The notes under the pieces: model-generated
The model's database searches: none
Seen by the model: only the letters and a program-made list of their open reading frames with translations
Told to the model about the DNA's origin: nothing
Program-made: the position numbers and the translations under genes
Assembly: GCA_016193065.1 (NCBI GenBank)
Contig: JACPSX010000006.1
Coordinates: forward strand, 1,808 to 37,740
Direction: 5' to 3'
DNA length: 35,933 bases
Source of the DNA: Candidatus Tectimicrobiota bacterium
GTDB taxonomy: Bacteria > JACPSX01
Shown: piece by piece, positions 1 to 35,933 of the stretch
Layout: each line of letters begins with the position of its first letter
How positions within the stretch are numbered: position 1 is the first letter of the stretch

Positions 1-374
1 AGAACGGACAGGGTCGTCTGGAAGGTGTTGAGACCCACCTTGCGCCCGATCAGGTCCTTGGGCGCGCGGATTCCGGAGGCGGCGTTCACGTGGATCTGGG
101 ACTGGCTGAACAGGCGGCGCGGGAAAACCGGAATGGCGGTGAACGGCCAGCCGCGGCTGCGAGCCATGAGGTAAGAGGAGAGGGAGAGCTCGCAAATGTC
201 AAATTCCCCTCCCGGCAGCATCCGTTCGTGGCGGCTCTCCCCGTGCCTCCCCGGATGGGATTGGCCGACGTGGAGAACCTCCAGGTCGATCCCCTCGGCG
301 GTCGCGGTGCCGTCAAAGAGGGGAACGTGCCGGTCGTAGTGCGAGAGGGCCATCGATAGCTTGATGTTTACCAT
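1..374 (-). CDS. 4,5-dihydroxyphthalate decarboxylase-like / periplasmic-binding-fold protein, N-terminal part
   Basis: This is an open frame of about 124 codons that leaves the window at base 1, so the ORF track omits it. The start ATG at 374 is preceded by AGGAG at a good distance. The protein opens with VNIKLSMALSHYDRH, then has EGIDLEVL, a segment FDICELSLSSYLMARSRGWP, AIPVFPRRLFSQSQIHVN and a PKDLIGRKVG block. I recognise this series from proteins annotated as 4,5-dihydroxyphthalate decarboxylase, which share the NMT1/ABC solute-binding fold. No signal peptide is visible, so it may be cytoplasmic. It is the last gene in a minus-strand run that includes a UbiD decarboxylase and two SBPs. 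Whether it is an enzyme or a binding protein cannot be decided from the N-terminus. Confidence 0.8.
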   Translation of the reverse strand, partial: MVNIKLSMALSHYDRHVPLFDGTATAEGIDLEVLHVGQSHPGRHGESRHERMLPGGEFDICELSLSSYLMARSRGWPFTAIPVFPRRLFSQSQIHVNAASGIRAPKDLIGRKVGLNTFQTTLSV

Positions 375-412
375 GAAAACCTCCTAACCCTTCAGTTGCT
401 GAAAAGATCCTT

Positions 413-439
413 TTCGTGGTTCGACGAGCTCACCACGAA
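413..439. repeat. REP-like hairpin TTCGTGGT...ACCACGAA
   Basis: Perfect 8-bp arms TTCGTGGT/ACCACGAA enclose an 11-base loop TCGACGAGCTC. The same arms and nearly the same loop (TCGACAGGCTC) form the first hairpin inside the two larger terminal-inverted-repeat elements at 2.8 and 28.5 kb, so this is a solo core copy of that family. It lies between the molybdopterin oxidoreductase stop and the next gene. Confidence 0.75.
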
Positions 440-483
440 CGGAAGAGCATCACAAGGCTAAACATCACTCATACAGCATTCTG

Positions 484-2747
484 TCAAATCTTCTCGACTT
501 CCACCAACGTGTCGTAGAACGCGTAATTTTCCGAGGTAGGGCTCACCAGGTCATGGGTGAGGCCGTAGGGCTCTCCGTCCCGAAAATCCCGGACCCAGTA
601 CCCCTCGGAGATCACCACGACCCCGGGGCGCAAATCGGGGCTGAGCCGACACTTCAAGGTCACGCTGCCCCGCTCGTTGTAAACGCGGACGAGCTGCTCA
701 TCATCGATTCCCCTGGCTGCAGCATCGGCCGGATGGATGTCCACCACGGGCTCCGGGTCCAGTTTCTTGATCATGGGCATGTTGGCAAACGTGGAGTGGA
801 TCCGGTGGCGGCTGTGGGAGAACAGCAGGGTCAGCGGGTAGCGCTGGAAGAGAGGGTTCTGCTGGGATGCCTCGATGGGCTCACGGTAGACCGGGAGCTG
901 TGCCCCGTGCTTCACGAGCTCTTCCTTGTAGAGCTCGATCCTTCCCGACGGGGTGTCGAAGTTCAAATCCTGGAAGGCCACATAGGGCTCCGGAGGACGG
1001 TTCAGGAAAACAGCCCCCTCGCGCCGCAGGCGCTCCAGCGTCACACCTTCAAGCAGAGGGTGATCCACGGCGAGCACTTCTTCCAGGTAGTCTTCCGGGG
1101 TGTCTCGAAAGTACTCCCCGAAGCCCAGCCGGTCTGCCAGCCCGGCAAAGATTTCAAGGTCCGATTTGCTTTCCCCTTCCGGCTCGACGACCTTTTGCTG
1201 GAGCTGGAAAAAGATCCCGGGAATCAGGTCGGTCTTTTCAAAAATCGTGCAGGCCGGCAGGACGAGATCCGCCACTTCGGCGGAGGCCGTCAGGAAGTGA
1301 TCGCTGACCACGAGAAATTCAAGCTGCGGAAGGATGTCTGATATGACCCGCCCTCGGTTGGCCGCCGTTTGATTGAACAGATTCGCAGCGGACAGCCACA
1401 GAGCCTTCACCGGATAGGGGTTCCCGGTTTCAATGGCGCTCATGAGAGAGATGACATCGAGCGTTTCGGCGGACTTCCCCTGCGGAGAGCGAAAGGTCCT
1501 CAGGTTCAGCGGAACAGGGTAGGTCCCGGAATGGAGACTGATCCCGCCCCCGGGAATTCCGATGTTCCCGGTGGCGACAGCCAGGGCGGCGACGGCGCGG
1601 GCCGTATAGTCCGAATAGTACCAGCGGTCCACGCCGAAGCCGATGCGGATCGAAGAGGGCTTGCACGTGGCAAATTCGCGGGCCAGATCCCGGATGCTCT
1701 GGGCCGGAACTTCCGTAATCTCCGCGGTCCGCTCGGGAGGAAACTCCTCCGTCAGATCCCGCAAGAGTTGCAGGGCGGGCGCGCAGAGGACCGTCTCGCC
1801 GCCGGCCAGCGGCACAGGATAGCGCCCCGTAAGAGAAGGTTCCCGAGCTTGCCCATGGGGAACCGCTGTCCGGGACCGCGCGTCCCACACCATGTAGGAG
1901 ACCGACTCTTCTCCGGTGACGTCCTGCTCCCGCAGGAACCCGCCGGTCTCTTCTCTCACCAGAAATGAAGCGTTGCTGTGCCGGCTCAGGAAGGAAGAAG
2001 ACTGAAGGCCCAGCGCGAAGATTTCGCCGAGCAGGCTCAGGGCTAGGGCCCCGTCCGTGCCGGGCCGCAAGGAGATCCACGAATCGGCTCTCTTCGCCGT
2101 CACGGTCCGGTTCGGATCGACGCAGACGACCTTGGCTCCCCGGCGCCGGGCTTCCTGGAGGAACGGGTAATCCACGAAGCGGGTTTCCGCGTCGTTCCCC
2201 CCCATAGGAGGATCAGCCGGGAATTCACCGCGTCGGCATACTCGTGCCCGCCGGGGCCGAAATAGGTGGAGGCGGGGACTCCAAATGTATATTCGAGTCC
2301 CTTGGGGATGCCGTAATCCACGCCTCCCGGCCGGTTTGCCGTGCCCCCGAACAGAGCCGCAAACCGGTACAGGGCTCCTTTCGTCAGCACCCCACCGGCT
2401 CCGGACCCGGAGAAAAAGGCGACGGAGCGGGAGCCATAAACTTCGGCAATTTCCTGGAGTTTTCCGGCCAGAAGTTCAAATGCCTTTTCCCAGCCGATTC
2501 TTTCCCACTTTCCTTCCCCGCGGTCCCCGACCCTTTTCAGCGGGCATAGTATGCGGTCCTGGTGGTACTGGTACTCCAGGCGGGACATCCCCATGAGGCA
2601 GATTCTCTTGTCGTACTCAGCCCGGGGGAAAGGAGCCGCCTCGATTTGCGAAATCCGGCCGTCCTCCACGCGGGCCAGGATCCCGCAGCGCGGGCTGGCA
2701 TGACAGTTGGGATCGCAAACCGTGCGCAGGATCCGCGCCTCGCCCAT
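484..2747 (-). pseudogene. Molybdopterin-dependent oxidoreductase (DMSO reductase superfamily), split by a -1 frameshift
   Basis: Two adjacent frames are the two parts of one protein of about 755 residues. The N-terminal part (from ATG 2747, behind AGAGGGGGAATCGAG) has a [4Fe-4S]-type cysteine set C11, C15, C21 and C50, then a GSGSGAGG segment and ends at LILLWGG. The second frame (484-2205) resumes at once with GGNDAETRFVDYPFLQ and carries the rest: VDPNRTVTAKRADSW, GNIGIPGGG, ADLVLPACTIFEKTD and a C-terminal MopB domain with HSTFANMP. The break falls on a run of seven G (2198-2204 on the minus strand); eight would keep the frame. I infer a sequencing or assembly slip, a real mutation, or less likely recoding. 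No twin-arginine signal is seen, so it is probably cytoplasmic. The electron-transfer partner and substrate are unknown. The ORF-track GTG start at 2786 lies in repeat-like sequence and is less likely. Confidence 0.85.
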
Positions 2748-2807
2748 CTCGATTCCCCCTCTGCAGCCCGGGACTTTCACCCCCACCCTTCCCCTCCTCC
2801 TTCCAAG

Positions 2808-2939
2808 GAGACTGTGTCATAAGTCCGTTCATGGTTCGACAGGCTCACCACGAACGGACAAGGAGACCCGAAATTCAATCACTTAGCCGTTCGTCCTGAG
2901 ACTTGTCGAAGGGCGAACGGCGGATTGGGACACAGTCTC
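2808..2939. mobile_element. 132-bp palindromic element with 11-bp terminal inverted repeats (MITE-like), copy 1
   Basis: The ends are GAGACTGTGTC (2808-2818) and GACACAGTCTC (2929-2939), perfect inverted repeats. Inside are two hairpins: GTCCGTTCATGGT/ACCACGAACGGAC with an 11-base loop, and CCGTTCG/CGAACGG around CTGAGACTTGTCGAAG. A second near-identical copy lies at 28467-28597. There is no coding capacity. The flanks are C-rich on the left and G-rich on the right (CCCCTCCTCC, AAGGGGGAGGG), so the element sits in the tip of another palindrome. A CAAG flanks both sides if one extra T is included on the right, which could be a target duplication. Confidence 0.75.
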
Positions 2940-3017
2940 TCAAGGGGGAGGGATTCTTCACTTTCCCTCTCCCCCCGGGGGCGAGGGAATCATTACTTGG
3001 ATTTCTTGCTCACCACA

Positions 3018-3995
3018 CTAGCGCTTGCGCGCCTCCCGCACGAACGAGAAATCCACCACGTCGGAGAGGGCAACTTCCCGCTCGACTTTCTGAGCACGCT
3101 TGACCTGCTCCACCAGATTGCGGATCAACTTTTCCGGAGCCTCCCCATCGGGGCTGAAGGTCTTCACCATGAGATCGTAGCTGCCCTCGGCTACCTTACG
3201 GCTCACTTTCCACTGCTTCACGATGAAGTCCACAGACCCGCTGCGGTCCGTGCGGGATAGATCGAGGCTCTTGACAAAAGCCCGGGCCATGCGCTTCACC
3301 TGGGCCGGATTTTCGTTGATCTTTTTCACGGAAGTGGAGAGCCCCGACTGCAAGCCCTCGACGATGTCCCCGGCAAAGACCAGCTTCTTAAGACCCTGCT
3401 CCTCGGCGATGGAATCGTCCGGAAGCGTGACAATGGCCCCGTCCACCGCGCCGCCTTTGACAGAAGCAATCTTGTTGGCCTCGCTGCCCAGGGGGAGGGT
3501 GACGATGTCTTTGTCCGGGTTGAGACCGTAGTACTTCAGGATGTCCCGGGCCACAAAATCCGTCGTGGTCCGCAGGGAAGAGACGGCGATTTTCCCCCCC
3601 TTGAGATCCGTCACCTTGTTGATCCTGGGCTGGACCATCAGGACCAGAGACGATCGGATCCCGATGAAACCGATGGCCTTCAGAGGCATGCCTGAGACGG
3701 CGGAGCGGATCGTGGTTTCCGCCGAGGTGGCAAAGTCCAGCTCCCCGGCGACCATGGCCGGCAGGGAAAGAGCCGTGCGGATCTGGATCACTTCCAGGTC
3801 AAAGCCCTCGGCCTGAAAAATTTTCTTTTCCTGACCCATCAGGATGGGGAGCTGGCTCATGGCCACCACGGGAATCCCGATCCGGACCTTTTCGAGCCCC
3901 TGCGCCCATGTGAAGGCGGGACCGAGCAGGACTGAAGCAAGGAAAAAGAACGCAATTCCTTGTGTCTGCAAAAGCCTTAGCCATCTCTTCATCAT
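3018..3995 (-). CDS. ABC-type solute-binding protein (NMT1/TauA-like)
   Basis: This is a 325-residue periplasmic binding protein. The N-terminus MMKRWLRLLQ...FFFLASVLLGPAFTWA is a typical signal peptide with likely cleavage after TWA. The mature part begins LEKVRIGIPVVAMSQLP, followed by GQEKKIFQAEGFDLEVI, AGELDFATSAETTIRSA and a VTDLKGGKIAVSSL block, which is the usual order for the NMT1/SsuA-like family binding sulfonates, taurine, thiamine precursors or aromatic acids. The start has GAGGAG six bases upstream. No ABC permease or ATPase gene is present anywhere in the window. Its neighbours are a UbiD decarboxylase upstream and a molybdenum oxidoreductase downstream, so an organic acid ligand is a reasonable guess. 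The ligand cannot be read from the sequence. Confidence 0.9.
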   Translation of the reverse strand: MMKRWLRLLQTQGIAFFFLASVLLGPAFTWAQGLEKVRIGIPVVAMSQLPILMGQEKKIFQAEGFDLEVIQIRTALSLPAMVAGELDFATSAETTIRSAVSGMPLKAIGFIGIRSSLVLMVQPRINKVTDLKGGKIAVSSLRTTTDFVARDILKYYGLNPDKDIVTLPLGSEANKIASVKGGAVDGAIVTLPDDSIAEEQGLKKLVFAGDIVEGLQSGLSTSVKKINENPAQVKRMARAFVKSLDLSRTDRSGSVDFIVKQWKVSRKVAEGSYDLMVKTFSPDGEAPEKLIRNLVEQVKRAQKVEREVALSDVVDFSFVREARKR

Positions 3996-4059
3996 GATTG
4001 TCTCCTCATAAGAAGCTTCAGCGATCGGCAGCTTTCATCCTACTCTCCCTGCTTCTATT

Positions 4060-4127
4060 CGTCACCCCGGCGAAAGCCGGGGTCCAGTCTCTCCCTGCCC
4101 TGGATTCCGGCTTCCGCCGGAATGACG
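4060..4127. repeat. Paired REP-like palindromes (CGTCA-CCGG-AAAG-CCGG type)
   Basis: Two 28-bp units stand head to head. The left unit has a CCCCGGCGAAAGCCGGGG hairpin; the right unit has ATTCCGGCTTCCGCCGGAAT. Each is bounded by CGTCA on the outside and CCAG or CTGG on the inside, so the whole can fold into one larger stem. The pattern matches the widespread 'GTCATTCCGGCGAAAGCCGGAATCCAG' class of bacterial intergenic repeats. It sits between the SBP start and the UbiD stop and could act as an mRNA stabilising or processing structure. Confidence 0.75.
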
Positions 4128-4191
4128 GAAGCGGTGCGCTCCAGCTCGCCCTGGACCGAAACCTCCAAGGTCCGCTTTCAGTCCCAGACCC

Positions 4192-5817
4192 CTAGATTTT
4201 CTTCTTCTCCCGCAAAATCTCCTCGGCGATCTTGTCAAACTCTCCCCGATCGGCCATCTCGGCGTGGCGCTGGTACTTTTCAGGCCACTCCCCCCAGGAG
4301 ACCCCGTACCACGGCTCCATGGGCTTCAAGGCCGGCAACCCGATTTCTTCCCAAATCTCTCTCCCCCGGTCCATATAGGCTTTCGTGGGCAGAGACGTGG
4401 GGGTATACGGCCACTTGCGGGTGGCGTCGATCAGGATGGAGGAGTTTCCCGACAGACCCGTGCGGCTGGAAGGATATTCCTGCTCCTCCAAGGAAATTGT
4501 CCGAGGCCCCCCCGACTGGTCCGCGGTGGCGCCCCGACCCTGGATGATCTGGGTGTCCCGGTGGGGCTGGTAGCGGAAGGAGATGGCCCAGAAGACCGAC
4601 TCCAGATCCCAGGGGTCGATATCCGAATCGACGGCAATGATGATCTTGGGCCATTCGGAGGAGACGGCCAGCGCGCTGTGCAGCGCATGCCAGACGGTCC
4701 GCGGGGAAGTGCGGGTGGTGCCGATGTCCTGCAGGCGGATCACGGCCAAACGCCGGGAGCCGCCGCAGTGATGAAACGCCACGTCCTTCACCTGGGGAAT
4801 TCCGCAGGAGCTGCGCAGGAAGGAGGACATCAGAGCCTCCCGCGTCAGGTTCCCCATGACGCTCGATTCACTGGGAGGGAACTGATCCACCAGATCATGC
4901 CAGATCGGGTTCTTGCGGTGGGTGATGCAGCGCACGTGAAACCCGAAGACCATCCGGTCGATGAAAGTATATCCGGTATGCTCTCCGCTGGGCGGATCGG
5001 GAATCAGGTAGTCCGTTGGAATCTCCCCCTCGATGACGATTTCCGCACTGGCCGGCACCTCGATGTCCATGGTTTCACAGCGGACGACCTCGAGGGGCTC
5101 CCCGGCTAAGCCGCCAGCCACTTCCAGCTCGCTGACACCGTAGGGCATCTCGGTGATGCTGGTGGCCACCACCACGGGAACCGCCCCTATGACCGCCGCC
5201 ACCGGCAGCGGAAGACCGCGGGCCTTGTACTTCTGCCAGTGAACTCTGAGATCCGCCCGCGGAGAGACCCGGGCGGAGCTTTCCAGGGGACCCAGCAAGA
5301 CCCCGTTGTACGTCCCCACGTTCACCGATCCTGTGTCGGGGTCCCGGGACATCCAGCACACGGCCGTCAGACGGGGGAGCGACTCCCAGCCGTTCGTGGT
5401 CATGGGAATCGGGAACTCATGGAGGCCGCCGTGGGCCAGGAGGGTGTCCCCTTTGTGGATCTCCTCCTTGACCGGACCCGTGCTCACCCGCCGCGTGGGG
5501 ATCGGGTTCCGGTAGGCTCGGGACCAGCGCTCGATGATGGCCTGCCGCGTGGGCTCGCACTGGAGGGCCAAGGCGTATGCCTCCAGGCAGGGAGCAACCA
5601 CAGCGGAAGCGACAGAGCCCTGATAGCGCTCCCCGTGGATTCCCTTGACCTTCTCAAAGAGAAACCCGAAGCGCTGCGATTCCTCGAGCCCCCGGAATTG
5701 CCAGCGCACGACGGGATGGAGCTCGGTGTCCTTGTCGATTTCCCGGGTGATCCGGCGCAGCTTGCCGATCTCTTCGAGAGCCGCCAGAAATTCTCTCAGA
5801 TCCTTATAGTAGGCCAT
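4192..5817 (-). CDS. UbiD family decarboxylase (long form)
   Basis: This is a 541-residue member of the UbiD family, whose enzymes use prenylated FMN to decarboxylate (or carboxylate) aromatic and unsaturated acids. It begins YKDLREFLAALEEIGKLRRI and has FLFEKVKG, AVIGAVPVV, PYGVSELEVAGGL, a prFMN-site segment ASAEIVIEGEI, GEHTGYT, IIAVDSDIDPWDLESVFWA and near the end SSILIDATRKWPY, all in family order. It is about 40-60 residues longer than typical UbiD. At the place where most members read N-x-G-x-YR, this one has NVGTYNG (N171), so the arginine I take as catalytic is absent. AAGGAG precedes the ATG. No ubiX flavin prenyltransferase is in the window. It is flanked by SBP genes on both sides, probably one transcript. 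Substrate unknown. Confidence 0.9.
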   Translation of the reverse strand: MAYYKDLREFLAALEEIGKLRRITREIDKDTELHPVVRWQFRGLEESQRFGFLFEKVKGIHGERYQGSVASAVVAPCLEAYALALQCEPTRQAIIERWSRAYRNPIPTRRVSTGPVKEEIHKGDTLLAHGGLHEFPIPMTTNGWESLPRLTAVCWMSRDPDTGSVNVGTYNGVLLGPLESSARVSPRADLRVHWQKYKARGLPLPVAAVIGAVPVVVATSITEMPYGVSELEVAGGLAGEPLEVVRCETMDIEVPASAEIVIEGEIPTDYLIPDPPSGEHTGYTFIDRMVFGFHVRCITHRKNPIWHDLVDQFPPSESSVMGNLTREALMSSFLRSSCGIPQVKDVAFHHCGGSRRLAVIRLQDIGTTRTSPRTVWHALHSALAVSSEWPKIIIAVDSDIDPWDLESVFWAISFRYQPHRDTQIIQGRGATADQSGGPRTISLEEQEYPSSRTGLSGNSSILIDATRKWPYTPTSLPTKAYMDRGREIWEEIGLPALKPMEPWYGVSWGEWPEKYQRHAEMADRGEFDKIAEEILREKKKI

Positions 5818-5917
5818 ATGCTCTCCTTGTCAGACTTGTTATCTTTCCCCCCACCTGTTTGCATTCTTCGCCACGCAAAGAGAACATTCTTATTTGCCGA
5901 AAACTCCGGTCGATCTC

Positions 5918-6940
5918 TTACCGGTAAAGGTGGTCGATGAACCCTTCTTGATCCAGGCGTCTCAAGATGGAGACGTCAATCAACTGCTCCGCCCGCACTT
6001 CTTTCACCTTGGGGTTGGTCGCAGAGAGAAATTCCAAGGTGGCAGTCGTAGCGGTCATGTTTGGATAGGGCTTCTTCTCCACTTTCGGGAGGAGATCCTT
6101 GTAGGCTTCCTCCGCTTTCTTGACATCCAGGCGCAGATAACGGGTCAGGATCTTCGTCACCATCTCTTTGTTTGCCGGGTTCAGGATAAAGGCGTTGGCT
6201 TCCAGAATGCTTTTCACAATCGCCTCCGCGATCTGGGGATTTTGCCGGACATAGCTCCGCGTTGAGACCAGTGCATTGTTGATGAAGGGTACTCCCAATT
6301 GGCCCATGTCGCCCAGGAAGCTGTACTTGCCCTCTTGGAGCCGCCCGGCCACGGAATGATCGATCAGCGTGCCATCAATGCGCCCGGCAAGAAGAGCCTG
6401 CGCCCTCTGGGTTTCATTGCCGAGGGTAAGCAGGGTCACCCGGTCCCGGACCGGATCGATCCCAAAGTGCTTGAGCAGGAGAAAGGTCGCCAGGTGGGAA
6501 GAAGATCCGAAGCTGCTGATGGCCAGGGATTTTCCTTTAAAATCTTGAGGGCTCTTGATCTCCGGCTTGGCCCAGATGTCGTAGCTCAACTGATTCGTGA
6601 TCCCCAGAATCATGACGGCGTCAGCCCCGCCCGCTACCGCCGAGGCCACCGTCGTCGCCCCGGTAAAACCGGAGGGCACCGTGCCGGACACGATGGCCTG
6701 GATCATCAAGCGGCCCCCCTCGACCAAGACGATTTCCGCATCCAACCCGTACTTGCGGAAGATCCCCTGGCGCTCGGGAACCCAGAGGGCAGCAATCTCA
6801 TTGCGGATGTTAGAATGGCCGATTGTCACCTTGGTCAGAGTCCCGGTGGAACCGGAACGGAGGCCACCAACCGCCCCCGCGAGTACAACGAGGACCATCA
6901 GAGATACTTGGCTCATACGGCGCAAAAACCGCCCTTTCAT
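5918..6940 (-). CDS. ABC-type solute-binding protein (NMT1-like)
   Basis: I place the start at ATG 6940 rather than the ORF-track 7033, because GGGAGG lies about nine bases upstream and the protein then opens with a proper signal peptide (MKGRFLRRMSQVSLMVLVVL...). The mature region has KVTIGHSNIRNEIAALWV, RQGIFRKYGLDAEIVLVEGG, a serine-rich SSFGSSSHLATF that usually contacts ligand, and a C-terminal helix set typical of the family. The length is about 340 residues. The gene is directly upstream of the UbiD decarboxylase (100-bp gap) and downstream of the cupin gene on the same strand, so it probably supplies the substrate for that block. No matching permease or ATPase is in the window. Confidence 0.9.
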   Translation of the reverse strand: MKGRFLRRMSQVSLMVLVVLAGAVGGLRSGSTGTLTKVTIGHSNIRNEIAALWVPERQGIFRKYGLDAEIVLVEGGRLMIQAIVSGTVPSGFTGATTVASAVAGGADAVMILGITNQLSYDIWAKPEIKSPQDFKGKSLAISSFGSSSHLATFLLLKHFGIDPVRDRVTLLTLGNETQRAQALLAGRIDGTLIDHSVAGRLQEGKYSFLGDMGQLGVPFINNALVSTRSYVRQNPQIAEAIVKSILEANAFILNPANKEMVTKILTRYLRLDVKKAEEAYKDLLPKVEKKPYPNMTATTATLEFLSATNPKVKEVRAEQLIDVSILRRLDQEGFIDHLYR

Positions 6941-7112
6941 GGGACCCCCTCCCTTATAGGCATGTGGTGCCCGATCATTTGCGTGTAGACGGCGGGTATT
7001 ATCGTGGGGATTTAGGACCCGGTCAAGCTCCAAGTGGGCTGCTCAAAATGTGTTCCAGCAACCACGAAAGCCCAGACAAAAACCGGTCGCGGAGGGCGAG
7101 GATGGAAAGGGA

Positions 7113-8246
7113 TCAGTCCTCGGGCGACATACCGTATGGAGTACCCTCTGCCTGCAGCACTGCCTTAAACTCCCTCCGGATATGAGGGTCCTCGAGATCG
7201 AAATCGATCATGGTGCCCCCTTCCCTAATGCTGACCATAGAAAGGCTCGCGGACCCCTCGCCTGCCCCGGCCTGGAAGAATCCTACCGGGTGTTTGGCAT
7301 CTCCATACCGCAAGGCGACTACTAAGACATCTTCCTTACTAATGCACATATGTTGGTGCCACCAAGCTGTAGGAGGACTGAACAGAGAGCCGTCTTCCCA
7401 CTCGACCCTCACCACCTTATGTACGTTCCCAGACTCGTATGGCCGCAAACCTGCTACAGGCGGCCACATCAGGCTATACCCCTTGCCCTGGAGGGGCATC
7501 AAAACCGCTCCTCCCCCATGGGCGTGAGCCTTGACGTATTGCCCTGGAGCCCAGCGGGCGATGTGCCCTGACAGGACGTTTTCAACCAAGTTATAGCTCA
7601 TCACCCGGTAAGAACCGCCTTTAGTAAACTGGTCGTGAAGCAAGACTTGCTGGACGTCGGGAATAAAGTTGCAATCCAGAAACTCCCTGCGGCCGCCGTG
7701 AGCGTCACTACTCGCGGTCACCACCTCTCTTGTCTGAAAATAGTCAGGACGACCATCGTAGCGGCTGGTGAACTGGTAATCGCTCTCAAAGATGAATATC
7801 GAGTCATGGAACAGGTCCATCACAAGGGGCGCTGAGGTAGAGGCCACAGCCAGAACGGGGTCGGAGCCCTCGTTGATGAGCCGATGCTGGGCGTTCAGGG
7901 GGATACCAAAGAGCGCTCCTTTTTGCCAGCTAAAGCTCTGCCGCCGGCCGTCGTAAGTCCACACCTCAGTCGAGCCTGCACCCTCCACAATAAAGTACTG
8001 CTCCTCATACAGATGCTTCTCACGATGGAGGGCCTCCCCCTGAGGGATTTCCACCACATAGATCCCCGTCAGATACTCCTGCCCATGGAGCTGAACGAAG
8101 GTGCCTTTCCCCCCCAAGCGCTTCCACGGCTTCAACTCTAGGTCCCGCACTTGCCGAACATACCACCCCTCTACAACGGGGATTTCCTGCTCCTTCATAA
8201 ATTTGTCGTAAGCGGGATCCTGACGAGATTGCGCTTTAGAGACCAT
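7113..8246 (-). CDS. Two-cupin-domain protein, possibly a ring-cleavage dioxygenase-like enzyme
   Basis: The start at ATG 8246 has AAAGGAG eight bases upstream, giving 377 residues; the ORF-track extension to 8363 lies in A+T-rich intergenic sequence. The protein is a bicupin: a first domain with GIYVVEIPQGEALHREKHLYEEQYFIVEG and FGIPLNAQHRLIN, and a second with WAPGQYVKAHAHGGGAVLMPLQGKGYSL and PPTAWWHQH. Both cupin motifs hold histidines and a glutamate or similar that could bind a metal. The layout resembles gentisate or 1-hydroxy-2-naphthoate dioxygenase, but I cannot assign the reaction. It leads the minus-strand catabolic run and faces the TTT cluster across a divergent 420-bp gap. Codon use here is less GC-biased than in the genes below 7 kb. 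Confidence 0.8.
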   Translation of the reverse strand: MVSKAQSRQDPAYDKFMKEQEIPVVEGWYVRQVRDLELKPWKRLGGKGTFVQLHGQEYLTGIYVVEIPQGEALHREKHLYEEQYFIVEGAGSTEVWTYDGRRQSFSWQKGALFGIPLNAQHRLINEGSDPVLAVASTSAPLVMDLFHDSIFIFESDYQFTSRYDGRPDYFQTREVVTASSDAHGGRREFLDCNFIPDVQQVLLHDQFTKGGSYRVMSYNLVENVLSGHIARWAPGQYVKAHAHGGGAVLMPLQGKGYSLMWPPVAGLRPYESGNVHKVVRVEWEDGSLFSPPTAWWHQHMCISKEDVLVVALRYGDAKHPVGFFQAGAGEGSASLSMVSIREGGTMIDFDLEDPHIRREFKAVLQAEGTPYGMSPED

Positions 8247-8666
8247 TGCAGAACTCCTTTGCTTTGAACTCACATTCCAATGTAATTGACGGGCTACGAT
8301 TGTCAAGGAATCGCATTGACCGACTATAGCTCCACAGATGACAAATCGCTCGTGAGGTTCCAAAATGCGGACCCGGAGGAAGCCCTGAGTGTGTTAAATT
8401 CCCTGGGAGGAGGCACGAGTTAGCCACAGAGAATGCAAATGCATCATCCAAATAAGCAATTTGACTCATTTCATATCCACCCATAATTGTGCTATCTAAC
8501 GCAAAATTCGTAACAAAATGTACAAACAGAGAGTGACACTTTCGCAAGCCCCGGCCGGGTTCAAACTGAGTGCAGGTCTGTAAATTCTCAAGAATGTGGC
8601 GCTAGCCGAATTAGGAAATAGTCTCAGGTGCTTTTTCCCCATGCTTAAGAAAAAGGAGGTAGCCTG
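8247..8666. other. Divergent intergenic region between the cupin and tctC1 genes
   Basis: This 420-bp stretch is A+T-richer than its surroundings and has no convincing gene; the 103-aa minus-strand ORF (8236-8547) overlaps the cupin start and looks spurious. It should carry both divergent promoters. A candidate for the minus strand is listed separately. For the plus strand I see only a weak TTGACT (8461) with CATAAT (8482) at a short 15-base spacing. The last 70 bases (from GTGGCG at 8596) resemble the sequence before tctC3 (from 13268), so the duplicated unit included upstream DNA. Confidence 0.6.
8279..8306 (-). promoter_or_regulatory. Candidate sigma-70 promoter for the cupin gene
   Basis: On the minus strand a perfect TTGACA (8301-8306) is followed after 16 bases by TACATT (8279-8284), four of six matches to TATAAT. 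The predicted transcript would begin about 25 bases before the cupin ATG, leaving room for its AAAGGAG ribosome site. The call rests on pattern matching only. Confidence 0.4.
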
Positions 8667-9752
8667 ATGAAAACGATGTACGCCCTTGCCATATTGGTGG
8701 CAGCAGCACTCTTGCTAGGAGCCGTGGCGTGGGGCTCAGCTGCAGCTTCCACTCCTACTTCACAAACCCTCACCGCAGCTAGGGAGTTCTTCCGAGGTAA
8801 GGATGTTACCATCGTGCTGACCACCAGCCCCGGTGGGTCATACGACTTCATCTCTCGCCTCATTGCCACCAAGCTCAAGGAGGTCCTAGACGCTCGGTCG
8901 GTGATCGTACAAAACCGGGGCGGCGGCCATGTGACCGCAACGAACTATGTCTACAACCGAGTTAAGCCGGATGGCCTGACCTTGCTGCATTTTGCTTTGG
9001 GTTCCAGGGGCTGGTCCCAACTCATGGCTACGCCCGGAGTTGAATATGACGTGCGTCAGTTTATACCCGTGGGTCAGTACCATCCACCTCAGGGAGCGGT
9101 ATTAGAAACGAGGGGCCCCTTAAAGTTGAAGACCATCAGCGATTTGAAGAACTTGAAGCAGCTTCGAGTTGGCACCACAGCCCGGTATTCAGACGTCCAA
9201 TTGCTAACTACTCTTTTGTTTGAGAATTTTGGCATCTCCAACGCCAAATTTATCACTGGCTATAAGGGCTCCACAGAAACCCAATTGGCAGTGCAAAAAG
9301 GCGAGATTGAGGCTACAGCCGGCGTCACCACATCATCCGCTTTGCAGGACAAGAAAGCCATAGAGAGCGGGATCTACGGCCTATTCACTATTTACAGCGA
9401 CAAGCGGGTGGAAGCTTTCCCTGACGTGCCAGTGGCACTTGAGCTCGGTGAGTGGCGAGCGGATCTCAAACTCTGGCTGGAGCTTGCAATGGCCATATCC
9501 GACCTTTACAACACGTGGGTTCTGCCACCGGGCACCCCGCCGGACAGGGTGGCCTACCTCCGTCAGGTTTTCGAGGATATGTGGGCGGATCCCGAGACCA
9601 AAAAAGGGCTTAACAACTTGTTTGTTGGCTATGCCATGTTTCGACGTGGGAGCGACACTGAGCAAGTGGTAAAAAAGGCGTTTCACAAAGTGCTTTCAGA
9701 GGCAGATCGTATCTGGTTACGCCAGCTCATGGATAAGTGGTCCACTAAGTAA
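8667..9752 (+). CDS. tctC: TctC/Bug-family substrate-binding protein of a tripartite tricarboxylate transporter, paralog 1
   Basis: This is a 361-residue periplasmic receptor. The signal peptide MKTMYALAILVAAALLLGAVAWGSAAAS precedes FFRGKDVTIVL and the ligand-loop motif SPGGSYDFISRL, then QNRGGGHVTATNYVYNRVKPDG, GTTARYSDVQLL and a C-terminal NTWVLPPGTPPDRVAYLRQVF, all diagnostic of the TctC/Bug fold. GGAGG precedes the ATG at normal distance within the string GGAGGTAGCCT, which recurs before the other two paralogs. The protein binds a carboxylate and delivers it to TctA/TctB; the ligand is unknown. It is the first gene of the plus-strand transporter cluster, separated from tctA by 269 bp. A weak hairpin (GGTAGAG/CTCTACC, 9761-9787) follows the stop but lacks a T run. 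Confidence 0.92.
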   Translation: MKTMYALAILVAAALLLGAVAWGSAAASTPTSQTLTAAREFFRGKDVTIVLTTSPGGSYDFISRLIATKLKEVLDARSVIVQNRGGGHVTATNYVYNRVKPDGLTLLHFALGSRGWSQLMATPGVEYDVRQFIPVGQYHPPQGAVLETRGPLKLKTISDLKNLKQLRVGTTARYSDVQLLTTLLFENFGISNAKFITGYKGSTETQLAVQKGEIEATAGVTTSSALQDKKAIESGIYGLFTIYSDKRVEAFPDVPVALELGEWRADLKLWLELAMAISDLYNTWVLPPGTPPDRVAYLRQVFEDMWADPETKKGLNNLFVGYAMFRRGSDTEQVVKKAFHKVLSEADRIWLRQLMDKWSTK

Positions 9753-10021
9753 AGCCCGGGGGTAGAGGTTGAAAACGGCACTCTACCGCCTGCCCACTGC
9801 CGAACCTATTCTGAATGAGCCTGGACGTAATCAGTGAACCGAGCAAGGACAGATCCAAGCCTTTTGGACTACTGCTCAAGAGATCGAGGCCCGCGAAGCC
9901 CTGAGCGACGGAACCTAACAATCGTACGGCTAGCGTGCTCGATTGCCCTGATCGCAGTCAGGGGAATCATTGCGTCTGCCGCAGCAGCATAGGCAATACT
10001 CTGCCGTAGGAGGTGGCCGGG

Positions 10022-11407
10022 TTGATTGAAGCATTCCTCAACGGGATGGTAAATCCTTTTGATCCCACAATCCTTCCTTACTTCCTCATGGGCATTGCGC
10101 TCAGTTTGACCCTGGGGTTTCTCCCGGGAATAGCTGTCTTCCATATACTGGCTGTGCTCCTCCCCGTCGCCGTTATCCTGAAGCCCATGCAAGGTTTGAC
10201 CTTCCTGGTGGCGTCTACCTCCGTGGGCGCCACGGGCGGTTCTATTGCAAGCGTCCTATTCAACATTCCAGGGGATTCATCCAATGCAGCCACGCTTCTT
10301 GACGGCTACCCGATGACCTTAAAGGGCCAAGCCGGGAGGGCCATGGGGATTGCGCTGGCCGCCTCGGGGCTGGGCGGCAAGATTTCCCGGGGGAATGCCC
10401 TGAGAGGACTCATTCCGGGGCTGTTGGGTATCCTGCTCGCCATGATCGGCCTCGATGGGTTCTCAGGGGACTACCGCTTCACCTTCGGCACGAGCTATTT
10501 GATGGATGGGCTGCCGCTGGTCCCGGTGTTCCTGGGCATCTTTGCTTTGCCCCAAGTGATCGATCTTGCGGCCGGCGCATCCGGCGCTGCGCTGTCCAAA
10601 GTCATCCCGAATGTGACTTTCCGCGAGGTGTTCGCGGGGACCAAAGAGACCTTCCGCCACTGGTGGCTCTTCATCCGCAGCCTGCTTCTCGGGGTATGGT
10701 TCGGGGTATTGCCGGGGATTGGGGCCGGGGGAGCGATCTGGGTCGCCTACGCGCATGCCAAGCAAACCTCCAAGCGGCCGGAGGAGTTCGGCACCGGACG
10801 TCCCGAAGGGATTCTCGCACCTGAGACTGTGAACAACGCCTGCACCGGTGGTGATCTCCTCACTACGCTGGTTTTCGGTATCCCCGGCAGTGCAACCATG
10901 GCCTTCCTCCTGGGCGCGTTCTTATTGGCTGGGATACAGCCTGGCCCCGGGATGATATACGAACACCTGGAGTTGTCCTTCACTCTTCTATGGACTGTGG
11001 CCTGGGCTAACGTCATTGGAGTCATTGTCTGCCTAATCCTTACCACCCGGATCGTCAGGTTGGCGTACCTTTCGCCCAAAGTGCTGGCACCGATCATTCT
11101 TGCACTGGTCTTGATCGCCACCTTTGTCGGTTCCGATGAAGATCTAACGGCGTACATCATCCTTTTCGCTATTGCTCCTCTCGGCTATGCGATGATGAAG
11201 CTGGATTACAACCGGGCATCCTTCGTCTTGGGATTTGTCCTTGGCGAGCTTGCGGAGAGGAGCTTCCAGCTAGCCCTGCAAACCCGGGGACCTCTGTTCC
11301 CGGTCAACTCTCCGATCAGTGCCATCCTCACGTTGATCCTCCTCACTGTGATCTTCCAGCGTCAATTGGGGCGCCTATTCCGTGCTTTACGCAGGAGGAT
11401 CGCGTGA
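10022..11407 (+). CDS. tctA: Tripartite tricarboxylate transporter large membrane subunit TctA, with an apparent internal gap
   Basis: TctA is the large multi-helix subunit of the TTT carboxylate symporter. Family segments are present: FLMGIALSLTLGFLPG, STSVGATGGSIASVLFNIPGD, LDGYPMTLKGQAGRAMGIALA, FTFGTSYLMDGL, LLGVWFGVLPGIGAGGAIW, PETVNNACTGGDLLTTLVFGIPGSATMAFLLGA. I choose TTG 10022 because AGGAGG is six to eight bases upstream; the ORF-track GTG at 10013 lies inside that ribosome site. The protein is about 460 residues, whereas the family is near 500. The shortfall seems to be internal: after ALAASGLGG the sequence jumps through KISRGNALRGLIPG, so the helix pair normally found there (GTIGAL... 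to FGPAEYFAL...) is missing in frame. Function may be impaired or altered. The stop overlaps the tctB start. Confidence 0.88.
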   Translation: MIEAFLNGMVNPFDPTILPYFLMGIALSLTLGFLPGIAVFHILAVLLPVAVILKPMQGLTFLVASTSVGATGGSIASVLFNIPGDSSNAATLLDGYPMTLKGQAGRAMGIALAASGLGGKISRGNALRGLIPGLLGILLAMIGLDGFSGDYRFTFGTSYLMDGLPLVPVFLGIFALPQVIDLAAGASGAALSKVIPNVTFREVFAGTKETFRHWWLFIRSLLLGVWFGVLPGIGAGGAIWVAYAHAKQTSKRPEEFGTGRPEGILAPETVNNACTGGDLLTTLVFGIPGSATMAFLLGAFLLAGIQPGPGMIYEHLELSFTLLWTVAWANVIGVIVCLILTTRIVRLAYLSPKVLAPIILALVLIATFVGSDEDLTAYIILFAIAPLGYAMMKLDYNRASFVLGFVLGELAERSFQLALQTRGPLFPVNSPISAILTLILLTVIFQRQLGRLFRALRRRIA

Positions 11408-11853
11408 AGGCGGAGATCCTCTTTCTTTGCGTTCTCGCTGCTCTGGGCTCCGTGGCCGTGTTCGCTGCCTCCTCCTTCAGCCCGGCCGGTCGGCGATTCC
11501 CATGGCTGGTTACCTTCATCCTTCTGGGGCTCGTGCTCTTACAGGCCATTCGCACGGCGCGCAGGGCCACCCCACAGGAGCCTCGCTTGTCTCGGGAAAG
11601 TCTGCGAGAGTTCCTCCGCAGCCATGGGGCCATCTTCTCGTGGTCCGCTGCCGGCTTCTTTCTCGTCTACCTGTTCGGATTTATCGTCGGAGTCTTCCTT
11701 CTCATCCTGGGTTATCAGGTGCAACAGAGGCAGAAATGGCCGGCCGCGCTGGCCTATGCAGCAGGGATGGGGTTGGCGACCTACTTTGGGTTCCAGGTAG
11801 GACTGCAGATGCACCTTTACCAAGGCCTGGTCACGAAACTTTTGGGCTTCTGA
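11404..11853 (+). CDS. tctB: Tripartite tricarboxylate transporter small membrane subunit TctB
   Basis: This small membrane protein of 149 residues has four hydrophobic segments: an N-terminal helix (ILFLCVLAALGSVAVF), FPWLVTFILLGLVLL, a pair around WSAAGFFLVYLFGFIVGVFLLI, and a C-terminal stretch ALAYAAGMGLATYFGF. This is the size and topology of TctB, the small subunit that pairs with TctA. The GTG start at 11404 overlaps the tctA stop by four bases (GTGA), indicating translational coupling. Family sequence identity is low in general, so position next to tctA carries much of the weight. Confidence 0.88.
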   Translation: MKAEILFLCVLAALGSVAVFAASSFSPAGRRFPWLVTFILLGLVLLQAIRTARRATPQEPRLSRESLREFLRSHGAIFSWSAAGFFLVYLFGFIVGVFLLILGYQVQQRQKWPAALAYAAGMGLATYFGFQVGLQMHLYQGLVTKLLGF

Positions 11854-12039
11854 CCTCATCCTTGCTTGACCTGTTTGCCTCCTCCACTATGAAAGTGGGT
11901 GTGGCTGTGTGTGAGCGAATGAGATAGCACCTTCTATGAGGTGAAATGCGGGCATTTTCTTTGTGAGTGTCTAATTCCCTCGGGAAGAGGGAAGAGTTGG
12001 CGATGGATAAGGCAAATGGATCTCGAAGGAGGTAGCCTC

Positions 12040-13128
12040 ATGAAAGCGATTCATGCATCTGCCGTATTGCTGGCGGTGGCACTGCTGCTCGGAGCCGCGT
12101 GGGGTCCTGTTGCGGCTTCCACTCCCACCTCACCCCCTCCCTCCGCCGCTAAGGAGTTCTTCCGCGGCAAGGATATCACCCTCGTGCCGATGACAAGCAC
12201 AGGGACGTACGACTTCATTGCCCGCCTCATTGCCCCCAAGCTCAAGCAGGTCCTGGACGCCCGGGCGGTCATCGTGCAGTACCGGGGTGGTGGCTTCGAG
12301 GCTGTGGCCAACTACATCTATAATCGAGTTAAGCCGGACGGCTTAACCATGCTGCATTTTGCTTTGGGTTCCAGGGGCTGGTCCCAACTTATGGCCGCAC
12401 CTGGAGTCGAATTTGACGTTCGTCAGTTCGTGCCCGTGGCTCAGTTCATGCCGCCCCCGGGAGCGGTACTGATGGCGAACGGCAACTTGGGTGTGAAGAC
12501 TGTCAGCAATCTGAAGAACTTGAAGCAGTTTCGAGTCGGGACGACATCGCGGTATTCAGACGTCCAGTTGCTAAGCACCCTTCTATTCGAGAATTTCGGT
12601 ATCTCCAACGCCAAATGGGTTACAGGTTATACTGGGGCTATAGAAACCCTGTTGGCCGTGCAAAAGGGGGAGATTGAGGCAACCGCCGGCGTGACCACCT
12701 CGGTCGCCCTGCAGAGAAAAAAGGATATAGATACCGGAATCTACACACTATTCACCATCTACAGCGAGAAGCGGGTGGGAGCTTTCCCTGACGCACCAAC
12801 GGCATTTGAGCTGGGCGAGTGGCGAGCGGATCTCAAACCCTGGCTGGAAACTGCGATGGCCATGTCCCAGCTTTACAACACCTGGGTCTTGCCACCGGGC
12901 ACGCCGGCGGACAGGGTGGCCTACCTTCGTCAGGTTTTCGAGGAGGATTTGTGGACGGATGCCGAGATCAAGAAAGGGCTCATGACCCTCTTCCAGGATT
13001 ACGCTCAGTTCCGTCCAGGGAGCGAGATCGAGCAGATCATCAAGAAGGCATTCCCGCAAACACGAACATTTCCAGAAGCAGATCGCTCCTGGATGCGCCA
13101 GCTCATAGACAAGTGGTCCACTAGGTAA
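12040..13128 (+). CDS. tctC: TctC/Bug-family substrate-binding protein, paralog 2
   Basis: I start at ATG 12040, behind GAAGGAGGTAGCCTC, not the ORF-track GTG 11941, because the signal peptide MKAIHASAVLLAVALLLG begins there and aligns with paralog 3. The 362-residue protein has the family string FFRGKDITLVPMTS, but the ligand loop reads STGTYDFIARL, one residue shorter and without the SPGG of the other two copies. The middle has QYRGGGFEAVANYIYNRVKPDG and GTTSRYSDVQLL. The C-terminal third (WSQ...TLFQDYAQFRPGSEIEQIIKKAFPQTRTF) differs most from the paralogs. It follows tctB by 186 bp. I infer a different ligand preference while sharing the same TctAB pair. Confidence 0.92.
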   Translation: MKAIHASAVLLAVALLLGAAWGPVAASTPTSPPPSAAKEFFRGKDITLVPMTSTGTYDFIARLIAPKLKQVLDARAVIVQYRGGGFEAVANYIYNRVKPDGLTMLHFALGSRGWSQLMAAPGVEFDVRQFVPVAQFMPPPGAVLMANGNLGVKTVSNLKNLKQFRVGTTSRYSDVQLLSTLLFENFGISNAKWVTGYTGAIETLLAVQKGEIEATAGVTTSVALQRKKDIDTGIYTLFTIYSEKRVGAFPDAPTAFELGEWRADLKPWLETAMAMSQLYNTWVLPPGTPADRVAYLRQVFEEDLWTDAEIKKGLMTLFQDYAQFRPGSEIEQIIKKAFPQTRTFPEADRSWMRQLIDKWSTR

Positions 13129-13333
13129 GAATGGGCTGGAGCGAAATGAGGGGCTATTCTGCCGTCAGCCCAGTGCTGAAGCTGTCGCTAACAAGACCAT
13201 GTGTACCTGAACCAGGCAAGACTAGATCGAAGTTCCTGGATCGCTACTCGGAAAACCGCGTCTTAATGTGGCGGTATTCGAATTTAGGAAACGGTCCCAG
13301 ATTCCCGGTTAAAGAAAGAATGGAGGTAGCCTC

Positions 13334-14425
13334 ATGAAAGCGATTCACGCATCTGCCGTATTGCTGGCGGTGACATTACTGCTCGGAGCCGTGGCGTGGG
13401 GCCCAGCGGCGGCTTCCACTCCCACCTCACAACCCTCCACCGCAGCTAAGGAGTTCTTCCGAGGCAAGGACGTTACCCTCGTTCTGATGACCTCCCCCGG
13501 TGGGGCGTATGACCTGATTGCCCGCCTCATTGCCCCCAAGCTCAAGCAGATCTTGGAGGCTCGGGCGGTGATCGTGCAACTCCGGGGTGGCGGATTCGTG
13601 GCCGTAACCAACTATGTCTACAACCGAGTCAAGCCGGACGGCTTGACCTTGCTGCACTTCGCCCTGGGTTCCAGGGGTTGGTCCCAACTCATGGTTACGC
13701 CCGGCGTTGAATTTGACGTGCGTCAGTTCGTGCCCGTGGCCCAGTTCATGCCACCCCCGGGGGCGGTACTGCTAACGAGGGGCGCCCTGGGGGTGAAGAC
13801 CGTCAGCGATCTGAAGAACTTGAAGCAGTTTCGAGTCGGGACGACAGCGCGGTATTCAGACGTCCAGTTGTTAAGTACTCTTTTGTTTGAGAATTTCGGT
13901 ATTTCCAACGCCAAATTTGTTACTGGCTATACTGGCTCCACAGACACCATGTTGGCAGTGGAACGGGGTGAGATTGAGGCCACGGCCGGTGTGACCACAT
14001 CATCAGCCTTGATGGAAGCGAGGAAAGGCATAGAAAGTGGGGTTTATGGCCTATTCACCATCTACAGCGAGAAGCGGGTGGAAGCTTTCCCTGACGTGCC
14101 AGTGGCACTTCAGCTCGGTGAGTGGCGAGCGGATCTCAAACCCTGGTTGGAGATTGCAACGGCCATATCCGACCTTTACAACACGTGGGTTCTGCCACCG
14201 GGCACCCCAGCGGACAGGGTAGCCTACCTTCGTCAGGTTTTCGAGGATTTGTGGGCAGATGCCGAGATCAAAAAAGGGCTTAACAACTTGCTCCAGGGCT
14301 ATGCCATGTTTCGAGGTGGGAGCCAGATTGAGCAAGTGGTAAAAAAGGCTTTTCCGAAAGAAGTGCTTTCAGAGGCAGATCGTACCTGGTTACGCCAGCT
14401 CATGGATAAGTGGTCCGCTAAGTAG
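13334..14425 (+). CDS. tctC: TctC/Bug-family substrate-binding protein, paralog 3 (mosaic of 1 and 2)
   Basis: This 363-residue receptor has signal peptide MKAIHASAVLLAVTLLLGAVAWG, ligand loop SPGGAYDLIARL, QLRGGGFVAVTNYVYNRVKPDG, GTTARYSDVQLL and NTWVLPPGTPADRVAYLRQVF. GGAGGTAGCCTC precedes the ATG. The first half matches paralog 2 (VPVAQFMPPPGAVL, NLKQFRVGTT), the second half matches paralog 1 (GLFTIYS-KRVEAFPDVPVAL, AISDLYNTWVLPPG, ending ADR-WLRQLMDKWS-K). The DNA switch lies near 13865-13885. Its upstream 65 bases resemble those of paralog 1. It is followed after 25 bp by the UbiD gene, so this receptor is the one most likely co-expressed with that enzyme. Confidence 0.92.
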   Translation: MKAIHASAVLLAVTLLLGAVAWGPAAASTPTSQPSTAAKEFFRGKDVTLVLMTSPGGAYDLIARLIAPKLKQILEARAVIVQLRGGGFVAVTNYVYNRVKPDGLTLLHFALGSRGWSQLMVTPGVEFDVRQFVPVAQFMPPPGAVLLTRGALGVKTVSDLKNLKQFRVGTTARYSDVQLLSTLLFENFGISNAKFVTGYTGSTDTMLAVERGEIEATAGVTTSSALMEARKGIESGVYGLFTIYSEKRVEAFPDVPVALQLGEWRADLKPWLEIATAISDLYNTWVLPPGTPADRVAYLRQVFEDLWADAEIKKGLNNLLQGYAMFRGGSQIEQVVKKAFPKEVLSEADRTWLRQLMDKWSAK

Positions 14426-14450
14426 AGCTGGAAGGGAGAGGACGATTAAG

Positions 14451-15893
14451 ATGTTCAAAGATTTGAGAGATTTCATGGAACGCACCGATAAGGCTGGTCA
14501 CTTGCGTCGGGTTAACGATGCAGACTGGAATTTAGAAGTAGGTGCGCTGCAGGAGATTGCGGCCTTTCATAAAGATCGACCCGCTTTGCTTTTCGATCGC
14601 ATCAAAGAGTACGCGCCCGGCTACCGGATCTTCGCGAATGCTACGACCCATTCCCAACGTTTGGCGTGGACCCTTGGCTTGCCGGACCACTTCCGGGGGG
14701 TTGACCTTGTCCGAGCGCTGCGAGAAAAGATGAGGAATTTACGCTTAATTCCACCAAAAGAAGTGACAGACACTCCGCTCTTCGAAAACGTTCATACGGG
14801 AGCCGATATTGACTTGTACGAATTCCCTGCTCCACGTTGGAAGGAATACGATGGCGGCCGCTACCTGGGCACAGGCTGTCAGGTGGTAAGTAGGGCACCT
14901 GATGAGGAATGGGTGAATCTCGGAACTTATAGGGTGCAGGTGCATGGTCCTACCCTCGCTGGTCTTTACATGTCGCCGGGGCGGCATGCGTACGCTATGT
15001 TTGAGCCGTATTGGACCCGCGGCGAAGCTGCGCCGGTAGCAGTGGTGGTTGGGGCTGACCCGACGCTTCTCATGGTGTCCGGTCAGCTTCTGCCTTGGCG
15101 GGTTTCGGAGTATGACTTTGCCGGCGGGTTGAGGGGAGCCCCCGTAGAGGTGGTGCGGGGTCCCATAACGGGACTGCCACTGCCGGCTACGGCAGAGATC
15201 GTCCTGGAGGGTGAAGTCCCGCAACCGAGCGAGCAAACTCACCCGGAGGGACCGTTTGGCGAGTGGACCGGGTATTACGCCAGCGGTCAGCGCGAAGCGC
15301 CGGTGATCCGCGTGAAAGCGATCTATCACCGTAGCGATCCGATCATCCTGGGCGCAGCTCCCATACGTCCTCCTGCCAGTTCGACTGGAAGCGGTCTTTT
15401 CAAAGCAGGACAGATTTGGGACGAGCTCGAAAGGGCTGGTGTCACCGATGTACAAGGCGTCTACATGTTGGCGGCCGGGGGACCCTTCCTGATTTGTGTC
15501 ATCTCCATGACACCTCGCTATGGAGGCCATGCTCGACAGGCAGCGATGCTGGCCAGCAGCATGCGTGCCGGAGCGTACATGTGCCGCCTGGTGATTGTTG
15601 TGGATGAAGACATCGATCCCTCAGACCCCAACGATGTCTTCTGGGCTGTCGCCACCCGGTGTGATCCGCAAGAGGATATCGACATTGTTCGCGATACATG
15701 GGGGAGCTGGTTAGATCCTCGCCTTTCGCCCGAAAAGCGGTCCAGGGCAGATTTGACCATGAGCAGGGCTTTGATCGACGCCACACGGCCGTATTATTGG
15801 CGTGACCGGTTTCCTAAAGTGAGCGAGACAAGCCCTGAGCTACGACATCAGGTCATGGCTAAGTGGGCTGACCTTTTTGGTTATAATCTGTGA
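14451..15893 (+). CDS. UbiD family decarboxylase (standard form)
   Basis: This is a 480-residue UbiD-family enzyme, the normal length. It begins FKDLRDFMERTDKAGHLRRV and has the N-x-G-x-YR site intact (NLGTYR, R161), PVAVVVGADPT, the acidic pair in ATAEIVLEGEV (E249, E253), FGEWTGYYA, VVDEDIDPSDPNDVFWAVATR and SRALIDATRP. These are the residues expected around prenyl-FMN, so it should be catalytically competent if UbiX acts elsewhere in the genome. The ATG is preceded by GGGAGAGG. It lies 25 bp after tctC3 and is probably on the TTT transcript, implying that the transported acid is its substrate. Phthaloyl-CoA decarboxylase is also UbiD-like and comes with TTT or TRAP transport in denitrifiers, so an aromatic acid is plausible but unproved. 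Confidence 0.92.
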   Translation: MFKDLRDFMERTDKAGHLRRVNDADWNLEVGALQEIAAFHKDRPALLFDRIKEYAPGYRIFANATTHSQRLAWTLGLPDHFRGVDLVRALREKMRNLRLIPPKEVTDTPLFENVHTGADIDLYEFPAPRWKEYDGGRYLGTGCQVVSRAPDEEWVNLGTYRVQVHGPTLAGLYMSPGRHAYAMFEPYWTRGEAAPVAVVVGADPTLLMVSGQLLPWRVSEYDFAGGLRGAPVEVVRGPITGLPLPATAEIVLEGEVPQPSEQTHPEGPFGEWTGYYASGQREAPVIRVKAIYHRSDPIILGAAPIRPPASSTGSGLFKAGQIWDELERAGVTDVQGVYMLAAGGPFLICVISMTPRYGGHARQAAMLASSMRAGAYMCRLVIVVDEDIDPSDPNDVFWAVATRCDPQEDIDIVRDTWGSWLDPRLSPEKRSRADLTMSRALIDATRPYYWRDRFPKVSETSPELRHQVMAKWADLFGYNL

Positions 15894-15957
15894 AGATGCG
15901 CGGAAGGAAAGTACGAAATTAACAAACTGGTGCCATAGGGAGAATGCTTCCAGAACG

Positions 15958-17397
15958 TCAAGGAAGCCCAGCCATCCTGCGGGCAAAGGCTCTGTACGTC
16001 TCCAAATCGAAGTCCCGGAGGAGCGTGATCTTCTGGGCCTCCATAGATCCTTCCGCGTGGATGGCCAGGACCTCGTTATACCCGCCGAAGTTGGAGGCAG
16101 TTAGATCCCGGATCAGATTCATCAGCCGCAAGCGGTGTTCGGCGGCTACCTCGGCCTTGCCACCCAGATAGCGGTGGATAAAAGATGAGGTCTCCGGGTT
16201 CTGGAGGTCTTCCTCGCCAGGGCCGGTCACCAGGAGACCACCAGCGATGTCCTGAACATCCCGCACCGCCTCGTGGTAGTTTCGGGCGAAAAAGTATTTG
16301 GCAGTGTTGGTCAGAACCGGGTCTGGCACGGCGATTCCTTCCACCAGCTTGTAGTTTAAGGCCGCCGCCTGGGTCAAACCCTTCACAGTGGCGACGTACA
16401 TGCAAAGGCGTGCCAGCTTGTCCTGCACATGGGAGGCCCGTGCGATGCCGTTGTATTCGGCCATCAATGCGGCCGATCCCACCAGGAGATCCAAAAGAGG
16501 GCCTTTGTAAGAGATGGCGGTAAAGCGGTGGAACTCCACAAAGGTCGAGGCGAGAGGCCCCGCAAACGTCCATTCCCCCTTTAAAAACACCCGATCCCAG
16601 GGGACCAAGACGTCGTCGAAGATAGTTAAGGATTCAATCATCTTGTGGCGGGCGCTCACCGGGTGGTGGAAGGTGCCTGCTCCCTCAAAGCCCGAGGGGC
16701 TGGCGATCAGCTTCAACCCCGGGTGGTTTATGGGCAGGGCGAAGGCCACCGCGTAGTCCCGGTCCTGTTCACCCAGGGCTCGGGTCGGGAGCACGATCAG
16801 CTCGTTGGACAGGACGGAGTTGGTGGTGTGGGCCTTAGCCCCTCGGACGACAATCCCCTCTGGCGTCTCCCTCACCACCCGGACATAGTAGTCAGGGTGC
16901 GCCTGCTGGGAAGGGCGCAGGCTTCGATTCCCTTTCACGTCAGTCTGGGCTACCGCCAGGGCTAAATCTTCGCGTTTACATTTCTCGTAGTAACGCTTCA
17001 CCTTATCGAGGTAGCGGGTCCCATGAGCACGGTCCACTGCTTGGGCCACGATGTGGAGGGCAAACAGCGCATCGCTGCCGATATCCTTGATCAGGAGGAC
17101 TACGCTCCCCCCCTCGCGCGTTGTGGTCTCGATGAGGGTCCCTCGTTTATGGAGATCCTCGGACGACCGAGGGATGTGAAAATAGCGACTGATGGGCTCT
17201 CTCGTTTCCGGATCGTCCACTACAAGAAGGTCCCGGAAGGGCTCCTCCTCGGCCAGCCGGTACTCCAGGGCCGTATGCTCGGCCGCCACCCTCAGGAGCG
17301 GATGGCAGGTCACATCGGATATGCGTTCGCCCCGGTAAAACACCGCTCGGCCGTCCCGAAGGCTCTCCAAATATTGAGAGGCGGTGCGAAGACCCAT
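15958..17397 (-). CDS. 4-hydroxyphenylacetate 3-hydroxylase (HpaB) family flavin-dependent oxygenase
   Basis: About 480 residues. I favour ATG 17397, which has GAGG five bases upstream, over GTG 17403. The acyl-CoA-dehydrogenase-like fold of the HpaB/4-hydroxybutyryl-CoA dehydratase family is seen in TASQYLESLRDGRAVFYRGERI, DVKGNRSLRPSQQAHPDYYVRVV, GIVVRGAKAHTTNSVLSNELIVLPT, FDDVLVPWDRVFLKGEW and the C-terminal YHEAVRDVQDIAGGLL. The dehydratase branch holds a [4Fe-4S] cluster with three Cys and one His. Here the histidine of VEFHRFTAIS is kept, but the cysteines are not, so I infer an FADH2-using monooxygenase or a variant without the cluster. No HpaC-type flavin reductase is present. It is the last gene of a minus-strand run after a CoA ligase. 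Confidence 0.88.
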   Translation of the reverse strand: MGLRTASQYLESLRDGRAVFYRGERISDVTCHPLLRVAAEHTALEYRLAEEEPFRDLLVVDDPETREPISRYFHIPRSSEDLHKRGTLIETTTREGGSVVLLIKDIGSDALFALHIVAQAVDRAHGTRYLDKVKRYYEKCKREDLALAVAQTDVKGNRSLRPSQQAHPDYYVRVVRETPEGIVVRGAKAHTTNSVLSNELIVLPTRALGEQDRDYAVAFALPINHPGLKLIASPSGFEGAGTFHHPVSARHKMIESLTIFDDVLVPWDRVFLKGEWTFAGPLASTFVEFHRFTAISYKGPLLDLLVGSAALMAEYNGIARASHVQDKLARLCMYVATVKGLTQAAALNYKLVEGIAVPDPVLTNTAKYFFARNYHEAVRDVQDIAGGLLVTGPGEEDLQNPETSSFIHRYLGGKAEVAAEHRLRLMNLIRDLTASNFGGYNEVLAIHAEGSMEAQKITLLRDFDLETYRAFARRMAGLP

Positions 17398-17445
17398 AGT
17401 CACCTCGCCGGAAGTTAAAATGCGATTTCTCTTTACCTCATGCTT

Positions 17446-19137
17446 TTAGGTTTTATCCTCTTGGCATGCCAAAATCCGCAGGGCTTTCCTCTGTAGCTCG
17501 TCCTTGCGAACCTTAGCTGTCGATGTCATGGGCCAATCTTCTGATTCCATAAAAAACACATGCTTTGGTACTTTGAACGACGCCATTTTTTCCTTGCAAA
17601 TATTGATTATATCCGGGGGCGTATAAACCATTCCCGGAGCCACTTCGACGAAGGCAGTGACAACTTCCCCCCAGCGATCATCCGAAACTCCAACTACTTG
17701 CGCCAGGACGATACCGGGGACTTCATTACACAGGAAATTTTCAACCTCTAGCGGAAAAATATTCTCGCCCCCAGACTTAATCATCTCCTTATATCTGCCT
17801 TGGAGATAAAGATATCCTTCGTTGTCCAGATATCCCCGATCCCCAGTTTTGAAAAAACCTTCCTGGTCAAAAACATTGTCCGGAGTTTCCTCAGGCCCGG
17901 GCTTGTAATAACCGACCATACGGTTCCAGCCGCGGAATCGGATCTCTCCACTGACCCCAGGCGGTAATTCTTTTTCTGTGTCAGGAGCGACGATTTTTAC
18001 TTCTACGCCGGGCAGCGGACGGCCTACTGAGTTTCTGCGAATTTCGTATCGTTTTTCCTCCGGCATCATCAGGGTGACCGGGTTAGATGCCTCAGTAAGC
18101 GAATAAAGGCATACAACGCGGGATAAGCCAGCTTTAACCCTAATGTCATAGGAAACACCTGCAAACGAGGATGTTTTCTGCCATGACGAGTGATCGTATT
18201 GGCTGCGTTCAGGATGTTCCAGAATTCTTTTCAGCAGGGGGTCGAACGCACCCATGACGGTAATCCTCTCTCTCTGGACGGTTTCCATCACCTCCTTAAA
18301 GTCAATCGGGTGATAGCGCTTTAAAATGTGCACGCATCCACCACGGAGGTGAACGTCCAACCATTGCACAATGAGGCCGGCGGTATGGTAGTAAGGCAGA
18401 AGCGTCAAGCATCGGTCAGCACTGGTAAGACCTAGTGCCTCACCCCAGTAGAACGCAGCACCTAGTATGCCTCGATGGGTTAGAAGCACCCCTTTGGGAA
18501 AAGCCGTGCTCCCCGATGTATACAGCAGGTGGGAGATACTTTCAGGTTTGGCTTCTTGATTCACGAACGGCAAAGGGTTTTTAGCACCTGTCTGCTCTAG
18601 TTCGTTCAGCCTCAGGAAGGCCCTGTGGAAAAGATCTCCAGGTTCTGTTCGGACTACCCACTTCAATTTCGGGTGTCCGGAAAAGTCCAGATTTGGCCCT
18701 CTCGCTTGCCGCAGTTCCGGGATGGCTTCTAACACCACCTCTGCAAGAGGTTTGTCCTTGTACATTCCCCCGACAAACAGCAGTTTGACATCGGCGTGTG
18801 CCAGGATGTGGGATAGCTCTCGTGGGCTCAGCATAGCGTTGATCGGTACGCAGACTGTGCCTAAGCAATTACTGGCGTAATGAAGAACCTGGACCACTAT
18901 GTCATTGGGATGCAGGATAGCAATATGCTCTCCACTGGTGATGCCCAGTTGCTTCATCCCACTGGCTATCCTGCTGGCCCTATTCACTAGTTCTTCATAC
19001 GTTACCCGCTGGTCATCCCGAACTGCAGCCTCCGCATTGGGATTCTGCTCGACGACCTTCGCTACAGCGCCAGTTATAGTCTCGTTGTACCACTCCATCA
19101 GGCCAAAATCCTCCCGGGCCTGTATCACCCTCTTCAC
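17446..19137 (-). CDS. AMP-dependent acyl-CoA ligase (ANL superfamily)
   Basis: This 563-residue adenylating enzyme activates a carboxylic acid as acyl-AMP and then acyl-CoA. Motifs in order: the ATP loop LLYTSGSTAFPKGVLLTHR, LPYYHTAGL, the acyl-site motif LYSLTEAS, FKTGDRGYLDNEGYLYLQGR, the hinge RYKEMIKSGGENIFPLEVE and the catalytic lysine region MTSTAKVRKDEL. The stretch between SSFAGVS and LYSLTEA is a few residues shorter than usual. The organic acid is unknown; with UbiD and HpaB neighbours an aromatic or aryl-aliphatic acid is reasonable. The DNA is visibly A+T-richer than flanking genes (24 of 60 bases are G/C in 17521-17580). The gene ends 48 bp before the HpaB start. Confidence 0.9.
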   Translation of the reverse strand: MKRVIQAREDFGLMEWYNETITGAVAKVVEQNPNAEAAVRDDQRVTYEELVNRASRIASGMKQLGITSGEHIAILHPNDIVVQVLHYASNCLGTVCVPINAMLSPRELSHILAHADVKLLFVGGMYKDKPLAEVVLEAIPELRQARGPNLDFSGHPKLKWVVRTEPGDLFHRAFLRLNELEQTGAKNPLPFVNQEAKPESISHLLYTSGSTAFPKGVLLTHRGILGAAFYWGEALGLTSADRCLTLLPYYHTAGLIVQWLDVHLRGGCVHILKRYHPIDFKEVMETVQRERITVMGAFDPLLKRILEHPERSQYDHSSWQKTSSFAGVSYDIRVKAGLSRVVCLYSLTEASNPVTLMMPEEKRYEIRRNSVGRPLPGVEVKIVAPDTEKELPPGVSGEIRFRGWNRMVGYYKPGPEETPDNVFDQEGFFKTGDRGYLDNEGYLYLQGRYKEMIKSGGENIFPLEVENFLCNEVPGIVLAQVVGVSDDRWGEVVTAFVEVAPGMVYTPPDIINICKEKMASFKVPKHVFFMESEDWPMTSTAKVRKDELQRKALRILACQEDKT

Positions 19138-19324
19138 GGTCTAAACTTAACTAGAGTAGTGGGCAAAAAGCTCCGGCGCGAATGGCCCCACTGACTTGCG
19201 AACTGCCCAGCAGGCACTTTTCCTGGACGCCGTCAACGCATCCGGCAGTCGGCTGAATTCAGGACCTTACCACCAGCGGCAAGAGTCCCCCTTCATGCCC
19301 CCTAACCCGCAGCTAGAGCAACAG

Positions 19325-19753
19325 TCAGCCCGTAATGAATTCCAGGAAGACTCCGTGGGTGGATTTCGGGCTTATCCACATCACTTTTCTGGCCGGATTT
19401 GACGGCAGAGGGTGGGGCTCCGCAATGATGCGGGCCCCTTTTTCCTTAACGTGACGATGAACCGCATCCAAATCACCAACCTGGATTGCGACCTCGTACA
19501 CTCCTTCACCATTTTTATCCAAGAACTTCCTCACAGCCTGCGCAACCGGCTTATCCTCTGCTACAGGGGTAAGCAGCTCGATCATGCTGCCTCCTCCCGC
19601 ATTGAACTGGGCCGCATCAAGTCCCCATTTTTCACGCGGAGTTCGATTCAGCAGTTCGAAACCAAGCTTCTGATAAGCCTCGATCGCCTCGTCCAGGTTG
19701 TTCACAGCCACAACCACCACATGAATTCCCTTCATCTGTTCCACAACACTCAT
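19325..19753 (-). CDS. VOC-superfamily (glyoxalase / methylmalonyl-CoA epimerase-like) protein
   Basis: A 142-residue protein with two babbab glyoxalase units: MKGIHVVVVAVNNLDEAIEAYQKLGFEL opens unit one, and GVYEVAIQVGDLDAVHRHVKEKGARI opens unit two. Metal-ligand candidates are the His of GIHVVVV, the Glu of GSMIELLTP and the Glu of HGVFLEFITG. The fourth position, usually His in methylmalonyl-CoA epimerase (GLHHIAF), reads VYEVAI, so the site is altered and epimerase activity should not be assumed. A good GGAGG stands before the ATG. It lies between the CoA ligase and the crotonase, so action on a CoA thioester is the simplest guess. Confidence 0.85.
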   Translation of the reverse strand: MSVVEQMKGIHVVVVAVNNLDEAIEAYQKLGFELLNRTPREKWGLDAAQFNAGGGSMIELLTPVAEDKPVAQAVRKFLDKNGEGVYEVAIQVGDLDAVHRHVKEKGARIIAEPHPLPSNPARKVMWISPKSTHGVFLEFITG

Positions 19754-19959
19754 CGCTTTCTACCTCCTTTATTTAGTAGAGTCTTCAAGAGATTAAGTCA
19801 TGCCCCGTGCATCTGCGCCCCCTTTTGGATTGTAGCTCCGGATTCATGACCCGCGGTCTATACCAAGCTCTGCTCCTCCATGCTATCAAGGGCTTACACC
19901 ATCCCTCGGCCCCTCTTTCAGGATTTTCCAAGTCTCTTCTATTCCAACCAAGCCACAGA

Positions 19960-20744
19960 TTAGGATTTATGAAATTGGGGCGGACGCTTCTCCGCCATTG
20001 CTGCCAATGCCTCCAAATTATCCGGTTTTCCCGAGGCTGCCAGTTGGAGAGCCCAGGAATACTGAAAGACATTTGTAGCAGCGACCCGAAGCCATTGATT
20101 CATGGCAGCCTTCGAGTGGGACCGCTAGCCAGCCGGGTTGCCCACTCCATTGCGGTCGGAAGTAGCTGGTCTCGAGGAATCGCCTGGGCAATCAACCCAA
20201 TTCGCTCAGCCTCCCGGGCACTCACGGGGTCGGAGGAAAACAGATATTGCTTGGCTCGGGCAAGACCAATAAGCACAGGCCAAATAAGCGCGCCACCGTC
20301 CCCAGGAGGGACCCCTATGTTCATGTGTCCGTCCGAGAAGCGGGTTGTTTCATCGTCAGCCGCTAAGACGATGTCGCACAAGAGTGCGAGCTGGCAACCC
20401 ATGCCCGTTGCCAGCCCATGAACTGCGGCGATGGCGGGCTTCTCCAGCTCGATCATGTTCCAAATAAACTCACGAGTTTCTTCAAAGCCAAGCGCCTTGG
20501 CCGTGGGGTTATCTTTATGGCGTGAAAACAGCTCAAAATCACCCCCGGCGCAGAAGTTTTTCCCTTCGGCGGTGATAACGACGGCACGGACATCGTCGTC
20601 ATGATTCAGATCGCGGGGAATATCCGCCATCTCTTTATGCATCCTGATGTTGAGCAGATTGTGAGGTGGGCGGTTGAGAGTGACGAGAGCTACTCCACCC
20701 GAGACCTCCACTTTGATATGTTGGTATTGACTGTAGTCTGCCAT
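19960..20744 (-). pseudogene. Enoyl-CoA hydratase/isomerase (crotonase) family protein, frameshifted near the 3' end
   Basis: The ORF track stops at 20100 (214 aa), but the next frame continues from about 20110 with AAMNQWLRVAATNVFQYSWAL and ends QFHKS at a TAA (19960-19962). One missing base near ACTCGAAGG joins the frames into about 261 residues, the normal crotonase length. The main part has VALVTLNRPPHNLLN, the oxyanion segment NFCAGGDF and HGLATGMGCQLALLCDIVLA. The two glutamates of classical hydratase are replaced (GCQLA for GCELA, and FSDGHMNIG for FGQPEI-LG), while PPGDGGALIWP is kept, so hydratase chemistry is doubtful. AAGGAGG precedes the ATG. The slip is not in a long homopolymer, so a genuine mutation is possible. 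Confidence 0.85.
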
Positions 20745-21244
20745 GTGGTTCCTCCTTTTTTATTCGGTTGCGAATCCATAACACGAGTGAACACACCCAC
20801 CTATTTTGCGACCGATCCTCAGGAAAACCGCTAAAACGCTCTCTTTTTACCGATTTTCAATCGTTTAATTGATCCCATTCTCCCCCTCTCCGAAAACGAA
20901 ACGTGTTACACCAGTTTGCGGTGTCGCGGCGATAGACCACCGTCCTGTCGCTTCCCGGTGTATTGTTGCTGATTTAATTAAGAACCTTAACAAAATTGCA
21001 CCACAAAACCGAATAGGCCGTTTACTTCATTTTTCATAAGCTTTCTGCATCATCCGCGATCATCTATCCCGAAGTCTCTCGCAACACCGGTCCCGATTGA
21101 ACGAGAATGGTAATATCCGGCTTTGTAATCCGTGAAAAGGGAAAGGATGCAAATTCGGCTGCTCGGAAATCTCTTGCATCCCCTCGTAACCCTGTGGTAC
21201 ATAAGCAATATTTTACAATTCCGTTCGAGCGGTAGGAGAACCTC
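20745..21244. other. 500-bp divergent intergenic region
   Basis: I see no gene here. The region is A+T-rich compared with the DNA that follows and marks the right edge of the lower-GC stretch. It separates the crotonase run (minus) from the aminotransferase (plus) and must carry promoters for both. Short inverted repeats occur (CGATT TTC AATCG near 20860), but none is convincing as an operator, and I found no clear sigma-70 pair. Confidence 0.55.
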
Positions 21245-22159
21245 GTGGACGAAGTGAAGAAAATCTGGATGGATGGAAAACTGGTGGACTGGGCGGACGC
21301 CAAAGTCCACATTCTGACCCACACCCTGCACTACGGACTCGGAGTCTTTGAAGGCATCCGCTGCTACAAGACCGCCAAAGGACCGGCCATCTTTCGTCTT
21401 GAGGACCATGTGGACCGGCTTTTCCACTCCGCCTTGATTACTGAAATCGAGATCCCCTACAGCCGGGAGGAGATCATCGGCGCCATCAAGGAGACCATAA
21501 AGGCCAACGGTCTGGAGGAATGTTACATCCGCCCCATTGCTTACCTGGGTTACGGCAAGATGGGACTCTCTCCAGTCGGGGTCCCCACCAACGTGGCCAT
21601 CGCCGTCTGGTCCTGGGGGGCTTACCTGGGGGCCGAGGGGCTTGAGAACGGAATCCGGGTGAAAATCTCTTCCTTCACCCGTCACCACCCGAACATCAGC
21701 ATGACCAAGGCCAAGGTCTGCGGCAACTACGCCAACTCCATCATGGCCAAGGTGGAGGCCTTACGAAACGGCTACGATGAGGCGATCCTCCTCGACGCTT
21801 GGGGAAACGTGGCCGAGGGGTCCGGAGAGAATATCTTCATCGCCCGCAGAGGAGTGCTCAAGACGCCTCCCCTGACCTCCATCCTGGAGGGGATTACCCG
21901 GGATTCCATCGTCGCCCTGGCGAACCATCTCAAGATCCCCCTGGTGGAGGTCTTCTTTTCCCGGGATGAGCTTTACTCCGCCGATGAGGCATTCCTGTGC
22001 GGCACGGCCGCCGAGCTCACCCCGATCCGGGAGGTGGACGGGCGCAAGATCGGCCCGGGGCGTCCCGGGCCGATTACTAAGAAGCTCCAGGATCGTTTCT
22101 TCAAAGTGGTGAAGGGCGAGGACAACCACTTCAGCCGCTGGCTCCATCCCGTGCAATGA
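21245..22159 (+). CDS. ilvE: Branched-chain amino acid aminotransferase
   Basis: This 304-residue class IV PLP aminotransferase transfers amino groups between glutamate and the 2-oxo acids of valine, leucine and isoleucine. It has [39 protein letters not shown], the PLP lysine region [12 protein letters not shown] (K157), [17 protein letters not shown] and the C-terminal [19 protein letters not shown], a full match in order and length. Translation starts at GTG with TAGGAG about seven bases upstream. The gene is at the start of the high-GC right part of the window and is probably a chromosomal core gene, not part of the catabolic block. Confidence 0.95.
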
Positions 22160-22203
22160 GTTTGTAGTTCCTGAGAACCTGCTTCCGCCGCCGCACGGAA
22201 GGG

Positions 22204-22232
22204 TTGACACGGGCCGCAAGCAGGCGTAGAGT
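22204..22232 (+). promoter_or_regulatory. Candidate sigma-70 promoter for the SBP-nitrilase pair
   Basis: A perfect TTGACA (22204-22209) is followed after exactly 17 bases by TAGAGT (22227-22232), four of six matches to the -10 consensus. It would give a leader of about 160 bases ahead of the SBP ATG at 22397. Pattern-based only. Confidence 0.45.
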
Positions 22233-22396
22233 TTTCCGTGTTGTCATACCCAGTTCGCAATTCAATGCCACCGATGTGAGCGTTCGGCAATCAGGCACGG
22301 CCAGCCTGGTGATCTGACGACTTTATCCCTTCAGAAACTGGAAGCCGGCCGCTGACGACCGAAGGCCCTCACCCAGATCCCGGGGAGGAAGGAGCA

Positions 22397-23410
22397 ATGA
22401 CACTTGCAGACAGCACATGTCGGGTCCGGAGAGAAGACTTATTTCTGTTCATCCTGGTCATCATGCTCATCCACTTCATCACCCTCGCGGCAACTCCAGC
22501 ATCCGCTCAAACTCTGCAGAAGATCAAGATCGGCATCCCGGCCGTCAATGTTCTTACGAAGCCCTTTTTTATCGGCCAGGACCTGGGCTTCTTCCGGCAG
22601 GAGGGGCTCGATGCCGAGTTTCCCTTTGTGCGCCCCGAGCTGGGCGCCGCCGGTCTGGTGAAAGGGGAGATAGACTATTTCGCCAGCGGGGACACCACGC
22701 TGCGGGCGGCGGCCGGCGGCCTGCCCGTTAAGCTGATATTCGCCATGGCCGATCACGGAGACCTGGCCCTCGTGGTGCGCAGTGACATCCAGAAAGGAAC
22801 CGATCTAAAAGGGAAAAAGATCGCGGTGGCTTCTCCGCGTACACTGCCCTCCGTGGCCATGATGGAATCGGCACGCCGCTACGGACTCGACCCCCTGAAA
22901 GACATCTTCCTGGTCAGCGTGGGGGACCTGCTGCCCCGCTATCAGGCCCTGCAGGCGGGCGCCGTGGACGGGATGGTCGTGGACACGGCTCTGGCCATCA
23001 TGGCCCGGAACAAAGGGTACAAAATCCTCGATCCCATGTGGCAATGGATGGATCTCGTGCAGATCGGCCTGGGGGTAAACGATCGCGTCCTCAAGCAAAA
23101 CCCCGACTTTGTGTACCGGACACTGAAAGCGTCCCTGCGCAGTCTGGTCCATGTGCGAACCCATTCAGCGGAAATGATCAAGGCCATCCAGAGCGTGCGG
23201 GAGGTCAACGACGAGGAAGCGAAATTTGTTTACGACATCATCGTGCAAAACATGACGGCAAACGGCATCCCTTCCAACCGCAGCGTGCAGGTCAGCCTGG
23301 ATGCCATCAAGGCCGACAACCCGGACAAGAAGATCCCGACCATTGACGAAGTCGTAGACTTCGGCCTCCTGCGACGGGCGCAAAGGGAACTGGGAATCAA
23401 GGCCCCCTAG
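22397..23410 (+). CDS. ABC-type solute-binding protein (NMT1/TauA-like)
   Basis: A 337-residue binding protein with an N-terminal hydrophobic signal (LFLFILVIMLIHFITLAATPASA, cleavage probably after ASA) and a mature part with KIKIGIPAVNVLTKPFF, GQDLGFFRQEGLDAEF, KGEIDYFASGDTTLRAA, a TDLKGKKIAVASPRTLPS block and YGLDPLKDIFLVSVG. GGAAGGAGC precedes the ATG. It resembles the 3018-3995 SBP in overall pattern. It is followed after 56 bp by a nitrilase, so the pair is probably co-transcribed and the ligand could be a nitrile or amide, which is inference. No permease or ATPase accompanies it. Confidence 0.9.
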   Translation: MTLADSTCRVRREDLFLFILVIMLIHFITLAATPASAQTLQKIKIGIPAVNVLTKPFFIGQDLGFFRQEGLDAEFPFVRPELGAAGLVKGEIDYFASGDTTLRAAAGGLPVKLIFAMADHGDLALVVRSDIQKGTDLKGKKIAVASPRTLPSVAMMESARRYGLDPLKDIFLVSVGDLLPRYQALQAGAVDGMVVDTALAIMARNKGYKILDPMWQWMDLVQIGLGVNDRVLKQNPDFVYRTLKASLRSLVHVRTHSAEMIKAIQSVREVNDEEAKFVYDIIVQNMTANGIPSNRSVQVSLDAIKADNPDKKIPTIDEVVDFGLLRRAQRELGIKAP

Positions 23411-23466
23411 GAGAAACGGCTCCGGGGAACGTTCAGAACAAGATTCAGCAACAACGGAGAACAAAA

Positions 23467-24522
23467 ATGGGAGACAGCTACCGCACGATCCGGGTGGCCG
23501 CTGTGCAGGCGGCTCCGGTGTTCCTGGACCGGGAGAAAACCGTGGAGAAAGCCTGCGCCCTGATTCGGGAGGCCGGGACAGCAGGAGCCCATCTGGTGGG
23601 GTTCCCGGAAGGATTTATCCCGACTCACCCCCTGTGGTTTCACTTCCACGCTGCCAGTAGCGTGAAGGGACTGCAGTTTAGCCGTGAGCTGTTTTGCAAC
23701 TCCGTGGAGATCCCCGGACCTGCCACCGAGGAGCTGTGCCAGGCGGCCCGGGAGGCCCGGATCTACGTGGTCATGGGGCTGTGCGAGAAGACCCCGGGTC
23801 GAATGGGCACCCTATACAACACCCTTCTCTTCATCGACGATCACGGCAACATCATGGGCCGCCACCGCAAGCTCCATCCCACCCTCGGCGAGCGCATCGT
23901 CCACGCCCCGGGAGACGCAGAGGGTCTGCGGGCCTACCAAACGGAATTCGGCGCCGTCAGCGGTCTCATGTGCGGCGAAAACTCCAACGCGCTCTCCATT
24001 TTCTCATTGGACGCCCAGGGGACCACGGTGCACGTGGCGAGCTGGCCCTCCCACTTCAGCCTCTCGACGAACATGGGGGATACGATCGAAGTGGCCAGCC
24101 GGGCCCTGGCTTACCAGACGAAATCGTTCGTGCTCAATGCCGTCGGGGCCATCAGTGATCGCATGCGGGAGGTTCTCCCCCTCACGGATGAGCATCGGGA
24201 ATTCCTTTCCCGGCATCATGGGGGAGCCTCCGTGGTCGCTCCCCGGGGGAAGCTCGTGGCCGGGCCCATGGGACCCGGCGAGGGCATCCTCTACGCGGAC
24301 ATCAACATCGGGGATATCATCATTCCCAAGATCACTCAGGACTTTTCCGGGCACTACAACCGCTTCGACATCTTCTCCCTCAACGTCAAGGTGGGAGGCA
24401 ACCCGCCCCTCAGGCGCCTGCCCAGCGAGCGGAAGGACGGGGACGAAGAAAAGTTTCTTGGGGAGCCGGCTCCGCAGCGCGAGCTCCCAAACAATGTCTT
24501 TCCGCTTCTAACTTCAGAGTAA
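23467..24522 (+). CDS. Nitrilase-superfamily carbon-nitrogen hydrolase
   Basis: A 351-residue member of the nitrilase superfamily, which hydrolyses nitriles or amides through a Glu-Lys-Cys triad. The triad is intact: E48 in VGFPEGFIP, K135 in RHRKLHPT and C169 in LMCGENSN. The CGENSN context and the long C-terminus favour a true nitrilase (nitrile to acid plus ammonia) over an amidase or N-carbamoyl hydrolase. HVASWPSHF and the late FDIFSLNV fit this branch. No signal peptide, so cytoplasmic. It follows the SBP gene closely and ends in convergent orientation to the amidohydrolase, with a repeat array between them. Confidence 0.9.
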   Translation: MGDSYRTIRVAAVQAAPVFLDREKTVEKACALIREAGTAGAHLVGFPEGFIPTHPLWFHFHAASSVKGLQFSRELFCNSVEIPGPATEELCQAAREARIYVVMGLCEKTPGRMGTLYNTLLFIDDHGNIMGRHRKLHPTLGERIVHAPGDAEGLRAYQTEFGAVSGLMCGENSNALSIFSLDAQGTTVHVASWPSHFSLSTNMGDTIEVASRALAYQTKSFVLNAVGAISDRMREVLPLTDEHREFLSRHHGGASVVAPRGKLVAGPMGPGEGILYADINIGDIIIPKITQDFSGHYNRFDIFSLNVKVGGNPPLRRLPSERKDGDEEKFLGEPAPQRELPNNVFPLLTSE

Positions 24523-24528
24523 GAAGGC

Positions 24529-24623
24529 TTTCAGCGGTCAGCTTTCAGCATTCAGCCGGAAGGAGGGGAGACGTAATTCCCTTTCTCTTTCTCTGGCTGA
24601 CTGCTGACAGCTGATTGTTGACT
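24529..24623. repeat. Two opposed arrays of the 7-bp unit NNTCAGC between convergent genes
   Basis: Four exact-period units TTTCAGC GGTCAGC TTTCAGC ATTCAGC occupy 24529-24556. The reverse complement form (GCTGACT GCTGACA GCTGATT GTTGACT) occupies 24596-24623. The two arrays face each other and could form a large stem in either transcript, perhaps ending the nitrilase and amidohydrolase mRNAs. The same 7-mer recurs at 25654, 25796 and 28421. Confidence 0.75.
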
Positions 24624-24626
24624 GCT

Positions 24627-25562
24627 TTAAAATCGAAATATCCGCAGGGCGTTTTTGTAGAAGATCTTCTCCTTGTCTTCGAAGGGCAGGTCAAGCTCCG
24701 CCATGGCCTTGAGAGCCATGGGGTAGAACTGATCATCCCTTCCGCCCCGTCCGTGCGGATAATCACCACCGAACAAAACCTGGTCCGTGCCCACGGTGTC
24801 GCAGACAAACCGGATGGCCGCAGCCCGCACGGGCCCCGCGATATCGTAATAAATCTTCTTGAAGTAATCTTCCGGAGTCCCGGCGCATTCGGGATTTCCC
24901 TCCCACCAGTTCAGGCGGTCCAGGTACATGAGGGTCATGCCTCCCAGGTGGGCTCCGATCAGCTTGAGTTGCGGGTGGCGGTCAAAAATCCCCGAGAGGA
25001 CGAGCCGGGACAGGGCCAAGGTCGAGTCGGCGGGCCAGTTGAGCTTTTGCTGCAGCGAGTACTTGTGCCAGCGGGGATGGCAGAGGGCATTGTGGGGATG
25101 AAGGAAGATCGGCACGTCGTAGCGAGTGGCCTCGGCCCAGAAGGGCCGGTACTCCGGGTCGTCCAGAGATTTTTCTCCCCCGATGTTGGTGGGCAAGACC
25201 ACCCCGTGGGCACCCAGATCCTTCATACAACGGTGCAACTCCGTTAGGGCATCATCCATGTGGACCAGCGGAATGCGGGCAAACCACTTCAAGCGCTCGG
25301 GGTACCGGCTGCAGTACTCCGCGTAAGCATCGTTGCACAGCACGGCCAGATCCAGGGCCCGCTTGCGGTTGAAGCCGACCTCGACTCCTCCAGCCGGATT
25401 CGAAAGCACTCCGATGTCGATGCCGTACCCGTCCAGATGCCCGATGTATTCCTCGTACGTGAAGGAGTGAAAGCCGACGCCCCGAGGGTCTCCCTTCGAG
25501 GCTTCCGGGACCATGTCCAGAAATTTCGCCGGAAAAGCGTGGAAGTGGGTGTCGATGATCAT
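24627..25562 (-). CDS. Metal-dependent amidohydrolase family 2 (ACMSD-like)
   Basis: I start at ATG 25562 (AAAGGA upstream), nine codons inside the ORF-track start, because the family begins MIIDTHFHAF. The 311-residue TIM-barrel protein keeps the metal and catalytic sites: H6 and H8 in DTHFHAF, the His of FLHPHN, GAHLGG, and the Asp of FGGDYPHG. The family includes 2-amino-3-carboxymuconate semialdehyde decarboxylase, gamma-resorcylate decarboxylase and lactone hydrolases of aromatic catabolism. The match to any one is not decisive. It is convergent to the nitrilase and alone on its strand; its upstream side is a repeat-filled 270-bp gap. Confidence 0.9.
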   Translation of the reverse strand: MIIDTHFHAFPAKFLDMVPEASKGDPRGVGFHSFTYEEYIGHLDGYGIDIGVLSNPAGGVEVGFNRKRALDLAVLCNDAYAEYCSRYPERLKWFARIPLVHMDDALTELHRCMKDLGAHGVVLPTNIGGEKSLDDPEYRPFWAEATRYDVPIFLHPHNALCHPRWHKYSLQQKLNWPADSTLALSRLVLSGIFDRHPQLKLIGAHLGGMTLMYLDRLNWWEGNPECAGTPEDYFKKIYYDIAGPVRAAAIRFVCDTVGTDQVLFGGDYPHGRGGRDDQFYPMALKAMAELDLPFEDKEKIFYKNALRIFRF

Positions 25563-25653
25563 AAGAGTGTCCTTTCTGTTGGAGGACATGGGCGGTCAGC
25601 AGGATGGCAGGATTGTATTGGAAACGCTCCTGCGTTGCAAGGTTCCCAGTAGC

Positions 25654-25846
25654 CGTCAGCTGTCAGCAATCAGCGCTCAGCGTTTGAGGAAATCCCTCCT
25701 TCCCCCCTTTTTAAAGGGGGGAGCAGGGGGATTTTCTTCAGTGGAGGTGATTTCCATTCGAGGTGGTGCCCCGTCAGGGGCATGGGTAACAGATAGCTGA
25801 TGCTGATGGCTGAATGCCAAGTTCTGACAGCTGATTGCTGACAGCT
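25654..25846. repeat. Repeat-filled segment: NNTCAGC arrays flanking a G/C-run palindrome
   Basis: A forward array CGTCAGC TGTCAGC AATCAGC GCTCAGC (25654-25681) and an inverted array (25796-25846) share the exact 17-mer AGCTGTCAGCAATCAGC as an inverted repeat (25658-25674 and 25830-25846). Between them is an imperfect palindrome AAATCCC...CCCCCCTTT/AAAGGGGGG...GGGATTT. The right end of the segment coincides with the first recognisable TatA/B codon, so the segment appears to have replaced the start of that gene. No transposase is present. Confidence 0.75.
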
Positions 25847-26107
25847 ATTGTGGCCCTCCTGGTCGTGGGGCCCAAAAAGCTCCCCGAGCTGGCCCGGGCC
25901 CTGGGACGGGGGTTTGCCGAGTTCCGGCGGGCCACGGAAGACCTCAAGGGCACCCTGAACAAGGAGCTTGAGATCGAGGAGACCCTGACCGAGGCTGAGG
26001 ATCCTGCCAAGGACTATTCCCACCTGGCCGACCTGGACAGCCAGAACCACCCCATCGAATCAGTCGACAGCAGCAGCAAGCCCAAGGAGTCCCCGGTTAA
26101 TGGCTGA
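25835..26107 (+). CDS. TatA/TatB-family Tat translocase subunit, 5' end replaced by a repeat
   Basis: The frame reads IVALLVVGPKKLPELARALGRGFAEFRRATEDL, which is the end of the membrane helix, the hinge GPKKLPE and the amphipathic helix of TatA/B, followed by an acidic tail. What should come first (about ten residues such as MFGIGxPELLxI) is missing. Upstream codons are the repeat GCTGATTGCTGACAGCT, and an in-frame TGA stands just before the only possible start, a TTG inside the repeat. No ribosome site is evident. The helix would be too short by half, so the product is probably non-functional unless the assembly is wrong at the repeat. The stop is within the tatC start (ATGGCTGA overlap), the normal tatB-tatC linkage. 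TatB is slightly favoured by the KKLPELARALG pattern. Confidence 0.75.
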   Translation: MLTAIVALLVVGPKKLPELARALGRGFAEFRRATEDLKGTLNKELEIEETLTEAEDPAKDYSHLADLDSQNHPIESVDSSSKPKESPVNG

Positions 26108-26849
26108 CCAGGACCGCCGGATGCCCTTTATCCAGCATCTGGAGGAGCTGCGGCGCAGGCTCGTCGTGAGCCTCATCGCCATCGGAGCCGGCTTCCTGGT
26201 GGCCTACAATTTCAATGAAAAGCTCCTGCTTATCGTGCAGAGGCCGTTGAACCGCCCTCTGATCTTCCTCTCCCCGACGGAAGCCTTCTGGGTCAACCTG
26301 CTGGTCTCTTTTTTTGCCGGCGTGATTCTGGCCGCTCCTGTCCTTCTGTACGAAATGTGGAAGTTCGTGGCCCCGGGTCTCCTGGAGAAAGAGAAGCGCT
26401 ACATCTTCCCCTTCACGTTGCTCTCAACTCTTTTTTTTTCCCTGGGCGTGTCTTTCGCCTATTTCGTTGCTCTCCCCCTGGGTCTCCGCTTCCTTTTAGG
26501 GTTTGCCTCCCCCGAGCTGCAGCCCCTGCTTTCCCTCTCCAAGTACGTGGGCTTCTTCGGTAGGCTCCTGCTGGCCTTCGGCTTGGTATTCGAATTTCCC
26601 CTGGTCATCTTCCTGCTGACCCGCCTGGGCATTTTGCAGCCGCAGACCCTGGCTAAGAATCGCAAGTACGCCATCCTCGGCATCTTCGTGGTTTCCGCCC
26701 TGCTCACCCCCCCCGACGTGATCTCCCAGATCCTGATGGCGATCCCGCTCCTGGTTCTTTTCGAACTGAGTCTTCTCGTGTCCCGCAAGGTGCGCCGCAA
26801 AGTGGAGGAAAAGAAAGTTGCCGAGGAACGCCTGGAAGCCGTCCCTTAA
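26100..26849 (+). CDS. tatC: Sec-independent (twin-arginine) translocase subunit TatC
   Basis: A 249-residue six-helix membrane protein that recognises twin-arginine signal peptides. It opens with the conserved MPFIQHLEELRRRL, then FLSPTEAFWVNLLVSFFAG, a periplasmic loop after YEMWKFVAPGLLEKEKRY, FALPLGLRFLLGF, FGLVFEFPLVIFLL and VSALLTPPDVISQILMAIPLLVLFELSLL. The conserved HLEELR, P48-like FLSPTE and F-E-P residues are all present. It is complete and overlaps the truncated tatA/B stop by eight bases, and its own 3' end overlaps the pyrF start. Confidence 0.95.
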   Translation: MADQDRRMPFIQHLEELRRRLVVSLIAIGAGFLVAYNFNEKLLLIVQRPLNRPLIFLSPTEAFWVNLLVSFFAGVILAAPVLLYEMWKFVAPGLLEKEKRYIFPFTLLSTLFFSLGVSFAYFVALPLGLRFLLGFASPELQPLLSLSKYVGFFGRLLLAFGLVFEFPLVIFLLTRLGILQPQTLAKNRKYAILGIFVVSALLTPPDVISQILMAIPLLVLFELSLLVSRKVRRKVEEKKVAEERLEAVP

Positions 26850-27588
26850 AGACCGACTTGTTTTTGCCCTGGACGTCGACGATCTCGAAGAGGCCAGGCA
26901 ATGGATTGACGCTCTGCGGGGGGAGGTGGGCACGTTTAAGGTCGGGCTGCAGCTCTTTACCCGCATTGGACCCGAGGGGGTACGGGGTCTGATGAATTCG
27001 GATCTGCAGATCTTTCTGGACCTGAAGCTCCACGACATTCCCCACACGGTCGCCCAGGCATCCCGGGGGATTGCGGCCCTCGGGGCTCGCATGTTTACCG
27101 TCCATACTCTGGGGGGTACCGACATGCTGGCGGCCTGCGCGGAGGCCATCGCGGAGGAGGCCGGACGTCTCGGGCTGCCGCGGCCCCTCATCCTGGGAGT
27201 GACCCTGCTCACCAGCCTGGACGAGGCGGCCGCCCGTGCCCTGGGGTTTAATCGCAAGATACGGGATCAGACCCTGCGCTTGGCTGCACTGGCGCGCCAG
27301 GCCGGCCTGGACGGCGTCGTTGCTTCGTCCCAAGAAGTGGAGTCAATTAAGAAAGCGTGCGGCTCCGAATTTCTTGCCGTGGTTCCCGGCATCCGGCCCA
27401 CAGAGGCCGGAGAGAAAGCGGACGATCAAAAGCGAACTGGAACTCCCCTCGAAGCCGTGGAACGAGGGGCTGACTTTCTGGTCGTGGGCCGCCCCTTGCG
27501 GCAGTCCTCGCATCCGGCTCAGACAGCCAGAGAGATCGTGGAGGAAATCCGCCGTGGCTGGCAGCACCGATCTACTGGAACTCTTTAA
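26818..27588 (+). CDS. pyrF: Orotidine 5'-phosphate decarboxylase
   Basis: A 256-residue enzyme that makes UMP from OMP in the last step of de novo pyrimidine synthesis. It has DRLVFALDVDDLEEA at the N-terminus, the catalytic D-x-K-x-x-D in FLDLKLHDIP (D68, K70, D73), GVTLLTSLDE, and the phosphate-binding PGIRP and VVGRPLRQSSHP. The start is TTG at 26818, 32 bases inside tatC; no ATG or GTG fits better, and it may be translationally coupled. The 3' end overlaps pyrE by 35 bases. Confidence 0.93.
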   Translation: MPRNAWKPSLKDRLVFALDVDDLEEARQWIDALRGEVGTFKVGLQLFTRIGPEGVRGLMNSDLQIFLDLKLHDIPHTVAQASRGIAALGARMFTVHTLGGTDMLAACAEAIAEEAGRLGLPRPLILGVTLLTSLDEAAARALGFNRKIRDQTLRLAALARQAGLDGVVASSQEVESIKKACGSEFLAVVPGIRPTEAGEKADDQKRTGTPLEAVERGADFLVVGRPLRQSSHPAQTAREIVEEIRRGWQHRSTGTL

Positions 27589-28129
27589 AGAATCCGGAGC
27601 CCTGCTGGAGGGGCACTTTCTGCTCACTTCCGGACTCCACAGCCCTCACTATCTCCAGTGTGCCTTGTTCCTGCAGTTCCCGACCCACGCCGAGAGAGTG
27701 GGGAGAGAACTCGCCGCCGTGCTGGCTCCGTTTTCTCCGACTGTGGTCGTCTCCCCCGCAGTGGGAGGCATCCTGGTGGGGCACGAGGTCGCCCGCGCTC
27801 TGGGACTGCGGGCGGTTTTCACGGAGCGGGAGGCGGGAGTCATGACGCTCCGCAGGGGGTTTTCTCTCAAGGCAGGAGAGAAAGCCGTGGTTGTGGAGGA
27901 CGTGGTGACCACGGGTGGCTCCGTCGTGGATGCGGCCCAAGCTGTTGAGCGAAGCCGGGTCGAAGTGGTCGCCTACGGCGCCATCATCGACCGCAGCGGC
28001 GGACAGGTGAATCTAAACCACCCCCTGAAGACCCTGATTACGGTGAATTTTTCCACCTATAAGCCGCCCGATTGTCCCCTGTGCCGCCAGGGGATCCCGG
28101 CCATCAAACCGGGCAGCAGGGGATTATAG
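27554..28129 (+). CDS. pyrE: Orotate phosphoribosyltransferase
   Basis: About 191 residues. The ORF track gives a 297-aa frame from 27236, but its first 106 residues are a shadow of pyrF; the real start is GTG 27554 (VAGSTDLLELFKESGALL). The enzyme converts orotate and PRPP to OMP, the step before PyrF. It shows GHFLLTSGLHSPHYLQ, VVSPAVGGILVGHEVA, AVFTEREAG and the PRPP-binding motif VVVEDVVTTGGSV. Two cysteines near the end (CPLCRQG) are common in the longer bacterial branch. Overlap with pyrF implies coupling. Confidence 0.94.
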   Translation: MAGSTDLLELFKESGALLEGHFLLTSGLHSPHYLQCALFLQFPTHAERVGRELAAVLAPFSPTVVVSPAVGGILVGHEVARALGLRAVFTEREAGVMTLRRGFSLKAGEKAVVVEDVVTTGGSVVDAAQAVERSRVEVVAYGAIIDRSGGQVNLNHPLKTLITVNFSTYKPPDCPLCRQGIPAIKPGSRGL

Positions 28130-28135
28130 AATCCC

Positions 28136-28414
28136 ATGGCCAAGAAGCGGGTTCACCTGTGGGTTTCCGGCCTCGTGCAGGGGGTGGGGTTCCGGTTCGT
28201 CGCCGAGCGCCAGGCCCTGCGCCTGGACCTGCGCGGCTGGGTGAGGAACCTGCGCAACGGAAGGGTCGAGCTCATGGCCGAGGGGGAGGAAAGCAATTTG
28301 CGGGAACTGGTGCGCTGGTGCCACCAGGGTCCCTCCGGTGCCAGGGTCACCGACGTGGAGGTGGAGTGGGAACCCTGCCAGGATGAATTCAACGGATTTG
28401 AGATTCGATTTTAG
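28136..28414 (+). CDS. acyP: Acylphosphatase
   Basis: A 92-residue small alpha/beta protein that hydrolyses acyl phosphates. The signature GLVQGVGFRFVAERQA contains the catalytic arginine (GFRF), and GWVRNLRNGRVEL contains the catalytic asparagine. Size and motif order match the family. It follows pyrE after six bases and ends the plus-strand operon; the next 200 bases are repeats and the oppositely oriented purA. Confidence 0.94.
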   Translation: MAKKRVHLWVSGLVQGVGFRFVAERQALRLDLRGWVRNLRNGRVELMAEGEESNLRELVRWCHQGPSGARVTDVEVEWEPCQDEFNGFEIRF

Positions 28415-28420
28415 GTAAGC

Positions 28421-28441
28421 AGTCAGCGATCAGCATTCAGC
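28421..28441 (+). repeat. Three-unit NNTCAGC array after acyP
   Basis: AGTCAGC GATCAGC ATTCAGC, exactly three 7-bp units, begin seven bases after the acyP stop. This is the same family as the arrays at 24.5 and 25.7 kb. Confidence 0.7.
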
Positions 28442-28625
28442 CTCACCCCCACCCACCCCTCCCCCAGAGATTGTGTCATAAGTCCGTTCATGGTTCGACA
28501 GGCTCACCACGAACGGACAAGGAGACCAGAAATTCAATCACTTAGCCGTTCGTCCTGAGCTTGTCGAAGGGCGAACGGCGGATTGCGACACAGTCTCCCA
28601 GGGGGGAGGGTCAGGGAGGGGGTGA
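28442..28625. mobile_element. Copy 2 of the terminal-inverted-repeat element, nested in a G/C-run palindrome
   Basis: The element itself is 28467-28597, bounded by GAGATTGTGTC and GACACAGTCTC (one mismatch), and differs from copy 1 at only a few bases. Outside it, CTCACCCCCACCCACCCCT on the left and GGGAGGGTCAGGGAGGGG on the right are inverted arms of another palindrome, so the element is inserted at its tip. CCA stands at both borders and may be a 3-bp target duplication. The right arm contains the purA stop codon and its last codons (SPPP). It lies between convergent acyP and purA and may serve as a terminator for both. Confidence 0.75.
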
Positions 28626-29909
28626 AAAAGCATTTTGGAGGACAATGGTCTGATCGCGCCGGGGGCCCGTGGAGATGATGCCCACGGGAACACCAACTTC
28701 GCTGCTGATGAATTCCACGTAATTTCTCGCCTCAATGGGCAGCGCTTCGTAGGAGGTCACCCCCAGCGTGCTCTCTCTCCAGCCTCTGCGCTCTACGTAA
28801 ACCGGCTCGCAGTCGGCCAGACTGGGGATCTCGGAGGTGATTTCCCGGTACTCCTTGCCCTGCCACCGGTACCCCACGCAAACGCTGATTTGAGCCGCCT
28901 CGTCAAGAACGTCCAGCTTGGTCACCGCCAGGAAGCGCAACCCATTGACGCGCACGGCATAGCGTGCGACCACCGCGTCAAACCAGCCGCAGCGCCGCGG
29001 CCGTCCCGTGGTGGCCCCGTACTCCATCCCCCGCTCCCGCAGGACGTCCCCTTCTTTCCCTGTCAATTCCGTAGGGAAGGGGCCTTCGCCGACGCGGGTG
29101 GCATAGGCTTTCACCACCCCGATGACCGTGGTGATGACCTTGGGCGGAATCCCGAGCCCCGTGCAAGCCCCGCCGATGGCTGCATTAGAAGAAGTGACAA
29201 AGGGATAAGTCCCGAGATCCACATCGAGCATTGTCCCCTGAGCTCCTTCCACCAGAATGTGATCACCGCGGTCGATGGCCTCCCAAAGAAGAAGAGTCGT
29301 ATCTTCTATGAAGGGGGCCAGCCGGTCCCGGTACACGCAGTATTCCTGCAAGATCTCCTCCAGGCTCAGCTCCGTCTGCCCGTAAAGCTCCCTGAGGAGG
29401 AGATTTTTTTCCTGCAAGTTCATCCGCACTTTTTCTCGCAAGCGGTCAGGGGCAAGAAGATCTCCCAGGCGCACCCCAACGCGCGCTGCTTTGTCCGTGT
29501 AAGCGGGGCCGATGCCTCGCCCCGTCGTCCCCAATTTTCCGCCCCCCAGGTGTTTCTCGCTGGCCTGGTCCAGAAGCCGGTGGTAGGGTATGATGAGATG
29601 GGCTCCGGGACTGATGGTGAGCCGGCCCTCGACCCGGATTTCCCGGGATTCCAGATGTTCAATCTCCGCCAGAAGGGCTTGCGGATCAATGACCACACCG
29701 TGTCCGACCAGGCAGCGCTTGCCGGGATGGACAATCCCCGAGGGGATCGAGTGCAGAACAAACTGCTCGTCGCCGGTCACGACCGTGTGCCCGGCATTCG
29801 GCCCTCCCTGATAACGAGCGACGCACTGGGCTTGCTCGCTCAGGAAATCGATGATCTTCCCTTTCCCCTCATCTCCCCATTGGGCGCCCACTACAGCTAC
29901 AACCGTCAT
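28611..29909 (-). CDS. purA: Adenylosuccinate synthetase
   Basis: A 432-residue enzyme that joins IMP and aspartate using GTP, the first AMP-specific step. The start is ATG 29909 (MTVVAVVGAQWGDEGKGK); the longer ORF-track N-terminus is a shadow over the hisZ end. Catalytic D13 and the HTVV histidine, RGIGPAYTDKAAR, LVEGAQGTMLDVDLGTYPFVTSSN, GRPRRCGWFDA and GPRRDQT are in the family order. The last residues (SPPP) are encoded by an intergenic repeat. GGGAGG upstream of the start is somewhat distant. The gene is the last of a four-gene minus operon. Confidence 0.96.
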   Translation of the reverse strand: MTVVAVVGAQWGDEGKGKIIDFLSEQAQCVARYQGGPNAGHTVVTGDEQFVLHSIPSGIVHPGKRCLVGHGVVIDPQALLAEIEHLESREIRVEGRLTISPGAHLIIPYHRLLDQASEKHLGGGKLGTTGRGIGPAYTDKAARVGVRLGDLLAPDRLREKVRMNLQEKNLLLRELYGQTELSLEEILQEYCVYRDRLAPFIEDTTLLLWEAIDRGDHILVEGAQGTMLDVDLGTYPFVTSSNAAIGGACTGLGIPPKVITTVIGVVKAYATRVGEGPFPTELTGKEGDVLRERGMEYGATTGRPRRCGWFDAVVARYAVRVNGLRFLAVTKLDVLDEAAQISVCVGYRWQGKEYREITSEIPSLADCEPVYVERRGWRESTLGVTSYEALPIEARNYVEFISSEVGVPVGIISTGPRRDQTIVLQNAFSPPP

Positions 29910-29931
29910 GTCTGAAATCCGCCTCCCACCC

Positions 29932-31233
29932 CTACGATGACGACCGCCCCATTCGCTCCTGGAGGAACTCGGCCAGCCGCGAGATTTCCACGGAACTCTC
30001 CACACCCCGCGCCACCTCGACCACTTTCGCCAGGCCTTCCGAGACCCCGTTCCCTCCCAGAATTACGGCCCAGGGGATCTGAAACGTGCGGGCGTAGGCC
30101 ACCGAGCCTTCCAGGTCGCGGCGAATAATGTCGCGGGCCACCCGCAATCCGCAGCCCCTCAAATTGCGGGCTACCCGAACCGCCTCCCCTTTTCGGGAGC
30201 GAAACTCAATGAGAAGAACGTCCGCCCCGGACGGCAGCGCCAGATCCCCCTGGCGCTCAAGGGCCAGGAGAACTCGCTCCACATCGATGGCAAAGCCCGT
30301 GGCCGGGGCCGGAGCGCCGAATTTCTCCAGGAGCCGGTCGTATCTGCCCCCTCCGCAAATCTCATAGCCCAGATGGGGGGTGAATCCCTCGAAGACCATC
30401 CCCGTGTAGTAGTCGAACCCCCGGATTTCGCACAGATCCACCGTGATGTGGTCCGAGACTCCGTAGGCATCAACGAACTTAAGAATCCGGGAAAGCGTTT
30501 CCAGGGCCGCACGGCAGCGTGGGGTTCCCACCAGGGGAAGCACCTTATCGAGAACTTCTCTCCCGCTCCCTACCAGCCCGGGGAGCTCCAGGAGCAGCCC
30601 GGTCTGGCGAGCTTCCAACTTTTCCCGGCGGCTGCTCTCCTCCAGAGCGGAACGGTCCCGGCGCTGAACCGCTTGCCGGATTTCCACCTCGACGGCCGCA
30701 GAAACCCCGAGTTCCTCCAGAACACCGGAAAAAAAGTCAATATCGCTCACGGACAGGTGGAAATCATCGAGCCCGACGGCCATGAGCCCCTCCACGGCCA
30801 TGGCGATCATCTCCGCGTCAGCCTCCGGAGAATCCAGTCCCAGGAGCTCGACTCCCGCTTGAAAGAATTCCCGGGCCCGGCCGGCCTGGGGCTCCACATA
30901 GCGAAACACGCTGCTCGCATAGCAAAGCCGCAGGGGGCGGGGACGATCCTTGAGGAGCGTGGAGGCAAAGCGGGCAATTTGCGGCGTGATATCGGGCCGC
31001 AGGACGAGGAGATTGCCGCTCTCCCGGTCAATCATCGTGAAGGTCTTATCGCGCCACTCGGAACCCAGGCCGGGGGCAATCGCATCGAAAAACTCGAAGG
31101 TCGGGGTGACGACTTCCTGGAAGCCCCAGCGGGTAAACACCCCCAGGAGCTGCTCCTCGACCCAGCGCTTCTTGGCCGCCACTTCCGGCAGCAACACCTT
31201 GACGCCTTTGGGAATCTCATGCATCAAAGCCAT
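29932..31233 (-). CDS. hisZ: ATP phosphoribosyltransferase regulatory subunit (histidyl-tRNA synthetase paralog)
   Basis: A 433-residue class II synthetase-like protein. It has GVKVLLPEVAAKKRWVEEQL, TPTFEFFDAI, DITPQIARFASTLLKDRPRPLRL, GREFFQAGVELLG-like AREFFQAGVELLG, the motif RGFDYYTGMVFEGF and GGGRYDRLLEKFG. Replacement of the HisRS N-terminal and histidine-loop signatures, and the position directly upstream of purA (22 bp), point to HisZ, which activates the short-form HisG in histidine synthesis. A C-terminal part of about 100 residues (LLIEFRSRKGEAVRVARNLRGCGL) resembles the anticodon-binding domain. hisG is not in the window. A HisRS2-like role cannot be fully excluded. Confidence 0.9.
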   Translation of the reverse strand: MALMHEIPKGVKVLLPEVAAKKRWVEEQLLGVFTRWGFQEVVTPTFEFFDAIAPGLGSEWRDKTFTMIDRESGNLLVLRPDITPQIARFASTLLKDRPRPLRLCYASSVFRYVEPQAGRAREFFQAGVELLGLDSPEADAEMIAMAVEGLMAVGLDDFHLSVSDIDFFSGVLEELGVSAAVEVEIRQAVQRRDRSALEESSRREKLEARQTGLLLELPGLVGSGREVLDKVLPLVGTPRCRAALETLSRILKFVDAYGVSDHITVDLCEIRGFDYYTGMVFEGFTPHLGYEICGGGRYDRLLEKFGAPAPATGFAIDVERVLLALERQGDLALPSGADVLLIEFRSRKGEAVRVARNLRGCGLRVARDIIRRDLEGSVAYARTFQIPWAVILGGNGVSEGLAKVVEVARGVESSVEISRLAEFLQERMGRSSS

Positions 31234-31252
31234 GTCCGACCCTACCGGAGAC

Positions 31253-32833
31253 TCAAAGTTTGACCAGCTTGGCGTACAGGAGGTCGGGGAGAGCCTGAAT
31301 TTCCGCCAGCACCTGGGGGGGGATCTCCGAGTCCACGTTCACGAAAGAAACGGCCCTGTCGTTGGGGGCCTTACGACCGAGCTGCATGCCGGCTATATTG
31401 ATCTGGTTGGAGCCCAAAATGGTGCCGATTTTCCCGATCACCCCCGGGGTGTCGATGTTGCCGAAAACCAGTATGTAGCCCGCCGGAGTGGCCTCGATGT
31501 GGTAGCCGTCGATCATGACGATGCGCGGATCGTGGCGGCCGAAGACAGTGCCCGCAGCCCGGCGTTCTTCGCGGTCGGTCTTCAGTGTGAGGTCCACGAG
31601 GCTGGTGTAATACTCGGCCTCGCTGCTGGTCGTCTCATACACCTTGATCCCCCGCTCGTGGGCGAGAACGGGCGCGTTGACCTCGTTCACGGTCTCTCCC
31701 AGAAACGGTTTCAGGACCCCCTTGAGGAGAGTCACGGTCAGGGGTTTTACACCCATGTGGGCCACTTCACCGCTGTAGCGCACGTGGACTTCCTGAATTC
31801 CCCGCTCCACGAGCTGGGAAGTCAGGCTCCCCATCTGCTCGCACAACTGCAGGTAGGGGCGCAGCTTTCCCAGAAGCTCCCCATCCACCGAGGGGACGTT
31901 GACCGCGTTTTGAATCTCGCCGCGCTTCAGATAGGCGATGATCTGCTGGGCAATCGCCACCCCCACCTGTTCCTGGGCCTCGTCCGTCGAGGCCCCCAGG
32001 TGCGGGGTACAGATGACCTCCTCCAGGCTCAGAAGGGGGTTATCCCCGGGCGGCTCCTTCTCGAAAACGTCCAGGGCCGCTCCGGCCACCTGGCCGCTCT
32101 TGATGGCGTCGTAGAGGGCCTTCTCGTCCACAATCCCGCCGCGGGCGCAGTTGATGACGCGCACCCCGGTTTTCACGCGGGCAAATGCTTCGGCCCCGAG
32201 AAGCCCCCGGGTTTCCGGCGTGAGGGGGACATGAACGGTGATGAAATCGGAGCGGCGCAGGACGTCTTCAAGCTCCACAAATTCGACCCCGATTCTCTCC
32301 GCCACCTCGGGGGAAATGTGAGGATCGTAGGCAATCACGTCCATACCCAGCCCCTTGGCGCGGTCGGCCACCACGCTGCCGATCCGGCCAAGGCCGATGA
32401 CTCCCAGCGTCTTTTTGTAGACCTCCACCCCCACAAAGCGCTTGCGGTCCCACTTCTTGGCCTGCAGGCTGGCGTAGGCCTGAGGGATCTTGCGCGCCAG
32501 CGCCAGAAGCAAGCTGATGGCATGCTCGGCGGTGGTGATCGTGTTCCCCCCGGGGGTGTTCATAACAATGATCCCGCGCTTGCTGGCCGCTTCCACGTCC
32601 ACGTTGTCCACTCCGATCCCGGCCCGCCCCACCACCCGCAGATTGCGGGCCGCCTCCACGACAGGCGCAGTGACCTTGGTCTCGCTGCGCACCACCAGAG
32701 CCTCGTATTCCGGGATCACCTGCAGCAACTCCTGCGGGGAAAGGCCGATCTTCACATCCACCTCGAGCCCTTTTTCCTGGCGCAGAAGATCAATCCCCTT
32801 GGCAGAAATCGGATCCGAAACCAGAACTTTCAT
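31253..32833 (-). CDS. serA: D-3-phosphoglycerate dehydrogenase
   Basis: A 526-residue long-form enzyme for the first step of serine synthesis. The N-terminal substrate domain (MKVLVSDPISAKGIDLL) is followed by the NAD site GVIGLGRIGSVVADRAKG, catalytic Arg in NCARGGIVDE, Glu in ALDVFEKEPP and His in CTPHLGAST. After it come the allosteric-substrate-binding domain (NVPSVDGELLGKLRPYL onward) and a C-terminal ACT domain (ILVFGNIDTPGVIGKIG...NIAGMQLGR) that usually senses serine. The gene is 12 bp after the aminotransferase and 19 bp before hisZ. Confidence 0.96.
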   Translation of the reverse strand: MKVLVSDPISAKGIDLLRQEKGLEVDVKIGLSPQELLQVIPEYEALVVRSETKVTAPVVEAARNLRVVGRAGIGVDNVDVEAASKRGIIVMNTPGGNTITTAEHAISLLLALARKIPQAYASLQAKKWDRKRFVGVEVYKKTLGVIGLGRIGSVVADRAKGLGMDVIAYDPHISPEVAERIGVEFVELEDVLRRSDFITVHVPLTPETRGLLGAEAFARVKTGVRVINCARGGIVDEKALYDAIKSGQVAGAALDVFEKEPPGDNPLLSLEEVICTPHLGASTDEAQEQVGVAIAQQIIAYLKRGEIQNAVNVPSVDGELLGKLRPYLQLCEQMGSLTSQLVERGIQEVHVRYSGEVAHMGVKPLTVTLLKGVLKPFLGETVNEVNAPVLAHERGIKVYETTSSEAEYYTSLVDLTLKTDREERRAAGTVFGRHDPRIVMIDGYHIEATPAGYILVFGNIDTPGVIGKIGTILGSNQINIAGMQLGRKAPNDRAVSFVNVDSEIPPQVLAEIQALPDLLYAKLVKL

Positions 32834-32845
32834 GAATGCTGGCCC

Positions 32846-33985
32846 TCACTCCAACAGCAACGCCTCGGCGGCTGCCACTCCGGCCCCCGGCTTCACTTTG
32901 TGTCCCATCTGGACCAGAACCATTTCCAGCACCGAGATCAGCGCCAGGATGTCATAAGAATCCACAAACCCCATGTGAGCGACGCGGAAAATTTTTCCCT
33001 TCAGGGAACCCTGGCCCTCGGCCACAGTGATCCCGAAACGATCACTGAGAATCTTGATCAGCTCCTCGCTGTCCAGCCCTGCGGGCATGCACACCGACGT
33101 GACGCCCGCACTGGGCAATTCCTTGGCAAAAGGCTCCAGGCCTATGGCCGCCATGGCCCGGCGGGTGGCCTCGGCAAGACGCGCGTGCCTGGCAAACATG
33201 GCCTCCAACCCCTCCTGCCGGATCTGCCGGAGACTGGCGGCCAGCCCCACGACCAGGGAGACGGCAGGAGTGTAGGAGCTGGTGTTTTTCTGGGCGTTCT
33301 TCAGCTCCTTGCGGAAGTCAAAATAGTACTTGGGGAGCGTGGAGCTCTCCGTGAACTTCCAGGCCTTCGGGCTTAAAGCGGTAAAGGCCAGCCCCGGCGG
33401 CAGCATGAGGGCTTTCTGAGAGGCGCTCACGACCACGTCAAGGCCGTAGCGGTCCATGGGAATGTCAAACGTCCCCAGGGCGCTCACCGCATCGACGATC
33501 AGCGCTGTCCCGGCGAGCGGGCGGACAATTTCGCCCAGGGCTTTCAAATCGGAGCTCACGCCCGTGGAGGTCTCCGTGGCCTGCACCAGGACCCCGCGGA
33601 TCTCGGGATCTTCTTTCAAGATGGCGGACACATCCTGGGGTTTGGGGGCATAGCCCCACTTCACGTCAAGGATGCGGGCCTGCAAGCCGTAGGCATTCGC
33701 CAGTTCCTCCCAGCGTTCACCGAATTTTCCCCCCCGGGTCACCAGCACCTTGTCGCCCGGAGAGAACAAATTACTGATGGTCCCTTCCATGGCCCCGGTT
33801 CCAGAGGCTGCGAAGATGAGGACTTCTTGATCCGTTTGAAAGAGATATTTCAAGTCCAGGCGGACCTGGGAAAAAAGAGCGCTGTAGTCGCGGGTGCGAT
33901 GGTGGATGATGGGTTTGGCCATTTCCGCCAGAACAGACGGCGGAATCGGAGTCGGACCCGGTGTAAACAGGTAGTGTTTCTCCAT
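32846..33985 (-). CDS. Class V PLP aminotransferase (alanine-glyoxylate / serine-pyruvate type), likely serine pathway
   Basis: A 379-residue fold-type I aminotransferase. It begins YLFTPGPTPIPPSVLAEM and has HHRTRDYSALF, FAASGTGAMEG, VQATETSTGVSSDL, LIVDAVSALG and the PLP lysine K191 in SASQKALMLPPG, then SSYTPAVSLV. Such proteins are annotated as alanine-glyoxylate or serine-pyruvate aminotransferase, but when placed directly before serA, as here, they can serve as the phosphoserine aminotransferase of serine synthesis; this is inference. It is the promoter-proximal gene of the operon, with AAGGGACG before the ATG. Confidence 0.93.
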   Translation of the reverse strand: MEKHYLFTPGPTPIPPSVLAEMAKPIIHHRTRDYSALFSQVRLDLKYLFQTDQEVLIFAASGTGAMEGTISNLFSPGDKVLVTRGGKFGERWEELANAYGLQARILDVKWGYAPKPQDVSAILKEDPEIRGVLVQATETSTGVSSDLKALGEIVRPLAGTALIVDAVSALGTFDIPMDRYGLDVVVSASQKALMLPPGLAFTALSPKAWKFTESSTLPKYYFDFRKELKNAQKNTSSYTPAVSLVVGLAASLRQIRQEGLEAMFARHARLAEATRRAMAAIGLEPFAKELPSAGVTSVCMPAGLDSEELIKILSDRFGITVAEGQGSLKGKIFRVAHMGFVDSYDILALISVLEMVLVQMGHKVKPGAGVAAAEALLLE

Positions 33986-34220
33986 AGTACGTCCCTTCTA
34001 CCCCCCTCAGGTGGAAGACCGGAGCCCCGTGAGAATTCTACAAAGCTCTCGGAAATTTGGGGTTCCCGGGCTCCAGGCCGGCGAGTAAAGATAGCAGATG
34101 CGGCTCAACACTGTCAACGGCAAAGGGTGTTTTTCGTTGACTCCCATTTGAGACCTAACTATATTGGCGCTATTTACAAAACCCCATGATTTTTCAACTC
34201 GTTGAGGAGGGAGGGTCGCG

Positions 34221-35546
34221 ATGATCTGTGCTTCCCGTGTGCTTTTCGTCCTCCTTGTTGTCCTGGCCCCCGCCGTCGCCTTTGCCGCCGGTTTCCGACT
34301 TCCGGAACAGGACGCCAAGGCCCTAGGGATGTCCGCCGCCGTTGTCGCTCAGGCGGACACCCCCTCAGCGATTTATTACAACCCGGCCGGCCTTACACAG
34401 CTCAAGGGAAACTGGGTCGCCGGTGGAGGCACGCTCATCCTGGCCCAGGGGGCCCAGTTCGAAGGACGCACCAAGGTCTCCAACCGCCTGGGACTGGGAA
34501 CGCAGGGGACCAAAGGGGAAGATCAGGTATTCTTCACCCCCGATCTCTTCTTTGTTTCCAGCCTGGGCAGCGAGCGCCTGCGCCTGGGATTCGGAGTTTA
34601 CACGCCCTTCGGCCTGGGGCGCCGCTATGAGGATCAAAACCGGATCTTTCGGGACCAGTTGAACAACATCGAGCTGAAAACCGTGAACTTCAACCCCACC
34701 ATCGCCTATAAGATCAGCGATGCCGTCAGTGTGGGAGCAGGTTTAGACCTCTTTCGCGCCCAGGTCATCTATGATTTCACCGCCTTTGGCACGTTCAGTG
34801 GGACAGACCTCTATACAGCCAATGCCCGAGCCGAGGGCGACGGGCTGGCATACAACGTCGGGGTGCTTATCACCCCTCACCCGAAATGGAAGATCGGCTT
34901 GAACTACCGCAGCATTTCCTCGATCGACCTCAAGGGAAACGTGGACATCCGAACTCATTCAGCCGCGGCCTCCGCAGCCTTTGCGGCGGCGTTTTCTCAA
35001 CCCTCCGGGGCTTCGGCCCGGGACACGGCCCACAGTAACCTGACCTTGCCCGACACCTTCGCCATCGGGGTATCGTTCCGCCCTACGGAGAGGCTGACTC
35101 TTGAGGTGGACGCGGATTGGACGGGATGGTCAACCTACGACGAGTTCCCCTTCAACACCAGCACCTCCGTGTCGGTGGGAGGGGCGCAAATCTACGGGCC
35201 CACCGCCCTCACCAAGGACAAGGATTGGCGGGACACCTGGACTATGCGGGTGGGAGGTCAGTACAAAGCCGGCGACCGGATCTCACTGCGCGCCGGCTAC
35301 CTCTACGACCGGGATCCCATTCCAGAGGAGAACTACACCGCCGATCTTCCAGACGGGGACCGCCAGGCCGGCAGCATCGGCATCGGCTATGCAGGCTCCC
35401 GGTACACCGTGGATTTTGCCTATGCCGCCCTCTTTTACCGTGCCCGGACCGTGAAGAACTACGACCGCTCTGGAAACGTGGCCCTGGATGGGACCTTTAA
35501 GAGCATGACCCACCTGTTTGGTCTCACCCTGGCCTACCAGTTCTAG
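34221..35546 (+). CDS. FadL/TodX-family outer-membrane hydrophobic-compound transporter
   Basis: A 441-residue outer-membrane beta-barrel of the FadL family, which moves long-chain fatty acids or aromatic hydrocarbons across the outer membrane. A signal peptide (MICASRVLFVLLVVLAPAVAFA) is followed by the hatch-domain start AGFRLPEQDAKALGMSAAVVAQADTPSAIYYNPAGL with the NPA motif. Alternating amphipathic strands run to a C-terminal aromatic residue (LTLAYQF), required for barrel insertion. GGAGG precedes the ATG. It is divergent from the serA operon. The substrate could be an aromatic compound, consistent with the catabolic genes, but fatty acids are equally likely. Confidence 0.93.
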   Translation: MICASRVLFVLLVVLAPAVAFAAGFRLPEQDAKALGMSAAVVAQADTPSAIYYNPAGLTQLKGNWVAGGGTLILAQGAQFEGRTKVSNRLGLGTQGTKGEDQVFFTPDLFFVSSLGSERLRLGFGVYTPFGLGRRYEDQNRIFRDQLNNIELKTVNFNPTIAYKISDAVSVGAGLDLFRAQVIYDFTAFGTFSGTDLYTANARAEGDGLAYNVGVLITPHPKWKIGLNYRSISSIDLKGNVDIRTHSAAASAAFAAAFSQPSGASARDTAHSNLTLPDTFAIGVSFRPTERLTLEVDADWTGWSTYDEFPFNTSTSVSVGGAQIYGPTALTKDKDWRDTWTMRVGGQYKAGDRISLRAGYLYDRDPIPEENYTADLPDGDRQAGSIGIGYAGSRYTVDFAYAALFYRARTVKNYDRSGNVALDGTFKSMTHLFGLTLAYQF

Positions 35547-35933
35547 TCCTGAGGAACTTATGGGCGCAATGAATCGCGCACACCCGCCGGGCGGGTACCC
35601 GGTCTTGTAGGGGCGTCATTCATGACGCCCGGGAGGATCATGATGTGCTCGGACTTCTGACTCAGGACACTAGTTCCGACAAGAAATTGAGATTCCCTCC
35701 CCCCGGGTACCCCGGGTGCCCCTTGGGCGTGTGGGGAGGGGGTGAGCCTGCTGGAAGCTATGACCCGCTCCAGACGTGGCATCCCTTGCCGACGGGACGG
35801 CCGGGAGCTAACTTGAAAGCAAACGGGAACTTCTTATGGGGGGCCGGGAGTTTCCCAAGTGAGGTGAAAATCCCCCCACCCATACCTTCCCCCTCGAGGG
35901 GGTCGGGAGGGGGTGAACAGGGCATTTTCTGAG
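35547..35933. other. Non-coding tail with several palindromes
   Basis: No convincing gene. The stretch has a perfect hairpin GGGCGTCATTCATGACGCCC (35611-35630), a C-run/G-run palindrome around 35694-35752, and another around 35873-35915 with apex CCCCCTCGAGGGGG. The latter two have the same look (CCCACCC...GGGAGGGGGTG) as the palindromes that flank the terminal-inverted-repeat elements. The first hairpin is not followed by a T run, so it is not a clear terminator. The ORF at 35645-35932 crosses these repeats and is rejected. Confidence 0.65.

Follow-up and report, generated by a model that had tools for sequence, protein, structure and literature searches.

How many receptors can a single TTT permease serve? 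It has long been puzzling that TctC receptors outnumber TctAB permeases. That several TctC proteins might use one TctAB in common has been proposed by Antoine et al. and by Hosaka et al. (via PMC5812351); a 2018 review stated that evidence for it was still lacking (PMC5812351). The window analysed here, a stretch of 35,933 nucleotides from a Candidatus Tectimicrobiota bacterium, poses this question at a single locus, where three tctC genes (C1, C2, and C3) stand on both sides of one tctA-tctB pair. A first inspection of the letters, hereafter the sequence-only reading, had proposed that the three receptors widen the ligand range of one transporter. The locus is a real, modestly unusual variant of the TTT operon, and it is unproven that a single pump works with all three receptors. 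The reading preferred here, held tentatively and at slightly short of an even chance, is that exported C1-C3 bind related carboxylates and feed a shared TctAB, with the neighboring UbiD acting on the imported acid.

Gene order and integrity of the receptors

Open reading frames and Pfam matches (TctC three times, TctA, TctB, and UbiD) give the order C1-tctA-tctB-C2-C3-ubiD, all on the + strand, and the arrangement C1-A-B-C2-C3 described in the sequence-only reading is therefore real. The first gene, tctC1 (8667..9752, +), encodes a TTT periplasmic receptor of 361 aa (Pfam TctC, 42.8 bits) with the leader GGAGGTAGCCT and an SPGGSYD loop. The permease gene tctA (10022..11407, +) encodes 461 aa that match Pfam TctA (PF01970) at 334 bits in two stretches; its most likely start is TTG 10022, because GGAGG lies 8 nt upstream, and the open reading frame itself opens at GTG 10013. 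It overlaps by 4 nt with tctB (11404..11853, +), which encodes a small membrane subunit of 149 aa whose Pfam TctB match (PF07331, 45.9 bits) covers nearly the full profile. The second receptor gene, tctC2 (12040..13128, +; 362 aa; Pfam TctC, 31.8 bits), has its true start at ATG 12040, the longest open reading frame opening at GTG 11941, and carries the carboxylate loop STGTYD, one Gly short. The third, tctC3 (13334..14425, +; 363 aa; Pfam TctC, 35 bits), is a mosaic of a C2-like 5′ part and a C1-like 3′ third. As had been noticed, this last receptor lies beside a UbiD gene: 25 nt after tctC3 comes a ubiD-family decarboxylase (14451..15893, +) with matches to Pfam UbiD, UbiD_N, and UbiD_C and to subfamily TIGR00148 above cut-off. 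Divergent from the operon is a gene for a cupin protein (7113..8363, -; Pfam Cupin_2). The operon genes are co-directional, their gaps are short, and terminator-like sites within the operon are no more frequent than in shuffled sequence, all of which favors the preferred reading.

All three receptors score above the cut-off for PF03401 (TctC), and their sequence matches in the PDB include BugD, TphC, and MatC; most likely, C1, C2, and C3 would all be exported receptors for related carboxylates. Three further claims of the sequence-only reading were borne out. Internal stops are absent from every tctC copy, the same ribosome-binding leader, GGAGGTAGCCT(G/C), precedes all three, and by inspection each N-terminus (MK, a hydrophobic stretch, and AAAS or VAAS) is a predicted signal peptide of the Sec type. 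Amino-acid identity is 74% for C1/C2, 81% for C1/C3, and 81% for C2/C3, values well above any chance resemblance. The nucleotide identity of 77-85% (15-23% divergence) rules out assembly duplication of tctC, the explanation that the sequence-only reading had named as able to overturn it, as the copies are too divergent. The dN/dS values are 0.22, 0.31, and 0.20; values of 0.2-0.3 argue that the copies have been kept as working proteins, and the three genes are, by this measure, intact and under purifying selection. The intact genes, the low dN/dS, the common leader, and the duplicated flanks described below favor the preferred reading. An AlphaFold model of C3 built from an 11-sequence alignment had a mean pLDDT of 50, too low for a fold search.

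Origin of the array and comparison with other loci

Three pairs of duplicated segments surround the receptor genes. A distal leader at 8386..8451 (+), 216-281 nt upstream of C1, has its partner at 11964..12027 (+), upstream of C2, and the local alignment score of 32.5 was reached by 0/500 shuffles. A proximal leader at 8593..8666 (+), upstream of C1, recurs at 13265..13333 (+), upstream of C3; with the ribosome-binding site included, this pair scores 44 vs. a shuffle maximum of 23, and without that site the match is weaker, being reached by 1/500 shuffles. The 3′ flank of C1 (9759..9873, +) is likewise matched by that of C2 (13133..13248, +), with a score of 27.5 reached by 0/500 shuffles. Within C3, the last third is C1-like (91.7% nt), and the first part is slightly nearer to C2. 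In a test for this breakpoint, the observed value was exceeded by 0/10000 permutations of informative sites and by 77/10000 when only third positions were used. The homologous flanks and the mosaic C3 argue for duplication in place with partial homogenisation. Judged in this way, the trio is the product of two tandem duplications in place, in which the receptor gene would have been copied together with its leader DNA, followed by recombination or partial homogenisation as the copies exchanged sequence.

Within the genome, C1-C3 form one clade in which the adjacent copies are closest to each other, and other tctC copies are at most 35% identical to them. Orphan tctC genes occur elsewhere in the same genome, in agreement with the earlier statement that extra receptors are usually scattered. 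On one contig (C168), an orphan TctC gene is followed by a response-regulator-like gene, and a sensing role is possible there. No close homologue of C3 was found in 58 comparison genomes, all related at domain level only; a scan of genome contigs gave receptors only 24-25% identical.

The number of adjacent tctC copies, set beforehand as a check, was counted in 23 plasmid TTT loci, a non-random sample composed of the best matches and of evenly spaced matches. A single adjacent tctC was present at 20 of the 23 loci, two at 3/23, and three at none (0/23), and the view that one receptor per tctAB is usual thus holds for these plasmids. The three loci with two copies, on plasmids of the closely related Sinorhizobium terangae, S. 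mexicanum, and S. chiapasense, have the order tctA-tctB-tctCa-tctCb, followed by a cupin gene. The tctCa and tctCb products are ~72% identical; this pair and the C1-C3 trio fall into separate clades (~26% identical), and the two duplications are therefore independent. The window cupin is homologous to that of Sinorhizobium (30% identity over 341 aa, E 1e-52), and a Phyllobacterium locus with tctA, tctB, and one tctC also has a cupin. Cupins at the TTT loci of the window, Sinorhizobium, and Phyllobacterium therefore point to a TTT-cupin association common to distant bacteria. The Sinorhizobium operon thus resembles the present one in its single tctAB, its tandem paralogous receptors, and its nearby cupin, but it has two receptors, all downstream of tctAB, and a full-length TctA.

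Several known systems share part of this design. HisJ and ArgT, two receptors with different ligand ranges, work with one ABC permease, HisQMP. ArtI and ArtJ are paralogous receptors beside a single ABC permease, ArtQMP, and also differ in ligand range (PMC6640053). Such two-receptor systems are ATP-driven and have an unrelated permease; the likeness to the C1-C3 locus is one of functional analogy, not membership. In the tctCBA/bctCBA operons of Salmonella and Bordetella (PMC5812351), genes for TctA, TctB, and TctC lie together on one strand, as they do here. However, those operons have one receptor per tctAB, whereas the present locus has three paralogues on both sides of a pair whose TctA is 38 residues short. 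In Rhodoplanes sp. Z2-YC6860, tandem TTT receptors form 48 pairs and arrays of 3, 4, 5, and 9, and 9/434 receptors belong to full tctABC operons (PMC5994714). Those arrays, too, consist of adjacent tctC copies that arose by lineage-specific duplication, but within the nine-gene array most receptors are <50% identical, whereas C1-C3 are 74-81% identical and flank one tctAB. The literature already describes tandem TctC arrays (of up to nine) and ABC permeases shared by more than one receptor; no description of a C-A-B-C-C operon, or of the two-receptor TTT operon of Sinorhizobium, was found in the open-access literature. Together, the three-receptor locus and the two-receptor operon of culturable Sinorhizobium, with its full-length TctA, make the sharing hypothesis directly testable.

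Receptor pockets and ligand range

Pocket positions were mapped by profile alignment to TphC (PDB 7NDR), with contacts taken from the literature (PMC8556258). Fourteen of the 19 mapped positions are identical in C1-C3. The other five, which read P/T/P, G/-/G, S/T/A, K/T/T, and S/A/S in C1/C2/C3, sit in loops holding the second carboxylate; the three receptors would accordingly have most of their binding positions in common and differ in the second-carboxylate loop. In our own alignment, the S/T/A position corresponds to Pro29 of BugD, Pro30 of MatC, and Gly24 of Vibrio TTT-C. The G24A substitution abolishes binding by Vibrio TTT-C, and the position has been proposed as a specificity residue (PMC13390454). 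Three-way differences occur in only 13/365 columns of the C1-C3 alignment. The presence of Ser, Thr, and Ala at a published specificity position is suggestive of possible ligand divergence among C1, C2, and C3. The preferred reading is favored by this position and by the Sinorhizobium pair, which has fixed Val/Gly there, one among 67 fixed differences overall, so that chance is possible.

The loop itself varies as well. From the TTT receptor motif P-F-x-A-G-G-x-x-D, C1 and C3 keep GG-x-Y-D, with T replacing F, and in the alignment C2 keeps one of the two Gly of the GG-x-x-D loop. With its loop one Gly short, C2 may have altered or poor ligand binding. Changes are not enriched in the pocket, where 5/19 positions (26%) differ vs. 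102/330 mature columns (~31%), and this, together with the loop of C2 being one residue short, weakens the preferred reading. Positive selection in the pocket is unsupported, as its rate of change is no higher than that of other mature columns. The wider ligand range put forward in the sequence-only reading is thus plausible in light of the three-way difference at the specificity position and the altered C2 loop, and it is tempered by the lack of enrichment and the 14 identical positions.

Those same 14 positions are also compatible with a set of receptors for one ligand, which would supply more receptor or cover different concentration ranges. The homogenisation of the last third of C3 with C1 points in this direction too, and a precedent exists in Synechococcus WH8102, where three PstS paralogues bind one ligand with tenfold different affinity (PMC10846223). 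However, the three-way difference at the specificity position, the C2 loop deletion, and an amino-acid divergence of 19-26% speak against such a dosage or affinity set, and we consider it rather unlikely.

The shortened TctA and the UbiD neighborhood

The sequence-only reading had counted one TctAB pair. A single tctA-tctB pair is indeed present, but a working pair is doubtful because TctA lacks 38 internal residues, among them a conserved Glu. The gap follows aa 121 (~nt 10385), where the alignment shows 38-39 residues in 22/22 other TctA, and the Pfam TctA match skips profile positions ~106-141. The comparison set (n=22) comprises two full-length TctA from the same genome, plasmid homologues (alphaproteobacteria, Burkholderia, Arthrobacter), and one protein from a viral-collection contig. 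The missing block contains a hydrophobic stretch and a Glu present in all 22 homologues, and a shared permease may therefore not work. TctA nevertheless keeps 42/46 highly conserved columns; four deviate, including that Glu, and other homologues deviate at 0-6. This normality at 42 of 46 columns favors the preferred reading, in which C1-C3 would pass their ligand to the single TctAB encoded between them. From sequence evidence, the shortening may be a recent deletion, a working variant of the permease, or an artefact of assembly. A PDB sequence search with TctA gave no match, and an AlphaFold model from 3 sequences (pLDDT 36) was uninformative on topology. Neither the TctA gap nor the Gly loss in the C2 loop had figured in the sequence-only reading.

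Were the permease dead or dying, the receptors would now serve other TctAB proteins, another permease, or sensing. The loss of a hydrophobic stretch and of a Glu conserved in 22/22 fits such decay, and two complete tctCBA sets (contigs C9 and C158) lie elsewhere in the genome. Signalling roles have been described for TctC proteins (BctC), and in Bordetella a DctP receptor is highly expressed and its membrane genes look non-functional (PMC5812351). Stops or frameshifts should accompany decay, however, whereas TctA is in frame and normal at its other conserved columns, and the overlapping tctB is intact; we regard this explanation as unlikely.

Alternatively, the gap could stem from misassembly or from variation between strains, the real operon having a full-length TctA and three receptors. 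The genome is a draft of 294 contigs, another gene of the window is frameshifted, and none of the 22 compared TctA relatives has the gap. Yet it is a clean, in-frame gap in sequence free of N, and the retained sequence has no repeat by which a collapse could be explained, which leaves this possibility unlikely; it would, moreover, concern TctA only, since the divergence of the tctC genes is too great for assembly copies. If real, the deletion points to a region and a conserved Glu that could be tested as requirements for transport. It is highly doubtful that the short TctA is a functional form adapted to several co-encoded receptors with different ligands, which, if true, would be the first TTT operon in which one permease serves three local receptors of different ligands. 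Elsewhere in the window, a molybdopterin oxidoreductase gene (484-2786, -) is split over two frames (Pfam profile 1-123 and 127-352), which implies a frameshift near 2170, through a sequencing error or in a pseudogene.

Under the preferred reading, the UbiD encoded directly behind C3 would act on the imported acid. On contig C20 of the same genome, a UbiD gene lies directly behind a TctC gene, and its product is 46% identical to the UbiD encoded after C3. The recurring pair supports a functional TctC-UbiD link and thereby favors the preferred reading. Genes for a further UbiD, an HpaB-type hydroxylase, and NMT1-type receptors also lie in the window and make aromatic-acid metabolism a reasonable setting. 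PF02441 (UbiX, CoaC) was not found in the genome, which is 86% complete, and was found in 14/14 control genomes; in view of both, nothing follows from its absence, alongside which the genome has several UbiD genes. The second UbiD and three NMT1/THI5-like receptors of the window (4195-5817, -; 3021-3995, -; 5918-7033, -; 22397-23407, +) lie without clear permease genes nearby. On contig C20, the order is a CoA-transferase pair, the orphan TctC, UbiD, an unknown open reading frame, and a DctM permease, which brings a TctC receptor together with UbiD and a TRAP-type permease.
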